Of a stretch of DNA of 63,274 bases, positions 1-63,274 are shown piece by piece. This DNA is from Phycisphaeraceae bacterium (lineage in GTDB: Bacteria; Planctomycetota; Phycisphaerae; Phycisphaerales; Zrk34): assembly GCA_028282685.1 (NCBI GenBank), contig JANQHK010000035.1:1-63274 (forward strand), written 5' to 3'. Made by a program: the position numbers and the translations under genes. The first letter of the stretch is position 1. The number at the start of each line of letters is the position of its first letter. The notes under the pieces are model-generated. The model had not been told where the DNA came from and did not search any database. It was given only the letters and a program-made list of their open reading frames with translations.

Positions 1-5
1 ATTCC

Positions 6-1838
6 ATGCAAGTCATCGCAATCGTTAACGAGAAGGGCGGTACGGCCAAGACCACCACCACGGTGAACCTGGCGGCCTGCCTGGGCAAAAGCGGACAGCG
101 TGTGCTGGTGGTCGACCTCGACGGTCAAGCCGCCTCATCGCGCTGGTTGGGCGTGGAGGACGACCCGCGCCTGGCCGAGGCGCTGATCGCCGGCGGAGGA
201 TTGCAACCGATTGAAAACGTGGCGCCCGGTGTCGATCTGGCCCCGGCCTGCGGGAAGATCGACTCGGTGGCGCACGAGCTGCGCCCCACGCAGGGCGGCC
301 GGCTCCGCAAGGTGCTCAGCGAAGTGGAGGGCCGGTACGACCTCGTGCTGATCGACTGCCCGCCGTCGTTGGGCAACCGCCTGATCGGCAACGCGCTGCT
401 CGCGGCCACGCATGCCCTGGTGCCGGTGGAGACATCGATCCTGGCGCTGGACGGGCTGCGCATCCTGCTGACGATGCTCGGCGATATCCGCGAGGGCTTC
501 GGCCACGACATCCGTCTGCTGGGCGTGCTGGCCTGCCGGTACGATTCGCGCACGCGCCTGGGTCGTTTGGTGTTGTCGGAAATGCAGCGCAGTTTGCCCG
601 GATACGTGTTTGATACGGTGATCCGCGCCAATGTGCGGTTGCAGGAAGCGCCCGCGGCGCAGAAATCGATTCTCGAATACGCCCCCGATTCCGCCGCCGC
701 CGCCGATTACCGCGCTCTGGCCGCGGAAGTGATGTCCGGTCGGGCTCAGCAGGCCGACGATACGGCCGTGGTCGAAGACGGGGCCTACGCCGAACTCGAC
801 GAAGCCGACCGCCGCACCCTGCGGGATTTCCGACGCCGCGCCGCGTTGGAACTGGATAAGAAAAACGCAAGCAGCCCCCAGCGTCGCGTCGAACAAGAGG
901 AACCAGCCGAGGCGCCGGAACCGATCTCAGGACCGCAAGTAGAGTTCACTGCGGAGGTCCTGGACGAAGCCGTCGACGCGCCGGTTGCATCGGAAGAAAT
1001 GACGTCCGAGCAGGATACGGACGTGTTCACGAGGCCTGCGGCGTTTACCGAAGATTCAGCCCCCGATGAAGAAGAAGGCGAAACGGAATCGGATACGCTG
1101 GCGATCGGACCACAGCAATCGACAAAGAAACGAAACGTCACGATTGCTGCCGGCGCCGGTTTAATGATCGTGGCCGTAGCGGGTTGGTTGCTGACGAGTC
1201 AATTGAGCGGTCCGCCGCGATCCGCCACGGCGCATGAAGCCCGCCAGGTTTTGGCCGCGATCACCAATGAAGCGGAACCGGCCGTTACGGATGCTCCGCC
1301 GGCCCTCGAGGTCGCGCTGACCGCGCCGGTTGAAAGCGACACGATTGACGCGGCGATCGTGTCGCCCGAAACCCTGGATGTCAGTGCCCTTGTCCCGGTG
1401 ACCGACGCAGTGATCGAGCCGATCGACGATCCGGAAATGCTCGCCACCACGGTGTCACCGCCGATTGAGCAGTACAACGATCTACTGAGCACAACGGGCG
1501 TGGACTTCGCCATGGCCGAGCCGCAGCCGACTGAAGCGCCGGTTGCGGACGATCCGGTCATCGATGAACCGCCGACGGACGCCCCCCCCGCGTTGGCGCA
1601 CGAACCGGCGGTCACCACGCTTGCGAGTACGGAAAGCATCGATGACTGGCGCGTCAGCGCCACGATGGTCAGTCACAACGGTGGCGTGGCGATCCTCAAC
1701 GGCCGTTCGGTCCGTGCCAACAGCACCTACCGCGGCGCGACGCTGATGCGCGTGGATTACGACCACGTCGTTATCGAGTACAACGGCCGGCAGTACCGCA
1801 TGGCCATCGGCAAGGCCCCGTCGCCGATCGATCCCTGA
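6..1838 (+). CDS. ParA/MinD-type ATPase fused to a GspB-like domain
   Basis: The 610-residue protein has three parts. Residues 1-250 are a ParA/Soj-type ATPase with the deviant Walker A motif KGGTAKTTT (10-18) and a Walker B-like LVLIDCPPS (113-121). An acidic, proline-rich linker leads to one membrane segment at about 378-399. After a long Pro/Thr/Val-rich stretch, residues 545-602 resemble the C-terminal domain of T2SS GspB (a strand, then ILNGRSVR, then VVIEYNGRQYRM). The ATPase would be cytoplasmic and the GspB-like domain periplasmic. GspB is known to work with the AAA+ ATPase GspA in placing the secretin; here a ParA-type ATPase seems to take that place. A complete T2SS locus starts 5 kb downstream. 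The ATPase call is firm; the GspB call rests on pattern similarity. The first codon is 5 bases into the window, so its leader is not visible. Confidence 0.85.
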   Translation: MQVIAIVNEKGGTAKTTTTVNLAACLGKSGQRVLVVDLDGQAASSRWLGVEDDPRLAEALIAGGGLQPIENVAPGVDLAPACGKIDSVAHELRPTQGGRLRKVLSEVEGRYDLVLIDCPPSLGNRLIGNALLAATHALVPVETSILALDGLRILLTMLGDIREGFGHDIRLLGVLACRYDSRTRLGRLVLSEMQRSLPGYVFDTVIRANVRLQEAPAAQKSILEYAPDSAAAADYRALAAEVMSGRAQQADDTAVVEDGAYAELDEADRRTLRDFRRRAALELDKKNASSPQRRVEQEEPAEAPEPISGPQVEFTAEVLDEAVDAPVASEEMTSEQDTDVFTRPAAFTEDSAPDEEEGETESDTLAIGPQQSTKKRNVTIAAGAGLMIVAVAGWLLTSQLSGPPRSATAHEARQVLAAITNEAEPAVTDAPPALEVALTAPVESDTIDAAIVSPETLDVSALVPVTDAVIEPIDDPEMLATTVSPPIEQYNDLLSTTGVDFAMAEPQPTEAPVADDPVIDEPPTDAPPALAHEPAVTTLASTESIDDWRVSATMVSHNGGVAILNGRSVRANSTYRGATLMRVDYDHVVIEYNGRQYRMAIGKAPSPIDP

Positions 1839-1885
1839 CCCTTCAACGTGGCACACCGACGACGCGGTGAGCAGCGCGGAGTTTG

Positions 1886-2329
1886 ATGATGGAACTGAGT
1901 CTTGAGCAGGTTGCCGAACGGCTGTCCGGGCAGGACGATGCGCGCACCAGCTACGGTGCATCGCGTCTGGGCCTGGTTCCGCCGGAGACGGCGGAAGACG
2001 ATTCCAACGGTGCGACGCAGCGACAGCCCCTGCCGCCGCTGCTGCAACCGCCGCCGCGCCGGATCGCACCGGTGGACGAACCGGAGCAAAGCGTCGAACA
2101 ACCGACCGGGGAATCGAAATCCTCCAGGCCGTTGCCCGAGCGCACGCCGATCCCACGTCGCAACCGGACACCGAAGTGGGAAGGCCCGTTCCGCAAGCGC
2201 AGTTTCAAACTCCCGGCTTACCTGGCCATGCGGTTGCGCATCGAGTCGCACCGGCAGGACCGCTACATCTGGGACCTGGCCGCCGAAGCCATCGCGCAGT
2301 ACCTCGACGACAAACAGACCCCATCCTGA
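1886..2329 (+). CDS. small protein with ribbon-helix-helix-like C-terminus
   Basis: This 147-residue protein follows the ParA fusion by 47 bases and is probably cotranscribed with it. The N-terminal third is hydrophilic, the middle is Pro-rich and basic, and the last 40 residues (RSFKLPAYLAMRL, then two helices ending EAIAQYL) have the strand-helix-helix look of CopG/ParG-type DNA-binding or dimerisation folds. GGAG lies just upstream of tandem ATG codons at 1886 and 1889, so either may start it. A partner role for the ParA-type ATPase is inferred from adjacency, as ParA proteins usually need a small activating partner. I do not recognise a named family. Confidence 0.6.
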   Translation: MMELSLEQVAERLSGQDDARTSYGASRLGLVPPETAEDDSNGATQRQPLPPLLQPPPRRIAPVDEPEQSVEQPTGESKSSRPLPERTPIPRRNRTPKWEGPFRKRSFKLPAYLAMRLRIESHRQDRYIWDLAAEAIAQYLDDKQTPS

Positions 2330-2357
2330 CGCCGCTTTGCCGGCCAAACCACACGAA

Positions 2358-2383
2358 AAACCCCCGCCGGTCGGCGGGGGTTT
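2358..2383. terminator. bidirectional hairpin terminator
   Basis: AAACCCCCGCC (2358-2368) pairs with GGCGGGGGTTT (2373-2383) around a 4-base loop, with A-rich and T-rich flanks on either side. It lies between two convergent genes and can serve both. Confidence 0.85.
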
Positions 2384-2419
2384 GTGTTTGATGCTTTGCA
2401 CGAATCGCAATCGCCGGGG

Positions 2420-3457
2420 TTACCGGTCAAACTGCGCATCGAACGCGATGGCCGAGGGCTTGAAGTCCAGCGCCCGCACGAAAGCGCACGCCTCGGTCGC
2501 TCCATGCTCGCGGTCCATGCGGCCGTCTTCCCATTCCACGCTCAGCGGGCCCTGGTAGGCGATGTCGTTCAGCGCCACGATGATTTCCTCGAAGTCGGTA
2601 TCGCCGCGGCCGGGCGAACGGAAATCCCAGTAGCGGGTCGGGTCGCCGAAGTCGGTGTGGCCTCCGAACACGCCCACCGAGCCGTCGCCGTGGCCCCACC
2701 AGGCGTCCTTGACGTGGCAGTGGAAAATCCGGTTGGGGAACACGCGCAGGAACTTGACGTAATCCACACCCTGGTAGCCCAGGTGCGAGGGATCGTAGTT
2801 GAAGCCGAACCGCTTGTGACCGCCCACCGCATCGATCGCGCGCTGCGCCGAGGCGATGTCGAAAGCGATTTCCGTCGGGTGCACTTCCAGGGCGAAGTTG
2901 ACGTTGAGCTTGTCGTAGTTTTCAAGGATCGGCTTGAAGCGCTTGGCGAAATCCTTGAATCCCTTTTCCCAGTATTTCTGGTCGGTGGGGGGGAAGGCGT
3001 AGATCGAATGCCAGACGCTGGAGCCGGTGAACCCGTTGACCACCGCGGGCTTGACGCCCCACTTGTTGTCGCTTTTGGGCTTGGCGTCCATGAACTTGCG
3101 CGCCGCCTTGCCGGTTTCGATCATGCGCTTGGCCGCGCGCTTGCGCACGCCCTCGGGCTCGCCGTCGCCCCAGATTTCCTCGGGCAGGATGCTCTTGTGG
3201 CGCTCGTCGATCCGGTCGCAGACGGCCTGTCCGACCAGGTGTGCGCTGATCGCGTAGCAGCTGAGCCCGTGATCCATCAGGATTTCCCAGCGTTGCTTGA
3301 CGTACTTGGCCGACTTGTTGGCCTGGACGACATCGAAGTGATCGCCCCAGCAGGCCAGTTCCAGGCCGTCGTAGCCGAACTCCGCCGCTTTGGCGCACAT
3401 CGTTTCAAAGGGAAGGTCGGCCCATTGGCCGGTGAACAGCGTGACGGGGCGTGCCAT
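2420..3457 (-). CDS. sugar phosphate isomerase/epimerase (xylose isomerase-like TIM barrel)
   Basis: A 345-residue cytoplasmic protein of the AP endonuclease 2/xylose isomerase-like family, common in planctomycetes and usually acting on sugar or inositol derivatives. The opening strand ([14 protein letters not shown]), [14 protein letters not shown] near residue 30, the central [11 protein letters not shown] and the later [14 protein letters not shown] supply the Glu/His/Asp residues that bind metal in this fold. The ATG at 3457 is chosen because GGAGG sits about 8 bases upstream; an in-frame extension further upstream has no such signal. The gene is alone, divergent from hisA. The exact substrate cannot be read from the sequence. 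Confidence 0.85.
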
Positions 3458-3620
3458 AATCGTGACCTCCGAAGTGAGTGTAAATCGAATGAAACCGTAC
3501 CGGGGCGTATAGTTTGACCGCACCGGCCACGTCCGTCAAAACGCGCTGGCCCACCGACCGCTCAGCGGCTAATCTGATGTCGACAAATACCGGAGCGATA
3601 ACGTTTGGGAGGTCAGACGT

Positions 3621-4355
3621 ATGGATTTACTCCCCGCGATCGACCTGATCGGTGGACAGGTGGTGCGGCTGCGACAAGGCGACTACGGCAAGAAGAAAGT
3701 CTACGACGCCATCGATCCCATTGCCCAGGCCCAGGCCTTCGAGGACGCCGGCGCGCGCTGGTTGCACGTGGTCGATCTCGACGGCGCCAAGTCCGGCGAG
3801 CCGGTCCACATGGACCTGATCGGCCGCATCGCCCGCCGCACCAACCTGAAGATCGAGGTCGGCGGGGGCATTCGCCACCGCAACGCCATCTGCGCCTACA
3901 TGCAGCAGGGCATCGAGCGCATCATCCTCGGCACCGCCGCGCTGCAACGCTGGGAATGGTTCCAGCACCTGGTCGAACAGGAAGATTTCCATCACAAGCT
4001 CGTTCTCGGGCTCGATGCGCGCGGAGGACAATTGGCCGTATCCGGCTGGGAGCATCAACTCGAAACCACCGCGCTGGCCGTGGCGCAGGAAGTGTCCGAT
4101 TGGCCGCTCGCCGCGATCAACTACACCGACATCGCGCAAGACGGAACCTTCGGCGGCGTCAACATCGAATCCACCGTCGAAATCGCCGAGGCGACGAAAG
4201 TGCCCGTGGTCGCTTCCGGCGGCGTCGGTTCGCTCGAAGACTTGCAGGCACTGCGCGGCAAACCCATCGCCGGAGTCATCGTTGGCAAATCGCTGTACGA
4301 AGGCAAACTCACCATCGAAGAAGCGCTGGAAGAAGTAGAAGGGCCAAGGGCCTAG
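3621..4355 (+). CDS. hisA: phosphoribosylformimino-5-aminoimidazole carboxamide ribotide isomerase HisA
   Basis: HisA catalyses the Amadori isomerisation of ProFAR to PRFAR in histidine synthesis. The 244-residue TIM barrel has the usual length. It opens with LLPAIDLIGGQVVRL, which carries the catalytic Asp8, and has VDLDGA, the phosphate-binding EVGGGIR, the second acidic residue in VLGLDARGG near residue 130, and the C-terminal phosphate loop VASGGVGSLED. GGGAGG lies 8 bases before the ATG. The gene stands apart from any other his gene in the window. HisF is the main look-alike, but the start sequence and VVDLDGA fit HisA better. Confidence 0.95.
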   Translation: MDLLPAIDLIGGQVVRLRQGDYGKKKVYDAIDPIAQAQAFEDAGARWLHVVDLDGAKSGEPVHMDLIGRIARRTNLKIEVGGGIRHRNAICAYMQQGIERIILGTAALQRWEWFQHLVEQEDFHHKLVLGLDARGGQLAVSGWEHQLETTALAVAQEVSDWPLAAINYTDIAQDGTFGGVNIESTVEIAEATKVPVVASGGVGSLEDLQALRGKPIAGVIVGKSLYEGKLTIEEALEEVEGPRA

Positions 4356-4410
4356 GGCCTGATGTAAAAGGACCAATAATCAATGGCAAAGTAAGGTTCA
4401 ATGTGTCACC

Positions 4411-4608
4411 ATGGAAACTCAAGATTACCGCAAGATCGTCGCCTCTGAAATCGCGGCGCAGCGCTGGACGCTGACCGACCTCGCCGGTCAAGCCGGCGTG
4501 TCCCGCAGCCGAATCAGCGAGTGGCTTGCCGGCAAAACCGGCATCGGCGACGACAAACTCGCTCGCGTGGCCGCCGTGCTAGAGATTAAATTCGAGCCGG
4601 AAACGTAA
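4411..4608 (+). CDS. small XRE-type helix-turn-helix protein
   Basis: A 65-residue protein that is almost entirely a Cro/C1-type helix-turn-helix domain: the helices LTDLAGQAGV and SRSRISEWLAG (residues 21-41), then DKLARVAAVLEI. It has no effector domain. The gene starts 55 bases after hisA and just before IS remnants, so it may be the DNA-binding part of a small module such as an antitoxin whose partner has been lost; that is inference. No strong ribosome binding site is seen. Confidence 0.65.
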   Translation: METQDYRKIVASEIAAQRWTLTDLAGQAGVSRSRISEWLAGKTGIGDDKLARVAAVLEIKFEPET

Positions 4609-4633
4609 ACGCGCCGCCGTAGGCCAGACCTAG

Positions 4634-4992
4634 AGGCTGTTATGCACTTGCGGTGAGTTTGGCGACCATCTGTGCGAGCATGAGCATGGCAAAGACCATC
4701 GTGTGCAGCGTGGCCAACGTGCCGGGTAATCGTTCGTAATCCTTGGCCAACCGGCGGAAGCGGCTGGCCCAGGCGAAGCTGCGTGCGACCACCCAGCGTC
4801 GCGGCAGCAGCACGAATCCTTTCTTCGCCTGCGGCAACTTCACGACCTCCAACGCGATGCCGTGCTTCTCCACATCCTGCGCTGCTTTTTCGCCGGTGTA
4901 GCCCTGATCCCCATACGCCAGTTCAACGTGATCGCCGGTCGTTTGCTGGACCTGTTCGGCCAGTGATTCAACCCCAAAGTGCATAACAGGAT
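4634..4992. mobile_element. internally deleted IS5-family element with both ends kept
   Basis: A 359-base unit bounded by near-perfect inverted ends. The left end has CTGTTATGCACTT at 4637-4649, and the same sequence is read on the other strand at the right end (4977-4989). CTAG flanks both sides (4630-4633 and 4993-4996) and looks like a 4-base target duplication of the kind IS5-group elements make. It contains only the end of a transposase gene, yet keeps the inverted repeat at the 5' side, so the loss is internal. This makes it a MITE-like derivative rather than a simple truncation. Confidence 0.75.
4640..4984 (-). pseudogene. C-terminal fragment of an IS5-family transposase
   Basis: The frame encodes about 114 residues typical of the C-terminal DDE half of IS5-family transposases: [57 protein letters not shown]. 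The last motifs contain the region of the final catalytic acidic residue, but the usual RRWVVER reads RRWVVAR here, so even that Glu seems lost. The N-terminal domain and first Asp are missing, since the frame begins within the inverted repeat. Not functional on its own. Confidence 0.85.
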
Positions 4993-4995
4993 CTA

Positions 4996-5397
4996 GGGCG
5001 ATCCCGCGGCGGGCTGACGACCAAACTTCACACCGCCGTCGATGGCGACGGTCGACTGCATCGGCTGGTGCTCACCGCCGGCCAATGTGGCGACGCCCCA
5101 CAGGCCGAGACATTGTTGGCAGGGATGGATGCCGACGTCCTGGCCGACGCGGCCTACGACAGCGAGGCGATCCGGCATCAAATCGCCCAGCAAGGCGGCA
5201 AAGCTTGCATCCGTTCCCACCCGATGCGCCAACGCAAGAAACGCTACGATCGACACCGATACAAACATCGCAACGTCATCGAGCGGTTCTTCCGCCGGAT
5301 CAAGCAGTGCCGTCGTATCGCAACCCGTTACGAGAAGAAGGCCGCCAATTTCGCCGTCTTCATCTGGCTCGCCGCCGGCATCGCACGATGCACGTGA
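4996..5397 (+). pseudogene. 3' fragment of a second, different IS5-family transposase
   Basis: Reading in frame from 4996, the sequence gives [16 protein letters not shown] and then [29 protein letters not shown] and NVIERFFRRIKQCRRIATRYEKKA, the C-terminal catalytic half of another IS5-subgroup transposase. The final Glu (NVIERFF) and the AAYDS Asp are present, but the first third of the gene is missing. It begins right at the CTAG flank of the adjoining element and runs in the opposite direction, so the two remnants are different elements joined end to end. Confidence 0.8.
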
Positions 5398-5444
5398 ATG
5401 TCCGTAGAACCTGGCCCCTCCCATCAAGGTGGGGGGATGACTGG

Positions 5445-5464
5445 ATTCCCGCTTGCGCGGGAAT
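5445..5464. repeat. short palindrome of a widespread repeat type
   Basis: ATTCCCGC (5445-5452) and GCGGGAAT (5457-5464) pair around TTGC. The sequence GGATTCCCGC...GCGGGAATGACG is a familiar dispersed intergenic palindrome in many proteobacterial and other genomes. It lies just after the IS remnants. Confidence 0.6.
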
Positions 5465-5507
5465 GACGTGCGTTGGGACGCGGCGCGTGGTGACGCGGCG
5501 GTTATGC

Positions 5508-5534
5508 CTCAGGGCTCAAGACTCAGGACTCAAA
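5508..5534. repeat. two tandem 14-base units
   Basis: CTCAGGGCTCAAGA is followed directly by CTCAGGACTCAAAC. The second copy overlaps the end of the methyltransferase gene on the other strand, where it supplies the stop codon and last codons. Confidence 0.55.
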
Positions 5535-6263
5535 CCTCGTAGCGATGACCATCAACTCGTACTCATCCAGCTCCACCGGGCGCAGGCCCCAGTTCCCTGC
5601 CGTTCCGCCGTAGACGCCCTGGACGGTCATGCCCGTGGCTTGCACCAGTCGCCGAATCTCTGGCGCGGTGTAATAACGTTCGCGCAATCGCGTTGTGATT
5701 GATTCGTCGTCCAGAAGTTGTGCCGCGTCACTCAGCTCCGTGAGGTTGACCGGATCAAACTTGCCGGCACGGATGTCTTCATCGTCGGCGGAGCGCAGAA
5801 CGCGCGATGCATTGAGCACGTTTAAGATGAACTTACCGCCGGGGCGCAGGGATCGGCTGACGTTGTGCAGTATGGTCTGATCGCGCTGCAGGGGGTCGTC
5901 TTCCTCAGTCAGCAGGCACATCGCTCCTTCGCAGAGACAGATGGCGGCATCGAATGCCCGCTCGCGCGAGAAGTCCACAGCGTCGCAGCAAATCCACTCC
6001 ACCTCGACACCCGCTTGCTGCGCGCGCCGGGCGGCGTTGTCCAGCATCTTCTGCGAGATATCCACGCCGGTCATGCGGTAGCCGAGTTCCGCGAGGACGA
6101 CGCTGTGCCGCCCCGTCCCGCAACCGACATCGAGAATCGCGCCGCCGGCCGGGGGGGCCAGATGCTCGATCAGAAACGGCACCTCGGCTTGTGTGTTTTG
6201 TGTGAAGACTTCCGCATCGTACCGATCGGCGTAACGATCGAAGAAGCTTTGCCAGGGATTCAT
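5523..6263 (-). CDS. class I SAM-dependent methyltransferase
   Basis: A 246-residue soluble protein with the Rossmann-like methyltransferase fold. Motif I is ILDVGCGTGRHS (residues about 43-54), followed by the acidic strand end TGVDIS that binds the SAM ribose, CCDAVDF and the motif IV-like FDAAICLCEGAM. It looks like a small-molecule methyltransferase of the UbiE/bacteriochlorin-like group; the substrate is unknown. GGGAG lies 7 bases before the ATG at 6263. It is a single gene bordered by mobile remnants downstream and a 650-base gap upstream. Confidence 0.85.
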   Translation of the reverse strand: MNPWQSFFDRYADRYDAEVFTQNTQAEVPFLIEHLAPPAGGAILDVGCGTGRHSVVLAELGYRMTGVDISQKMLDNAARRAQQAGVEVEWICCDAVDFSRERAFDAAICLCEGAMCLLTEEDDPLQRDQTILHNVSRSLRPGGKFILNVLNASRVLRSADDEDIRAGKFDPVNLTELSDAAQLLDDESITTRLRERYYTAPEIRRLVQATGMTVQGVYGGTAGNWGLRPVELDEYELMVIATRFES

Positions 6264-6917
6264 GGAACCGCTCCCGCAGTGTTTGAAAAATCTTATTTTA
6301 CAGCAAAGACGCCACGGAAGCAGAAGGCCGCCACGAACAGTGCACCGGTGATCGCTTGCATACTGTTCCGGATAGGTGGCGGCGGTTACGGGCGCGATTA
6401 TTCAAAGCATGGACACGATTTGGGGCATGGGCTAAGCTGGCGCGGATGAAACCGCAACGCAGTGCACCGCCGCGCGAAGAGAGTCAGACGGCGCCCGCGC
6501 TGGCTGGCGGAGAATATGTACAAGACCGTCATTGAGCGGAGTCCCGATTCCCCCGACGCTGCGCACGCCCGGGCACGTCTTGCCCGGATCAAGAAACTGA
6601 AATAGAGGGTCACGTTCTTCGGTCGGACACGTCGCGGGTTTACACCCTCGCGGTGTTCGCGGCCACGATGCTCTTGCCAGCGGAAGGTGGTAATTAAGAT
6701 CACGGTCTTCCGTCTCGAAATCGTCGGCTCATTGTGTATCGATGAGAGCGGGGGCGCCGAATCGGGGACCGTAGCGGCTGAAGAGTTTTCTGAGCCCCGG
6801 AAATTCCGATAAGTTGTTGTGATCGATCGGGTTGCGAGCGCTGTTGCATGGCATGTGTGTTAACGAGATATTAATACTGATCCATTAAAATGTATCGTCT
6901 ATGTCCTTCGATATTGG
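6264..6917. other. 650-base intergenic region before the T2SS operon
   Basis: No intact gene is convincing here. The stretch holds a degenerate GC-rich repeat-like patch (about 6300-6330), a possible remnant reading frame (6516-6605), and a more AT-rich segment from 6840 to 6917 that is the likely promoter region for gspD. I cannot point to a clear -35/-10 pair. Confidence 0.5.
6516..6605 (+). pseudogene. possible remnant of a TPR-type protein tail
   Basis: A 29-codon frame reads MYKTVIERSPDSPDAAHA then RARLARIKKLK and a stop. The pattern VIERxPDSPDAAxARxRL is typical of the last TPR-like helix pair of a larger protein. Nothing upstream in frame continues it. It may be chance or a real remnant. 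Confidence 0.3.
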
Positions 6918-9214
6918 ATGAGGCATCGTATGGTCAAAATGTGTGCACTGGATCGGGTGGCCCTGCGGGCGCTCTTGGCGATTTTTATCGCGAAAGGTTG
7001 TTTTGCGGTTGCCTGTTGGGGGCAGAACTCGAATGGCGCCGCAGGGGCCTCAGCCCAGGCCCAAACCGAGTTGATTGAAATTAACCTCCCTGAAAAACTC
7101 AACTTGCAGTCGTTTATCGCGTATATCAGCAAACGGCTGGATCTTAACATTCTGTATGATGACAAGACGGTTGGGGAGAAAACGATCACGATTAAAGCAC
7201 CCAACAAGGTTCCCGCCGAATCCGTTATGGACCTGTTGGAAAGCATGCTGAAGATACAGGGCTTGGCGCTGGTCGATGCCGATCAGCCGGGCTGGAAACG
7301 CGTGGTGAAGGTCGGCAAGCTGGTGGATATTGCGCACGGCCCCAAGGAATCGGAGGAACTGATCACCTCCGGTCAGGCCGGGGTGACGACGGTTGTGATT
7401 CGCGTCTTCCACCTCAAGCACATCAATCCGGGCAAGGCGCAGGAATTGATCAAGCCCTATCTTTCGACCTCGGCTCACTTTTTTCAAATGCCCGAGCATG
7501 GCATTCTGATGGTGACGGACTATGCGGTGGCTTTCGAGCGCGTGGAAGAACTGATCGATCTGGTCGATCGCCCTTCGGAGCAGGTGTCCCTGAAAATGGT
7601 GCCAATCAAGCATCAGAAGGCGACCGACCTGGCGGAGCAGGTCTTGAGCGTTCTCAATGCGAAGCGGGAGGCCCAGGCCCAGCAGGCGGGCAAAGACATC
7701 AAAGGCAAGGGCAAGCCGGTTCAGTTGATTCCATACGAGCGCACGAACCAGGTGATCATCGCCGGCGCGAGCGCGCAGGTGTCCGAGGCCATTGATCTGA
7801 TCCGTTCCCTGGATGTTTCGCTGGGTCAGGAGACGAAAATATACAAACTGAAGATCGCCTCGCCGGATCGCATCGACATGCTGGCCCGCGAATTGATCGG
7901 CCCGGTCGATGTGGACCGGGTGTATCGTTCGGCGATTGACAGCGACTTGAATTATCTCGTGGTCACCGCCACGCCCGACGCGCACAAGACTGTGGAATCG
8001 CTGCGGCGCGAACTGGATGTGCCGGATGTGGAACGCCGCAGCCCCATCAGGTTTTATAAACTGGAAAATGCCAGCGCTTTCGATGTCCTGCAAACGCTTA
8101 GCGCGCTGGAAAACAATGGGGAGGGGAGCAACCAAAAACCGCCGGGTTCCAGGCGGCCGTCATCGCGGGAGACGCGCCCTTCGGCGACTTCGGGCGCGGC
8201 GGGATCGTCCGATTCGTCGCCGGGTGGAAGTGGTTTGCGGTCCGGAAGCAGCCGTCGTGAATCGGCACCGACCGGAATCATGTCGGTCCGGGGCGAAGAT
8301 GTGCTCATGACCGCCGACTTCAACACCAACAGCGTCATCATCGTCGCCAAGCCCGAGCGTCATCAGATTTATGCGAAACTGATCAAGCAATTGGATCAGC
8401 GTCGTCCGCAGGTGCTGATTGAAGCAACGGTGGTGGTCATCGACACCAGCGACAATTTCTCCCTCGGCGTGGAACTGGCGTACGAAGGCGGGGTCGAGGG
8501 TAAAGACGTTCTGTTGTTCAGTTCGACCGGTCTGCAAAACGTCGGTGATGACGGCGGCATTTCGCTGGTTCCCGGCCTGGGCTTCAACGGCGCGGTCATC
8601 GACACGAACATCGCCAACGTTGTGATCCGGGCGTTGTCCCAGAACTCCCGGGCGAAAGTCGTTTCCTCGCCGCGCATTCTGGTCAACGACAATGCAACGG
8701 GTATTCTGGAAAGTATCTCCGAAGAGCCGTTTACCAGTGTCAACGCGTCCGATACGGTTTCGACCACAAGTTTCGGGGGTTTTGTGGAAGCGGGAACGGC
8801 GATCAGCGTGACTCCCCATATCAGTGAAGGAGACCATCTGACCCTGGAATACGTTGTCACCCTGAACAGTTTCTCGGGCGCCGGGTCGGAAGGAATCCCA
8901 CCGCCGCGCCAGACCAACAAGATCGAAAGCGACGTGACCGTACCGGATGGCCACACCGTGATTGTCGGCGGTTTGAACCGCACGGACTTCACCAATTCGG
9001 TGGATGCGATACCGTTGCTGGGCGAGATTCCGATTCTCAAGCACCTGTTCAGCAGCCAGACGGATACCCAGTCCGAGCAGACGCTGTTTGTTTTCATCCG
9101 GCCGGTGATTCTCCGCGATGACAAATTTGCCGATCTGAAACTGCTTTCCGGTAACGATCTGGAACTGGCGGAACTGCCGGGGAATTATCCTCAGAGCGAA
9201 CCGCTGACCGTCGA

Positions 9215-9218
<4 letters not shown>
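6918..9218 (+). CDS. gspD: type II secretion secretin GspD
   Basis: GspD forms the outer-membrane channel of the T2SS. The 766-residue protein has an N-terminal signal segment (about residues 13-36), an N0 domain beginning near residue 50 (INLPEKLNLQSFIAYIS), repeated N1-N3 domains, and a C-terminal secretin domain (about 455-745) ending in the signature DAIPLLGEIPILKHLFSS and LFVFIRPVILRD. Residues about 398-454 are a Ser/Gly/Arg-rich insertion in the N3 region, which is often disordered in this family. It is the first gene of the T2SS operon and overlaps gspE by 4 bases. ATG codons at 6930 and 6939 are alternative starts; no strong Shine-Dalgarno is seen. A secretin of the type IV pilus (PilQ) would normally carry AMIN domains, absent here. 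Confidence 0.95.
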
Positions 9219-10936
<1,718 letters not shown>

Positions 10937-10937
10937 G

Positions 10938-12143
10938 ATGGCGGTCTTCACTTACAAGGCGTCCGAAGCGGGCGGAACGGTGGCCAGCGGCACCGTGACC
11001 GCCGACACGCCGCGCCAGGCGCGCGATATTCTGCGCTCGCGCGGACTGACCATCCAGGAAGTGCGCAGACCACGCGCCGCGCTCTCGCTCAGCGGCAGGT
11101 CGCTGCCGTGGCGGAAGCGCCATACCGGCGAAGTGGTCACGTTCGTGCGTGAACTGTCCACGCTTCTTGCGGTGGGCATTCCCATGCTCCAGGCCATCGA
11201 CACGATCGCCAAGCAGCACAAAGGTGAGTTCCTCGCCGTGCTGTTGCAACTGAAGGATCGCGTGGCGTCGGGCCTGGGCCTGGGCGAAGCCATGCGCGAG
11301 CACCCGGCGACCTTTGATAATCTGAGTGTGAGTATCGTGGAAGTCGGTGAGAACGCCGGCACCCTTGAACATTCGCTGGAAAGTCTGGCCGAGTTCAAGG
11401 AGCGCTCGATGCGGTTGAAGAACCGCGTCGTCTCGGGATTGATTTATCCGTGCATGGTGTTGGGGGCGGGAGTCATCGTAAGCATTTTCCTGATGACCTT
11501 CGTGGCGCCCAATCTTCTGACCACGCTGGTGGAAGCCGGGCGCGATCTGCCGTTTGCCACCAAGGTGGTCAAAACCGTCAGCGACCTGCTTTTGGGCTGG
11601 TGGTGGGCGATTCTCATCGCGGTGATGGCGCTGGCGGCCGCCTTCCGGGCTTACTCACTTTCCGAACAGGGCCGCTGGATCATCGCCCGCGCCATCCTGC
11701 GCGTACCGATCCTCGGCTCGATGTCGCGCAAGCAGGCGATCGTGCGCATCGCGATGGTGATCTCGACGTTGATGAAAAGCGGCGTGTCGTTTGTCCGGGC
11801 CATTCAGATCGCCCAGAGCACTACGAGCAACCTGGTTCTGCGCAAAGCCCTGGGCGCTTGTGAGAAAGCCGTCTATGCTGGCAGTGATATCGCCGAAGCG
11901 CTGCAAGGCACCGGGGTGTTCCCGCCGCTGGTCATCCAGGTCTTTTCCGCCGGCCAACACTCCGGACGCCTGGAGGAGATGCTCGATCGCCTGGCGGAAG
12001 ATTACGATCAGCAGGTGGCCACGGCATCGCATCGGCTGACCTCGGTCCTCGAACCGGTGTTGATTCTCGCCTTGGCGGTGATGGTCGGTTTCATCGCCTT
12101 CGCAACCTTTATGCCCATACTGGAGGCCGGTAATGTCTTCTAA
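10938..12143 (+). CDS. gspF: type II secretion inner-membrane platform protein GspF
   Basis: A 401-residue polytopic platform protein with two repeated cytoplasmic T2SSF domains and about three membrane helices: one at about 175-200 (LIYPCMVLGAGVIVSIFLM), one at about 215-235, and one at the C-terminus (VLILALAVMVGFIAFATFMPIL). It opens AVFTYKASEAGGTVASGTV, as usual for GspF, and has the TFVRELSTLLAVGIPM core motif. It begins one base after the gspE stop and overlaps gspG by 11 bases. It interacts with GspE and GspL in the known system. Confidence 0.95.
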   Translation: MAVFTYKASEAGGTVASGTVTADTPRQARDILRSRGLTIQEVRRPRAALSLSGRSLPWRKRHTGEVVTFVRELSTLLAVGIPMLQAIDTIAKQHKGEFLAVLLQLKDRVASGLGLGEAMREHPATFDNLSVSIVEVGENAGTLEHSLESLAEFKERSMRLKNRVVSGLIYPCMVLGAGVIVSIFLMTFVAPNLLTTLVEAGRDLPFATKVVKTVSDLLLGWWWAILIAVMALAAAFRAYSLSEQGRWIIARAILRVPILGSMSRKQAIVRIAMVISTLMKSGVSFVRAIQIAQSTTSNLVLRKALGACEKAVYAGSDIAEALQGTGVFPPLVIQVFSAGQHSGRLEEMLDRLAEDYDQQVATASHRLTSVLEPVLILALAVMVGFIAFATFMPILEAGNVF

Positions 12144-12564
12144 TGCTTCATACCGCGGGTCGTGTCGAGGTTTGCATCGGCGTGGTTTTTCGTTCCTGGA
12201 AGTCATGGTCGTCGTGGTGATCATCGGGCTGCTGGCCGGGGCGGTGGCGATCAAGGTCGGTGATTACATCGACCGGGCCAAGATCAACCGCGCCAAGTCC
12301 GACATCTCCACGATTATCAACGCCTTGGAAACCTACTACATGGACCAGGGTGTTTACCCGTCCAACGAGCAGGGCCTGCGTGTGCTGCCGATCAAGAACA
12401 TTAAGGACCCGTGGAGTCACCCGTACCAGTACAGCAATCCGGGCCGATCCCAGGATGTCCCGTACGAGGTGATCAGCTACGGCGCGGATAAGCGCGAGGG
12501 CGGTGAGGACATGGCCGCCGATATCTCCAGCGCTTCCCTGCTGGAAGAGGAGGACTCGTTCTAG
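12133..12564 (+). CDS. gspG: major pseudopilin GspG
   Basis: The 143-residue prepilin carries the class III leader cleavage site RRG|FSFLEVMVVVVIIGLLAG with Glu at +5. Its C-terminal half has the GspG signature: YYMDQGVYPSNEQGLRVL, KDPWSHPYQYSNPG and SYGADKREGG with acidic residues of the calcium site. A prepilin peptidase would cut the leader; none is encoded in the window. The gene overlaps the end of gspF and is followed by gspH with an overlap at its stop. GspG polymerises into the pseudopilus. Confidence 0.95.
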   Translation: MSSNASYRGSCRGLHRRGFSFLEVMVVVVIIGLLAGAVAIKVGDYIDRAKINRAKSDISTIINALETYYMDQGVYPSNEQGLRVLPIKNIKDPWSHPYQYSNPGRSQDVPYEVISYGADKREGGEDMAADISSASLLEEEDSF

Positions 12565-13076
12565 TGATGAACCGTCCGGGCTTTTCCATGCTGGAAACGA
12601 TGGTGGTGGTATTGATCATCGCGCTGATGGCCGGCGCAGTCATGATCAAGCCGGCCGGGTGGTTTCAGTCGGTCCAGCTGGACGATGCGATCGACCGTGT
12701 CGTGTTCATGGACCATCTGGCCCGCCAATGTGCCCGGGGGCCCGGCGGGGCGGTCGAGTTGGTCTACGATCTGGAAAACGGTCGCATCCTGCGGCGCGTG
12801 GACTCGAGCGATTCCCTTTCCGGTCACGGACATCATCGTGTGTCGCTGCCCAAGGGCTACGCGATTGAGCGGATGATGATCCGGAATATGCGGATCGAAG
12901 GGGACCGGGCCGTGGTCCGCTTCACGCCGCTGGGCCATGCCCCGACGTACGCCCTGCGGATTGTCGGCCCCGATGACCAGACGGCGTGGTTGCTGGTAGC
13001 CGGTTTATCCGGCGACGCCTGGATTTTAGAAAGCACCGCAGAGGTTGAACATGCGTTGGAAACACTCCGGACATGA
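12564..13076 (+). CDS. gspH: minor pseudopilin, GspH-like
   Basis: A 170-residue prepilin with leader site RPG|FSMLETMVVVLIIALMAG and Glu at +5. The rest is a small beta-rich domain without the GspG calcium motif. Order and size fit the minor pseudopilin GspH. AGGAGG lies 10-13 bases upstream, serving either GTG at 12564 (overlapping the gspG stop) or ATG at 12567. The gene overlaps gspI by 26 bases. The exact letter is assigned mainly by position. Confidence 0.8.
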   Translation: MMNRPGFSMLETMVVVLIIALMAGAVMIKPAGWFQSVQLDDAIDRVVFMDHLARQCARGPGGAVELVYDLENGRILRRVDSSDSLSGHGHHRVSLPKGYAIERMMIRNMRIEGDRAVVRFTPLGHAPTYALRIVGPDDQTAWLLVAGLSGDAWILESTAEVEHALETLRT

Positions 13077-13497
13077 TGCCGGTGCCGGTCACGGCTTCAC
13101 GCTGGTCGAGGTGCTGGCGGGCTTGGCGCTGTTAGGGACACTGATGGCCACCGCCATGTTGGTCAAGGCCCGCTACACGCGCCAAATGGCCATGTCCAAC
13201 CGTCGTCTCGAAGCCGTGGCTGCTACCGACGCCATGCTGCAGGCCTGGTGGGCGAAAAAAACCCTGCCCCATACCGGCAGCGGAGATGTCCCCGGCGACC
13301 TCGGACTGACTTGGCGCACCACCACCCATAACCAAGTCGCCAAAACCAACCATCCCGTTGAACTGGAGACCACGCGACTGGAAATTCTTGATCGACGAAA
13401 CCCCCATGCTGATGGGCCGATTCTTACCTTGGAATTGCTCTTCTCGGCGAATCTTCCTGTCCTGCAGACGGCCGGAAAAGCGCAACATGAACCATAA
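13051..13497 (+). CDS. gspI: minor pseudopilin GspI
   Basis: A 148-residue prepilin with site GHG|FTLVEVLAGLALLGTLMA and Glu at +5. The helix is followed by a short domain typical of GspI (AAATDAMLQAWWA replaces the usual ALxLAExxL region). The ATG at 13051 is preferred because AGAGG lies 7 bases before it; a TTG two codons upstream is possible. It overlaps gspH by 26 bases and gspJ by 11, showing a tightly packed, coupled operon. GspI, J and K form the tip complex in known systems. Confidence 0.8.
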   Translation: MRWKHSGHDAGAGHGFTLVEVLAGLALLGTLMATAMLVKARYTRQMAMSNRRLEAVAATDAMLQAWWAKKTLPHTGSGDVPGDLGLTWRTTTHNQVAKTNHPVELETTRLEILDRRNPHADGPILTLELLFSANLPVLQTAGKAQHEP

Positions 13498-14071
13498 AGC
13501 TTTCACCATGGTGGAATTGTTGCTGGCCACGTCACTGGCCGTCCTGCTGATGACGGGAACGCTGTACGTGGTCGGTTCCCTGCGTGCCGGCGTCTCATCG
13601 GCACGTCCGGGATTGCGCGAAATCGATGCCCGGCAATTGATTGACCTGATTCGCCGGGACTTGGTGCATGCCAAGTCGATGATTCTTGGAAAGGATCGCC
13701 TGACGTTGCATGGGTATGGAAGTTTATCGCCGATTGAAGTCGAACGGACCGGGCGGACAGCGATTTCCGCGCAATACCGGACGCATCAACCCGTTCAGGT
13801 CGACTACCTGATTGCTCGGATCGGCGATCGCAACGTCCTGCAGCGCCGTCAAACGGATCTGGGTGTGTTGAGTAACCGAAACATCTGGACGGAATGGGTC
13901 TGCGTCGATGTTGAGAGCTTGGAGTTGTATCCGGTGGATCCGGCCATCCGGTTTCCCGTGGCCTTCAACCCGTCGGTTCCGGGTATGCCGCCGCCTCCCC
14001 AGGTGCAGTTGGTCGTTTACAGGAAAGACCAGGCAGAGCCGTTCGTGAATACGTTGATTACTCTGCGGTAA
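13487..14071 (+). CDS. gspJ: minor pseudopilin GspJ
   Basis: A 194-residue prepilin that begins MNHKA|FTMVELLLATSLAVLLM with Glu at +5. The cleavage site is unusual, Ala rather than Gly at -1, although Ala is tolerated by some prepilin peptidases. The soluble domain has the typical GspJ features: LIDLIRRDLVHAKSM near residue 50 and a Pro-rich stretch GMPPPPQVQLVVYRK near the end. It overlaps gspI by 11 bases and lies 8 bases before gspK. Assignment by size, order and pattern. Confidence 0.8.
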   Translation: MNHKAFTMVELLLATSLAVLLMTGTLYVVGSLRAGVSSARPGLREIDARQLIDLIRRDLVHAKSMILGKDRLTLHGYGSLSPIEVERTGRTAISAQYRTHQPVQVDYLIARIGDRNVLQRRQTDLGVLSNRNIWTEWVCVDVESLELYPVDPAIRFPVAFNPSVPGMPPPPQVQLVVYRKDQAEPFVNTLITLR

Positions 14072-14079
14072 ACCGGAAG

Positions 14080-15369
14080 ATGAACACGGTGACACGCCGA
14101 CATGACGATGGCTTTGTTCTGCTGATGGCCCTGGTGCTGCTGATGGTGGTCTCCCTGGTCATGGCGGGGATGGTGCGCGCCTCGCTGGACCGAGCCCTGC
14201 ACGCCCGCAGCGCGATGAGAGAATTGCAGTGGCGCTGGGGGCAATTGAGTTGCCACAATGCCATGTTGGGGCAAGCCGATTCCCTGTTCAATGCCCAGCA
14301 GGCGAACCCTCGTCTGGGCCGGCCAACGTCGGCTCCGATCCCGGCGGTTGTGACGCTGGGGGAGATGCAATTCCGGATGCTGCTGTCGGATGAAAGCACG
14401 AAAATCAACGTGAATGTGATGGCGGAGGACATCGAGATAAGGACATTGCACGCCCGCATCCGAAACATTTTGCAGCGGGCCTCGATTGCCGATGTATCCG
14501 TACGATTGAATCCGTTGCGCCCCGAACAAACTGGCCAAGCCGCTTCCATGCCTCTGGCTGGCTACGGCCATCTGTTCCAGGCGTTTGACGCCACCCCGCA
14601 GAAATTACTGCGTTCCTATCCGCAGATGCATCCGATAGGCCGAAATTTCACCTGCTGGGGCCAAGGCAAACTCAATTTCCGTCGCGCCTCGAAAACCGCC
14701 TTAAATGAAGTTTGCCGTGGGTGGCTGGATGCCACCCAGATCAATCGACTGCACAACCTCATCAAACAGTATCCGCATTACTCCGCATACGATGCACTGC
14801 GTCGCCTGGGCATCGACCATGTGGCGCGGCGCCGGTTAATGGATCGATTGAGCGAAGAATCCTCCTGCTATTCGATATGGATGGTGGTGGACGATGGAAG
14901 TCGCATCCGGTATCGGTTGGTCGTGGCTCTCCGGGGCGCGCCCAACTACAAGCTCCCCAACGACGCCCAGCAAACGGACTCCATGGCGATGATGGCGACG
15001 GCGTCAGACGATGCGCCCGGCGACGGTGCCGGACTCGACTCCAATCCCACTTCGCCAGGCGCTTCCGCCGATTCAGGTGAAGCGACAAATCCGGACGTGT
15101 ACACCGGTCCGATCAATTCGCCCGAGTACGTCCGTTTCCATGCCCGACGAAACCGTTCCCCTTTCGAGAGGGTTCGACCACCGCTGCCCACCGTGGCGGT
15201 CACGCAGGCGCCGCAAAGAAATGGCGGACAAATTGTGCCGTCGGGAGTAACCCAGGTCATGTGGAATGGGCTGCACGGATCGGATCGACGGACTGATGAT
15301 ATCGAACCGGAGCCCGTACGCACCATGCCCCAGGCCAATGTCACCATCGTGGCGGAGTTTGAGTGGTAG
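14080..15369 (+). CDS. gspK: minor pseudopilin GspK
   Basis: A 429-residue protein, the large minor pseudopilin that caps the pseudopilus. The N-terminus DDG|FVLLMALVLLMVVSLVM is a prepilin-like leader without Glu at +5, as is known for GspK. ESTKINVNVM near residue 108 matches the conserved DExxKINLN motif of the family. The helical middle region (ATQINRLHNLIKQY) fits the GspK saposin-like domain. The last 130 residues are low-complexity and Pro/Asp-rich, longer than usual. It is followed by a GspC-like gene 3 bases later. Confidence 0.8.
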   Translation: MNTVTRRHDDGFVLLMALVLLMVVSLVMAGMVRASLDRALHARSAMRELQWRWGQLSCHNAMLGQADSLFNAQQANPRLGRPTSAPIPAVVTLGEMQFRMLLSDESTKINVNVMAEDIEIRTLHARIRNILQRASIADVSVRLNPLRPEQTGQAASMPLAGYGHLFQAFDATPQKLLRSYPQMHPIGRNFTCWGQGKLNFRRASKTALNEVCRGWLDATQINRLHNLIKQYPHYSAYDALRRLGIDHVARRRLMDRLSEESSCYSIWMVVDDGSRIRYRLVVALRGAPNYKLPNDAQQTDSMAMMATASDDAPGDGAGLDSNPTSPGASADSGEATNPDVYTGPINSPEYVRFHARRNRSPFERVRPPLPTVAVTQAPQRNGGQIVPSGVTQVMWNGLHGSDRRTDDIEPEPVRTMPQANVTIVAEFEW

Positions 15370-15372
15370 ACC

Positions 15373-15891
15373 ATGCACATTCGAAAAGTTAAATTCTGGT
15401 TGTGGGTCGGCAGTTGCGGGATGATGATCTGCACGGCCGGTGTGGCGGCCTTGGGGTATGGACTACCTTATCCCCAAAAAAAGACACCGGGGGCCGAGCC
15501 CGGTATGGCCGCGGCGCAATCCCCCCGAGCCCAGACAGCTCAGTCCGGTGACACCCTGCCCCCGGCCAAGGATCCGGTGTGGCGCACGCCGTTGCGTAAA
15601 CCCCTGGCCGATCCTCCTCCACCTCCTCCAACGCCTCGGGCTGTGGCCGGGAAAGCGCCACCCCTGAGAGTCAGGTTATTGGGCACCATCATCGAACCCG
15701 GATGGTCGATGGCGCTGGTCGCCGCAGGGACAAAACAACAATGGATCGCCGTGGGAGATACGGTCAGTCAACCCGGCCCCAGGAAAGTCTATCAAGCGGA
15801 GGTTCTGGCTATCGATCCCCATCGCATCACGTTCCAATACGATGGCAAAAAGGTCATCTTCAGCATGCCCAAGTCCGGGGAGAAATCCTGA
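15373..15891 (+). CDS. gspC: GspC/PilP-like inner-membrane protein
   Basis: A 172-residue bitopic protein: membrane segment at residues 8-28, a Pro-rich spacer (about 60-92, including six consecutive prolines), then a compact beta domain (about 96-165: LRVRLLGTIIEPGWSMALV, WIAVGDTV, AEVLAIDPHRITFQYDGKKV). This is the homology-region pattern shared by GspC and PilP, which bridges the inner-membrane platform and the secretin. A PDZ domain, present in many GspC proteins, is absent. It lies between gspK and gspL, not before gspD as in enterobacteria, and ends in a TGATG overlap with gspL. Confidence 0.75.
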   Translation: MHIRKVKFWLWVGSCGMMICTAGVAALGYGLPYPQKKTPGAEPGMAAAQSPRAQTAQSGDTLPPAKDPVWRTPLRKPLADPPPPPPTPRAVAGKAPPLRVRLLGTIIEPGWSMALVAAGTKQQWIAVGDTVSQPGPRKVYQAEVLAIDPHRITFQYDGKKVIFSMPKSGEKS

Positions 15892-17243
15892 TGGCTCGTC
15901 ACTGGGTTATCCTGATGCGCCGGGACCGCTGGCAGGTGTGGGCCGATGCGCCCCAGCCGGTCGGCGAGATCCTGTTGGAAGAGGGAGCGACGGAAAAGGC
16001 CGCCGATCAATTGATCGCCTGGCTGGGCGAACACGACTATGCTGGTGAAGCCGTGACGCTGGCGCCGAGTTCGCCGGCGTGCCTGTGTGCCTCGATCACC
16101 TGCGAGGATTTGCCGCGTCGCCAGAGTCACCAGGCGATGCTTTATCGACTCGAGGAAAAAATGCCTCTCGCCAGCGAGCAGGTCGTCGCCGATTTCATCT
16201 CCGTCGGCGACGAGGCCCTGGGAATCTGTTTACAGAGCGAAAACTGGGACCCGCTGATTCGCGCGTTCAAAGCGGCTGGGGTTGCGGTGGACTTGATCTG
16301 CCCCGCCCCCTTTCTGGCCCTGCAGCATCTGGTCGAATCCGGCCAGGCCCCCGAATGCGATGCGCTGGTCTGGGTCGATGAAGATGCGGTGGAATGGTTC
16401 GTGCTCCACGACAACCGACCCCAACGTTGGCATGCGTTACCCGCCGATGCCGGTGACCTGCAACTTCAATTACGTCTGTTGACGGCCCAACGCAATGCGC
16501 CACTGCGCGTCGCGCTCTGCGCTGATGCTTCGTCCCCTTTCAAGGCCCGCCTCGAAGCCATCGAGGCCGTCCATGTGGTGAATTGTCAACCCGTTTGCTT
16601 GCCTGAAGCCGCGGTGCGCGCCGCACGCACCATTCAGGATGGCAAACGTCCGGCGTGGATCAACCTTTGCCGACAAACCCTCGCCGCGGCCAGTCCCGTC
16701 GGCCAGTTGCGCACGCCCGTTCGCGCCGCTGCCGTCGCGATGATCGCCTTGTGGGCTTGTGTGATCGGCACAATGCTCTGGCGGGCATCCCATTACCAGG
16801 ACATCCAGTCTGCGCAGCAGGCCGAGCAGAAACAAATTTACGAGAACCTGTTTCCCGACAGCCCGCTGCCCTCAAGTCAATCGGTGAAAATAAGATTGCA
16901 AAGCGAACGCACGCGACTGGCCGGTTTGCGTCGGTCGGATCAGCCCACACAATCTTCGCAATCCCTGCCGACCTCCGTCCTGCCCTTGTTGCACGGCACG
17001 CTCCAGGCCGCGCCGGCCGATCTGCGCTATCGCGTCAGGGAACTGGTCATGGATGAAGCCAGTCTGCATTTTCAGGGCCTGGTCAACAGCCACAGCGACG
17101 CCGATACCTTCGCCACCGCCGTTGAAAAAGGAACGGGCTGGGACATGCAACCGCCGCGCACCGAGTTGCTGCCCAACGGTAGCGTTGGTTTTACGCTCCG
17201 CGGAGAGCCGGCCCCACCCACAACCACGGCGTCGAAAGAGTAA
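15891..17243 (+). CDS. gspL: T2SS assembly protein GspL-like
   Basis: A 450-residue protein. The N-terminal 280 residues form a cytoplasmic actin-like (PilM/GspL) domain (MARHWVILMRRDRWQVW, MLYRLEEKMPLASEQVVADF, VDLICPAPFLALQHL). One membrane helix follows at about 281-300 (AAVAMIALWACVIGTMLW), then a periplasmic ferredoxin-like domain ending near residue 435. GspL tethers GspE to the membrane. The ATG at 15891 overlaps the gspC stop by one base; the reading frame is open upstream but that part is not credible protein. It could be viewed as a PilM-PilN fusion, which is what GspL resembles. Confidence 0.85.
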   Translation: MARHWVILMRRDRWQVWADAPQPVGEILLEEGATEKAADQLIAWLGEHDYAGEAVTLAPSSPACLCASITCEDLPRRQSHQAMLYRLEEKMPLASEQVVADFISVGDEALGICLQSENWDPLIRAFKAAGVAVDLICPAPFLALQHLVESGQAPECDALVWVDEDAVEWFVLHDNRPQRWHALPADAGDLQLQLRLLTAQRNAPLRVALCADASSPFKARLEAIEAVHVVNCQPVCLPEAAVRAARTIQDGKRPAWINLCRQTLAAASPVGQLRTPVRAAAVAMIALWACVIGTMLWRASHYQDIQSAQQAEQKQIYENLFPDSPLPSSQSVKIRLQSERTRLAGLRRSDQPTQSSQSLPTSVLPLLHGTLQAAPADLRYRVRELVMDEASLHFQGLVNSHSDADTFATAVEKGTGWDMQPPRTELLPNGSVGFTLRGEPAPPTTTASKE

Positions 17244-17247
17244 AACC

Positions 17248-17796
17248 ATGGAAAAGAACGATCGCAAACGAAAGATCATCATGCTTGCCGCCGGTGTCGC
17301 GGTTGTGGCAGTGATGTCTCTGTTCTGGGCGCACGGTCGACTGGATGACCAACGTTCGGCGGCGGAAAACGCCATGAACGATACCGTACGGTGCGGGCAA
17401 CTGGCCAAGCAGATCCGGTCCCTGCGCACCCAGCCGACACGCGTCCAGTCGCAGGAACTGCAAAACACCGAGTTCAGCCAGCGCATCGAAACCGCTGCGA
17501 AAAAGGCGGGAATCGCTCGGCAAAATCTGATCCGCATCACCCCCGATCCGGCGCGTCAAATCGACCGGACCCCCTACAAACGAAAACCCACGCGCGTCAG
17601 TTTCAATCGAGTGACCATGCCCCAACTGGTGGCTTTCCTCCTGGAATTGTCGGCCGAGGAAGCCGGCCCCGAAGTCACTCGGCTGCGACTGACCGAGGCG
17701 GGAACCAACAACAACAAAGAAGTCTGGATCGTCGAGGTCACGTTGACTTACCTGATCTATGCTCCGAGACCAACAAGCCCCATGCGGGCCTCCTGA
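17248..17796 (+). CDS. gspM: T2SS protein GspM-like (PilO-like)
   Basis: A 182-residue bitopic protein with a membrane helix at residues 9-28, a coiled-coil stretch (RSAAENAMNDTVRCGQLAKQ) and a periplasmic ferredoxin-like domain (VSFNRVTMPQLVAFLLELS, RLRLTEAG, WIVEVTLTYLIY). This is the GspM/PilO architecture, the partner of GspL in the inner-membrane platform. The ATG at 17248 starts 4 bases after the gspL stop; a longer in-frame extension overlaps gspL and has no support. Sequence similarity is weak, so the call rests on layout and position. Confidence 0.75.
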   Translation: MEKNDRKRKIIMLAAGVAVVAVMSLFWAHGRLDDQRSAAENAMNDTVRCGQLAKQIRSLRTQPTRVQSQELQNTEFSQRIETAAKKAGIARQNLIRITPDPARQIDRTPYKRKPTRVSFNRVTMPQLVAFLLELSAEEAGPEVTRLRLTEAGTNNNKEVWIVEVTLTYLIYAPRPTSPMRAS

Positions 17797-17812
17797 TGAT
17801 TGGAGTTGTTTG

Positions 17813-18439
17813 ATGAATACGCTCACGATAAGGCGATGGCTCCTGTTCGGCATCCTGCTGCTCGGTGGTGCACTGGTCGGTTGCTCCAGCAATTCCGCCA
17901 CCGTTGAATACGAGACCGTGCGCGGCATGCCGAACCGCGATACCGAGGCCGCGCGCAAGCTCAATCAAGAAGCCCTGAAGCTCATTCGGGAGCAGGGTTA
18001 CAATGAGGCCGAGCCCAAACTCAAGCAGGCATTGACCGCCGACGTCACATTCGGTCCGGCGCACAACAACCTCGGTAAAGTCTACTTTCACCAGGAACGC
18101 TATTACCTGGCGGCTTGGGAGTTTCAATACGCCATCAAGCTCATGCCCAATCGTCCCGAGCCGCGCAACAACCTCGGCCTGGTCATGGAAGCGGTAGGCA
18201 AGCTCGACGAAGCCGTGCAGACCTACACCGAAGCGCTGCACCTGCAACCGGATAACCCGCAATTGCTGGGCAATCTCTGCCGCGCCCGGGTTCGTCGAGG
18301 TGATCGCGATGATCAGACCCGCCAGTTGCTTTCCGATTTGCTGCTGCGCGAGACGCGCCCCGAGTGGGCCGCCTGGGCTCGGGAGAAGCTGGTGACGATC
18401 AAGCTCGAGGAGAAAGAACCCAAAACAATCGATCCCTGA
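17813..18439 (+). CDS. TPR lipoprotein, pilotin/PilF-like
   Basis: A 208-residue lipoprotein: signal peptide residues 1-23 with lipobox LVGC, then at least three TPR units (GPAHNNLGKVYFHQERYYLAAWEF; PEPRNNLGLVMEAVGKLDEAV; PQLLGNLCRARVR). PilF/PilW-type TPR lipoproteins help place and assemble secretins in the outer membrane, and its position as the last gene of the T2SS operon suggests the same job for GspD. The ATG at 17813 follows the gspM stop by 16 bases. The functional role is inferred; the lipoprotein and TPR calls are visible in the sequence. Confidence 0.8.
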   Translation: MNTLTIRRWLLFGILLLGGALVGCSSNSATVEYETVRGMPNRDTEAARKLNQEALKLIREQGYNEAEPKLKQALTADVTFGPAHNNLGKVYFHQERYYLAAWEFQYAIKLMPNRPEPRNNLGLVMEAVGKLDEAVQTYTEALHLQPDNPQLLGNLCRARVRRGDRDDQTRQLLSDLLLRETRPEWAAWAREKLVTIKLEEKEPKTIDP

Positions 18440-18860
18440 CGGGAGCCGGATACTTCCTGTTGTGGATGCTGTGTCGGCCATGTCTCCTCCTCACATGCAT
18501 TGCGCGACAAATCGGTTACATAAAAACGGAATGGGCTTGGGAATTTTTTGGGGATCGATAATCACAAATTGGACCACTGCGCAGCCAGCGCTTTGTATGC
18601 TCGGGATGCAGAGTTTGAGCAAATATCCAGATTGAACTACTCACCGGCCTGATGTCTCCCGGCAAAGTGACGTCAATATATGGGTTTATGTCAAGCGTTT
18701 ATAAAATGAATCCGCGTGCCGCCGGGCCTGCTGTCCGATCGAAATAACAGAAACTTAACCATATCAAAGCCAAAGTCACACAGTCTCCGGTTACTATTCA
18801 AACCTCTTGCGCTGGAGAGAGAGCAAATCCAGCGTAACAATCAGGCGACCGATACTTACT

Positions 18861-18876
18861 AACAAGCGCGCTTGTT
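18861..18876. promoter_or_regulatory. perfect 16-base palindrome, candidate operator
   Basis: AACAAGCGCGCTTGTT is a perfect inverted repeat with no loop, the form expected for a dimeric regulator site. It lies about 400 bases before the secreted-protein gene at 19284. No regulator can be assigned. Confidence 0.45.
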
Positions 18877-18964
18877 TGGGTGAGCTTATCGTTCGCGTCC
18901 AGTCAGGTGTTTTAACACAGCGTGGAGAACGAGAGAGAATAATCAAAACTTAACCGAACCGAAT

Positions 18965-18980
18965 CATTGTGCACACAATG
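18965..18980. promoter_or_regulatory. inverted repeat, candidate operator
   Basis: CATTGTG and CACAATG are separated by CA. The arms are perfect. It resembles a dimeric regulator site and lies 100 bases after the other palindrome. Confidence 0.4.
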
Positions 18981-19283
18981 CCCCGTTAGACTTGTCCGCA
19001 CAAGCGGAGGGCATTGTTCACGGGTCCACTTAAAGGTGGTGCGCAAATTCATTAGCGACCATGTCACGTTCATCATGGATCGAGTGGGGCAGTGGCCGTC
19101 CGAGTGCACATAGATTAGGTGAAGCGTTCCTTCAACCCCAGGGCGACAGCGCGACTCTGCCTCCCGTAATACAAAGGAGAATTCTGCAGGTAACAAGTAC
19201 CCCAATGACACTCATCTGAATGTGAACTTGATGGGTTGAAGATAGATGTCAATGAGAAACCTCAATAGCAGAAAGGATGCAAT

Positions 19284-20231
19284 GTGAATCTCAAAACAAC
19301 TCTTTTGGCCGCCTTGGCCATGCTGACCCTGACGGTCGGCTTCGCCAACGCCGACGAGAACATGTGGGGCGTCCAAGCCGTTTCGGTTCCCGTTGGCGCC
19401 GACGTGATCGTCTCGGTGCCTTTCACCCGTGAAGCATCTGCGGCCACGTACACCGTTGCTGCCGATGTCACCTCGGGTAGCGATGTCACCTTCGACGAAG
19501 CGTTCGCCGCCAGCACCTATGCCTCCGGCGAATACCACGTGCGCATCATCGACGGCGATGGGGCCGGCTTGGCCAGCAACATCACCGCCAACGCCAACGC
19601 CAGCGAACTGACCCTGGCCGATTCGGGCATCGCTCAGAAGCTCAACGACGGCGACACCGTCCGCGTTTACAAGAACCACACGATCGGTTCGGTCTTTGCC
19701 GACCCCGTCTCCTTCGGTGCGTCGACCTCGGTGCTGATCTATGACAACACCGCCAACGGCACCGACAAGTCGGCCTCGAACATCGTGACCTACGTGACGG
19801 TCCCCTTCCCCAAATGGGGTGGCTCAGGTTCCACCACCGTGTTGAACCAGGACCAGGCTTTTGTCGTGCGTAACAACGGTTCGGCAGCGCGGACCTTCCT
19901 GGCTTCGGGTATCGTTCCCGATTACGACATCAGCTTCCTGATTGCCGACAGCGTGACACGCGACTACCACATCACCAGTGGTTTCCCGATCGTCGGCATC
20001 ACCGTCGAAGACACGGATTTGGGTGGCACCAGCGGCCGCTCCGTCCTGCTCTACGACAACACCGACGTCAATACCGACAAGTCGGCTGCCAACATCGTCA
20101 GCTACGTGACGATTCCCTTCCCCAAATGGGGCGGCTCGGGCGGCACGACTCCGGTTCCTTCGGTTGAAGGTTTCATTTTCCGCCAGTCCGGCACCGCCGG
20201 TGGTATGGCAACCATTTATAAGCCCTACTAA
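19284..20231 (+). CDS. secreted protein with an internally repeated VPFPKWGGSG block
   Basis: A 315-residue exported protein with signal peptide 1-23 (cleaved after FANA). The mature part is beta-rich, Asp/Ser/Thr-rich and contains two copies of a block about 104 residues apart, each with DNTxxxTDKSAxNIV then YVTxPFPKWGGSG (near residues 152-185 and 256-288). It resembles the uncharacterised secreted family seen in planctomycetes and verrucomicrobia; the family name TIGR02597 is my best recollection. The start is GTG at 19284, with GAAAGGA 6 bases upstream, the same Shine-Dalgarno seen before the next two genes. As the first gene after the T2SS operon, it may be exported cargo. No enzyme motif is seen. 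Confidence 0.75.
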   Translation: MNLKTTLLAALAMLTLTVGFANADENMWGVQAVSVPVGADVIVSVPFTREASAATYTVAADVTSGSDVTFDEAFAASTYASGEYHVRIIDGDGAGLASNITANANASELTLADSGIAQKLNDGDTVRVYKNHTIGSVFADPVSFGASTSVLIYDNTANGTDKSASNIVTYVTVPFPKWGGSGSTTVLNQDQAFVVRNNGSAARTFLASGIVPDYDISFLIADSVTRDYHITSGFPIVGITVEDTDLGGTSGRSVLLYDNTDVNTDKSAANIVSYVTIPFPKWGGSGGTTPVPSVEGFIFRQSGTAGGMATIYKPY

Positions 20232-20282
20232 ATCAACCAAGTGTTTGAAAACAAATCAACGAACCTAGAAAGGATACAACCC

Positions 20283-20855
20283 ATGAAGAAAGTAACCCTG
20301 CTCAGTGCTCTGTTTGTTCTGGCCTTCTCCGTGATGGCTCAGGCCGGCAATATCTCCGTCGGTATCGAAGCCTACCAGCTTCTCGATGAGAACGGTTTGG
20401 TCAACCCGGGCCCGATCACTACCGCCCTCGTCGTGGACCTCGACAACAATGGCATTGCTGGTTTTCAAGCCGGTACCGACGCCTCGACGCTCGATCCCAA
20501 CGACTGGCTGGTTGATGGCTGGAATGAGCAGACCGGTGACGCCGCTGAAGGCAATTTGACCGAGTATCTGTCCACCAGCACCTACAGCTTCAATACCGCC
20601 GATACTCCCGATGCCAAGGGCGACATCGTTTCCGGTGACACCATCTACCTGCTCTTCTTCACCGATGGCATCGGCGCTGGTCTGCCTTTCGGTGTTCTGG
20701 AAATCGGCACCTACAACGGTGGCGCTTCGCAGAACTTTGCTTACGCCGAGACCGGTCTGACCGCTTCCGCCGAATACACACAGGCTCCCGAGCCCGCCAC
20801 GATGGCTCTGCTCGGCCTGGGTGGTCTGCTGATCGCCCGTCGTCGTCGCGCCTGA
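20283..20855 (+). CDS. PEP-CTERM sorted secreted protein
   Basis: A 190-residue exported protein with signal peptide 1-21 (cut after AQA) and a C-terminal PEP-CTERM tail: APEPATMALLGLGG, a short hydrophobic helix, then RRRRA. PEP-CTERM tails are recognised by an exosortase, which removes the tail and links the protein to the envelope or matrix. No exosortase gene is in the window. The mature domain is beta-rich and not recognised. AGAAAGGA lies a few bases before the ATG at 20283, within the same cassette as 19284 and 20982. Its similarity of setting suggests a shared envelope or matrix role. Confidence 0.85.
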   Translation: MKKVTLLSALFVLAFSVMAQAGNISVGIEAYQLLDENGLVNPGPITTALVVDLDNNGIAGFQAGTDASTLDPNDWLVDGWNEQTGDAAEGNLTEYLSTSTYSFNTADTPDAKGDIVSGDTIYLLFFTDGIGAGLPFGVLEIGTYNGGASQNFAYAETGLTASAEYTQAPEPATMALLGLGGLLIARRRRA

Positions 20856-20981
20856 ATCATGGCCGCGCCGACCACGGTATGCCTTGATGTGAGGTAGTCA
20901 GTTTGCAAGCGTGTCCCGCATGGGAGCGGGCGCGCTTCGAAGAATCGATCGAAACACACACTCAGAAAGGACGATTCAGTT

Positions 20982-23132
20982 ATGAAAAAGTTTGCAATCA
21001 TTGCTCTGATGAGCATGGTCGCCTCGGTTCAGGCCGCCAACGTGACGATCAACTCCGGCGACATCACTGTGTCCACGACGTGGACCGCTGACAACACCTA
21101 CCACCTGAACGGTGAAGTCTACGTTACCGGTGGCGCCACGCTGACCATCGAAGCCGGCACCCGCATCGAAGCCCGCACCGCCGATGATTTGGGCGCCTTG
21201 ATCATCACCCGTACCGGCAAGATCATGGCCTTGGGCACCAAGGATAACCCGATTGTCTTCACCCACGAAGACGACAACGACAACGAATGGAAAGAGTTCC
21301 TCAACAAATGGGGCAACCTCACCGTCTGCGGTGAAGCCGTTATCTCCGCTTCGCACGAAGGCGCTCAGCCGGTCACCTATCAGGATGGCACGGGCGCCAG
21401 CGTCGTGACCAACACCCGTATCCCCGCCGGTCTGAACAAGACCCAGATGGAAGGCCTCGAGGCTTCTGAAGCAGGCGACCCGCGCGTGCTCTACGGCGGC
21501 AACGACGACAACGACGACAGCGGTGAAATCATGTACGTCTCGATCCGCTACGGCGGCAAGAACACCGCGGTGCCCAACAAGGAACTGAACGGTTTGTCCC
21601 TCGGCGGCATCGGCCGTGAGACCGACATCCACCACGTCGAGATCATGAACAACGTCGACGATGGCATCGAGGTCTGGGGCGGCACCGTCAACCTCAAGTA
21701 CTGCGTGATCTCGAACGTCGGCGACGACAGTTTCGACTTCGACCAGGGCTGGCGCGGCCAGGCTCAGTTCTTCTGCATCGTGCAGGGCTACAGCGGCGAT
21801 GCCAGCCAGGGTTCCGGTGTCGGTGACAACGCAATCGAGCACGACGGCTCCGAAGCCGCCGACGCCCAGCCCGTCACCACCGCCTCCCTCTACAACTTCA
21901 CCGTGATCGGTCAGCCCGATGGCGACGGTGGTACGGCTTGGCGTGACAACGCCCGTATACAGCACCGTCAGCACATCTTCTATGAAATCGGTGAGCGCCT
22001 GCTCCGCAACGACGGCGATGACGGCGACGGTCAGTTGGGTTATGCCTCCGGCGCCAGCACGGGCCACACCCTGGCTCACACCTTCACCACGGCTTACACC
22101 ACCCTGCCGACCTGGAACGCCGGATCGGGTCTGTATGCCCCGTCGAATCTCTACCAGGCCCATTCCGCCGGCGACCCCAGCATCGGCCAGGGTTTCCTGT
22201 CGGAAATCAGCGACTGCCTGTTCTACAACAACACCTACTCTGACTACGATGTCGCCTTCCTCGTCACCTATAGCGGAAGCGAAGCCAACCCGACCGTTGA
22301 GGTCACCTCGACGCAGTTGGTTCTGGACGCTGACAATGTGACGGATGACGCCGCGTTCGACCTGGACAGTCCGGCCAGCCGAGACATCCAGGACATCGTT
22401 GACCTGATCAATGCCGAGACCAACTGGTCTGCGACCCTTGTGGACGCCGACGGCACCGAAGATGCCGCCGATACGCTGAAGGAAGATGGTGCAGTGGCTC
22501 CGGCTGGCGGTTTTATTCCCGTCCGTTACCTTGATCCGACCGCCAAGACGGCCTACTCCGAGGCGATCAGCTTCGGCGTGCTTGGCGACTCCGGCGACGG
22601 CCAGAACCCGGTTGCCACCGGCACCAAGGGCAATGTCGTGCAGGCTGATTCGGACCCCTCGCCGTTCGTCTCCATCACCCGCGCTGCCGAAGTCACCAGG
22701 GGCGGCAAGAAGATGAAGCGCGTCACCTACCTCGACCCGCGTGCCAGCAGCACCGAGGCCAAGACCGCCGCGGCTGCCGAAGGCAAGCGCGCTCCGCTGA
22801 ACGGCTTCTTCACGCCGGTTCCCTACCGTGGCGCCTTCTCGAAGGACAACAACTGGCTGTGCGGCTGGACCGCTTGGGACGAGTACGGTGAAACCGCTTC
22901 CGGCGACGCCGGTTGCGCGTCCGATCCGACCGTCACCGGTTCCGTGGTGGCCATCACCTCCACCACCAAGTGGACCGACACCGCCGGTGTCGTCTACACC
23001 GTCGAGAAGTCCTACGACCTGCGTAACTGGATCCCGGTTGCGGTCGTCGTGGGTGACGGCGGTTCCGACGAAGAAGTCAGCAATCACACCACTGTCGAGC
23101 AGGGCGTGATCTACCGAGTGATTGTCCAGTAA
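20982..23132 (+). CDS. large secreted right-handed beta-helix protein
   Basis: A 716-residue exported protein with signal peptide 1-18 (cut after VQA). It begins with the pattern LNGEVYVTGGATLTIEAGTRIEA, found at the start of many parallel beta-helix surface proteins, and continues with stacked short strands (IMYVSIRYGGKN; DIHHVEIMNNVDDGIEVWGGTVNLKYCVISNVGDDSFDFDQG is read across several turns). The C-terminal part (WTDTAGVVYTVEKSYDLRNWIPV) looks like a small beta-sandwich. Such proteins bind or cut polysaccharide, or serve as surface scaffolds. GAAAGGA precedes the ATG at 20982. A strong terminator follows at 23171. No catalytic motif of pectate lyases is clear. Confidence 0.8.
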   Translation: MKKFAIIALMSMVASVQAANVTINSGDITVSTTWTADNTYHLNGEVYVTGGATLTIEAGTRIEARTADDLGALIITRTGKIMALGTKDNPIVFTHEDDNDNEWKEFLNKWGNLTVCGEAVISASHEGAQPVTYQDGTGASVVTNTRIPAGLNKTQMEGLEASEAGDPRVLYGGNDDNDDSGEIMYVSIRYGGKNTAVPNKELNGLSLGGIGRETDIHHVEIMNNVDDGIEVWGGTVNLKYCVISNVGDDSFDFDQGWRGQAQFFCIVQGYSGDASQGSGVGDNAIEHDGSEAADAQPVTTASLYNFTVIGQPDGDGGTAWRDNARIQHRQHIFYEIGERLLRNDGDDGDGQLGYASGASTGHTLAHTFTTAYTTLPTWNAGSGLYAPSNLYQAHSAGDPSIGQGFLSEISDCLFYNNTYSDYDVAFLVTYSGSEANPTVEVTSTQLVLDADNVTDDAAFDLDSPASRDIQDIVDLINAETNWSATLVDADGTEDAADTLKEDGAVAPAGGFIPVRYLDPTAKTAYSEAISFGVLGDSGDGQNPVATGTKGNVVQADSDPSPFVSITRAAEVTRGGKKMKRVTYLDPRASSTEAKTAAAAEGKRAPLNGFFTPVPYRGAFSKDNNWLCGWTAWDEYGETASGDAGCASDPTVTGSVVAITSTTKWTDTAGVVYTVEKSYDLRNWIPVAVVVGDGGSDEEVSNHTTVEQGVIYRVIVQ

Positions 23133-23170
23133 GACTGGGTAGTCTCTTGGCGGATTTGTCTTGACACACG

Positions 23171-23218
23171 ATCTGATGGCAGCGGAGAATTGTCTCCCTG
23201 CCATCAGATTTTTTTCTT
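23171..23218 (+). terminator. strong rho-independent terminator
   Basis: ATCTGATGGCAG (23171-23182) pairs with CTGCCATCAGAT (23198-23209), with GGAGA/TCTCC extending the inner stem, followed by a run of T. It ends the secreted-protein genes. The next gene, at 23254, lies just after it. Confidence 0.9.
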
Positions 23219-23253
23219 TTTTTCTTTTCTCTTATTTTCCGCGAGGTACGAAG

Positions 23254-24582
23254 ATGACAGCGCCGATCCGATCGACTCCGAGTATATTCAGCCGCCTTTT
23301 TTCAGGGACCATCTCCACTTCGACGAAGCATGATGCCTTACGCGGGCGTTGCGGCATCGGACGATGGTGTGGATGCGTGTCGTTGCTGTTGTGTGTGATC
23401 GTCATCGGTCCGACACAAGCGGCCGATCCGATCGTTCCGCACGATCGGATACCCGATCAACCGATCACCGAAACGCAGGACAAGCTGTTGACGTTGGCTT
23501 TCGAGTCGGTCTCGAAGATGCCCCTGATCCCGCACCACAAGGACCGGGCGCGTTATCAGTCGGAAGTGGTCGATGTCTGTCTGCAACTGGATCAGCCGCG
23601 GCGGACCTACGAGTACGCCTTGAAGATTCAAAACTGGCGACGCGGCGGCGCACTGGCGGACTACGTGATCTACTGCCGCAAGCACGGCGCCAACGACGGG
23701 CTGACGGCTCTGCTGGAGCGCGCCGACAGGGCGGCGGCGAATCCCGGCCAGCAATGGCGACGCGATTATGTGCGTGTGCGCATCGCCAAGGCATACACCC
23801 TGATGGGTCTGGATGACAAAGCTCAGGAATATGCTACGGGCGTGGTCGATTCGGAAATCGGCAAACTCGAACAATTGCATGCCAAGCGGGCTGACGAAAA
23901 ACAGTTTGAAGATCTGATGCAATCGTTTGATCTTGCGCTGGAAAAGCGGGAATACAACTTGCTGATTAACGCGCTGGAAACGTGCGTGTTGCTTTACGAA
24001 CGTTTTTATGACGATGCGGAACGGCGCAAGCGGGTGATGGAAGTGATCGATCGGATTTACACCCAGGAGAAAATGCCGATCTTTACCCAGATGGATGTTT
24101 TTCTGGGGTTGACAGAAGTGGCGCTGGATCATGAAGATCAGGTTAGCGCCAAGTTGTGGTTTGACAAAGCATTTGCCGCGTTCAAGAACGCCTCTTGGCC
24201 TGTTGAAAACTACATTACCATCATCAGTCGGCTGGCCAGATACCGTGGCCGTGTGGGTGGGGCGGACAAGGCCCGAGAGGATTTGAAGGGCGCCATGGAC
24301 CTGTTTAATGACGAAAAACAGCGTCGCACCATTGATAGTATCGATCGGGCCGGGGTCCTGCGCAAGGTGGCTGAAACGTATTTCGCGCTCGGTGACGAAG
24401 AGGAAGCGGCGCGCATTTACCACCGGGCCGTGAAGCTGGGTGCGGATAATCCCAACGCGCGCATTCGCGCGATCGATTTGTCGCAAGCATGCCTGTCCAT
24501 GGCCTTGAACGGTTTCGAGCCGGACGCTAAGCTATGGACCCAAATGCAGCAGATTAACGAGGGATTGGGCCCACCGTGGTAA
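23254..24582 (+). CDS. secreted TPR-like protein preceding the TonB receptor
   Basis: A 442-residue protein with a long basic N-terminus and a hydrophobic segment (about residues 38-57, VSLLLCVIVIGPTQAA) that looks like a signal peptide. The rest is all-helical with TPR-like repeats: ALADYVIYCRKHGANDGL, YVRVRIAKAYTLMGLDDKAQEY, LRKVAETYFALGDEEEAARIYHRAV. The ATG at 23254 is chosen because GCGAGG lies 9 bases upstream. Its stop overlaps the receptor start (TAATG), so the two are likely translated together. TPR proteins of this kind may gather substrate or stabilise the receptor; the role is inference. Confidence 0.75.
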   Translation: MTAPIRSTPSIFSRLFSGTISTSTKHDALRGRCGIGRWCGCVSLLLCVIVIGPTQAADPIVPHDRIPDQPITETQDKLLTLAFESVSKMPLIPHHKDRARYQSEVVDVCLQLDQPRRTYEYALKIQNWRRGGALADYVIYCRKHGANDGLTALLERADRAAANPGQQWRRDYVRVRIAKAYTLMGLDDKAQEYATGVVDSEIGKLEQLHAKRADEKQFEDLMQSFDLALEKREYNLLINALETCVLLYERFYDDAERRKRVMEVIDRIYTQEKMPIFTQMDVFLGLTEVALDHEDQVSAKLWFDKAFAAFKNASWPVENYITIISRLARYRGRVGGADKAREDLKGAMDLFNDEKQRRTIDSIDRAGVLRKVAETYFALGDEEEAARIYHRAVKLGADNPNARIRAIDLSQACLSMALNGFEPDAKLWTQMQQINEGLGPPW

Positions 24583-27500
24583 TGAGCAGATTGTCATTTT
24601 TGCTATTGGTTTTTGCGGCCCTGCTCCTCTTGCCGGTCGCGGTTTCCGCGCAGCAATTCGGACAAATCCGCGGCATCGTTAATGACAACGATTTTGAGCT
24701 TCCGCTCGGCTCGGCGAAGGTCACCATTGTCGATCTGAATCGATCCGTGACCAGCACCGAAGAAGGCAACTACGTCTTTAACGAGGTGCCGCCCGGCACC
24801 TACACGCTGACATTTTCCAAGCCGGGTTACACGCGACAGGTCAAAGGCGGTGTGGTGGTTGCGCCGGCGCAATCAACCGAGGTGGATGCGCAACTCAGCG
24901 GCGAGTTCACCGACATGGAAGAATTCGTCGTTCAGGATCTTCAGGTCGAAACCGGAACGCAGGAGGAACTGTTGGTGCTGCGTCAGGAGATCCCGGCGTT
25001 GACCAGCTCGGTCAGCGCTGAGTTTATGAGCCAGGCCGGCGCCGGCGATGCGGCGGCAGCTTTGAACCTGGTCTCGGGCGCCACGGTGCAGGACGGCAAG
25101 TACGCCGTGGTGCGCGGCCTGCCGGATCGTTACGTCAATTCTCAGATGAACAGCGTGCGCCTGCCGTCGGCCGATCCGGACAAACGCGCCGTGCAACTGG
25201 ATCAGTTTCCCTCGGCGGTGATTGAAAGCGTGCGCGTCACCAAGACGTTTACACCCGATCAGCAGGGCGATGCATCCGGCGGCGCAGTCAACATCATCCT
25301 CAAGAGTGTGCCGAAGGAGAATATCCTCAAGTTCAGCAGTTCGGTCGGCTACAACACGCAGGTCCGCGATCGTAAGGACTTTTTGACTTACCGGGGCGGC
25401 GGCGTGGGCTTCCTGGGACAGGAGGCGGGCAGTCGCCCCATTCAATGGGAGAACGAGGGGGATGTTTGGCATGGCGCCGTCGGAACCACGCGGAACGATG
25501 CGCCGGTGGATCACAAGTGGACTTTCACCGTCGGCGGTAAGCATGACTTTGAAGGCATCCGTGTCGGCGGACTACTCAATTTCTTTTACGAAAAGGATTC
25601 CGGTTTCTTCGACAACGGCATCGATGACTCCTACTGGGTGGATGATCCGGGCGGCCCGATGGTTCCTCAGACCAAGGGCAATCCCGGGCCGGGCAACGAT
25701 TACCAGACACGTCTGTTTGATGTCACCAAGGGCACGCAGGAAGTGAAGTGGGGCGGGATGGGTTCGGTCGGCTTGGAGACCGAAAATCACACGTTGAACC
25801 TGCTCTACATGTACACGCGGGTGACCGAGGATAAGGCATTACTGGCTGAGGATATCCGTGGCAAGCAGTATTTCTTCCCCGGTTATGACTACACTTCTCC
25901 CACGGCTCCCATTTCCTTGGGCTCCCGGGCTACCACGGAAGCGCCTCACCTGCGTTCGCAGACTCTGGAATACACCGAGCGCGAAACGCAAACCTTGCAG
26001 TTGAGCGGCACGCACTCTTTTGACTTGCCGGACCTGCAAGTGAAAAACGTGCTGAAGCTGTTGCCGCCGGAAGTCGATTGGACGCTTGCCCGTAGTAATT
26101 CCTCGCTTTATCAACCCGACAAGCGGTTGTTTTCGTCGCTTTGGTGGGCGGAACGCTTTGACTTCGGTACCTTTACGCTCGAGCCGGCCGAGTATCGGCC
26201 GTGGAAAGCCGGCACCGACTTCCTGCTGGGCAATCTCCAGCGAATCTGGAAAGACATCACCGAGGAAAGCGATCAGCAATTCATGAATTTCAAGTTCCCG
26301 TTCGAGCAGTGGACGGGTACGGAGGGTTATGTCCAATTCGGTTTCTTCAACGACCGGGTCCACCGGACGTTCAACCAGGAATCGTTCAGTAACTTCGCCA
26401 CCGACTCGTACGAACTCAACGCCCAGCGCTACGAAGCGGAGTGGGATGAATTCTGGACGGACGTCTTTCCCCAGCAGGATCACGAAGTTTCGCAGGTGGT
26501 CGATATCGACGTGGATTACAAGGGCAGCCAGCATATACAGGCGTGGTACTGGATGGTTGATCTGCCCTTGACCTCCTTCGCCAAGGTGGTCGGCGGTTTC
26601 CGCTACGAAACCACCGATCTGCAAATCATTCTCGAACCCGGCGCCAATGCATTCTGGATTCCGGAGGGTGCGGCCGGACCCGTGGATTTGAATCCCGGCG
26701 ATGCCGATGTGAACTTCACGCAATATGACGTGTTACCCGCGCTGGCGGTTGAAATCGAACCCTTGGATGGCTTGACTTTCCGCTATGCCTATACCGAAAC
26801 CGTGGCCCGGCAAACTTTCAAGGAATTGACGCCGGTCAATCAACAGGAATTTCTTGGCGGCGATATCTTTGTCGGAAACCCCAACTTGAAAATGAGTGCG
26901 GTGAGAAACTGGGACCTTCGAATGGATTACGTGCCTTACCCGGGGGGGTTGGTGTCGGTGTCCTGGTTCCGCAAGGATGTCACCAATCCCATCGAGACGG
27001 TTCAGCAAAGTGCCGGATTCACGTTTACCCGCCCGATCAACTACCCCGAAGGAACCTTGGAGGGATACGAGTTTGAATTGCGGCAGAAGCTCGGTGAATT
27101 CTGGGAACCCTTGCGCGGGCTGACGGTCGGGGGCAATCTGACCCTGATCGAATCGGAGGTGCAATTGCCTCAATCGGAAATTGATATTTTCAAATCACCC
27201 GGAATTGAACTGGACATCACTTCGCGGCATATGACCAATGCTCCCGAACGGCTGTATAATTTATTCCTGACGTACGACTTTGAACCGACAGGAACGAAGT
27301 TCGGCATCTTCTACACGGTGCGCGGCGATACCCTGGTGGCGGGGGCCGGCACTTCGACCGGCCGGTTTATACCCAGCGTGTACGAAACGGAATTCGGCAC
27401 CCTGAATTTGAGCCTGTCCCAAAAGATCGGGAAATACATTCAGGTGAAATTTTCTGCGAAGAACCTGACGAATCCTGAGATTCAATCCGTGTATCGCTCC

Positions 27501-27587
27501 GAATTCATAGATGGCGACGTATTGCGATCCTCTCACACCAAAGGGATTGAATATTCCTTCGGCGTCAGCGCGACGATTCCCTTTTAA
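24582..27587 (+). CDS. TonB-dependent outer-membrane receptor
   Basis: A 1001-residue outer-membrane receptor. The signal peptide covers residues 1-24, a carboxypeptidase-regulatory-like beta-sandwich covers about 30-105 (GQIRGIVNDND, GSAKVTIVDL, GTYTLTFSKPGY), and a TonB-box-like EEFVVQ lies near residue 113. The plug domain follows (ALNLVSGATVQDGKYAVVRGLPDRYV; DQQGDASGGAVNIILKSVP) and then a large beta barrel ending in Phe (FGVSATIPF), as outer-membrane barrels do. This N-terminal extension is common in receptors for glycans and peptides. It lies in one unit with the complete motor downstream. The start overlaps the TPR gene stop. The substrate cannot be told from sequence. Confidence 0.92.
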   Translation: MSRLSFLLLVFAALLLLPVAVSAQQFGQIRGIVNDNDFELPLGSAKVTIVDLNRSVTSTEEGNYVFNEVPPGTYTLTFSKPGYTRQVKGGVVVAPAQSTEVDAQLSGEFTDMEEFVVQDLQVETGTQEELLVLRQEIPALTSSVSAEFMSQAGAGDAAAALNLVSGATVQDGKYAVVRGLPDRYVNSQMNSVRLPSADPDKRAVQLDQFPSAVIESVRVTKTFTPDQQGDASGGAVNIILKSVPKENILKFSSSVGYNTQVRDRKDFLTYRGGGVGFLGQEAGSRPIQWENEGDVWHGAVGTTRNDAPVDHKWTFTVGGKHDFEGIRVGGLLNFFYEKDSGFFDNGIDDSYWVDDPGGPMVPQTKGNPGPGNDYQTRLFDVTKGTQEVKWGGMGSVGLETENHTLNLLYMYTRVTEDKALLAEDIRGKQYFFPGYDYTSPTAPISLGSRATTEAPHLRSQTLEYTERETQTLQLSGTHSFDLPDLQVKNVLKLLPPEVDWTLARSNSSLYQPDKRLFSSLWWAERFDFGTFTLEPAEYRPWKAGTDFLLGNLQRIWKDITEESDQQFMNFKFPFEQWTGTEGYVQFGFFNDRVHRTFNQESFSNFATDSYELNAQRYEAEWDEFWTDVFPQQDHEVSQVVDIDVDYKGSQHIQAWYWMVDLPLTSFAKVVGGFRYETTDLQIILEPGANAFWIPEGAAGPVDLNPGDADVNFTQYDVLPALAVEIEPLDGLTFRYAYTETVARQTFKELTPVNQQEFLGGDIFVGNPNLKMSAVRNWDLRMDYVPYPGGLVSVSWFRKDVTNPIETVQQSAGFTFTRPINYPEGTLEGYEFELRQKLGEFWEPLRGLTVGGNLTLIESEVQLPQSEIDIFKSPGIELDITSRHMTNAPERLYNLFLTYDFEPTGTKFGIFYTVRGDTLVAGAGTSTGRFIPSVYETEFGTLNLSLSQKIGKYIQVKFSAKNLTNPEIQSVYRSEFIDGDVLRSSHTKGIEYSFGVSATIPF

Positions 27588-27641
27588 GCACGGACGGCAT
27601 GCGGTTAATCACCAGGCGTCCATCAAACGGATCACACAGAC

Positions 27642-28475
27642 ATGAAAACACAACACAGAAAACGGAACCGCTTCTCCGACCCGATGCGCCGCCGTGGCGC
27701 AGCGATCGGCCTGATCCTGCTCTTCGCGGTCGGCGGTTTGTGGCTTGCCGGCGCCAGGGCCCAGGAGGAAGGCGACGCCGGCCCGGATATCGAACAAACG
27801 CGCGAGATGTTGGCCCAGTGGGTGCAGAACGAGCGCATCATCGCCAAGGAAAAGCGCGATCTGGTGTTGGCCAAGGAAGTGCTCAACGAGCGCATCGCCC
27901 TGGTCAAACGCGAAATCGAATCGCTCCGGGGCAAGATCGCCGACGCCAGGAAGAGCATCACCGAGGCCGATGAAAAGCGAGCCGAAATGATGCAGGAGAA
28001 CGACAAGCTCAAAGAGGCGTCGGTCTCTTTGGTGACGACGGCGGGCGAGTTGGAGGCCCAGACTCAGGCGCTGCTCGATCAACTTCCGGAAATTTTCCAG
28101 AAACGCGTCAAGCCCCTCAGCCAGCAATTCCCCAAAGACCCCAAGAACACCAAGCAGTCGCTGTCGGTGCGTTTCCAGAACATTCTCGGTGTCATGAACG
28201 AACTGAATAAAGTCAACCGTGAAATCACCGTCACCAGCGAAGTGCGCAAACTGACTGACGATGCCTCGGCCGAGGTCACGGTGATGTATGTCGGCATCGG
28301 ACGGGCCTATTACGTCAGCGGCAACGGCGAAGTGGCGGGTGTCGGTCTGCCCTCTCCCGAGGGATGGGTCTGGAAGCCGGCCAATGAAGTCGCCAAGCAG
28401 ATCCAGCAGGCCATCGCCATTCTCAAGAACGAACAACCGGCGGCTTTTGTTCAGCTCCCCATCGAAATCAAATAA
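27642..28475 (+). CDS. DUF3450 periplasmic coiled-coil protein of the Ton motor
   Basis: A 277-residue protein with an N-terminal hydrophobic signal or anchor (residues 20-40), a long coiled coil (about 45-130, rich in Glu/Lys/Ala), and a C-terminal domain with VMYVGIGRAYYVSGNGEVAG and AIAILKNEQPAAFVQLPI. This is the DUF3450 family, found in gammaproteobacteria and others directly upstream of MotA/TolQ/ExbB-type genes of TonB systems. It probably sits on the periplasmic side and joins the motor to the cell wall or receptor. It is separated by 54 bases from the receptor gene and by 18 bases from the next gene. Confidence 0.85.
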   Translation: MKTQHRKRNRFSDPMRRRGAAIGLILLFAVGGLWLAGARAQEEGDAGPDIEQTREMLAQWVQNERIIAKEKRDLVLAKEVLNERIALVKREIESLRGKIADARKSITEADEKRAEMMQENDKLKEASVSLVTTAGELEAQTQALLDQLPEIFQKRVKPLSQQFPKDPKNTKQSLSVRFQNILGVMNELNKVNREITVTSEVRKLTDDASAEVTVMYVGIGRAYYVSGNGEVAGVGLPSPEGWVWKPANEVAKQIQQAIAILKNEQPAAFVQLPIEIK

Positions 28476-28493
28476 CCGGATGAACCCAACGCC

Positions 28494-29948
28494 ATGAAAA
28501 CCAACACCCTTATCATTCTGGCCCTCCTCCTCCTCTGCGGCGTCGTGTTCGCCTGGGCGCAGAACGCAACGGATGCCGTCGACGCCGAGGACGAGACGGC
28601 TTCCTTCCAAAGTGCGGCCACGGGCATTCAGCAGCGACTGGAGCGGAGCATCAAGGAACTGAACGAACTGCGCGAACGGATGGCGGAGGAAAAGATTCCG
28701 CTCACCCGCCGGCTCAGCCGGTTGGAAGGCGAACTGGTCCAGGTCCGCCTGGAATACCAGCAGACCTCGCGCAAGCTCGACAGCCGCACGCTCGACCTGA
28801 GCAACCTGAAATCGGAAATCAAATCGCGGCAGGATGAAGCGACGTATCTGTCCAACCTGCTCGGCGAGTTCATCCGCAATTTTGAAACGCGCCTGCACAT
28901 CGCGGAAATCCAGCGATACCGTGAACCGCTCGAGGTGGCCAGACTGGCCCCGGAAAACAACAACCTGACCAAGCAGCAGGTGTACGATGCGCAGACCGGC
29001 CTGGTGTCGCGCTCGGTCGAACGCCTGCTCGATTCCCTGGGAGGCGCGCGCTTCAACGGTTCCGCGGTCGATGCCGGCGGGCTGGTCAAGCAGGGTTCGT
29101 TTGCGTTGGTGGGACCGGCCGCGCTGTTCCAGTCAGAAGACGGCAAACATATCGGCACCGCCGAGCAACGGCTGGGCTCGCTGGAGCCGACCCTCATCGA
29201 GTTCGCCAATCCCGCCAATGCCACCGCAGCCGCCGAAATCTTCAGTAACGGCAGCGGCGCCTTCCCGCTCGATCCGTCGCTCGGCAATGCCCACAAGATC
29301 GAAGCCACCGAGGAAACCTTTCTTGAGCACGTGAAGAAGGGCGGACCGGTCATGTATCCCATTTTCATTCTGGCCGGTCTGGCCTTGCTGGTGGCGTTGT
29401 GGAAGTGGTTGAACTTCCTGGTGCTGCCCATCCCGTCAAGCCGGCGCGTCAATGCCCTGATGACAGCCGTGGCCCAGCACGATGACGCCGCCGTGCAGCA
29501 GGCGAGCAAGAAACTGAACGGTCCGGTCGGTGAAGTCCTGAGGACCGGCTCCGAGCATCTCGGCGAGCCGCGCGATCTGATCGAAGAAGTCATGTACGAG
29601 CGGATTCTTTCCCGGCGGCTCAAGCTGCAGCGCCTGCTGCCCTTCATCGCCATCAGCGCCGCCGCCGCCCCGTTGCTTGGTCTGCTCGGTACCGTGACCG
29701 GCATCATCAACACGTTCAAGCTCATCGAGCTTTTCGGCGCCGGCGATGTCAAGAGTCTGTCCGGCGGTATCTCCGAGGCGCTGATCACCACGAAATTCGG
29801 TTTGATCGTGGCGATTCCCGCTTTGCTCCTGCACGCGTTTTTGTATCGCAAGTCGCGCGGCATTATCAACCAGATGGAAAAAGCCGCCGTCAGTTTCGTG
29901 AACCAGGTCAGCCGCAGCCCCTACAACAAAATCGATAAGGCCGCCTGA
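28494..29948 (+). CDS. TtpC-like MotA/TolQ/ExbB proton channel with periplasmic domain
   Basis: A 484-residue protein: signal peptide 1-20, periplasmic coiled coil (about 40-130), a soluble region, then a MotA/TolQ/ExbB domain with membrane helices at about 285-305, 382-408 (AISAAAAPLLGLLGTVTGII) and 435-452 (TKFGLIVAIPALLLHAF). The long N-terminal domain distinguishes TtpC from plain ExbB. In Vibrio TonB2/TonB3 systems TtpC is an extra required component. It is followed 15 bases later by a plain exbB gene, the expected pair. Confidence 0.9.
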   Translation: MKTNTLIILALLLLCGVVFAWAQNATDAVDAEDETASFQSAATGIQQRLERSIKELNELRERMAEEKIPLTRRLSRLEGELVQVRLEYQQTSRKLDSRTLDLSNLKSEIKSRQDEATYLSNLLGEFIRNFETRLHIAEIQRYREPLEVARLAPENNNLTKQQVYDAQTGLVSRSVERLLDSLGGARFNGSAVDAGGLVKQGSFALVGPAALFQSEDGKHIGTAEQRLGSLEPTLIEFANPANATAAAEIFSNGSGAFPLDPSLGNAHKIEATEETFLEHVKKGGPVMYPIFILAGLALLVALWKWLNFLVLPIPSSRRVNALMTAVAQHDDAAVQQASKKLNGPVGEVLRTGSEHLGEPRDLIEEVMYERILSRRLKLQRLLPFIAISAAAAPLLGLLGTVTGIINTFKLIELFGAGDVKSLSGGISEALITTKFGLIVAIPALLLHAFLYRKSRGIINQMEKAAVSFVNQVSRSPYNKIDKAA

Positions 29949-29963
29949 AGACAGGCCGGATAG

Positions 29964-30653
29964 ATGATGGAAGCACCAGTCCTGTTCCAGTTTTGGGATG
30001 CCTGCAGGGAGTTCATCGTGAATCTCCCCGAGTTCACGGAGGATCTGTGGTATGCCGCCGTGGACATCTGGAGGAAGGGCGGCTGGGCGATGGTCGCCAT
30101 TGCGGTCAACGCGCTGGTGATGTTTGGGCTGGGCATGCACGTTTACCTGAAACTGACGGTCAAGGGTTTTCGCCGGGTGAGTGAGAAGAAATGGCGACGC
30201 TGGATCGAACATCCGGACGAACGCCAGGGCGCCATCGGCGAACTGCTGGATTTCGTCATGGGCGGCTCGTCGCTGAAAGATATCGGCATCCATTTCGACG
30301 AACTTCGCGCCACGGAAACGGTGCCCTTCGAGCGCGATCTGCGCGTGATGAAAATCTGCGTCGGCCTGGCGCCCCTGCTCGGACTGCTCGGCACGGTGAC
30401 CGGTATGTTGCTGACCTTCTCCGCGCTGTCCACCGGCTCGGGCGGTGATAAGACGATGGATATGATCGCCGCGGGTATTTCCGAGGCGCTGATTACCACG
30501 GAGACCGGCCTGGTGATCGCTTTGCCGGGCCTGTTCTTCCAGTACCAATTGGTCCGCAAGCACGAGCGCTACAAGGCCTTCCTGGCCCACCTGGAAACCG
30601 TGTGTACGCAGTCGGTGTATCGACGCCTGAACCGAAACAAGGCGGTGGCGTAA
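29964..30653 (+). CDS. exbB: ExbB-type proton channel subunit
   Basis: A 229-residue MotA/TolQ/ExbB protein with three membrane helices at about 41-60, 129-148 (CVGLAPLLGLLGTVTGMLLTF) and 178-195 (TTETGLVIALPGLFFQY). The Thr in the TVTGM motif and the T-rich segment ALITTETGL line the proton path in the family. It has a shorter cytoplasmic loop than TtpC. ExbB and ExbD use the proton gradient to move TonB. The start may be either of two tandem ATG codons (29964 or 29967). Confidence 0.93.
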   Translation: MMEAPVLFQFWDACREFIVNLPEFTEDLWYAAVDIWRKGGWAMVAIAVNALVMFGLGMHVYLKLTVKGFRRVSEKKWRRWIEHPDERQGAIGELLDFVMGGSSLKDIGIHFDELRATETVPFERDLRVMKICVGLAPLLGLLGTVTGMLLTFSALSTGSGGDKTMDMIAAGISEALITTETGLVIALPGLFFQYQLVRKHERYKAFLAHLETVCTQSVYRRLNRNKAVA

Positions 30654-30689
30654 CCGGCCGCCGACCATGGAAACAAGACGAGGAACCCC

Positions 30690-31103
30690 ATGGGACGCTT
30701 TCGAGAATCGACATCCGACGACAGCTCCGAAACCGGGATCGATATTTCCCCGTTGATGGACTGTGTGTTCATTCTGCTGATCTTCTTCATCGTCACCACG
30801 ACGTTCGTGGAGGAGACGGGCGTGGAAGTGGACAAGCCGCAGGCCGCCTCCGCCGTGCGGCTGGAGAAAACCAGTATTCTGCTGGCGCTGACGGAAAAGG
30901 GCGATGTGGTTTACGGCGGGCGCGCGATCGGCATCAGCGGCGTTCGCCCCCTCGTCAAACGCATGCTGCAGCAGGAAGAAGTTCCGGTGATTGTCCAGGC
31001 CGATCAGGCCGCACCCTCCGGATTACTGGTTCGCGTGATCGATGAAGCCAAGATGGCCGGGGCCGTCAAAGTCAGCATTGCCAGCCGCAAACCCAAGGGC
31101 TGA
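30690..31103 (+). CDS. exbD: ExbD-type motor subunit
   Basis: A 137-residue bitopic protein: short cytoplasmic N-terminus, one membrane helix (about residues 18-39, ISPLMDCVFILLIFFIVTTTF) with the conserved proton-carrying Asp in PLMD, and a periplasmic domain (KTSILLALTEKGDVVYGG; VPVIVQADQAAPSGLLVRVIDEAK). All features fit ExbD/TolR. AGGAAC precedes the ATG. It sits between exbB and tonB. Confidence 0.93.
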   Translation: MGRFRESTSDDSSETGIDISPLMDCVFILLIFFIVTTTFVEETGVEVDKPQAASAVRLEKTSILLALTEKGDVVYGGRAIGISGVRPLVKRMLQQEEVPVIVQADQAAPSGLLVRVIDEAKMAGAVKVSIASRKPKG

Positions 31104-31117
31104 ATGCCAGCAACCCC

Positions 31118-31792
31118 ATGACCAATCGGAAACGGACATTCTGGACCTTTCTCGGGAAGCTTTTCGGCTTGCTGTTGATGTTGGTCGGTGCGGGCGGCTT
31201 GACCCTGATCTTTTTCATGGTGTTGCCGTTGATGCAGCAGATTGCCGAGCGCCGGGGAGATGACATGATGACCACCGCGGTGGACACGACCACCCTGCCT
31301 CCTCCGCCTCCGCCGCCACCCGAGGAGGAGCCCGAGCCGGAGCCCGAACCGGAAGAGCCGCCGCCGGAACTGACCGAAGAAGCTCCGCCGCTGGACCTGT
31401 CTCAGTTGGAACTGGCCTTGAATGTCGGCTCGGGTGCGGGTTTCGCGGCCGGGGATTTCGCGGTCAAGCTCAACACCGTCGCCGCCCAAACCAAGGACGT
31501 CGAAGCGCTGTTTCAGATGGCCGATCTCGATCAGAAACCGCGCCCGATCTTCCAGCCGCCGCCGAACCTGACCAGCGCGATACGCCGAAAGGCGCCGGGC
31601 CGGGTGTACATCATCTTTATTGTGAACAAACAGGGTCGCGTGGAGCAGCCCAAGGTGCAGCAATCCGACGACCCGGTTTTCAATCAGGCGGCGCTCAACG
31701 CTGTGAAAAAGTGGAAATTCGAGCCCGGTAAGCGCGGCGGCAAACCCGTGCGTTTTCGTATGCGTGTCCCCATCGCCTTCCCTAAAGGATGA
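31118..31792 (+). CDS. tonB: TonB energy transducer
   Basis: A 224-residue protein with one membrane helix (about 12-38), a Pro/Glu-rich periplasmic spacer (about 60-90, runs of PPPPPPP and EPEPEPE), and a C-terminal TonB domain (about 150-224) with GRVYIIFIVNKQGRV, DDPVFNQAALNAVKKWKFEPG and VRFRMRVPIAF. TonB contacts the TonB box of the receptor and pulls on the plug. It would serve the receptor at 24582. The spacer is shorter than in E. coli TonB but reaches the outer membrane in related short TonBs. Stop and next start overlap or nearly so. Confidence 0.93.
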   Translation: MTNRKRTFWTFLGKLFGLLLMLVGAGGLTLIFFMVLPLMQQIAERRGDDMMTTAVDTTTLPPPPPPPPEEEPEPEPEPEEPPPELTEEAPPLDLSQLELALNVGSGAGFAAGDFAVKLNTVAAQTKDVEALFQMADLDQKPRPIFQPPPNLTSAIRRKAPGRVYIIFIVNKQGRVEQPKVQQSDDPVFNQAALNAVKKWKFEPGKRGGKPVRFRMRVPIAFPKG

Positions 31793-31797
31793 TGATC

Positions 31798-33324
31798 ATG
31801 AAAGTCCTCAGTGCGTTTTTCTGTGTGTTGACCGTCTTCACGTTCTCTGTCCTGCCCGCCCTGGGACAGGACGAATCGGCCGAGCCCAGGCCGCTCCCGC
31901 TGGTCAAGCCGTTCTATTACACCGAAGCGGAGTTGGCCGTCTGGAACGATCCCAAATTCCAGCAGCGGTTCATCGAGAGCTACCTGTCCGAGACGGAAAT
32001 CGAGCCGACCGTCACGCCGGAAGAAACCATCAAAATGCAGGAAGTGCTTGCGCTGCTTCAGCCGCCGAGTGAGGAGGATGAGCAAACCGAGACCAAGCCC
32101 GAACTGACCGAAGAGCAGAAGCAGGCGCAGCAACAGGCGAAGGAAGAAGCCGAAAAAGCCCAAGCAATCGAACTGGCCCAAAACATCGAAGCGGCCGTTG
32201 ATCTGCTCCACGAGTATCGGATCGGCGGCAGTGCCGTGTTTGATTTCACGCTCGGCAACATCCACTTTCAACGGGAGGAGTTCAACCAGGCGATCCTGGC
32301 CTACGAGGAGGCGATCAGCAAGCACGCCAAGTTCCGCCGCGCCTGGCGCAACCTCGCCATGATCTACGTCCGCCAGGGCAAGTACGACAAGGCGGTCCCG
32401 ACGCTGATCCGCGTGGTCGAACTCGGCGGCGGCGATGGGGTTCTCTACGGCCTGCTGGGCTACGCCCATTCCATGACCGGCAACGATCTGTCGGCCGAAT
32501 CGGCCTACCGCCGCGCCGTCCTGCTCGATCCGAACACGGTGGACTGGAAGATGGGCCTGGCGCTCAGCTTCTTCAAGCAGAAGCGTTATTCCGAAGCCGT
32601 GGCGCTGTGCGGCATGCTCATCGAGGACGATACGGACAATGCCGATCTCTGGTTGCTTCAGGCCAATGCGTTCATCGGACTCAACCGGCCGCTCAAGGCG
32701 GCGGAAAATTATGAACTGGTCGACAAGCTCGGCAAATCCACTGCGCCCAGTCTCAACATGCTCGGCGATATCTACGTCAACGAGGAAGTGTACGGCGAAG
32801 CGGTCGCGTGCTATGTCTCAGCGCTGGAAAAGGATCCGAAAGTGGGTCCCGATCGCATCATCCGAGCCGCCAAGGTGCTGACCGCGCGCGGGGCGAACGA
32901 GGAAACCAAGACCCTGATCGCCAAGGTCGAAGAACTGCTGGGCGATCAACTCGACGACAAAGACCGCAAGGAACTGTTGAAACTGAGCGCGCGCCTCGCC
33001 ATGGCCGAGGGCCAGAGCGGTGACTATGTGAAGATCATCGAAGAGATCGTCAAGATCGATCCGCTGGACGGCGACGCCCTGATTCTTCTCGGCCAGAACT
33101 ACGAGCGGGAAGAGGATTACGAGAAAGCGGTTTTCTACTTCGAGCGCGCCGCCGCTATCGAGAATTTCGAAGCCGACGCCAAGATGCGCCACGGGCAATT
33201 GCTGGTTCGTCAGCAGAAGTACAGCGAGGCGCTGCCGCTGCTTCGCCGGTCGCAGTCGATCAAGCCGCGCGAGCGCCTGGAAGAATACATCGTTCAGGTG
33301 GAGCGCGTCGCCAAATCGCGCTGA
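31798..33324 (+). CDS. periplasmic TPR protein of the TtpC-type Ton system
   Basis: A 508-residue protein with signal peptide 1-22 (cut after ALG), an acidic Gln/Glu-rich stretch (about 85-120) and eight or so TPR units, such as AWRNLAMIYVRQGKYDKAV, LLGYAHSMTGNDLSAESAYRRAV and LILLGQNYEREEDYEKAVFYF. A TPR protein closes the same operon in Shewanella and Vibrio TonB systems. The ATG at 31798 is preferred over upstream ATGs at 31789 and 31792 because AAAGGA lies 8 bases before it and the signal peptide starts there. A terminator follows at 33351. Confidence 0.85.
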   Translation: MKVLSAFFCVLTVFTFSVLPALGQDESAEPRPLPLVKPFYYTEAELAVWNDPKFQQRFIESYLSETEIEPTVTPEETIKMQEVLALLQPPSEEDEQTETKPELTEEQKQAQQQAKEEAEKAQAIELAQNIEAAVDLLHEYRIGGSAVFDFTLGNIHFQREEFNQAILAYEEAISKHAKFRRAWRNLAMIYVRQGKYDKAVPTLIRVVELGGGDGVLYGLLGYAHSMTGNDLSAESAYRRAVLLDPNTVDWKMGLALSFFKQKRYSEAVALCGMLIEDDTDNADLWLLQANAFIGLNRPLKAAENYELVDKLGKSTAPSLNMLGDIYVNEEVYGEAVACYVSALEKDPKVGPDRIIRAAKVLTARGANEETKTLIAKVEELLGDQLDDKDRKELLKLSARLAMAEGQSGDYVKIIEEIVKIDPLDGDALILLGQNYEREEDYEKAVFYFERAAAIENFEADAKMRHGQLLVRQQKYSEALPLLRRSQSIKPRERLEEYIVQVERVAKSR

Positions 33325-33350
33325 GCCGCATTCCGACCGCCGTACACTGC

Positions 33351-33378
33351 AACGGCCGGCGCGACCGGCCGTTTTTTT
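33351..33378 (+). terminator. rho-independent terminator after the Ton operon
   Basis: AACGGCCGG (33351-33359) pairs with CCGGCCGTT (33365-33373) around CGCGA, followed by a run of T to 33378. Confidence 0.9.
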
Positions 33379-33432
33379 CTCCTCCATCGCATTTGCGATC
33401 GTGGTTTTCCGCGGTGGCGGGCGTATCGGTAG

Positions 33433-33438
33433 TAGAAT
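33433..33438 (+). promoter_or_regulatory. -10 box close to the glcD-like start
   Basis: TAGAAT ends 7 bases before the ATG at 33446, so transcription would start at or next to the start codon. No Shine-Dalgarno is present. Confidence 0.45.
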
Positions 33439-33445
33439 ACAGGGC

Positions 33446-34903
33446 ATGCCCATCCGTCCGGATGTTCTTGATTTGCTGCGGGAGATTGTTGGCGCAGACG
33501 GTGTGATTGCCGATTCCGCCCGGATGATCGCCTACGAGTGCGACGGTTTTCCCATCGCGCGTGGACGCGGCGAGGCCGTGGTCTTTCCCACCTGCACCGG
33601 GCAAACGGTTTCGACCGTCAAATTGTTGGCCAAGCACGGCATCCCGATCGTTCCGCGCGGCAGCGGCACCGGATTGACCGGCGGCTGCGTGGCGTTCGGT
33701 GATGGCGTGATCCTCTGCACCAGCCGCATGAAGCGCATCCTGGAAGTCGACCTGCCCAACCGTTGCGCGTGCGTCGAGGCCGGCGTCCTCAACAAGTCAC
33801 TGACCGATCACGTCAACCGCTTGCCCGGTGGGCGGCGCCTGCACTTCTCGCCCGATCCCTCTTCGCTGTCGGCTTCGACCCTCGGCGGCAACGCCGCAAC
33901 CAACGCCGGAGGCATCCACACGCTCAAGTACGGCGTGACCGTCAATCACATCCTCGGCATGGAACAGGTCACCGCGGAAGGCGAAGTCATCACCACGCGC
34001 GGTTCGGCCCGAACCGATGGGCTCGGCCCCGATCTGCCCGGTCTGCTCTGCGGCAGCGAAGGAACACTCGGCATTATCACGAAACTCTGGGTGCGGCTGA
34101 CGCCCAAGCCCGCGGCTTTGCGTACCGCGGTGGCCGTGTTTACCGACCCGCTCGATGCCTGTCGCACCGTGGCGCAGATCATCGAGGCCGGACTGATTCC
34201 CGCGGCCATGGAAATGATGGACGGCAAGATGGTGCAGGTGGTCGAGCAGACATTCGGCTTCGGTTTTCCATCCGATGCCGCGGCGCTGCTGTTGATCGAG
34301 TTGGACGGCGTCGAAGCCGCGCTCGATGAACAGATGGATCGCGTGGTGGATATCGCCTGCGCCAATCACGCACAGGATGTGCAGCGCTCGGCCGACCCGC
34401 AGCGCCGGGAAGAACTGTGGTCGGTCCGCAAACGCGCGTTCGGGGCGATCGGGCGCATCAGCCCCAGCTACTGCACGCAGGACGCCTGCGTCCCCCGTTC
34501 CAAGCTGCCCGGGGTGCTGGAAAACGTGATGCGCATCGGCGCCGAGTTCGGCCTGACCATCACCAACGTCTTTCACGCCGGGGATGGCAACGTGCATCCC
34601 ATCCTGCTGTTCGACGAGCACGATCCGCAGCAGGTGGCCAACACCATGCGCGCCAGCCACGCCATCCTGCGCTACTGCGTCAGTGTCGGCGGGACGATCA
34701 CCGGTGAGCATGGCGTGGGTGTGGAGAAGCTGGACATGATGCCGGTCATGTTCGATGCCGACACGCTCGAAGCGTTTGAAGCGATTCGCCGCACGTTCGA
34801 TACCGAGGAACGCCTCAACCCCGGCAAACTGATTCCCTCCGACAAGCTGCAGATCGACCTGACGCAACCGCTGCAACCCAACACCCCCGGCGGTGCGCTG
34901 TAG
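33446..34903 (+). CDS. FAD-linked oxidase, glycolate/D-lactate oxidase GlcD-like
   Basis: A 485-residue flavoprotein of the FAD_binding_4 plus FAD-oxidase C family. The FAD site is visible in VPRGSGTGLTGGC (about residues 72-84) and STLGGNAATNAGG; the C-terminal half has the LWSVRKRAFGAI motif, NVFHAGDGNVHP and the GTITGEHGVGVEKL motif that holds a substrate-binding His. It oxidises an alpha-hydroxy acid such as glycolate or D-lactate. GlcE and GlcF partners are not adjacent, so the gene works alone or with distant partners. The start codon has a -10-like box just before it and no Shine-Dalgarno, which fits a leaderless message. Confidence 0.9.
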   Translation: MPIRPDVLDLLREIVGADGVIADSARMIAYECDGFPIARGRGEAVVFPTCTGQTVSTVKLLAKHGIPIVPRGSGTGLTGGCVAFGDGVILCTSRMKRILEVDLPNRCACVEAGVLNKSLTDHVNRLPGGRRLHFSPDPSSLSASTLGGNAATNAGGIHTLKYGVTVNHILGMEQVTAEGEVITTRGSARTDGLGPDLPGLLCGSEGTLGIITKLWVRLTPKPAALRTAVAVFTDPLDACRTVAQIIEAGLIPAAMEMMDGKMVQVVEQTFGFGFPSDAAALLLIELDGVEAALDEQMDRVVDIACANHAQDVQRSADPQRREELWSVRKRAFGAIGRISPSYCTQDACVPRSKLPGVLENVMRIGAEFGLTITNVFHAGDGNVHPILLFDEHDPQQVANTMRASHAILRYCVSVGGTITGEHGVGVEKLDMMPVMFDADTLEAFEAIRRTFDTEERLNPGKLIPSDKLQIDLTQPLQPNTPGGAL

Positions 34904-34937
34904 CAAACGGCATGCGGCATGACACCGGCGATACGGT

Positions 34938-34943
34938 TACAAT
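34938..34943 (+). promoter_or_regulatory. -10 box close to the panB start
   Basis: TACAAT ends 7 bases before the ATG at 34951. There is no Shine-Dalgarno between them, so the message may be leaderless. Confidence 0.45.
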
Positions 34944-34950
34944 AAACACG

Positions 34951-35802
34951 ATGAGTGAGACTTCTGATTCCAAGCCCGTGACCCTGCGCACGTTACGGAA
35001 GATGGCCGAGCGCGGCGAGAAGATTGCCGTGCTGACCTGTTACGATGCCACCACCGCGCGCCATCTGGCGGCGGGAGGGGTGCCCGTGCTGCTGGTCGGC
35101 GATACCGCCGCCGAGATGATCCTCGGCCACGACACCACGCTCCACGCCCCCCTGGATTTCATGGTGGAAATTACCGCGGCCGTGAAACGCGGCGCGCCGG
35201 ATTGTTTCGTGATGGCGGACATGCCGTTCATGAGCTACCAGGCCGACGACGCCGAGGCCGTGCGCAACGCCGGCCGGTTTCTGACCGAGGGCCGGGCCGA
35301 CGCGGTGAAGCTGGAAGTGGATGCGCGGTTCGCTCCGCTGGTGGAAAAACTGGCGCGGGCGGGGGCGCCGGTGGTGGCGCACCTGGGATCGCTGCCGCAA
35401 CACGTCAAGCATTTCGGCGGATACCGATCGACGGGTCGGACGGCCGAACAGGCCCGATCGCTGGTCGACCAGGCCGAGTGCATGGAAGCCGCCGGGGCGG
35501 TCATGCTGTTGTTGGAGGCGACGGCGGCGGAGGTGGCGCAGCGCATCGTCGAGCGGGTGAAGATCCCGGTGATCGGTTGCGGCGCCGGTCCGGCCTGCCA
35601 CGGCCACGTGGTCGTCCTGCACGACTGGCTGGGGTTGAGCGATTGGCAGCCGCCCTTTGTTCAGCCGACCGAAAAGTTGGGCCGGTGGATTGCCGAGGCG
35701 GGAAAAACATGGGTGGAACTGGTCCAAAGCGGCGAATATCTGCGCGATACCCATCCTTACCCGATGCCCCCGGACCAGGCCAAGCGTTTTTTTAACAGAT
35801 GA
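34951..35802 (+). CDS. panB: 3-methyl-2-oxobutanoate hydroxymethyltransferase PanB
   Basis: PanB transfers a one-carbon unit from methylene-tetrahydrofolate to ketoisovalerate, the first step to pantothenate. The 283-residue protein has the expected length and the family motifs: VLTCYDATTARHLA, VLLVGDTAAEMILGHDTT with the metal-binding Asp, DCFVMADMPFMSY, VKLE, VVAHLGSLPQHV and IGCGAGPACHGHVVVLHD. The usual GIGAGPxTDGQ reads GCGAGPACHGH here, a small departure. panC and panD are not next to it. It is likely a separate transcription unit or cotranscribed with the oxidase upstream. Confidence 0.95.
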   Translation: MSETSDSKPVTLRTLRKMAERGEKIAVLTCYDATTARHLAAGGVPVLLVGDTAAEMILGHDTTLHAPLDFMVEITAAVKRGAPDCFVMADMPFMSYQADDAEAVRNAGRFLTEGRADAVKLEVDARFAPLVEKLARAGAPVVAHLGSLPQHVKHFGGYRSTGRTAEQARSLVDQAECMEAAGAVMLLLEATAAEVAQRIVERVKIPVIGCGAGPACHGHVVVLHDWLGLSDWQPPFVQPTEKLGRWIAEAGKTWVELVQSGEYLRDTHPYPMPPDQAKRFFNR

Positions 35803-35904
35803 ACATGGCCGAGGGCTACAACGTTAATACTATGACGTGGCGGAGCGGAGGTGAGCTTCCGCCGCCTTATTCACTCTAAATCCTTTTCTGATGGAGATAT
35901 GGAA

Positions 35905-37470
35905 ATGGCTGGCATTCGCAATTACGGTCCTTCCTTCACCCTGTTGTTCGTGATCGTGATCACCCTGGTCGGTGCGCCGTATGCCCTGAGGCGGTTGGCT
36001 TATGCCGAGCAGGAAGCCCGGATCGAACTGGCGGCGGCGAAACTGCAAAGCTCGCAGCGCCTGGCCGAACTGAGCGAATCGTTCCGGCTGGTTGCCCAGC
36101 GCGTCGAGCCGAGTGTCGTGCACATTTCCGTCAGTAGAAAAGTTTCCGGCCGTTCATCGATACGACCGCCGTCGAATTTCGACAACCCGATGGATTTTTT
36201 CCGTTGGTTCGAGCAGCGCCGCCGCGGGCAGATCGACCCGCGCCCCGATGAGCAGGACGAATCCCTGCGCCAGTACGATGTGCCTCAGCCATATGGCAAC
36301 GGCAGCGGTTGGATCTACGATGACCAGGGCCATATCGTCACCAACTACCACGTGGTCCGCAATGCCGGCGAAATCAACGTCAAGTTCTCCGATCAGAAGA
36401 CGCTCAAGGCCGAGGTGGTCGGCTACGACGAAAAGACCGACATCGCCGTGCTGAAAGTGGAATCCAGCCGTCTTCATCCGGCGGTGATCGCCGAGCGACC
36501 GGTCGAGCAGGGCGAGATGGTGTTCGCCTTCGGCAGTCCGTTCCAGTTTGATTTTTCGATGAGCCAGGGCATCGTCTCAGGCAAGGGGCGTCGGCTGGGT
36601 ATTCTTGGCCAGGGCGGGTACGAGAACTTCATCCAGACCGATGCGGCGATCAATCCGGGCAACTCCGGCGGGCCGTTGACCAACATCCACGGCGAGGTGA
36701 TCGGCATGAACACCGCCATCGCCACGCGCACCGGCGCCTACAACGGCATCGGTTTCGCCATTCCCGCCGACATGCTCACCGCCTTCATTCCCCAGATCAT
36801 CGAGCGGGGCCAGGTCCGCCGGGGATACCTCGGCGTGTATATCAGCGATGAGCCCAGACTGCTGAAATCGTTTGGCGTGGAGAAGGGCGTGCTGGTGGAG
36901 GATGTAAGGCCGGATACGCCCGCGGCCGAGGCGGGCCTGAAGCGGGGCGATGTGATCGTCGAACTCGACGGGCGCGAAGCCGAGTCCGCTTCTTCACTGC
37001 GCCGTTACGTGGCGCGGCAGGTCCCGGGACACAAGCTGGAGATGCAGATCGTCCGCGATGGCAAGACGATCGAGCGCACGGTGGTTCTTGCCGAGTTGCC
37101 TGACGATCCTTTGGCCGGGGGTGCGGCGCCGCGCTCCGTCGATCCGGAGGAAGCGGACAACGCCACGCTGACCAAGCTGGGCTTCGAGACGGTCACGGAA
37201 ATGACCACCGCCCGGGCCAAGCGATTGGGTGTCGATCCGATCGAAGGGGTGCTGGTCGAAAAGGTTCGCCCCGGCAGCATTGCCGCGGCCGAGCAGATCA
37301 TGCCCGGCATGGTGATCGGCGATGTGCAGGGCGTTGCCGTGACCACGCCTGCCGAGCTTTCCGCCGCGTTGAAGAAACACGATTTGAGCGAAGGCGTGCG
37401 ACTGACGGTCAAGGTGTTTCTCGACGGCCGGTGGGCCAGCCGTTTCGTGGTGATGCAGATTTTGGAGTGA
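35905..37470 (+). CDS. membrane-anchored HtrA/Deg serine protease with PDZ domains
   Basis: A 521-residue S1C protease. An N-terminal helix (residues about 9-27) anchors it in the inner membrane. The protease domain has His149 (NYHVV), Asp179 (KTDIAVLK) and Ser254 (GNSGGPL). Two PDZ domains follow, one with KGVLVEDVRPDTPAAEAGLKRGDVI and one at the C-terminus (EGVLVEKVRPGSIAAAE). It degrades or refolds damaged periplasmic proteins. The ATG at 35905 is chosen because GGAG ends 8 bases before it; the ATG at 35899 is too close to that site. A terminator follows. Confidence 0.93.
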   Translation: MAGIRNYGPSFTLLFVIVITLVGAPYALRRLAYAEQEARIELAAAKLQSSQRLAELSESFRLVAQRVEPSVVHISVSRKVSGRSSIRPPSNFDNPMDFFRWFEQRRRGQIDPRPDEQDESLRQYDVPQPYGNGSGWIYDDQGHIVTNYHVVRNAGEINVKFSDQKTLKAEVVGYDEKTDIAVLKVESSRLHPAVIAERPVEQGEMVFAFGSPFQFDFSMSQGIVSGKGRRLGILGQGGYENFIQTDAAINPGNSGGPLTNIHGEVIGMNTAIATRTGAYNGIGFAIPADMLTAFIPQIIERGQVRRGYLGVYISDEPRLLKSFGVEKGVLVEDVRPDTPAAEAGLKRGDVIVELDGREAESASSLRRYVARQVPGHKLEMQIVRDGKTIERTVVLAELPDDPLAGGAAPRSVDPEEADNATLTKLGFETVTEMTTARAKRLGVDPIEGVLVEKVRPGSIAAAEQIMPGMVIGDVQGVAVTTPAELSAALKKHDLSEGVRLTVKVFLDGRWASRFVVMQILE

Positions 37471-37493
37471 TTGCCTTCGGAATGGATACCCCA

Positions 37494-37520
37494 AGCCCCG
37501 CTGTTTTCAGCGGGGTTTTT
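37494..37520. terminator. bidirectional terminator between convergent genes
   Basis: GCCCCGCTG (37495-37503) pairs with CAGCGGGG (37508-37515) around TTTT, with T-run to 37520. On the other strand it also carries the last codons and stop of the amidohydrolase gene. Confidence 0.9.
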
Positions 37521-38349
37521 CATGCACACCGTAAAACGCCGCGCAGGTTCGGCCAAGAATCGCACGTTGCTCGTCCGGTGACAGGGCGGTGATGTAGTCG
37601 ATCACGATGTGCATCACCGCTTCGTACGCGCCGCTGACGGTGCAGACCGGCCAATCCGAACCGATCATGCAGCGGCCCGGTCCGAAGGCCCCGATCACGG
37701 CATCGAGGTACGGCTGAAATGCATCCGGCGTCCACTGCCCCCAGCTTGCTTCGGTGACCATCCCGGACAATTTGCAGAAAACGTTCTCGCATTCAGCCAA
37801 CGCATGAAGATCTTCGCGCCAGGGTGACATCCGCCCCTCGACAATGCTTGGTTTGGCGATGTGATCGACCACGAACTTCTGTTCGGGAAAGCGTCGCACC
37901 AATGCTGTTGCGGGCTGAATGTGCTGCGGCTTGAGAAGCAGATCGTAGGTCAGCCCGTGGCGCGCGAGCTTGATGATGGCGTGCACGTGCACATCGCTGA
38001 GCGCGTATTGCACATCGGGCATGTCGTGAATCAACTCGCGCACGCCCACCAGCTTCGGATGCGCAGCGAAGTGTTCGAGTTGAGCATCGAGTTGCTCGGA
38101 TGCGAAGTCCACCCAGCCGACCACGCCCCGGATGAATTCATTTTCGTCCGCCAGCGCAAGCAGCCATTCGGTTTCGACCGTCATTTGCCGGGCCTGCACG
38201 GCGATCGTCCCGTCAAAGTCGATCGCATTGAGCGGCGGCTTCAGGTCCGCGGGCAGAAAATCGCGGCGCAGCGTACCGAACGGCTGCGTCATCCAGACAT
38301 AATCGCGATCGTTGTAGACCCAGAAGTGCTGGTGCGAATCGATGTTCAC
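37507..38349 (-). CDS. amidohydrolase 2 family protein (lactonase-like)
   Basis: A 280-residue metal-dependent TIM-barrel hydrolase of the COG3618 type, to which L-fuconolactonase and related sugar lactonases belong. The opening DSHQHFW holds the first metal ligands, and VVDHIAKP, FCKLSGMV and MIGSDWPVC are the later conserved segments; the Asp in GSDWP is the catalytic one. The start is taken as GTG at 38349, which places DSHQHFW at residue 4 as in relatives; the frame is open further upstream but without likely protein. It lies beside a Gfo/Idh/MocA oxidoreductase, a common pairing in sugar breakdown. The substrate is unknown. Confidence 0.82.
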   Translation of the reverse strand: MNIDSHQHFWVYNDRDYVWMTQPFGTLRRDFLPADLKPPLNAIDFDGTIAVQARQMTVETEWLLALADENEFIRGVVGWVDFASEQLDAQLEHFAAHPKLVGVRELIHDMPDVQYALSDVHVHAIIKLARHGLTYDLLLKPQHIQPATALVRRFPEQKFVVDHIAKPSIVEGRMSPWREDLHALAECENVFCKLSGMVTEASWGQWTPDAFQPYLDAVIGAFGPGRCMIGSDWPVCTVSGAYEAVMHIVIDYITALSPDEQRAILGRTCAAFYGVHEKPR

Positions 38350-38501
38350 GAGTGCGCCCGTGGCTTGCGGTCTGTCGCCGTTTGGCGCGGGACATTGCGA
38401 AACAGATTGAACAAACGCGCCATGATGTGCTCCGACGTGGTGTGCCTCACCGGAGAATTTCATCGGCCCATTTGCACGATGGGCTGAATTTTTGACCCCG
38501 G

Positions 38502-39971
38502 TCAAACCCGTTCCGGTATGACAAACGGCTCCCGGTAATTTTCCCGGACCAGTGGGTTCGCCCGGTCGGCATGGTCGCCGGTGAAGCGCTCGGTCTTCGG
38601 ATCGAAGGTGACCCAGGGCCCGAGGGTCGGTTTGTCGATTTTGAGATCGATGCCGTTTTTCTCGAGGTGTTCGGTCATTTGTTTGAATGTTTCCGCTGCT
38701 TCTTCGCAACCGCTGATGCGCTCGGCGATCTGATCGGCTGTGACCTGTTGGCCGATGCGGAAACTGTTGTTGCCCATGTGGAGCATCACGGCGGCAAGAT
38801 GTCCCTGTTCGACGTCGGCGTTGAGATCGTTGTGGTTTCGACTCTTGCAGGCGTCGAAGAAGTTACGCATGTGCGCCCCGCCGCCGTCGCCCTTGATCTT
38901 TCGGATTTCGTTGCCATCGTTGTCGTAGACTTTTCCCCCGCCGCGCGTCACGGCGAAGAAACCGTTTTCGCACTTGACGATGTTGGTGAAGCGGTGGTTG
39001 CGATTGAAGCGCGAATAGACGCTGGAGCTTTTGCGCGTCGAGCTGAAGGGCAGGTTGCGATTGCTGGCGATGATCGGCGCCTTCCAGTCCCACCAGATCG
39101 ATTGGGTGTTCGGTGTCTCGGCGTCGTCGTCGTAACCGAAGCGCCCGCCGAACGCCATGGCGCGCGTCGGTATGTTGCCGTTCATCTGCATCACGTGATG
39201 CACATCGTCGATGTTGTGGACGACGCGGTTGCCCATGTCACCGTTGCCGTAATCCCAGAACCAGTGCCAGTCGTAATGCAGTTTCTGGCGCATCATGGGA
39301 TCGGGCCGGCGCGGTCCGCACCACAGGTCGTATATCTTGGGATCGACCGGCGTTGGCGTGGTCGTCCTGCCGATGGGCATGCGATGAGCGAACCACAGGG
39401 CGTGGATCCACTGCACCTCGCCCAACTCTTTGGCCGCGATGGCGTGCTTGAGTTCGATCAAGGCGGGGTCCGACCGCTGCTGCGTGCCGATCTGCACCAT
39501 CCGCTTGTATTTGCGGGCGGCCTCGACCATCTTCCGCCCTTCCCAGATGCTGTGGCTGGCCGGCTTCTCGATAAACACATCCTTGCCCGCCTGGCAGGAC
39601 AGAATCGTCCCCAAGGCATGCCAGTGGTTGGGCGTGGCGATGATCACCGCGTCTACGTCCTTCATTTCCAGCAGTTTACGAAAATCCTGGTGTTTGGCGA
39701 CCGGGTGATCCAACTTGTCCGCTTTATTCATGTGGAACGGATCGCAATCGCTGACGGCGATCACCCGGGCCCCGGATTTTTCCGCCCAGTCCAGGTGGCT
39801 ACCCTTGATGCTCTTATGTCCACCTCCGCCGCGGCCTCCCAAGCCGATCACACCCACATTCAGTCGCTCGTTGGCCCCCAGCACCTGTGCGGTGGGCAGC
39901 AGCAGCGTGGAAGCACCGGCGGCGACGGAGCCGGCGAGAAAATGACGACGGGTCAGCGGATGGTTTTTCAT
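38502..39971 (-). CDS. Tat-exported Gfo/Idh/MocA family oxidoreductase
   Basis: A 489-residue NAD(P)-dependent oxidoreductase with a twin-arginine signal (RRHFLAGSVAAGASTLLL, residues 8-25) and predicted export. The Rossmann motif is NVGVIGLGGRGGGG, followed by VIAVSDCD, VDAVIIATPNHWHA and the EKPASHS motif, whose Lys acts in catalysis. The C-terminal domain (IWWDWKAPIIASNRN and after) is typical of planctomycete relatives, which often number dozens per genome. It may act on sugars near the lactonase gene. The ATG at 39971 fits the Tat signal; a GTG six codons upstream is possible. Confidence 0.92.
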   Translation of the reverse strand: MKNHPLTRRHFLAGSVAAGASTLLLPTAQVLGANERLNVGVIGLGGRGGGGHKSIKGSHLDWAEKSGARVIAVSDCDPFHMNKADKLDHPVAKHQDFRKLLEMKDVDAVIIATPNHWHALGTILSCQAGKDVFIEKPASHSIWEGRKMVEAARKYKRMVQIGTQQRSDPALIELKHAIAAKELGEVQWIHALWFAHRMPIGRTTTPTPVDPKIYDLWCGPRRPDPMMRQKLHYDWHWFWDYGNGDMGNRVVHNIDDVHHVMQMNGNIPTRAMAFGGRFGYDDDAETPNTQSIWWDWKAPIIASNRNLPFSSTRKSSSVYSRFNRNHRFTNIVKCENGFFAVTRGGGKVYDNDGNEIRKIKGDGGGAHMRNFFDACKSRNHNDLNADVEQGHLAAVMLHMGNNSFRIGQQVTADQIAERISGCEEAAETFKQMTEHLEKNGIDLKIDKPTLGPWVTFDPKTERFTGDHADRANPLVRENYREPFVIPERV

Positions 39972-40036
39972 GCCATTAATCCGAATCACGGGGCTTTGAA
40001 CAAGTTTCCTATTAACTGTATTTATTCACTAAGACG

Positions 40037-40042
40037 TATAAT
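40037..40042 (+). promoter_or_regulatory. candidate -10 box upstream of the ECF sigma operon
   Basis: TATAAT lies in the 247-base gap between divergent genes and 177 bases before the sigma gene. No clear -35 is seen. It may instead belong to an unseen leader. Confidence 0.3.
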
Positions 40043-40218
40043 CCTCTGCGACTGGTTCGTCAACGCTCACGCAAAACGCTTTACTAATTGCGCACAGAGA
40101 GTTGCTGGATCGGGGCAAACCTTGGAAAGGTATTGCGCGTAAAATTTCAATCGGATTCTGAACACGCATGCGACGGTTGCGTGTGTACCAATGAACGAAC
40201 GTCAGTAAGGAACGGGCA

Positions 40219-40713
40219 TTGGCCGACGACCTGGGACAGCTCTACCGCAGGCATCGCCAGGGCCTGTTCACACTGGCGTTATCGGTCACCGGCAATGCCG
40301 AACAGGCCGAGGATGCCGTGCACGATGCCATCGCCCGCCTCTGCAAGCGGGAGCGACTGGGCGTTGAAGATCCGACGGCTTACCTGTTTCGCAGCGTCCG
40401 AAATGCGGCGCTCGACCAGATCCGAAAGCGCCGCACGAAATTACGATCGGCCGAATCCATTTTCGATCATACCTTGGCCGATCCCGACCGAAAGCAGGCC
40501 ACCGACCTCGAACGTCAGGAGCAGACCGAACGGGTTCAACAGGCACTGGATGACTTGCCCGAACCGCAGCGGCAGATCGTCATCATGAAAATCTACGGTG
40601 AGTTGACATTCCGACAAATCGCCGAAGCCCTGGATACGCCGCTGTCCACCGTGGCCAGCCGTTATCAGCAGGCCCTGCTGGCCTTGCGCCAACCCATGGA
40701 GTCGCTGGTTTGA
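40219..40713 (+). CDS. ECF-type sigma-70 factor
   Basis: A 164-residue extracytoplasmic-function-type sigma factor with region 2 (about 8-72: YRRHRQGLFTLALSVTGNAEQAEDAVHDAIARL, YLFRSVRNAALDQIRK) and region 4 (about 110-158: LPEPQRQIVIMKIYGELTFRQIAEALDTPLSTVASRYQQAL). It selects a special set of promoters. The start is TTG at 40219 with AAGGAA 6 bases upstream. It overlaps the next gene by 4 bases, an anti-sigma-like membrane protein. This gene order is typical for a sigma factor with its regulator. Confidence 0.88.
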   Translation: MADDLGQLYRRHRQGLFTLALSVTGNAEQAEDAVHDAIARLCKRERLGVEDPTAYLFRSVRNAALDQIRKRRTKLRSAESIFDHTLADPDRKQATDLERQEQTERVQQALDDLPEPQRQIVIMKIYGELTFRQIAEALDTPLSTVASRYQQALLALRQPMESLV

Positions 40714-41189
40714 ACACACGGCACGAACCATCCGGGCGCATTGATCCGATCGAGCGGGTTCTGGCCGATCAGCCGTTGCGGCAACCCGGCGACCAGCTCG
40801 ACCGGCGCATCGACGCGCTGCTCGAGGGCAAAAAGGCCCGCCCCGTCGTGGCGCGTATCGGCCCGATGATCAGTCTCGTTGGCGCGACGGCGGCGATGAT
40901 CGCCCTGGCCCTGTTGATCCACTACACCCTGCCGGGCAATCCGGATTCCGGTGGGAACGTTCCGGGCGGAATCGTTGAGGCCGAACCCGATCCGGCGCTG
41001 GAAATCGAGCGGCGTTGGGCGGTGCTCGAGCCCGGGCGCATCATGATCACCGAAGATCGCCGCGCCGTTCAGCCGATGCGATACCGCACGGTGCGCCAGA
41101 CCCGCTGGGTCGATCCGCAGGAGAACGTGGAATACGAGTTGACCGTTCCTCAGGAGCGCGTGTTGCTGTTACCGATTCGCGTGGATTGA
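40710..41189 (+). CDS. bitopic membrane protein, putative anti-sigma factor
   Basis: A 159-residue protein with a cytoplasmic N-terminal 50 residues, one membrane helix (about 52-71: MISLVGATAAMIALALLIHY) and a periplasmic tail of about 85 residues with a small domain (RWAVLEPGRIMITED, RYRTVRQTRWVDPQ, VEYELTVPQERVLLLPI). The start is TTG, overlapping the sigma factor stop. It has no zinc motif of the usual ZAS anti-sigma type. Position and topology suggest it holds the sigma factor at the membrane; this is inference from context. Confidence 0.6.
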   Translation: MNTRHEPSGRIDPIERVLADQPLRQPGDQLDRRIDALLEGKKARPVVARIGPMISLVGATAAMIALALLIHYTLPGNPDSGGNVPGGIVEAEPDPALEIERRWAVLEPGRIMITEDRRAVQPMRYRTVRQTRWVDPQENVEYELTVPQERVLLLPIRVD

Positions 41190-41226
41190 TTTCATCACAG
41201 GATTTGCATTGGAAAGGTCGAACACG

Positions 41227-42420
41227 ATGAATGACTCACACTCCATTCTTTGGGCATTGCCGTTACTTTGTCTGATGGTCGCCGGCCCGGCGATCGCACA
41301 GGAAGATGCCCCAGCCAAGATCAAGGCAGAGCGTGTGACTGTCAACACACAGGATGTCGAGGGTAACCCGATTCAAATTGACGCTTCGGGTGGGGTGGAA
41401 GTCGAAGTGCCGAAACAGCAGGAAAAAGCGCAGGAAGTGGCCGAGCAGGTGGCATTTCTGGGCGTCGGGACGCAAGCGGTGCCGCAGGAGGTGCGGGCGC
41501 AGGTGGACCTGCCGCGCCATGCGGGATTGAGCGTGGTCACGGTCATGCCCGATTCCCCCGCGGCCTCTGTCGGTCTGGCCGAGCACGACATCCTGACCAA
41601 GATCGACGACCAGTGGATCATCAATCCTCCGCAGTTTCAGGCGCTGATCCGCATGCACGATCCCGGCGACACCCTAACCCTCACTTACCTGCGCAAGGGC
41701 AAGTCCAACCGGGTCAAGGTGGCCTTGGGCGGCCGTCCGGTCGAAGCGCCGCAGCAAACGATTTTTGGCCGGTGGGTCGAAAACGCGGAGCCGGTCGTCA
41801 TCTCCGTGCCCAGCTATCCCCATTTGCGCAAGCGCTATCAGAAACTTCTGGAGGAACTTCAGAAGTCGCTGCCGGATAAAGAGCAAATCAAGCAGAAAAC
41901 CGGGCAGATATCCGAAGATGTCCAGAAGCGGATCGACATGCTGCAGGACCGCATCCGTGAAATTCAAAAGGAGATGGGCATCGATGTGGACGCGCCCGAC
42001 CGGCAGGCCGGCGTGCGACCGAACGTTCCCCATGACGGCGCCCTCACCGCTTCGCAACTGGTCATGCGCAAGAGCGACGATCAGCACCGCATCACCCTGA
42101 CCGTCCGCGACGATATCGACAAACACCTGCACGTTGAGGACGCCCGGGGCAAACTGATTTTTGACGGATTGATCAACACGCCCGAGGAACGGCAGGCCGT
42201 CCCCGAGGACATCATGGCCAAGGTGGAGAAGATGGAACAAAACGCCAGTTCGCACGTGCGGATTCGCATCCACGGCCGGCGGAAAGCGCCTGCCCCCGCG
42301 GCCCAGCCCGAAGCGGCGCCCCAAGCACCCGCCCCGCCCGACGCCAGCCCCCCGGCCGATCCGGATGCTCCCGCCGCGGAAAAACCCCGCCCGGTGCAGC
42401 CCAAGGGCCCGATGATCTGA
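41227..42420 (+). CDS. secreted PDZ-domain protein
   Basis: A 397-residue exported protein: signal peptide 1-24 (cut after AIA), a PDZ domain (about 75-165: FLGVGTQAVPQEV, GLSVVTVMPDSPAASVGLAEHDILTKID), a helical stretch (about 195-250), and a Pro/Ala-rich tail. It has no protease triad. GGAAAGG lies about 8 bases before the ATG at 41227. It is the third gene of the sigma/membrane protein unit and may sense or bind unfolded C-termini in the periplasm, like a RseB/DegS-style sensor without protease. That role is inference. Confidence 0.75.
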   Translation: MNDSHSILWALPLLCLMVAGPAIAQEDAPAKIKAERVTVNTQDVEGNPIQIDASGGVEVEVPKQQEKAQEVAEQVAFLGVGTQAVPQEVRAQVDLPRHAGLSVVTVMPDSPAASVGLAEHDILTKIDDQWIINPPQFQALIRMHDPGDTLTLTYLRKGKSNRVKVALGGRPVEAPQQTIFGRWVENAEPVVISVPSYPHLRKRYQKLLEELQKSLPDKEQIKQKTGQISEDVQKRIDMLQDRIREIQKEMGIDVDAPDRQAGVRPNVPHDGALTASQLVMRKSDDQHRITLTVRDDIDKHLHVEDARGKLIFDGLINTPEERQAVPEDIMAKVEKMEQNASSHVRIRIHGRRKAPAPAAQPEAAPQAPAPPDASPPADPDAPAAEKPRPVQPKGPMI

Positions 42421-42455
42421 AACCTTCATCCCGTGCTGTCCAAGGGTTGGTTTGC

Positions 42456-42479
42456 GAGCGGTCGAAAGGCCGCTCTTTT
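42456..42479 (+). terminator. short hairpin terminator
   Basis: GAGCGG (42456-42461) pairs with CCGCTC (42470-42475), followed by TTTT. It ends the sigma operon. Confidence 0.7.
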
Positions 42480-42499
42480 CTTATGGTGTCATTTCATTC

Positions 42500-42529
42500 T
42501 TGCCCGGAGCGGGGGCTTTCAACTATAAT
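42500..42529 (+). promoter_or_regulatory. sigma-70-type promoter of sppA
   Basis: TTGCCC (42500-42505) and a consensus TATAAT (42524-42529) are 18 bases apart, 51 bases before the sppA start. Confidence 0.6.
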
Positions 42530-42580
42530 CGACCAAGCGACCCGCCGGATTCCCCCCGCCTGCCTTACCCGGTGATCAAC

Positions 42581-43657
42581 ATGGATCAAACCGAATCTCC
42601 CAGGCCGCCCGTTACGCAACCCCCCGTTTATCCATCCGCGCCCGTGCCGCTGCGCAAATCACCCGGCGTCTTCCAGCTGGCCACCAAACTGTTCTTCGCG
42701 GTGATCATCATTTTGTCGATCTTCGGGCTGGGCTTGTATGTCGGGATCATTCTTTCGGTCTCGAGCGGGAGTTCGGCGGCCAGCCAGGTGCAGATGACCC
42801 GCTACAGCCCCGGCGAGGGCGAGCAACGCATCGTCATCATTCCTTTGGAAGGGATGACCGACAATCAGCAAACCGTATTCGTGCGTCATTGTGTCGACCA
42901 CCTGATCGCCAACCGTGAAAAGTTGCAGATTGCCGCGGTTGTGCTGCGCGTCGATTCGCCCGGCGGCCCGGTGTCCCCGGCCGACCAGACCCACCATCAC
43001 CTCAAACGCCTCAAGGAGGAGACCGATCTGCCGGTGATCGCCAGCTATGGCTCCGTCGCCGCCAGCGGCGGGTATTACATCAGTTGTCTGGCCGACCACA
43101 TTATCGCCGAGCCGACCACCATCACCGGTTCGATCGGCGTGATCGCCAACGTGATGACGTTCGGCGGCACGATGGACAAGCTTGGCGTGACCCCGCAGGT
43201 CCGCCAGGCCACCACCTCGCCGGACAAGGAACGCGGCAACAACATGTTCCGCCAGTGGGATGAGGATGACTGGGCTGTGGTCCAGCCCATGCTCGATGAA
43301 ATGCACGCGCGCTTCATCGAGGTGGTGAAAGAGGGGCGTTCCGACGTGCTCGACACTCCGGAAAAACTGAAAGCCGCGACGACCGGCTTGGCCTATCTCG
43401 GGGCGGAGGCGGTCGAGATGGGGCTGGTCGACCGGGTCGGCTATCTCGACGATGCCCTTGCGGAGGCGCGGAGTCGCGCCGGGATAAGTGACGATTCGCC
43501 CGTATCGATCTACCGACTCAAGCCCACCGTGATGCAGCAGTTGTTCGGCGCCTCGGCCGCTTCACCCCAACCCCGCATCGACTTGAGCCCGCGTACGCTG
43601 CGCGACGCCATGGAAGAGTTTTCCGTCCCCCGCCTGATGTACTTGTACCAGCCCTGA
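42581..43657 (+). CDS. sppA: signal peptide peptidase SppA-type serine protease
   Basis: A 358-residue membrane protease of the S49 family. A membrane helix lies at about residues 33-55 (LFFAVIIILSIFGLGLYVGIIL). The catalytic Ser162 sits in SVAASGGYYIS and the likely base is Lys216 (PDKERGN), spaced as in Bacillus SppA. VVLRVDSPGGPV and TTITGSIGVIA are the other conserved parts. It cleaves leftover signal peptides in the membrane. A -10/-35 pair lies upstream, and the start has no clear Shine-Dalgarno. It is a single-domain SppA, shorter than the doubled E. coli form. Confidence 0.9.
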   Translation: MDQTESPRPPVTQPPVYPSAPVPLRKSPGVFQLATKLFFAVIIILSIFGLGLYVGIILSVSSGSSAASQVQMTRYSPGEGEQRIVIIPLEGMTDNQQTVFVRHCVDHLIANREKLQIAAVVLRVDSPGGPVSPADQTHHHLKRLKEETDLPVIASYGSVAASGGYYISCLADHIIAEPTTITGSIGVIANVMTFGGTMDKLGVTPQVRQATTSPDKERGNNMFRQWDEDDWAVVQPMLDEMHARFIEVVKEGRSDVLDTPEKLKAATTGLAYLGAEAVEMGLVDRVGYLDDALAEARSRAGISDDSPVSIYRLKPTVMQQLFGASAASPQPRIDLSPRTLRDAMEEFSVPRLMYLYQP

Positions 43658-43746
43658 TCTGCGCCGTGAGACGGTGCGATGCGTAACGAAACCCACGATG
43701 AGCAGACCGAACGATCCCAACCCCGACGTGTGATTGGAGCCATGTC

Positions 43747-46059
43747 ATGCAACGCCTGGTATTTCTTCTCGTGATAGTCGGCCTGTCCCTGACTTGGGCT
43801 CAGCCCGCCTCCGCGGTGACCGACCAGGAGGTTCGCCAGGCCATCGCCCGGCTGGTCAAGCAGTTATATGGCCAGCAGAATCAGGCCGGCAACTGGGACA
43901 CCGGCGGGGCCAATCCCAATGCCGAAGGAGTCCAGGCCAATTTCTACGGCGGCCCGACAGCTCTGGTGCTCTACGCTCTGCTATCGGCCGGGGAACAGTG
44001 GCAAAAGAATCCTCCCATGCTCACCGCGCTGGAGCACCTGAAGAAAATCAACCCCACCAAAAATTTCAACGGTTCTTATGCACGCGGCGTCGATGCCCAC
44101 GTCTGGGCCAAGCTGCCCGGCAGTCAGTTCGGCAAGTACCTGGAAAAGGACTACTACTGGCTGGAAAACAGCATCGACATGCAGAAGGGCGGTTACGCCT
44201 ATACCCCCGGCCACAACCACTACGATAACTCGATCACGCAGTACGCCGTTCTGGGCATGTGGGAAGCGGCCAAACGCGGCCATGCCCCGGGCGAGGACTA
44301 TTGGCTTGCCGTGGAAAAACGCATGCTCCGCATGCAGAATCCGGACGGCGGCTGGAATTACAACGGCAACGGCGCCTCGTACGGCTCCATGACCACCTCC
44401 GGCCTGGCCCTGCTCTATATCACGCTCGACTACGCGCATGCCCAGAAGTTTGTCCAGACCGGACAGACCGACAACCATAAAACCATGCAGGCCATCATGA
44501 AGGGCGTGAATTGGATGCACAAAAACTATTCCCCGAACCAGAACCCCGGTAAAAATGGTCACTACGCCTACTACATGGTCGGCGTGGAGCGCGTGGGGCT
44601 GGCCGGGGGCTGGAAATACTTCGGCGGTAAAGACTGGTACCGCACCGGCGCCGAGGTGATGGTCCGGGGCGGTGGCGGTGGCGGCGGCGACGGTGGGAAG
44701 ACGACCGATGTGGCCTTCCGACTTATCTTCCTCTCGCGCGGTCGCGTGCCGGTCCTGATCAATAAACTCCAAATCAAGGACTATGCCTGGAACAATCGTC
44801 CCTTTGATGTGTCCAATCTCACCCGCTGGGCTTCCGATGAAATCGAACGATCGGTCAACTGGCAGGTCGTTCCCGTCGAGACCAAGCCGCAGGAATGGCT
44901 GGATGCGCCGCTGCTGTGGATATCCGGCCACGAGGCGCTGAACCTCAGCAATGAGCAGAAAGCGAAACTGCTGACCTACGTGGCGCTGGGCGGAACGATT
45001 ATCACCCACGCCGATACCGGTTCTTCCAAGTTCTCCAACTCCGTCAAGGAACTCTGCTACGAACTGTGGCCCCAATACACACTGACGCCGGTTCCGGGCG
45101 ACGATTGGATCTACAACATCAACTACAAGGTGGGTCGTCCCACCGGCTTCAGCAGCGTGCATAACGGCGTACGCCACCTGCTGGTCCACGTCAACAAGGA
45201 TGTCGGCGGCGACCTGCAAACCTACAACACCCGCAACATGGACGCCTGGCAGACGCTGGTCAACATTTATCACTACGCCACCGAGCGAGGCAACATCCGT
45301 CCCCGTCTCGATACCCACTACGAGTATCGCAGGAATGCCGGCGGCAAAACCATACGTGTGGCGCAGGGCAAATATAAGGGCAACTGGAATCCCGAGCCCG
45401 GCGGTTGGCTCAACCAGGACGTCTTTCTCTACAACCGCAAGAACGTCGGAGCCAAAGTCGAGCAAACCGAGTTGATCGATCTGCCGGACAGCGGTGTGGC
45501 GTTAGCCCACGTCACCGGCACGGCGGCGCATGTCTTCTCTACCGAGGAAATCAACGCCATCAAGCAGTATGTGTCGGATGGCGGGGTGATGTTGTTCGAG
45601 TCGGCGGGGGGGCAGTTGGAGTTCACCCAGTCGGTGCAGAAGATGCTGGCCCAGCTCTATCCCGACAAGCCGATCAAACCGCTCAGCCGCAGTGCCGACG
45701 TGATATCGGGCCAAGGGTTCGGCGGATTCAACTGCACCCGTGTCGATTACCGTGCCTTCTTCAAGATGCGCGGGGCGATGAGCACCACACCGCTGCTGCA
45801 GGCGATGGAGTTCGACGGCCATCCGCGCATTCTGATTTCCAACGAGGATTTGTCGGCAGGCATGGTCAATCAGCCCATGTGGGGCGTGTTCGGCTACGAC
45901 AGCGAATCCGCCCGAAAGCTGATGGGCAACATCGCTCTCTGGGCCGAGCGGGTCAATCCTACCCGGCAACCCGCCGCCGAGGGGACTGATGCCGAGGGCG
46001 AAGGCGATGCCGATGAAGAGGGTGATTTGACTGTTCCGGAGGCAGACGAAGCGAATTGA
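43747..46059 (+). CDS. secreted prenyltransferase/squalene-cyclase-like plus DUF4159 protein
   Basis: A 770-residue exported protein with signal peptide 1-23. Residues about 25-300 form an alpha/alpha-toroid of the prenyltransferase and squalene-oxidase repeat type (YGGPTALVLYALLSAG; DNSITQYAVLGMWEAAKRG; MQNPDGGWNYNG). A Gly-rich linker (GGGGGGGDGG) leads to a C-terminal DUF4159 domain (about 320-750), related to the class I glutamine amidotransferase/Rossmann-like fold, with LLWISGHEALNLS and GGVMLFESAGG. This pairing is typical of Phycisphaerae and other planctomycetes; its function is unknown. It is not a true squalene cyclase: no DxDD motif is seen. Confidence 0.85.
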   Translation: MQRLVFLLVIVGLSLTWAQPASAVTDQEVRQAIARLVKQLYGQQNQAGNWDTGGANPNAEGVQANFYGGPTALVLYALLSAGEQWQKNPPMLTALEHLKKINPTKNFNGSYARGVDAHVWAKLPGSQFGKYLEKDYYWLENSIDMQKGGYAYTPGHNHYDNSITQYAVLGMWEAAKRGHAPGEDYWLAVEKRMLRMQNPDGGWNYNGNGASYGSMTTSGLALLYITLDYAHAQKFVQTGQTDNHKTMQAIMKGVNWMHKNYSPNQNPGKNGHYAYYMVGVERVGLAGGWKYFGGKDWYRTGAEVMVRGGGGGGGDGGKTTDVAFRLIFLSRGRVPVLINKLQIKDYAWNNRPFDVSNLTRWASDEIERSVNWQVVPVETKPQEWLDAPLLWISGHEALNLSNEQKAKLLTYVALGGTIITHADTGSSKFSNSVKELCYELWPQYTLTPVPGDDWIYNINYKVGRPTGFSSVHNGVRHLLVHVNKDVGGDLQTYNTRNMDAWQTLVNIYHYATERGNIRPRLDTHYEYRRNAGGKTIRVAQGKYKGNWNPEPGGWLNQDVFLYNRKNVGAKVEQTELIDLPDSGVALAHVTGTAAHVFSTEEINAIKQYVSDGGVMLFESAGGQLEFTQSVQKMLAQLYPDKPIKPLSRSADVISGQGFGGFNCTRVDYRAFFKMRGAMSTTPLLQAMEFDGHPRILISNEDLSAGMVNQPMWGVFGYDSESARKLMGNIALWAERVNPTRQPAAEGTDAEGEGDADEEGDLTVPEADEAN

Positions 46060-46485
46060 AACTCGATCTCAACAATGCCTGGTCTGGTCAAGTCGTAATG
46101 TGCTGTTTGGCCGGACCGGCGTTTACAGGGCATTTCAGTTTTGGTGATCAAAGGGCGGCAATGCATATCGTAAAAATGCGTTATTGGGCTTTTAAAGGAC
46201 CTTCAGGGCGGTTTGAGCGATGATGGCAAAATGGGGCTTGAAATTCTTGATTAAATCATTACAGTTCCGCTTTCCCTCGATCCGATCTACGGATTTAAGC
46301 GGACTGGCGCTGCGCGCCGTGGCCGCAGGATGGCCGGATGAGTTTATCCACCGGCCGGGGTATGAAGGATTGACATGACCAAGCGCGTTATTTAGCTTGG
46401 TTTGCTAAAAGAAGGTTAGCGGGTTCCTAGGATGGGGCCTGTTAAAGGGTGACCGACACAGTTGTCTTGTAAAGGAGACGCACGC
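46060..46485. other. intergenic region upstream of the porin gene
   Basis: A 426-base AT-richer stretch with no convincing gene. It contains TTGACA at 46370-46375 without a well-spaced -10, a small hairpin (TTAGC/GCTAA at about 46392-46408) and the Shine-Dalgarno AAAGGAG (46471-46477) for the porin. Confidence 0.45.
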
Positions 46486-47943
46486 ATGCAACGGACAGCA
46501 CTCATTTTTGCAGCACTGATCGCGGTGATCGCGACCCCCGCTTTCAGCGCCCAGCAAACCAACGAACAGTTGGCGGCCGAAATGGCCCAACTCAAAGCCG
46601 AGGTCGCACAACTCCGCGCCCAGCAAAATGAAAGCTGGCTGACCGAACGCCGCGCCGAAGAGGTCAAGACCCTCATCCACGAGGTGCTCTCCGACGCCGA
46701 GACCCGCGCTTCGCTGCTCGACAGCGATCTGACCGCCGGCTGGAACGAGAACTTCTTCCTCGCTTCCGGTGACGGCAAGTTCCTCCTGAAGGTCACCGGT
46801 ATGATCCAGGTCCGCTGGGTCCTGAACACCGTGGACTTCGATGACGACAGCAACAACGATACCGACGGCCACGGCTTTGAAGTCCGTCGCGCCAAGCTCC
46901 AGTTCGCCGGTCACATCGGCGATCCCAAGTTCCAGTATCTGGTCCGTCTGGCCGCCGACGCCGATAACTCGATCGACGACGACTCGGAAACGGCTTTCGG
47001 CGACGAGGATGGCGGCGATGTCTTCCTGGAAGCCGGTTGGATCAGCTACACCTTTGACAACGGCATCACCGTTCGCGGCGGCCGCTTCCGAGCGCCGTTC
47101 CTTCGCGAAGAGTTGACCGACGCGCAGCATCAGCTTGCCGCCGATCGCACCTATGTCAACGAAATCTTCACCGTCGGTTACACCGAAGGTGTGGAAGTCA
47201 GCTACGCCGCCGAGAAGTGGAAAGTCGCCGTCATGATCAACGATGGCTTCCAGGCCGGCGAATACAGCCGCATTGACCCCTTCTACCCCGATGACAGCGA
47301 TCCGGAAGGCAATGCCTGGAACGATAAGGACTCGGATTTCGCCCTGACCGCCCGTGTCGACGTGATGCTCATGGGCAACTGGAGCCAGATGCAGGACTTT
47401 ACCGCCTGGGCCGGCGAAGACACCGCCGTGTTCTTGGGCGTCGCCTTCCACCTGGAAGACGATGAAGACGACGGCGACTCCGATTCCGACCAGAACGACT
47501 TCTGGATGTGGACCGTGGACGTGTCCGCCGAGTGGCAGAGCTGGGGCATCTACGCCGCCGTCATCGGCTCCCACACCGAGTACGATGAAGCGACCACCGA
47601 TGCCGACCCCGATGTGTATGGTTTCATCGTCCAGGGCAGCTACAACTTCAACGACAAGATCGAGCCGTTCATTCGCTACGAGAAGATCTGCCCGGATAAC
47701 GAGGACTTCGTGTCCGGTGAGACCGGTGGCGAGCATCAGGCCTTCCTGACCTTCGGCGCCAACTGGTACCTGAAAAAGCACGCCGCCAAGATGACCGCCG
47801 ACATCGTTTACTCGCTCGGTTCGGTCGAAGTCGGCATGCCTCACCTGGGCCTCTTCAATGTCGACGAGAGCAGCGGTACGACCAGCAGCGACAGCGAAGA
47901 CGAAATGTGGGCCGTTCGCCTGCAGTTCCAGCTGCTGTTCTAA
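46486..47943 (+). CDS. OprP/OprO-type outer-membrane porin
   Basis: A 485-residue outer-membrane protein with signal peptide 1-22 (cut after FSA), a coiled coil (about 25-75, TNEQLAAEMAQLKAEVAQLRA), and a 16-strand-type barrel of the phosphate-selective porin O/P family (GMIQVRWVLNTVDF, HGFEVRRAKLQFAGHI, ITVRGGRFRAPFLREEL). It ends in LQFQLLF with a terminal Phe, the barrel insertion signal. AAAGGAGA lies 8 bases before the ATG at 46486. Loops are strikingly Asp-rich, which may bind cations. It may move phosphate or other small solutes. A strong terminator follows. Confidence 0.88.
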   Translation: MQRTALIFAALIAVIATPAFSAQQTNEQLAAEMAQLKAEVAQLRAQQNESWLTERRAEEVKTLIHEVLSDAETRASLLDSDLTAGWNENFFLASGDGKFLLKVTGMIQVRWVLNTVDFDDDSNNDTDGHGFEVRRAKLQFAGHIGDPKFQYLVRLAADADNSIDDDSETAFGDEDGGDVFLEAGWISYTFDNGITVRGGRFRAPFLREELTDAQHQLAADRTYVNEIFTVGYTEGVEVSYAAEKWKVAVMINDGFQAGEYSRIDPFYPDDSDPEGNAWNDKDSDFALTARVDVMLMGNWSQMQDFTAWAGEDTAVFLGVAFHLEDDEDDGDSDSDQNDFWMWTVDVSAEWQSWGIYAAVIGSHTEYDEATTDADPDVYGFIVQGSYNFNDKIEPFIRYEKICPDNEDFVSGETGGEHQAFLTFGANWYLKKHAAKMTADIVYSLGSVEVGMPHLGLFNVDESSGTTSSDSEDEMWAVRLQFQLLF

Positions 47944-47988
47944 GTTTGTAAAAACACGCCTCGTGCACTGAGGCAAAGATGTGAATCC

Positions 47989-48024
47989 AAGGCGTCCCGG
48001 CAGTCACCCTCCGGGACGCCTTTT
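47989..48024 (+). terminator. strong terminator after the porin gene
   Basis: AAGGCGTCCCGG (47989-48000) pairs with CCGGGACGCCTT (48011-48022), followed by TT. The 12-base stem is perfect. Confidence 0.85.
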
Positions 48025-48093
48025 CTATTTCACAAAGTGAACAGCTGGCAGTTCACGGCTTCCGGTTTCCGATTGATGACCAACCGATTCGCC

Positions 48094-48125
48094 GATCAAC
48101 CAGTTAACCAATTAACCGGTTAACC
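48094..48125. repeat. tandem GATTAACC-type repeats
   Basis: About four degenerate copies of an 8-base unit (ATCAACCA, GTTAACCA, ATTAACCG, GTTAACC) sit between the porin terminator and the end of hemC. The same unit recurs at 54905-54951 and 57979-57999. Confidence 0.65.
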
Positions 48126-48131
48126 AAAGAT

Positions 48132-49064
48132 TCAGCTTCGCTGATGCAACAGTTCCATGGCCCCGGCGGCGCGCAATTGCTGCTCGGCTTGGTTCACCAG
48201 ACGACGCGCTTGCTTCACCGGACCGGACAGGTCGGTTTCCAGGCATTTCCGGCCGTCTTCACTGAGCACACGCGCTCGCAGACGCATCTCTCCGCTCTGC
48301 TCCGGTTCGGCCAGTGCGGCGATGCAACTGTGGCAATCGGCTTCGAGTCGGCCCACCAGGTCGCGCTCGGCGTGAACCATCGTGGCGGTGGTGGCGTCGT
48401 TCAGTGGCAGGCAGCGCCGCAGACTCACGTGGTCATCCGCCCGTGACTGGATTGCCAACGCGCCCTGACCGGCCGCGGGGAGCATCGCATGGGTGTCCAT
48501 CGGCGCGTGCAAATCCTGCAGTAAGTCCGCCCGCTGCAATCCCGCCATCGCCAGCACCAGGGCGTTGCATTCGCCCGCCTCCAGTTTGGCCAGCCGGGTG
48601 TCGATGTTGCCGCGGATCGGTTCGACCTTCAGATCGTTGCGCAACCGGCGCAATTGTGCAGCCCGGCGCAGTGAGCCGGTTCCCACCGTCGCGCCGGGAG
48701 CCAGATCGCTCAGGTCCGCACCGTTGGGACCGATGAACGCATCGCGCACATCGGCGCGCCGCGGAATGGCCGCCAGAATGAGTCCGCGCGTCGGCTGCAC
48801 CGGCAGGTCTTTCAGCGAATGCACCGCTAAATCCGCGCGTTTGTCAAACAGCGCCTTTTCAATGGCGCGCGTGAATTGACCCTTGCGACCGGATGTCGCC
48901 AGGGGATGTTGGCGGTGTCGATCGGCCTCGCTGTCCAGATGCAACAACTCGACCCGAACGGCCGGATGCAAACGTTGAAGCGTGTCTGCGATGGCCTGAG
49001 ATTGTGCCAGCGCCAAGCGGCTCCGCCGCGTGGCGATGATGATCGGACGACGACTGGGGCGCAC
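48132..49064 (-). CDS. hemC: porphobilinogen deaminase HemC
   Basis: HemC joins four porphobilinogens to hydroxymethylbilane in heme synthesis. The 310-residue protein has the family motifs: IIIATRRSRLALAQSQ at the start, KGQFTRAIEKALFDKRADLAVHSLKDLP with the catalytic Asp, VGTGSLRRAAQL and RGNIDTRLAKLEAGECNALVLAMAGLQR. The dipyrromethane cofactor Cys is in LEADCHSCIAAL, where most HemC proteins have LEGGCxxPIGA; the Gly-Gly is Ala-Asp here. The start is GTG at 49064 with AAAGGAG 7 bases upstream. No other hem gene is near. Confidence 0.95.
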   Translation of the reverse strand: MRPSRRPIIIATRRSRLALAQSQAIADTLQRLHPAVRVELLHLDSEADRHRQHPLATSGRKGQFTRAIEKALFDKRADLAVHSLKDLPVQPTRGLILAAIPRRADVRDAFIGPNGADLSDLAPGATVGTGSLRRAAQLRRLRNDLKVEPIRGNIDTRLAKLEAGECNALVLAMAGLQRADLLQDLHAPMDTHAMLPAAGQGALAIQSRADDHVSLRRCLPLNDATTATMVHAERDLVGRLEADCHSCIAALAEPEQSGEMRLRARVLSEDGRKCLETDLSGPVKQARRLVNQAEQQLRAAGAMELLHQRS

Positions 49065-49149
49065 TGCTTACTCCTTTGGTCGAACAGTATACAGGTTATC
49101 GATTTTTTGAACAGCCGCGCAAGGCGGGCGAGGAAGGATCTTCAGGGAT

Positions 49150-49563
49150 TTACAGCCACCACATCACCACCAGCAGCGCTTCGGCGGCGAGAAACACGGC
49201 CGAAACCAGCGCGATGCGCCATGTCCGGCGATGCGATTGCAGCATGCGGTGGTGAGTGGGTACGAATCGCAGTGTCGGTTCGGCATCGTGGAGTGACCGG
49301 CCGCGCCGGGCCTGGTCCTGCACGATCGCGATCACCAGGTTGGATTCAAACGGTCCCAGGCCCATTGTGCGGCCCAGTCGAATCAGCTTATCGCGGCGAT
49401 CGGGCGAAAGAATCGGTCCCTGCAATTGCTCCTGTGTCCGCAGCGCCAGAACCCATCGTGGGTCCGTCGCCTGCAGCGGCACCGGTGGCGGATCGGAGCG
49501 GCGTGCCGCCACTTCCGAATCACCCGCCGATTGCAGGCGCAATCTGGTCTGCACACCTCCCAT
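49150..49563 (-). CDS. hypothetical protein with a C-terminal membrane anchor
   Basis: A 137-residue protein of unknown function. The body is charged and Arg-rich (SDPPPVPLQATDPRWVLAL, LSPDRRDKLIRLGRTMGLGPFESNLVIAIVQDQARRG), and a single hydrophobic helix (about residues 115-136: TWRIALVSAVFLAAEALLVVMWW) ends the chain, so it is a tail-anchored-type protein. GGAGGG lies 3-5 bases before the ATG at 49563. The motif LGPFESNLVIAIVQDQARRG is probably a conserved helix pair in planctomycete relatives, but I cannot name the family. It is 85 bases from hemC on the same strand. Confidence 0.7.
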   Translation of the reverse strand: MGGVQTRLRLQSAGDSEVAARRSDPPPVPLQATDPRWVLALRTQEQLQGPILSPDRRDKLIRLGRTMGLGPFESNLVIAIVQDQARRGRSLHDAEPTLRFVPTHHRMLQSHRRTWRIALVSAVFLAAEALLVVMWWL

Positions 49564-49752
49564 AAACCCTCCGAACAAATAACTCACTCTCTTGCTTGCA
49601 ACATAGCACACCGGACGCGAACCGAAAGGACCGTTTTTATAGTTATTCAGAGAATTTGCTCCGGTTATCGGCCGCGGTGACGCAACAGCGATAAGCGGCG
49701 TAAAGTTTTCCGATTAATCCAGCCGCGCGCATGCGGTGTCAATGGATGACTT

Positions 49753-51486
49753 TCACCATGCCGGACTTGGCAGGAAATGGTCGAGTTGAATCTGCATGGT
49801 CTCGGCCGTGCGCCGCAAGGCCACCTGTGCTTCGTGTTCCTGGCGGCGCGCCGTGGCCGCATGCAGATCGAGCGCGTGTCCCGCTTTGGCCAGTGTCTTC
49901 GGCGGCTGCGGTTGATCGCCATCCTGCGGGATGCCCAGGTGCGCGATGACCAGGGCGCGCTGCGGACCGCTCAACGGATTCAGTAGAGTTTCCAGCATGC
50001 GCTGCGTCTGTTCGGCGTCGCGCAGCGTCAACAAATCCGCGCTGAGCACATCGGGCCAAACCGCGGGCTCCGGTGCGCTGCGCAACGACAGGGCCGGCTT
50101 ATCCCAGCGACGTTCCTCCGCAAACGCGCGCAGCAGCCGCCAGTTGGCGTAAGCCGAGAAGCGATTGCCTCGCGTGACATCGAATTGTTCAATCGCATCA
50201 AGCAACGTGCGATGGCCCAGGTGGATCAATTCGAGTGTCGCTTCGTTGGCCGCATCCGCATCGGCGGTGGTGTGCTTCTGTGCCGCGACGATCACCAGCT
50301 TCAGATAATCCCGCGACAGGCGATGACGCAGTGCCGCCGCATGGCGCAGGTGCGTTTCGATCCGGTCCAGATCGGCGAAGCGCGGCCGATAACGGTCCAG
50401 AGCCCGGCGCTCCCGGTGCGCCAGGTGTTTCAGGTAATTGAGTCGGACGAATAACGAACGCTCCGTCTCCGCATCGAGCACCGGACGCGCAATGGCGCGA
50501 TGCAGGTAGTGAGGCAACCGGTCACCGGCCTGCACGCGGTGCAGTTCCCGCTCCTTGGCTTGCGAGAGGTCTTTCTCATCGGCGGGGCCGGGTTGCGATC
50601 CGAGAATCACCGATTCCGCATCGGGCAGGTCGAACGTCGGGTTGGCCACGCAGTCGATGGGCAACCGTCGCAGCGCCGCGGCATGACGCAGGTTCACAGC
50701 GCGGTAAATCGCATCGTGCGCGCGGTCGTATTGCTCGGCCAGCTTCGCCACCGATTCGCCCCGGTGGTACGCGATGAAAATCGCCTGTTGCTGATCCGGG
50801 CGCAGCGGCGCGCTGTGCTGCGGAAACACCGGCTTCCCGGCCTGCTCATCGTGACTGCGCAGCAACAGGCGGATCGCCTCCACGGATCGCCCCGTCGATT
50901 CGGCAAGCTGTTCGATGATGCGGTGGTCCGGCGCATCGGTCAGCCCGCTCAACCGGTGCGCCCGGTCGATGATGCTTCGGCGCTCGGTTTCATCCATGCG
51001 GCGAAAACGTGCGGCGCGCTGCAGGGAACCTGCGTGACGGTCTTCAAAACGTTCGATGCTGTCGATCAGAAATCCCAGCCGACGCCGACCGGTGGGCGAT
51101 ACCAGTTTGCGCGCGAACAGGCCCTGCTGTCGGTATCGACTCAGTGTTTTGCGGGTGACGCTCCATCGCCGGGCCAACTCATCGAGGTTGAGCGCGGGAG
51201 GATCGAAGTCTTCGGGGCGGTCGTTCAGCGTGACCGAAAGCCGCTCCACCAGCAGCAGCAGATCGTCGCGCACCGCCTTGCCGACCAGCGTGATCTCTTC
51301 GTCGGTCGGATCGATTTTATACCGCGTGATCCGCTGAATGAGATGGTTGAGCTTGTAGTTGGCTTCGTCTTCGAGCTGCCAGTAGAGTTCCTCGGCGCGA
51401 TCGAGCTGACGACGGCGCTGGGCAGCGGGACTGAACGTCAATTGACGTGTCAGGTCTTCCAGGGGCTGGCATCGAAAACCGGGCAT
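49753..51486 (-). CDS. atypical sigma-70-like protein with N-terminal HTH
   Basis: A 577-residue protein. The C-terminal half contains a sigma-70 region 2-like segment (about residues 395-470): SRDYLKLVIVAAQKH, LELIHLGHRTLLDAIEQFD and RGNRFSAYANWRLLRAFA, which match the FSTYAxWWI block of region 2. A region 4-like helix follows near LLNPLSGPQRALVIAHLG. The N-terminal part has a MerR-type wing-helix look (LNLDELARRWSVTRKTLSRYRQQGLF, about 98-123), absent from ordinary sigma factors. Between them lies a long helical region with a further HTH-like segment (VAKLAEQYDRAHDAIYRAV). It is probably a specialised sigma factor of planctomycetes; targets are unknown. Confidence 0.72.
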   Translation of the reverse strand: MPGFRCQPLEDLTRQLTFSPAAQRRRQLDRAEELYWQLEDEANYKLNHLIQRITRYKIDPTDEEITLVGKAVRDDLLLLVERLSVTLNDRPEDFDPPALNLDELARRWSVTRKTLSRYRQQGLFARKLVSPTGRRRLGFLIDSIERFEDRHAGSLQRAARFRRMDETERRSIIDRAHRLSGLTDAPDHRIIEQLAESTGRSVEAIRLLLRSHDEQAGKPVFPQHSAPLRPDQQQAIFIAYHRGESVAKLAEQYDRAHDAIYRAVNLRHAAALRRLPIDCVANPTFDLPDAESVILGSQPGPADEKDLSQAKERELHRVQAGDRLPHYLHRAIARPVLDAETERSLFVRLNYLKHLAHRERRALDRYRPRFADLDRIETHLRHAAALRHRLSRDYLKLVIVAAQKHTTADADAANEATLELIHLGHRTLLDAIEQFDVTRGNRFSAYANWRLLRAFAEERRWDKPALSLRSAPEPAVWPDVLSADLLTLRDAEQTQRMLETLLNPLSGPQRALVIAHLGIPQDGDQPQPPKTLAKAGHALDLHAATARRQEHEAQVALRRTAETMQIQLDHFLPSPAW

Positions 51487-51492
51487 GGCTAT

Positions 51493-52314
51493 CTAAGCAT
51501 ATCGCACCAGGGGACGCAGGTGTTCGATCAGTCCGATCTCGTGAGCGAGCGACCAGTAGTGGCGTATCGCCTGCAACTGCTCCGGGCCGATGGCGTAGCC
51601 CAGTTTGTGCTTGAGATAATCGCCGGCTTGTTCGTCCGGCCAGCCCAGGGGCCCGGCGTGACGCGCCACGATGTCGTCGATGCGATCGGCGTTGGCGAGT
51701 CGGCGGCGGCTCAGTAGCTCGGCCAATTCCGCCAGCGGCGTCTGCGGCAGCGCCAGCCAGGTCGCAAAGACGAACGGCATGCCGGTCCCTTGTTTCCACG
51801 CCTCGCCGAGATCGAGTTGATGCGGATACGCATCCGGATCGGGTTGGGTGGCGACCACCTTGTCGCCGATCAGCAGCATCGTCTGCGGCCGGTCGGTGGC
51901 AGAACAATCCAACGCCGACCGATCGAGCGGATCGATCTCCACCACCGTCCCGTACAGCATGTGCAGCACGATGCGCATCAGCATGACCGAAGTGTGGCTG
52001 TCGGCATCGGTCGCCACACGTTCCACCTGCTCGAAGGGAACCCGACTGAACAGGCGCACGGTCAGCGTGGGCCCGTCGCAGCAGATGCCGCCCACGGGCG
52101 CCATCACCAACGGTTCGGGCGAAAGCTGGTAGTCGACCACCGGGCACAATGCGATGTCAACCTCACCGCGCAACAGATCATCCAGCAGACGCGCCGGCAC
52201 ATCCAGACGCAGTTCCACGTCATTGTTATTTTCCAGGCCGTCAATCAACGGCTTGGTGTTCAGGAAGCTGACAGCCCCGATGACGGGTTTACGGGATGAG
52301 AGGGGGCGGGACAT
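51493..52314 (-). CDS. mqnA: chorismate dehydratase MqnA (futalosine pathway)
   Basis: MqnA removes water from chorismate, the first committed step of the futalosine route to menaquinone. The 273-residue protein opens with the family motif IGAVSFLNTKPLIDGL and has VDIALCPVVDYQLSP, GPTLTVRLFSRVPFEQV, DSHTSVMLMRIVLH and FVFATWLALP. The ATG at 52314 overlaps the stop of the gene upstream (TGATG), so the two are coupled. Other mqn genes are not nearby. The first-gene start is set by the overlap; the frame is open further upstream but reads as part of the preceding gene in another frame. Confidence 0.92.
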   Translation of the reverse strand: MSRPLSSRKPVIGAVSFLNTKPLIDGLENNNDVELRLDVPARLLDDLLRGEVDIALCPVVDYQLSPEPLVMAPVGGICCDGPTLTVRLFSRVPFEQVERVATDADSHTSVMLMRIVLHMLYGTVVEIDPLDRSALDCSATDRPQTMLLIGDKVVATQPDPDAYPHQLDLGEAWKQGTGMPFVFATWLALPQTPLAELAELLSRRRLANADRIDDIVARHAGPLGWPDEQAGDYLKHKLGYAIGPEQLQAIRHYWSLAHEIGLIEHLRPLVRYA

Positions 52315-52739
52315 CAATCGGCGGGCAGTTGATCGGCCGGCTTGTCGAGCAGGGCGCGCAGTTGCTGACCCCGATCGACCAGGCCTTCCTCGCTGACCTC
52401 GGTTTGCTCGGCCAGTTCGAAATCCCACCGGTATTGGTAATGGGTGGTCCAGGGCATGATTTCCACGAACAGATCAGGCCCGGGCCATTCACCCAGCGGC
52501 GCCTTCAACTGGCGCGTGGTGTTCAACGTCTCGTAGCCCTGCTTGCTCAGGCGCACGTCGTATGTGCCGTACCACGTAAAGGGAACTTCGGTGGGGGTTC
52601 GGCCGACTTCTTCGTCGTTGAGATAAACGATCGCGCCCTGTGGCTGGGAATCGATTTCGATCGTCCGCCGGATGCAACCCGGCACGACGCATCCGATGAG
52701 CGGGAGAATCATCCACGCAATGGTCCGGCGATGTGACAT
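52314..52739 (-). CDS. PEGA-domain lipoprotein
   Basis: A 141-residue lipoprotein with signal peptide and lipobox VPGC (Cys22). A PEGA domain follows directly (residues 25-75: IEIDSQPQGAIVYLNDEEVGRTPTEVPF, YDVRLSKQGYETL). PEGA domains are small beta-sandwiches that bind at cell-envelope surfaces. A helical tail ends the protein. The -10-like TAAAAT lies 6 bases before the start codon with no Shine-Dalgarno. The stop overlaps mqnA. It is probably anchored at the outer or inner membrane facing the periplasm. Confidence 0.85.
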   Translation of the reverse strand: MSHRRTIAWMILPLIGCVVPGCIRRTIEIDSQPQGAIVYLNDEEVGRTPTEVPFTWYGTYDVRLSKQGYETLNTTRQLKAPLGEWPGPDLFVEIMPWTTHYQYRWDFELAEQTEVSEEGLVDRGQQLRALLDKPADQLPAD

Positions 52740-52745
52740 GGTCTT

Positions 52746-52751
52746 ATTTTA
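52746..52751 (-). promoter_or_regulatory. -10 box close to the PEGA lipoprotein start
   Basis: Read on the minus strand this is TAAAAT, 6 bases before the ATG at 52739. It suggests a leaderless message. Confidence 0.45.
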
Positions 52752-52778
52752 CGGACCCGCACCGATTCACACAAAACA

Positions 52779-53435
52779 TCAGTCGGACAGCTCGGCCAGG
52801 ACCATCGGCCCCAGCACGTCGCGGGCGAACAGCCGGAACAGCGGCGTGGTGTGTCCGCCGAGGTGGCCGCTGGCCAGCCATTTCGGGTCGTAAGGGACTT
52901 GGCGCAATCGCGGATCGTCGCTGCCCGTGCCCGTGAAGCCGGAGAAGCCCGCGGATTTACGGTACAGCCCGTCGGCCGTGCCGAAGAGCGTGGTTCCCGC
53001 TCCGAGCACCAGCCAGTCGCCGGGCGAATGCATGTTGACGAGCCGACGCGCACCGTTCAACGCCGCGCTCAGGTCGTAATCGCTGCTGACGGCGGCGGCG
53101 ATGAACCAGGCGGCGTCGACGTGCGGGGCGTCGAGCCGTTCCAGCGCATCGAGAATGACCATCGCGCCGGTGGAATGGCCGATGAGCACAATCGGCTGGC
53201 TTGGCCGGCGCTGTTTGCGTCGGGCGATCCAGCGGGCCAGTTTCACAGCGCCCTGCTGGTGGGTTCGTCGATTGCGCAGGTTGACCAGCCACCATCGACT
53301 GCGCGTCCAGTCAAAGGTCCGGCAGCGTTTGAGTCCGCCCCGGCGCAGACCGCGCACAAACCACCGGTCGCTGAGCATGGCTCCCTGCATGCCGGGCAGG
53401 TAAATCACCGTGGGCAGGTGGTGGGATGCGGACAT
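52779..53435 (-). CDS. alpha/beta hydrolase
   Basis: A 218-residue alpha/beta-hydrolase-like protein with the nucleophile elbow GHSTG (in PIVLIGHSTGAMVILDAL), the opening strand VIYLPGMQG with an oxyanion-hole-like turn, and a later His (GHLGGHTTPLF) that could complete the triad. It has no signal peptide and is likely cytoplasmic, acting on esters or lipids. The ATG at 53435 is chosen; a TTG five codons upstream overlaps the lptB stop. It is directly after lptB on the same strand. Confidence 0.75.
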   Translation of the reverse strand: MSASHHLPTVIYLPGMQGAMLSDRWFVRGLRRGGLKRCRTFDWTRSRWWLVNLRNRRTHQQGAVKLARWIARRKQRRPSQPIVLIGHSTGAMVILDALERLDAPHVDAAWFIAAAVSSDYDLSAALNGARRLVNMHSPGDWLVLGAGTTLFGTADGLYRKSAGFSGFTGTGSDDPRLRQVPYDPKWLASGHLGGHTTPLFRLFARDVLGPMVLAELSD

Positions 53436-53446
53436 GGTGAAAGCGA

Positions 53447-54184
53447 TCAATCAAACTCATCGCCGCGGAACGTATGGCCGAGGTACGTTTCGCGGACGGT
53501 CGCATCGTTAATCAACTCGCGCGGGTGACCTTCGCGCAGCGTCTGGCCTTCGTGCAGGATGTACGCGCGGTCGCAGATTTCCAGCGTTCGCTGCACGTTG
53601 TGATCGGTGACCAGCACGGCGATGTTTTCCTGGTCGCGCAGGCGGCGGATTTCCTGCTGCAATTCTTCCACGGCCACCGGGTCCACGCCGCTGAACGGCT
53701 CGTCGAGCAGGATCAGCGAAGGATCGGTGATCAGCGCGCGGGCGATTTCCAGTTTCCGGCGCTCGCCTCCGCTGAGTGTGCGGGCATGCTGTCTGCGCAG
53801 CTTGGACAGGTCGAACTGCTCCATGAGTTTTTCCGCCGACTGGCGTTGTTGCCGGCGGGAAAGCGGGCGCGTTTCCAAGATCGCCAGCAGGTTGCTTTCC
53901 ACGCTCATGCGCTGGAAGACGCTGGGCTCCTGCGAGAGGTATCCCATGCCCAGCCGCGCGCGCTTGTACATCGGCATGCGCGACACATCGTGGCCCTCGA
54001 AGACGACCTGCCCGTCTTCGGGCGTGATCATGCCCATCGCCATGCGGAAGCTGGTGGTTTTACCGGCCCCGTTGCGTCCGAGCAGCCCGACGATTTCCCC
54101 CTGGCGCACGTGGAACGAAACGTGATCGACCACCGTGCGCCCGCCGTATCGTTTGACCAGGTTTTGAACTTTGAGAATGACCAT
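53447..54184 (-). CDS. lptB: lipopolysaccharide export ATP-binding protein LptB
   Basis: LptB is the ATPase of the LptB2FG complex that extracts LPS from the inner membrane. The 245-residue ABC ATPase has Walker A GRNGAGKTTSF (residues about 36-46), the Q loop in YLSQEPSVFQRM, signature LSGGERRKLEIARAL, Walker B LILLDEPFSGVDP and the H loop TDHNV. The sequence LSQEPSVFQRMSVESNL is characteristic of LptB rather than of amino-acid transporter ATPases such as LivF. Its partner genes are not adjacent. A -10-like box lies 8 bases before the ATG, inside the end of the upstream gene. Confidence 0.92.
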   Translation of the reverse strand: MVILKVQNLVKRYGGRTVVDHVSFHVRQGEIVGLLGRNGAGKTTSFRMAMGMITPEDGQVVFEGHDVSRMPMYKRARLGMGYLSQEPSVFQRMSVESNLLAILETRPLSRRQQRQSAEKLMEQFDLSKLRRQHARTLSGGERRKLEIARALITDPSLILLDEPFSGVDPVAVEELQQEIRRLRDQENIAVLVTDHNVQRTLEICDRAYILHEGQTLREGHPRELINDATVRETYLGHTFRGDEFD

Positions 54185-54190
54185 GGGCGG

Positions 54191-54760
54191 CTATTTTAGC
54201 CGATTTCGCGCCGCCGCGCGTGACCACTCGGCCAGACGCTGATGCGCGATTTCGTGATCGCCGATGTAGTCGAGTCGATCGAGCAAGCTGTCGATCTTCT
54301 GCTCAACGGGTTGGGCGTGATCGATCCGCGCCAGCGCCGCATCGCCGCGCTGCTCCAGTCCGGCCAGGAAGGCCGAACGCAGTTCGCACCGATCCATGCG
54401 TTGGATTTCGACGAAGCAATTGCGCTGCCGCGCCAACGCGCGCAGCGCCCGTTCGTCTTCGGCGGTGTAGGGCGGATCGGTCAGCAGCAGGCAGCCGGCC
54501 GGGTGTTTATCGAGGATTTCTTCGGGCTTGCGGTGGTGGCCGGTCAACACGAACACGCCCGCATCCTCGGCGATCTGCCGCCGCTGCCGCCGGGCTTCCT
54601 GGAGCGGCATCATGATGCGCGCGATGCGGTCGTAGTCGCCATCCTGCCGCGCCAGTTCCAGTGCCTGGACGCACGCCGCCTCGCACGGCAGGTAGTCCGT
54701 CGCTTCCAGCAAGGCGCTGGCCCGTTCCATCAGTTTGTCGATCTGCGCCGCGTGGGACAT
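54191..54760 (-). CDS. hypothetical protein with TPR-like N-terminus
   Basis: A 189-residue soluble protein of unknown function. The first 60 residues (IDKLMERASALLEATDYLPCEAACVQALELARQDG) look like one TPR-type helix pair. Next come a small alpha/beta stretch (GVFVLTGHHRKPEEILDKHPAGCLLLTDPPYTAEDERAL) and a helical end (VEQKIDSLLDRLDYIGDHEIAHQRLAEWSR). It has no signal or membrane segment. Its stop lies 6 bases before the lptB start on the same strand, so it may be the first gene of an lptB unit. Conserved planctomycete proteins of this kind are probably present, but I cannot name the family. Confidence 0.65.
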   Translation of the reverse strand: MSHAAQIDKLMERASALLEATDYLPCEAACVQALELARQDGDYDRIARIMMPLQEARRQRRQIAEDAGVFVLTGHHRKPEEILDKHPAGCLLLTDPPYTAEDERALRALARQRNCFVEIQRMDRCELRSAFLAGLEQRGDAALARIDHAQPVEQKIDSLLDRLDYIGDHEIAHQRLAEWSRAAARNRLK

Positions 54761-54780
54761 GGATCAAGTCGGAAGTATGA

Positions 54781-54951
54781 AGTCAGAAGTAATCAATCAA
54801 ATCGGCCCCGGGTCCGCGAGGGTTTGGATGAACGGATTAACGAATGATGCGCATTTCATCCGGACCTTCGTCGTTTCACTCCTCAGGTCCGGCTTGTGTC
54901 TCGGATCAACCGGTTAACCGATCAACCAGTTAACCGATTAACCGGTCAACC
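54781..54951. repeat. dispersed composite palindromic repeat, copy A
   Basis: This copy has AGTCAGAAGTA at its left, GGTCCGCGAGGGT, then CATCCGGACCTTCGTCG (54857-54873), CTCAGGTCCGGCTTGT (54882-54897) and a tail of GATTAACC-type units (54905-54951). The same series occurs at 57823-58003. The left palindrome arm is degenerate. The repeat tail overlaps the stop of the gene at 54946. Confidence 0.75.
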
Positions 54952-55551
54952 TTCCTTGATCTTCTCGCTGAGCACGTCGATCATCCGCTCCCATTTTTCA
55001 GCGGTGTCGCTCATCGGGTAGGCCAGGGTGTCGGCCAGGCCAATCCAGTCGCTGGCGGTCAGTTGATCCCGCACCTCGCTCAGCAGGTCGGCCAGGTCGG
55101 CGATGATCTGTGCCGCGGGGACGGCGTCGATCTCCACGGTATCCAGGTCCAGCCCGGTCATCTGCGCGCCCAGGTCCACGGCTTGGCGGGCCTGCGACCA
55201 CGTCGCCAGCACCTCGCGGATTTCCTCCAGCGCGGCGGTGGTTTCGTCGGATTGGAGCAGCTCGGCGGCCTGCGATTGCTGGCTGCGCGCCCGGGCCAGC
55301 GCATCGCGCGCTTCGAGCATGGTCTGGCGGCTGAGCTCGCGCGGCTCGGCGCTGATCAACTGCACCTCCTGCGCGGTGGGGGCCTGTTCCTGTTGTTCGT
55401 CCAGTTCGGCGGCGCTGAGCGTCTGGCCGTCCACGCGCACTTCCACGACGATGCGCCTGCGATCGGCTGCGGCCTGACGCGCCGCATCGATCATCGCGCC
55501 CAGCGTGGCTGCATCCGTTTCCAGGCGGTCGTTGTCGAGGTAGATTTCCAT
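54946..55551 (-). CDS. hypothetical protein downstream of atpG
   Basis: A 201-residue acidic helical protein of unknown function. It begins MEIYLDNDRLETDAATLGAMIDAARQ, has a short beta stretch (RIVVEVRVDGQTLSAAEL), then long helices rich in Gln and Glu (LARARSQQSQAAELLQSDETTAALEEIREVLATW) and ends KWERMIDVLSEKIKEG. No signal or membrane segment is seen. The ATG at 55551 starts 32 bases after the atpG stop, so the two are probably cotranscribed. It could be a structural or regulatory coiled-coil protein. A much longer open frame on this strand extends through atpG, but its extra part is the reverse side of another frame. Confidence 0.7.
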   Translation of the reverse strand: MEIYLDNDRLETDAATLGAMIDAARQAAADRRRIVVEVRVDGQTLSAAELDEQQEQAPTAQEVQLISAEPRELSRQTMLEARDALARARSQQSQAAELLQSDETTAALEEIREVLATWSQARQAVDLGAQMTGLDLDTVEIDAVPAAQIIADLADLLSEVRDQLTASDWIGLADTLAYPMSDTAEKWERMIDVLSEKIKEG

Positions 55552-55583
55552 GCGGATTATCCGATATCCCCGATCCGCTATCG

Positions 55584-56450
55584 TTACAGTGCTTCGGCGC
55601 CGCTGACCACCTCGATCAACTCGTTGGTGATCTGGGCCTGTCGGGCGCGGTTGAACTGGCGACGCAGCGTCTTGCCCATTTTGTCGGCGTTGTCGGTGGC
55701 GGCCTTCATCGCCACCATCCGCGCGATCTGCTCGCTCACCACCGCCTCGTTGAAGCACTGGAACAGGCGCGTCTTCACCGTCATCGGCAGCAACTCGGCC
55801 AGCAGTTGGTCCGGCTCGGGGCTGAAGTCGTACTCCCGGCTCGGGCCGCCTTCGGCGCCTTCGGGCTTGGGCAGCGGAAGCAGTTGCACGAACTTGGGCG
55901 CCTGGCGGGCGTTGGAGATGAAGTGCGTCGAGCAGACGCGGATCGCATCGAACTCTCCGGCACTGAACCGCGCGATGTATTGCTCGGCCAGATGGTTCAC
56001 CTGCTCGAAGGTCGGCTGCTCGGAAAACTGGGTGTGGGCCGAGGCCACGGGCAGCTTGTTGAAACGGAAGTAGATCTGGCCCTTGCGGCCGACCACTTCC
56101 AGATCGATCTGTTGACCTTGGCGGTCGCGGAGGAACTGGTGCGCGGTCCGGAGGATATTGGCGTTGTATCCGCCGCACAGGCCGCGCGTGGAGGTGATCA
56201 CCAGCAGCAGTTGGCGTCCGGTCGGCTCGGCCGGGCCCTGGAGCAGGGGGTGGCTGACGGTGTCGTCGCCCGCCGCCGAGGCCAGTTCGCCCACCAATTC
56301 GGCGATTTTGTTCGTGTAGGGCTGGCTGGCCGTCGCCCGCCGCTGCGCGGCCTGGAACTTGCTCGTGGCGATCATCTGCATCGTCTTGGTGATGCGTTTG
56401 ATGTTGCCCACGGCTTTGAGCCGACCCTTGATTTCCCGCATCTGTGCCAT
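55584..56450 (-). CDS. atpG: F-type ATP synthase gamma subunit AtpG
   Basis: The gamma subunit forms the rotating shaft of F1. The 288-residue protein has the normal length. Its N-terminal helix REIKGRLKAVGNIKRITKTMQMIATSKFQ is the family signature, LVITSTRGLCGGYNANIL marks the middle alpha/beta domain, and the C-terminal helix (MVAMKAATDNADKMGKTLRRQFNRARQAQITNELIEVVSGAEAL) is the other half of the shaft. Unusually, no atpA, atpD or atpC gene is beside it: the gene on its far side is divergent and unrelated. A -10-like TAAAAT lies 8 bases before the ATG with no Shine-Dalgarno. Confidence 0.95.
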   Translation of the reverse strand: MAQMREIKGRLKAVGNIKRITKTMQMIATSKFQAAQRRATASQPYTNKIAELVGELASAAGDDTVSHPLLQGPAEPTGRQLLLVITSTRGLCGGYNANILRTAHQFLRDRQGQQIDLEVVGRKGQIYFRFNKLPVASAHTQFSEQPTFEQVNHLAEQYIARFSAGEFDAIRVCSTHFISNARQAPKFVQLLPLPKPEGAEGGPSREYDFSPEPDQLLAELLPMTVKTRLFQCFNEAVVSEQIARMVAMKAATDNADKMGKTLRRQFNRARQAQITNELIEVVSGAEAL

Positions 56451-56521
56451 AGATGGGGATTTTAGAGCAAGCCGGGGGCGCATGCCAGTTCCGGCCGACC
56501 CGTGGTACCCAATTCAGCGGG

Positions 56522-56527
56522 TATAAT
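56522..56527 (+). promoter_or_regulatory. -10 box close to the membrane protein start
   Basis: A consensus TATAAT ends 8 bases before the GTG at 56536, so transcription would start about at the start codon. No Shine-Dalgarno is present. Confidence 0.5.
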
Positions 56528-56535
56528 CGGTTCCC

Positions 56536-57816
56536 GTGAGCACCTCGGAGATCCATTCTTACACCGTCGAGCCGCTGATCAGTGGTATGCGGTACCTCCT
56601 GCCGAAGCGCGACCTGGGCGATGCACGCAAGTTCGGCTGGGTGCTGACCGGGCTGGGAGGGTTCATCACGCTGTTCATGTGCTTCTGGATGGCCGGGCCG
56701 ACCATCGGTGGCATTGGTATGCTGCGCGATGGTGAATGGTTCGGTTTGCTGCTGATCGGATTCGGTTGTCTGGGGCTGTTCGGGCTGGTTCCGGGCGTGG
56801 GGATGCTGGTGGGCGGAATCGCCGTGTTGAACAACGCCACACAATGCATCGTCGAGTTGCGTGACGGACGGCTCTGGTCGATCGAGAAGTTCGGCCCGCT
56901 CCGCTGGCGACGCAAACGTTGCACCGAAGAGCTGACCAAACTCGAAATCGGCCCGGCGCTGCGCGGCGCGTTCGATGGGGCCGACATGGACAAACTCGAT
57001 ACAGAGCAACTCGAACAAATCACCGACGGACTCTCGGACAAGACACTGGCGATCGTGGCGCTGGGAGGGAAGAAACCTTTCAAGGTCGCCCCGGGTTATC
57101 CGAAGCGGATGCTGGTGGCTCTGGCCAACGACATTGCCGAGCGCATCGCCGCCGGGGAGCCGGGCAAATTGATCGGCTCCGAGGGCCCGACGGTCGAGGT
57201 GATCGAGGTTCGGGAGGATGATCCATCGCTGCCGAATCGCAAGGCGCAGCCGTTGCTGCCCCAACCGTCCCAAAGCGATGTGGGCATCGAGCGTCGGCCG
57301 AACGGGCTGACCCTCACCATTCCTCCCGCCGGACTATGGAAGGGCTCCAAGGGCCTGTTTGTCTTTTCGATTGCCTGGAATGGCTTTTGCCTGGTGTTCA
57401 CCACGTTTCTTCTGCTGGCGGTGTTCGGTGTGGTGGATGGGGAGGGCGATCCGCCGACGCTCGGACTGCTTTTTATGATCCCCTTTTTGGCGGTTGGCGT
57501 GGCGACGATGATCGGCGCGATCAACATGGCCCGGCGGCGCGCCATCATCGATGTCGTCGGCGATACGTTGTTGATCTCGCGCCAATCCCTGTTCGGCACG
57601 AAGCAGGCCGAATGGCCGGCCCACCGGATTCAATCGATCAAGATGGGCCCGTCGGGCACGGAAATCAACAATGTGCCCGTGATGGAATTTCAGGTCCGTC
57701 CCAAAGACGGCAAGAAACTCGGTCTGCTCAGCCAGCGCGGTAACGAAGAACTGCGCTGGATCGTTTCAGAACTGAATCATGCGTTACAAATAGAGTCGAA
57801 GGGACAAAGGGACTGA
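56536..57816 (+). CDS. membrane protein with four predicted helices
   Basis: A 426-residue protein of unknown function. Two membrane helices lie near the N-terminus (about 33-58: GWVLTGLGGFITLFMCFWMAG, and 68-95: WFGLLLIGFGCLGLFGLVPGVGML) and two near 273-330 (LFVFSIAWNGFCLVFTTFLLL and LGLLFMIPFLAVGVATMIGAI). Cytoplasmic domains lie between and after; the last one (about 335-420: RRAIIDVVGDTLLISRQSLFGT) has a PH-like beta pattern. The start is GTG at 56536 with a -10 box just upstream. It is divergent from atpG. Membrane proteins with PH-like ends often sense lipid or stress, but I do not assign a role. Confidence 0.7.
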   Translation: MSTSEIHSYTVEPLISGMRYLLPKRDLGDARKFGWVLTGLGGFITLFMCFWMAGPTIGGIGMLRDGEWFGLLLIGFGCLGLFGLVPGVGMLVGGIAVLNNATQCIVELRDGRLWSIEKFGPLRWRRKRCTEELTKLEIGPALRGAFDGADMDKLDTEQLEQITDGLSDKTLAIVALGGKKPFKVAPGYPKRMLVALANDIAERIAAGEPGKLIGSEGPTVEVIEVREDDPSLPNRKAQPLLPQPSQSDVGIERRPNGLTLTIPPAGLWKGSKGLFVFSIAWNGFCLVFTTFLLLAVFGVVDGEGDPPTLGLLFMIPFLAVGVATMIGAINMARRRAIIDVVGDTLLISRQSLFGTKQAEWPAHRIQSIKMGPSGTEINNVPVMEFQVRPKDGKKLGLLSQRGNEELRWIVSELNHALQIESKGQRD

Positions 57817-57822
57817 GAGAAG

Positions 57823-58003
57823 ACAGAAGTAAGAAGTGAGAAGTAAGAAGTATGACAAGCCGGACCTGAGTCCGCGAAGGTCCGGATCGAATTAACGCAG
57901 TAACGGTTTAACGATTCACATCCGGACCTTCGTCGCCCTTTGGCTGCGCTCAGGGCTGCTCAGGTCCGGCTTGTATGTCCGATTAACCAGTCAACCAGTT
58001 CGA
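57823..58003. repeat. dispersed composite palindromic repeat, copy B
   Basis: This copy opens with tandem AGAAGTRAG units (57826-57853), then ACAAGCCGGACCTGAG (57855-57870) which pairs with CTCAGGTCCGGCTTGT (57959-57974), and TCCGCGAAGGTCCGGAT (57871-57887) which pairs largely with CATCCGGACCTTCG (57919-57932). The tail has GATTAACC units. The whole 120-base palindrome can form a long hairpin. Same parts occur in copy A at 54781-54951. Confidence 0.8.
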
Positions 58004-59149
58004 TCAGCCGATCGCTTTGAAGCCCCGTTCGAGGTCTTCGATCAGGTCGTCCGGGTGTTCCAGGCCGACGGAGACGCGGATCGTCTGCGGCGTGATGCCC
58101 GATTCTTTCAGGCCCTGCTCGCCCATGGAGGCGTGGCTCATCGACCACGGCTGCTCGATCAGCGATTCGACACCGCCCAGCGATTCGGCCAGCAGGAAGA
58201 TGTCCAACGCCGCGAAGAAATCGTCGAGTTTCTCAGCCGGGGCGTCGATGTCGAAGCTGAGCATGCCGCCGTGGCCGGTGTGTTGGCGGGCGATCAGTTC
58301 GCGCTGCGGATGGCTTTCGAGTCCGGGGTAGTAGGTCTTTTGGACGCGCGGGTGTTTTTCCAGCCAGTCGGCCAGTTGCTGTGCGTTTTCCTGGTGCGTG
58401 CGCATGCGTGGGCCGAGGGTCTTGACGCCGCGCAAGGTCAGAAACGCATCGAACGGGCTGCCCGGCGTCCCCAGACCGTTCGCTAGGTACTTGATGCGCT
58501 CGGCATGTTCGGGCGTTTTGGCGATCACCGCGCCGCCGACCACGTCGGAATGACCGTTCAGGTATTTCGTCGTCGAATGCACGGCCAGATCGCAGCCCAG
58601 GTCGAGCGGGCGCTGGCAGTAGGGCGTGAGGAACGTGTTGTCGCAGACAGTCAGCAGCCCGCGCTGTTTGGCGATGGCGCACGTGGCGGCGATGTCGACG
58701 ATGTTCAGCAGCGGGTTGCTCGGCGTCTCGATCCAGATCATCTTCGTGTTATCGCGCAGGGCCGCTTCCGTGTTGGCCGGGTCGGTCATGTCGATGAAGC
58801 TGAATTCGATGCCCATGCGCGGCATGAGGTCATCAAAGAGCCGGTACGTTCCGCCGTAGATGTCGTTGCCGGTGATCACGTGATCGCCGGCTTGGAGCAG
58901 GTGGAGCGTGGTGGTGATGGCCGCCATGCCGGTCGCGCAGACCACCGCCCCCGCGCCGCCTTCCAGGTCGGCCAGGTTTTCCTCCAGGGCGGCGCGCGTC
59001 GGGTTGCCGGTGCGCGTGTAGTCGTAGCCCTTGTGCACGCCGATGCGGTCGAAGTAGAACGTGCTGGTGGGGTAGATCGGCGTGGTGACGGAGTTGAACG
59101 TTGTGTCTTTGTAGACTCCGGTATGGACCGATCGGGTCTCAAAACGCAT
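58004..59149 (-). CDS. cystathionine gamma-synthase/lyase family PLP enzyme
   Basis: A 381-residue fold-type I PLP enzyme of the Cys/Met metabolism family, either cystathionine gamma-synthase or a lyase of the same family. Motifs include VTTPIYPTSTFYFD, YDYTRTGNPTRAALEENLA, CATGMAAITTTLHLLQAGDHVI, WIETPSNPLLNIVDI, DNTFLTPY and the PLP-lysine motif HSTTKYLNGHSD. The substrate choice is not visible in the motifs. GGAGA lies 5-6 bases before the ATG at 59149. It sits across from a related PLP gene (59618) with a LemA remnant between them. Confidence 0.85.
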   Translation of the reverse strand: MRFETRSVHTGVYKDTTFNSVTTPIYPTSTFYFDRIGVHKGYDYTRTGNPTRAALEENLADLEGGAGAVVCATGMAAITTTLHLLQAGDHVITGNDIYGGTYRLFDDLMPRMGIEFSFIDMTDPANTEAALRDNTKMIWIETPSNPLLNIVDIAATCAIAKQRGLLTVCDNTFLTPYCQRPLDLGCDLAVHSTTKYLNGHSDVVGGAVIAKTPEHAERIKYLANGLGTPGSPFDAFLTLRGVKTLGPRMRTHQENAQQLADWLEKHPRVQKTYYPGLESHPQRELIARQHTGHGGMLSFDIDAPAEKLDDFFAALDIFLLAESLGGVESLIEQPWSMSHASMGEQGLKESGITPQTIRVSVGLEHPDDLIEDLERGFKAIG

Positions 59150-59297
59150 GGCATTCTCCAGCGGAAATCGGGGCAATAAGACGGTATGGTAGAGACATGT
59201 GCGGGACGAAGCCAGCCGCGATCCAATAACCAGGAACCAAAGGCCAACGGCAAAGTAAGGGATCAATGACTCAAGAATCCGGGCATGGGTATTTGGA

Positions 59298-59594
59298 TTG
59301 TTGGGTATTCATTCGCCATGGGTGGGCGCCTTGATCGGCATCGGCCTGGCCGAAGCGTACCCGCAGTTGAAATCGAACCCACTGTTCACGCAATTGCAGG
59401 ACCAACTGGTTGAAACCGAGCAGCGCATTGCACTGGCGCGGGCGTATTACAACGATATCATCGAGCAGTTGAACACCCGTCTGGGCACGATTCCGGACGG
59501 CTGGGTGGGGCGATTGGCCCGACTGAAGCCACAGGGCTATATTACCGCTACGGATTTCGAGCGGGCGCCGGTGGTGGTGGATTTTGCCCAGTGA
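59298..59594 (+). pseudogene. truncated LemA-family fragment
   Basis: The frame holds the C-terminal half of a LemA-type protein: [46 protein letters not shown], and a tail ([20 protein letters not shown]). LemA proteins normally have an N-terminal membrane segment and a first helix pair before this; both are missing here. The frame upstream is unrelated (LGIHSPWVGALIGIG) and no ribosome binding site fits. It may be a remnant or a short protein that kept only the helical bundle; I favour remnant. Confidence 0.6.
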
Positions 59595-59617
59595 ACACCC
59601 CCGCAGGAGAACACGTC

Positions 59618-60913
59618 ATGAGCGAGGAACAGGCACTGCAATATCAACTGGACACGCTGGCGCTGCATGCCGGTCAACAGCCCGACCCGACCACCGGCGC
59701 CCGCGCCACGCCCATCCACCAGACCACCAGCTACTGCTTCCGCGATACCCAGCATGCCGCCGACCTCTTCGCCCTCAAGGAGATGGGCTTCATCTACACG
59801 CGCCTGATGAATCCCACCACCGATGTGCTCGAGCAGCGCATGGCCGCATTGGACGGCGGAATCGGCGCGCTGGCCGTCAGCTCCGGGCAGCACGCCAGCA
59901 GCGTGGCCTGTTTCAACGTTTGCCACGCCGGCGGACACATCATCTCCGCCGAGGCGCTCTACGGCGGGACGATCACGCTCTTCGCACAAACCTTCAAACG
60001 GCTGGGCATCGAGATCAGCTTCGTCGACATGACCGATCCGCAAAACATCCGCAACGCCGTGAAGGAAAACACGCGCGCCGTCTATTACGAAACGGTGGCC
60101 AATCCCAAGAACTGCGTCTACGACTATCCCCGGATCGCCGCCGTCGCCCACGAATACGGCCTGCCGGTCATCTGCGACAACACCACCATGACGCCCATGC
60201 TCTTCCGCCCCTTCGATCACGGCGTCGATATCAACGTCTACTCCTGCACAAAGTTCATCGGCGGCCACGGCACGTCGATCGGCGGGTGCATTGTCGATTC
60301 GGGCAACTTCGACTGGACCCAGGAGCCGGACAAGTGGCCGATGTTCACCCGGCCCGACCCGTCGTATCACGGTGCGGTGTTCCACGAAGTGGTGGGGCCG
60401 CTGTGTTACATCATCACCTGTCGCACGCACTGGCTGCGCGACTTGGGCGGGGCGATGAGTCCGTTCAACGCGTTCCTGTTTTTGCAGGGCTTGGAGACGC
60501 TGCACCTGCGCATGGAGCGACACTGCGACAACGCGCTGAAGGTGGCGCAGTTCCTGGAATCGCACCCCAAGGTGACGTGGGTGAACTACCCGGGACTGGC
60601 GTCGCATGCCGATCACGCCAACGCACGGAAGTATCTGCCGAAGGGCGCGGGCGCGATTCTCGGGTTCGGCATCAAGGGCGGCGCCGAGGCGGGGGCGAAG
60701 TTCATCGAGGCCTGCCGACTCTGCTCGCACCTGGCGAACATCGGCGACGCCAAGACGCTGGTCATCCACCCCGCCACCACCACGCACAGCCAGCAGACGC
60801 CGGAAGAACTGGCCGGCTCCGGTGTGACCGATGACTACGTGCGCGTGTCAGTCGGCCTGGAAGCAGCCGACGACATCATCGCCGACATCGACCAGGCCCT
60901 GGCGGCCAGTTGA
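59618..60913 (+). CDS. O-acetylhomoserine sulfhydrylase MetY-like
   Basis: A 431-residue PLP enzyme of the same fold as the neighbour at 58004, but of the longer MetY/O-acetylhomoserine aminocarboxypropyltransferase type. It has [69 protein letters not shown] and the PLP-lysine site [16 protein letters not shown]; the MetY-specific longer loop [25 protein letters not shown] is present. It makes homocysteine from O-acetylhomoserine and sulfide. The ATG at 59618 has AGGAG 8 bases upstream; an earlier GTG at 59591 lacks one. Confidence 0.9.
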
Positions 60914-61163
60914 ACCACAAAGGCACAAAGACACGAAGAGACAAAAACAAAATGAACCGCAGAGGCACAGGGAAGCACAGAGGTCGCAGAGAAAGAAACA
61001 TCAAATCGGTCTTTGCGGCCTTTTGCGCTTCTTGGCTACTTGGTGGTGAATCTTTTTGTCAGACGTTCTAAGAACGAAAAAAACAGAAAAGCAGGAAAGT
61101 GTTTGAATGTTTAACATTTCCTGTTTTTCTGGTTTTTCTTTGTGCCTTAGTGCCTTTGTGGTT
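60913..61163. repeat. nested inverted repeat element of AACCACAAAGGCAC type
   Basis: The left arm AACCACAAAGGCACAAAG (60913-60930) and its continuation pair with the right arm at 61138-61163 with three mismatches in 26 bases. Inside lies CAGAAAAGCAGGAAA (61084-61098) facing TTTCCTGTTTTTCTG (61117-61131) with one mismatch, a hairpin by itself. Related GCAGAGGCACAG units occur at 60958-60982. The element fills the gap between the convergent metY-like gene and cinA and touches the stop of cinA. Confidence 0.8.
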
Positions 61164-62403
61164 ATTCCCCAAGAAGCTTCACCCGCAGCATGTTCAGCGC
61201 GGTGTAGGCGGTGCGCGTGCGGATTGCTTCGCGATCGAACGGCATGAGATGATGTTCCGCGGTGGTGTGTTCGCCGCGGCTGGCTAACGCGATCCACACC
61301 GTGCCCACCGGCTTTTCTTCGGTTCCCCCCGTCGGCCCGGCGATACCCGTCACGGCCAGCGCGTAATCGGCGCCGCTGTGGCCCAGCGCCCCCTGCGCCA
61401 TGGCGATCGCCGCTTGCTCACTCACCGCCCCGTGCTGTTCGAGCAGTTCATTCGGCACGCCGAGTTGATCGTGCTTCAGTGCATTGCTGTACGTGACCCA
61501 CCCCCCGGCGTAGTAAGCGCTCGAGCCGGGCGCATCGGTGAGCATCTTGCCGATGAGTCCGCCGGTGCAGCTTTCGGCCGTCGCCAGCATTTTGCCCTGC
61601 TCGCGCAGCAACGCGCCTACTGCATCGGCCAGAGTCATCTCATCCCGACCGAAGACCAGTTTGCCCAGTCGGCTCTTCACCTCGGTCGCGGTGTCATCGA
61701 GTTGGCGCCGGGCGGCGCTGTGATTTTCCGCGGCGCTGCGGATACGCACCGACACCACGCTCTGCTTGGCCGTGGTGCCGACGGTCGGGTTGCGATCGCG
61801 GTCCATCATTTCACCGAGCAGGGGGGCGATCGACGATTCCCCCGCCCCGAAAGTGTGCAGCAGCGCCGTGAGAATGACACGACCGGCTTCCCCGCAAGCC
61901 GGCAGTGCGAATTGCTCGTCGAACATCGCCTTCATCTCGCGCGGCACCCCCGGAAAACACCAGACTTCCGTTCCCATCACCTTGGCGCAAATCCCCGGCG
62001 CGGTGCCGGTGGAATTGTCCAGCAGTATGGCGCCTGCCGGGCACATCGCCTGGACACGGTTGGCATCCGGCATCTCCCGGCCGCGCTGCCTGAAGAACGC
62101 CTCGATGCGCCCCAGCGACCGCTCGTCCAGCTCCAGCGGCGCGTCCATCACTTTGGCCAGAGCCTGGCGCGTCAGATCGTCGGCGGTGGGACCGAGCCCG
62201 CCGGTGACGATCGCAAGGTCCGCACCGAGCAATCCGGCCTGCTCCAGCGCATACTCGATCCCAGCCAGATCGTCTGCGACGGTGATGTGCGTTTTGGTCA
62301 ATACACCGCGCTGCAATAGCCGGTCGCTCAACCAGGCCGAGTTGGTATCGACCGACTGGCCCGTCACCAGTTCATCGCCGATGGCAATTATGAACGCATT
62401 CAT
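61162..62403 (-). CDS. cinA: CinA competence/damage protein, nicotinamide-nucleotide amidase
   Basis: A 413-residue two-domain protein. The N-terminal molybdopterin-binding-like domain (about 1-170) has IIAIGDELVTGQSVDTNSAWLS, VTGGLGPTADDLTRQAL and FPGVPREMKAMFD. The C-terminal domain (about 260-413) has the NMN amidohydrolase motifs AESCTGGLIGKMLTDAPGSSAYYAGG and AVTGIAGPTGGTEEKPVGTVWIAL. CinA salvages pyridine nucleotide by deamidating NMN; some forms aid competence. Usual length is about 410-420. The start at 62403 is an ATG. The next gene upstream on this strand is a lipoprotein 36 bases away. Confidence 0.95.
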   Translation of the reverse strand: MNAFIIAIGDELVTGQSVDTNSAWLSDRLLQRGVLTKTHITVADDLAGIEYALEQAGLLGADLAIVTGGLGPTADDLTRQALAKVMDAPLELDERSLGRIEAFFRQRGREMPDANRVQAMCPAGAILLDNSTGTAPGICAKVMGTEVWCFPGVPREMKAMFDEQFALPACGEAGRVILTALLHTFGAGESSIAPLLGEMMDRDRNPTVGTTAKQSVVSVRIRSAAENHSAARRQLDDTATEVKSRLGKLVFGRDEMTLADAVGALLREQGKMLATAESCTGGLIGKMLTDAPGSSAYYAGGWVTYSNALKHDQLGVPNELLEQHGAVSEQAAIAMAQGALGHSGADYALAVTGIAGPTGGTEEKPVGTVWIALASRGEHTTAEHHLMPFDREAIRTRTAYTALNMLRVKLLGE

Positions 62404-62439
62404 GAATCGTTGCCGGTTGCCGTTGGGGGTGGATTGAGA

Positions 62440-62877
62440 TCAGTCGGCGGTTTTTGCCGCGGCTTTCTCTGATTCCTCTTCGATGGCTTGCAGCAAGGTG
62501 TTGTGGAACCACTGTTCCTGGTCGGCGTGGTTGAACATGCCGACTTTCACCTGCACCCCGCAGCGTGAATCATCGAGCCGGGCGGCGCGGATGTCGACGG
62601 GCAGGTCCGCCGGGGTCAGCGCTTCCAGTTGCATCGTCTCGTCGCCGATTTCTTTGTGCACCACCGCCCAGTGCGCCCGCTCGACGGCGCGCGGCAGCAG
62701 CACCTTCAGTTGATCGAAGGCGACGGCGTATTCGTTTTGCGGTTGGGCGCGGTCCATCGCGATCCGCCGGACGGCGGAGGTGTTTTGCACGCCCTGTTCG
62801 CAGCCGATCGCCGGCAACAGCACGATCGCGGCGAGGACGCTCCCCAGACCGACGGCGCTACAAGCATGGTGGGTCAT
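62440..62877 (-). CDS. putative lipoprotein of unknown function
   Basis: A 145-residue lipoprotein with a signal peptide and lipobox PAIGC (Cys26). The mature part is small and charged (YAVAFDQLKVLLPRAVERAHWAVV; DIRAARLDDSRCGVQVKVGMFNHADQEQWFHNTLLQAIEEESEKAAAK). Its beta/alpha pattern resembles the DUF3568-like small lipoproteins. It lies in front of cinA and divergent from phoH. A -10-like TATTAT lies 6 bases before the ATG and there is no Shine-Dalgarno. Confidence 0.75.
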   Translation of the reverse strand: MTHHACSAVGLGSVLAAIVLLPAIGCEQGVQNTSAVRRIAMDRAQPQNEYAVAFDQLKVLLPRAVERAHWAVVHKEIGDETMQLEALTPADLPVDIRAARLDDSRCGVQVKVGMFNHADQEQWFHNTLLQAIEEESEKAAAKTAD

Positions 62878-62883
62878 ACGGTT

Positions 62884-62889
62884 ATAATA
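62884..62889 (-). promoter_or_regulatory. -10 box close to the lipoprotein start
   Basis: Read on the minus strand this is TATTAT, 6 bases before the ATG at 62877. It suggests a leaderless message. Confidence 0.4.
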
Positions 62890-62959
62890 ACGTTAAGCCG
62901 CGTGCGAAACGAGCGCAGCAAGTGGATCTGTGGGTATGGATCGTTAAAGGATTCACGAT

Positions 62960-63274
62960 TTGGAATTGACCATCAATCTACCCCCCGAGGCCGACCGCGT
63001 GGCCCTGCTCGGCCCGGCCGAACGCAATCTCAAGCTCATTCGTGAGGCGTTGGGGATATCGGTCATCGCGCGCGCCGGGTCGGTGCGTCTGAGCGGAGCC
63101 GGACCGGCGGTCAACCGGGCCGCGGGACTGTTCGCCCAACTCACCGAAGCGGCGCAGCGGGGCCGACCGCTGTCCCGTCCTCAATTGATCGCCCAGGTCC
63201 AGCGGGTTTCCGCGGAACTGGAGGGGACGGCCGACGCCTCCGATCGGCGCATCGATGCGTTGGACGTCTACATT
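62960..63274 (+). CDS. PhoH-like protein, N-terminal part only
   Basis: The window ends inside this gene; 105 codons are visible. The first 100 residues match the N-terminal KH-like domain of PhoH/YbeZ ATPases: VALLGPAERNLKLIREALGISVIARAG, RLSGAGPAVNRAAGLFAQL, RGRPLSRPQLIAQVQRV. The ATPase core, with its Walker motifs, would lie beyond the end. The likely start is TTG at 62960 with AAAGG 9 bases upstream, after an in-frame stop at 62945. PhoH proteins bind RNA nearby ybeY in many bacteria. Confidence 0.8.
   Translation, partial: MELTINLPPEADRVALLGPAERNLKLIREALGISVIARAGSVRLSGAGPAVNRAAGLFAQLTEAAQRGRPLSRPQLIAQVQRVSAELEGTADASDRRIDALDVYI

Follow-up and report, generated by a model that had tools for sequence, protein, structure and literature searches.

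A ParA-type ATPase joined to a membrane helix and a periplasmic HR domain in Phycisphaerae: a candidate positioning module for an envelope machine

ParA/MinD ATPases position many cargos. CpaE/TadZ, a ParA/MinD-like ATPase, localises the pilus machine of Tad pili, and the ATPases of McdAB, PomXYZ, FlhG and ParC are soluble. Each of the latter is dedicated to a protein cargo via a partner with a basic N-terminus, and it is the charged N-termini of such partners that contact ParA/MinD ATPases (PMC10241942). In the T2SS, the GspA-GspB pair and the GspAB fusion combine an ATPase and one membrane helix with an HR domain that binds the N0 domain of the secretin; in that system GspA is an AAA+ ATPase with a periplasmic peptidoglycan-binding part. 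HR domains of OutB, GspC and PilP likewise bind secretin N0 (PMC9239104), and in the literature covered ATPase-HR fusions are known only as the AAA+ GspAB proteins. A limited search of open-access papers found no report of a ParA-HR fusion, or of a ParA/MinD ATPase that shares one membrane-spanning polypeptide with a secretin-docking domain.

We analysed a stretch of 63,274 nucleotides from a Phycisphaeraceae bacterium (the window), which begins with an open reading frame of 610 codons whose product joins a ParA/Soj ATPase to a single membrane helix and a C-terminal HR domain. The features of this gene and of its neighbour are as follows.

6..1838, + strand: fusion of ParA ATPase, linker, transmembrane (TM) helix, linker and HR domain (610 aa)
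6..755, + strand: ParA/Soj-type ATPase domain, residues 1-250
1137..1202, + strand: single TM helix, residues about 378-399, from hydropathy
1638..1811, + strand: periplasmic HR domain, residues about 545-602, six beta strands
1883..2329, + strand: downstream partner gene (148 aa), conserved beside this ParA
1952..1975, + strand: partner motif YGASRLGL, a candidate ParA-contacting peptide
2153..2326, + strand: ribbon-helix-helix (RHH)-like C-terminal domain of the partner, on weak evidence

The initial annotation had placed a ParA/MinD ATPase, a membrane helix at residues 378-399 and a C-terminal domain at 545-602 in one polypeptide, and the reading frame, Pfam, hydropathy and fold all agree with it. 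The hydropathy maximum of the protein begins at residue 378, with positive residues flanking the helix on its N-terminal side. The window opens at a contig boundary, and its 5' sequence comes from an overlapping contig (C40): a gcaggag Shine-Dalgarno sequence precedes the ATG (position 6) by 8 bases, and ubiA lies upstream. The end of that contig (L007:1-381) agrees with the window start for about 120 bases and diverges thereafter, which may reflect a strain variant or a chimeric contig end. Because nine orthologs have the same fusion, a chance or frameshifted reading frame and an assembly artefact were ruled out.

The ATPase domain matches Pfam AAA_31 (3e-35, residues 1-165), and its best solved relative is Thermus thermophilus Soj (1WCV, 6.5e-44). 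It has the signature lysine of the deviant Walker A motif (KGGTAKT), the aspartate of the A' motif (DLDGQ) and a Walker B motif (IDCPPSL) that mark the ParA/Soj family. The deviant Walker A, KGG(T/S)(A/G)K(T/S), and the Walker B, DxPPSL, are found in 21/21 orthologs, and DLDGQ in 20/21. Two arginines of the window ATPase, 29 residues apart, lie at positions aligned with Soj; the first is an arginine in all 21 orthologs, and the second position, 29 residues on, holds arginine or lysine (lysine in two loci). The DNA-contact residues of Caulobacter ParA, R195 and R224 (PMC7229837), have the same spacing, and the equivalence of the two pairs rests on this spacing together with the Soj alignment. 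In the reading favored below, the ATPase dimerises on ATP and very probably binds the nucleoid.

The module ATPase thus resembles Soj in its deviant Walker A, Walker B, basic DNA-contact positions and paired partner gene, but Soj has DLDPQ rather than DLDGQ as its A' motif, and the window's ATPase is extended by a linker, a TM helix and an HR domain and is not encoded beside parB. At its C-terminus the window protein has the HR domain and not the amphipathic membrane-targeting helix of MinD. By eye, basic amphipathic-looking WRR or WKR tails occur on some split ATPases (e.g., L060, L061, L068 and L069) and on fused-type partners (L052-L054), and recall the membrane-targeting helices of MinD. 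Another ParA paralog of the window's genome (L008, contig C69, ORF 2241-4844) has a C-terminal stretch that reads RIAGDFNNWQPTRAPMRR and resembles, by eye, a glycogen-binding or E-set domain.

Orthologs of the ATPase (21, at 61-72% identity) came from two families of the class: the window's own, with 2 of 9 genomes, and one other, with 19 of 35. They were absent from the other sampled genomes of the order, class and phylum. Scanning the GTDB species genomes with a pattern gave only two matches, both Phycisphaerae MAGs already in the ortholog set. Across the phylum, matches to ParA at 40-45% identity came for the most part from short frames (257-312 aa; a few reach 377-447) and were taken as ordinary Soj-type paralogs rather than orthologs.

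A search for the fusion in related genomes, suggested by the initial annotation, found it in nine orthologs (the window, L027, L052-L056, L064 and L070). The other 12 loci (L057-L063 and L065-L069) are split: the ATPase has neither TM nor HR, and in 11 of them the TM-HR segment is on the next gene. The twelfth, L062, lies on a contig that ends before the next gene, and its split type was assigned from its near-copy L061. Most split ATPases end in a [F/Y]PALR-type motif, and the frame of the L059 ATPase is apparently shifted near its end. The TM-HR segment therefore swaps between the ATPase gene and the next gene, and its presence on ParA in nine loci or on the neighbour in 11 is Rosetta-stone evidence that ATPase and HR domain act jointly. 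In a tree, this family lies apart from the paralogs and the split copies cluster (63/97). The tree, whose outgroup row L103 was uninformative, does not settle the place of the window copy, and transfer between the families is neither shown nor excluded.

The two genes form a conserved module. A Y-x3-R[LM]G motif is present in all 20 readable next genes, against 14 of 602 background windows, and this conserved peptide suggests that the neighbour is an ATPase partner or activator. The partner has an RHH-like domain in all 8 complete fused loci, although the matches are weak (the best in the PDB is CopG, E 0.007; Pfam reaches 0.014 in one member), and an AlphaFold2 model of it has two helices and no strand at a pLDDT of 73. 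The split loci are devoid of the RHH-like domain and keep the HR domain.

Structure prediction of the C-terminal domain (AlphaFold2, pLDDT 94-95) gave the GspB-type HR fold that the initial annotation expected. The best 11 VIA-align matches are all HR domains of GspC, PilP or GspB (Z 9.1 to 5.2), with unrelated folds only after them, and Foldseek likewise puts these three first. GspC (3OSS, Z 9.1), PilP (Z 8.6 to 6.7) and GspB (4WFW, Z 7.6) are nearly tied; the modelled fold is the one common to all three and cannot tell which of them is meant. A profile built from 19 HR domains of the family finds the Vibrio GspC HR domain (2LNV) in the PDB at 6.6e-5. As in T2SS GspB, a single TM helix precedes a periplasmic HR fold, but the Pfam model T2SSB (PF16537) scores the window protein alone at 16.2 bits, below the cut-off of 28.4. 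That match does not single out GspB, because HR proteins of pilus loci match the model just as weakly, and it was rejected as proof. The domain is thus HR-type, the fold to which the proposed GspB belongs, but a specific likeness to GspB is not supported: its sequence is closer to HR proteins of PilMNO loci than to GspC.

Indeed, the family HR profile scores nearly all HR proteins of the PilMNO loci at 31-49 bits, including two in the window's genome (31.2 and 38.9 bits); one truncated copy and one G002 copy give 27.8 and 17.7 bits. By the same profile the two GspC proteins of the window's genome reach 16.2 and 12.8 bits. The reverse profile, made from the PilMNO HR proteins, lists HR domains of the ParA family and not the window GspC. 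Those PilMNO-locus proteins, which occupy the GspC/PilP position in Phycisphaerae and have a TM helix and a C-terminal HR domain, are the closest HR sequences found; unlike the module, they have no ATPase and lie within pilus operons with PilB, PilT and PilC homologs. Within the family, the HR domain of the window protein diverges most and is the weakest listed by the pilus profile (14.7 bits), and for that reason the cargo of this copy could have changed.

Gene neighbourhoods bear on the same question. A PilM_2 gene (3.6e-32) lies directly upstream in 8/12 split loci; no fused-type copy was seen with a PilM neighbour. Elsewhere in these genomes, PilM-like genes belong to loci of the order PilM-PilN-PilO-[TM-HR]-PilB; the full pilus operon is located away from the module. 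Because PilM-like and pilus genes occur also in genomes without the module, presence and absence do not identify the cargo. From the HR comparisons and these neighbourhoods, a type IV pilus-like machine (PilMNO plus HR) is more likely to be the cargo than the adjacent T2SS.

The initial annotation had assigned the fusion to that T2SS, whose locus it placed 5 kb away, and the cluster (gspD-M, with gspD at 6918) does begin about 5 kb downstream. On this view the protein would help to place or assemble the T2SS specifically, as a ParA counterpart of the GspAB fusion with this GspD as its target. Its HR fold takes in GspB and GspC, gspD-M share the window with it, and ATPase-GspB fusions (GspAB) exist in Vibrio vulnificus (PMC9239104). 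Nevertheless, we consider this unlikely. In a survey not aimed specifically at gspA or gspS, no gsp genes were seen beside the other copies of the module; the sole exception is a GspE-like match 9.5 kb from one copy and on the opposite strand. GspC is far from the family HR profile, and the ATPase is a ParA rather than an AAA+ GspA, with no peptidoglycan-binding part. Every genome tested has secretins, yet 16 relatives in the other family have them without any such ParA, and in G285, a draft 90% complete, the module occurs with only one secretin, of pilus type and adjacent to PilM, while no GspG passes the cut-off. The module and the T2SS therefore dissociate both ways, and T2SS linkage as a rule was rejected on synteny and dissociation; G285, with the caveat that it is an incomplete draft, also gives at least one relative of the kind, with the ParA part and apparently without T2SS genes, that the initial annotation had itself named as speaking against its proposal.

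Other elements of these genomes were noted in passing. Between hisA and the T2SS cluster, the window contains two stretches that look by eye like remnants of an IS5-type transposase (4640-4984, - strand, and 5068-5397, + strand). A second complete-looking T2SS cluster in the window's genome (G000 contig C80, L136:114-12860), with gspD, E, F, H-M and C and a TPR lipoprotein, has diverged from that of the window; contig C92 of this genome encodes a PilQ-type secretin. In genome G188 (contig C50, L152:5625-15488, + strand), a giant secretin-like protein of 3288 aa combines one secretin domain with an N0-like match and 29 Secretin_N matches. Frames of 2,300-4,500 aa that match the GspD model are found in many genomes of the other family, and G005, from the window's family, has them too. 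A link with these giant secretins was rejected, their occurrence being uncorrelated with the presence of the module.

The module might also serve assembly and not positioning, with ATP-driven dimerisation of the ATPase clustering HR domains and thereby nucleating or capping a secretin or pilus platform, as GspA/GspB do, with no gradient involved. The covalent ATPase-HR link in nine loci would suit such a role, as would the scaffolding of the secretin by the HR domain of OutB (PMC9239104). However, the ParA fold, the basic residues at DNA-contact positions and the partner peptide point to a ParA-type cycle, and we regard assembly alone as rather improbable. Envelope-anchored DNA segregation, in which the RHH-like partner would mark DNA that a membrane-anchored ParA pulls or holds at an envelope structure, is the most doubtful explanation: the ATPase is closest to Soj, fused-type partners have the RHH-like domain and RHH proteins partner some plasmid ParAs, but the RHH assignment is weak, the split loci lack it and yet keep HR and have gained PilM, and, repeats aside, no plasmid or centromere context was seen.

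We therefore favor, at a probability of roughly 0.5, a cargo-positioning module in which a nucleoid-type ParA is tethered to a secretin-containing machine, probably type IV pilus-like, and positions or anchors it; the more general proposal of a ParA positioning ATPase coupled to an envelope machine is supported. In such a module, the ATPase would run a ParA/Soj cycle on the nucleoid, while the inner-membrane helix and the periplasmic HR domain would tie it to the machine. The HR domain would dock there, most likely on the N0 domain of the secretin as known HR domains do, and the protein with the Y-x3-RLG peptide would be the partner or activator. In fused loci, the RHH-like domain may give the partner a foothold on DNA, the ATPase itself being the link to the machine. 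In split loci, the TM-HR protein carries the peptide and would itself be the link, comparable to ordinary ParA-partner pairs in which the N-terminus of the partner contacts the ATPase. In this way the module could place the machine, spread it or anchor it with respect to the nucleoid.

Such a module would differ from McdAB, PomXYZ, FlhG and ParC in that its ATPase crosses the membrane and itself carries the cargo-docking domain. It would differ from CpaE/TadZ, which have a receiver-like domain in place of TM-HR and serve a different pilus class. Anchorage in the membrane may keep a ParA from cycling over the nucleoid as soluble ParAs do. More tentatively, it is possible that this is a transmembrane ParA in the full sense: a partition ATPase that binds the nucleoid, spans the inner membrane and, on the periplasmic side, holds on to a secretin or pilus machine, so that chromosome and envelope are physically joined. 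Such a protein would have arisen when TM-HR moved between the genes for the partner and the ATPase.

In summary, the natural occurrence of both fused and split forms identifies the partner gene and allows the ATPase-cargo link to be tested directly. If true, the proposed module would suggest how bacteria of the Phycisphaerae, a poorly studied class, place their trans-envelope machines.
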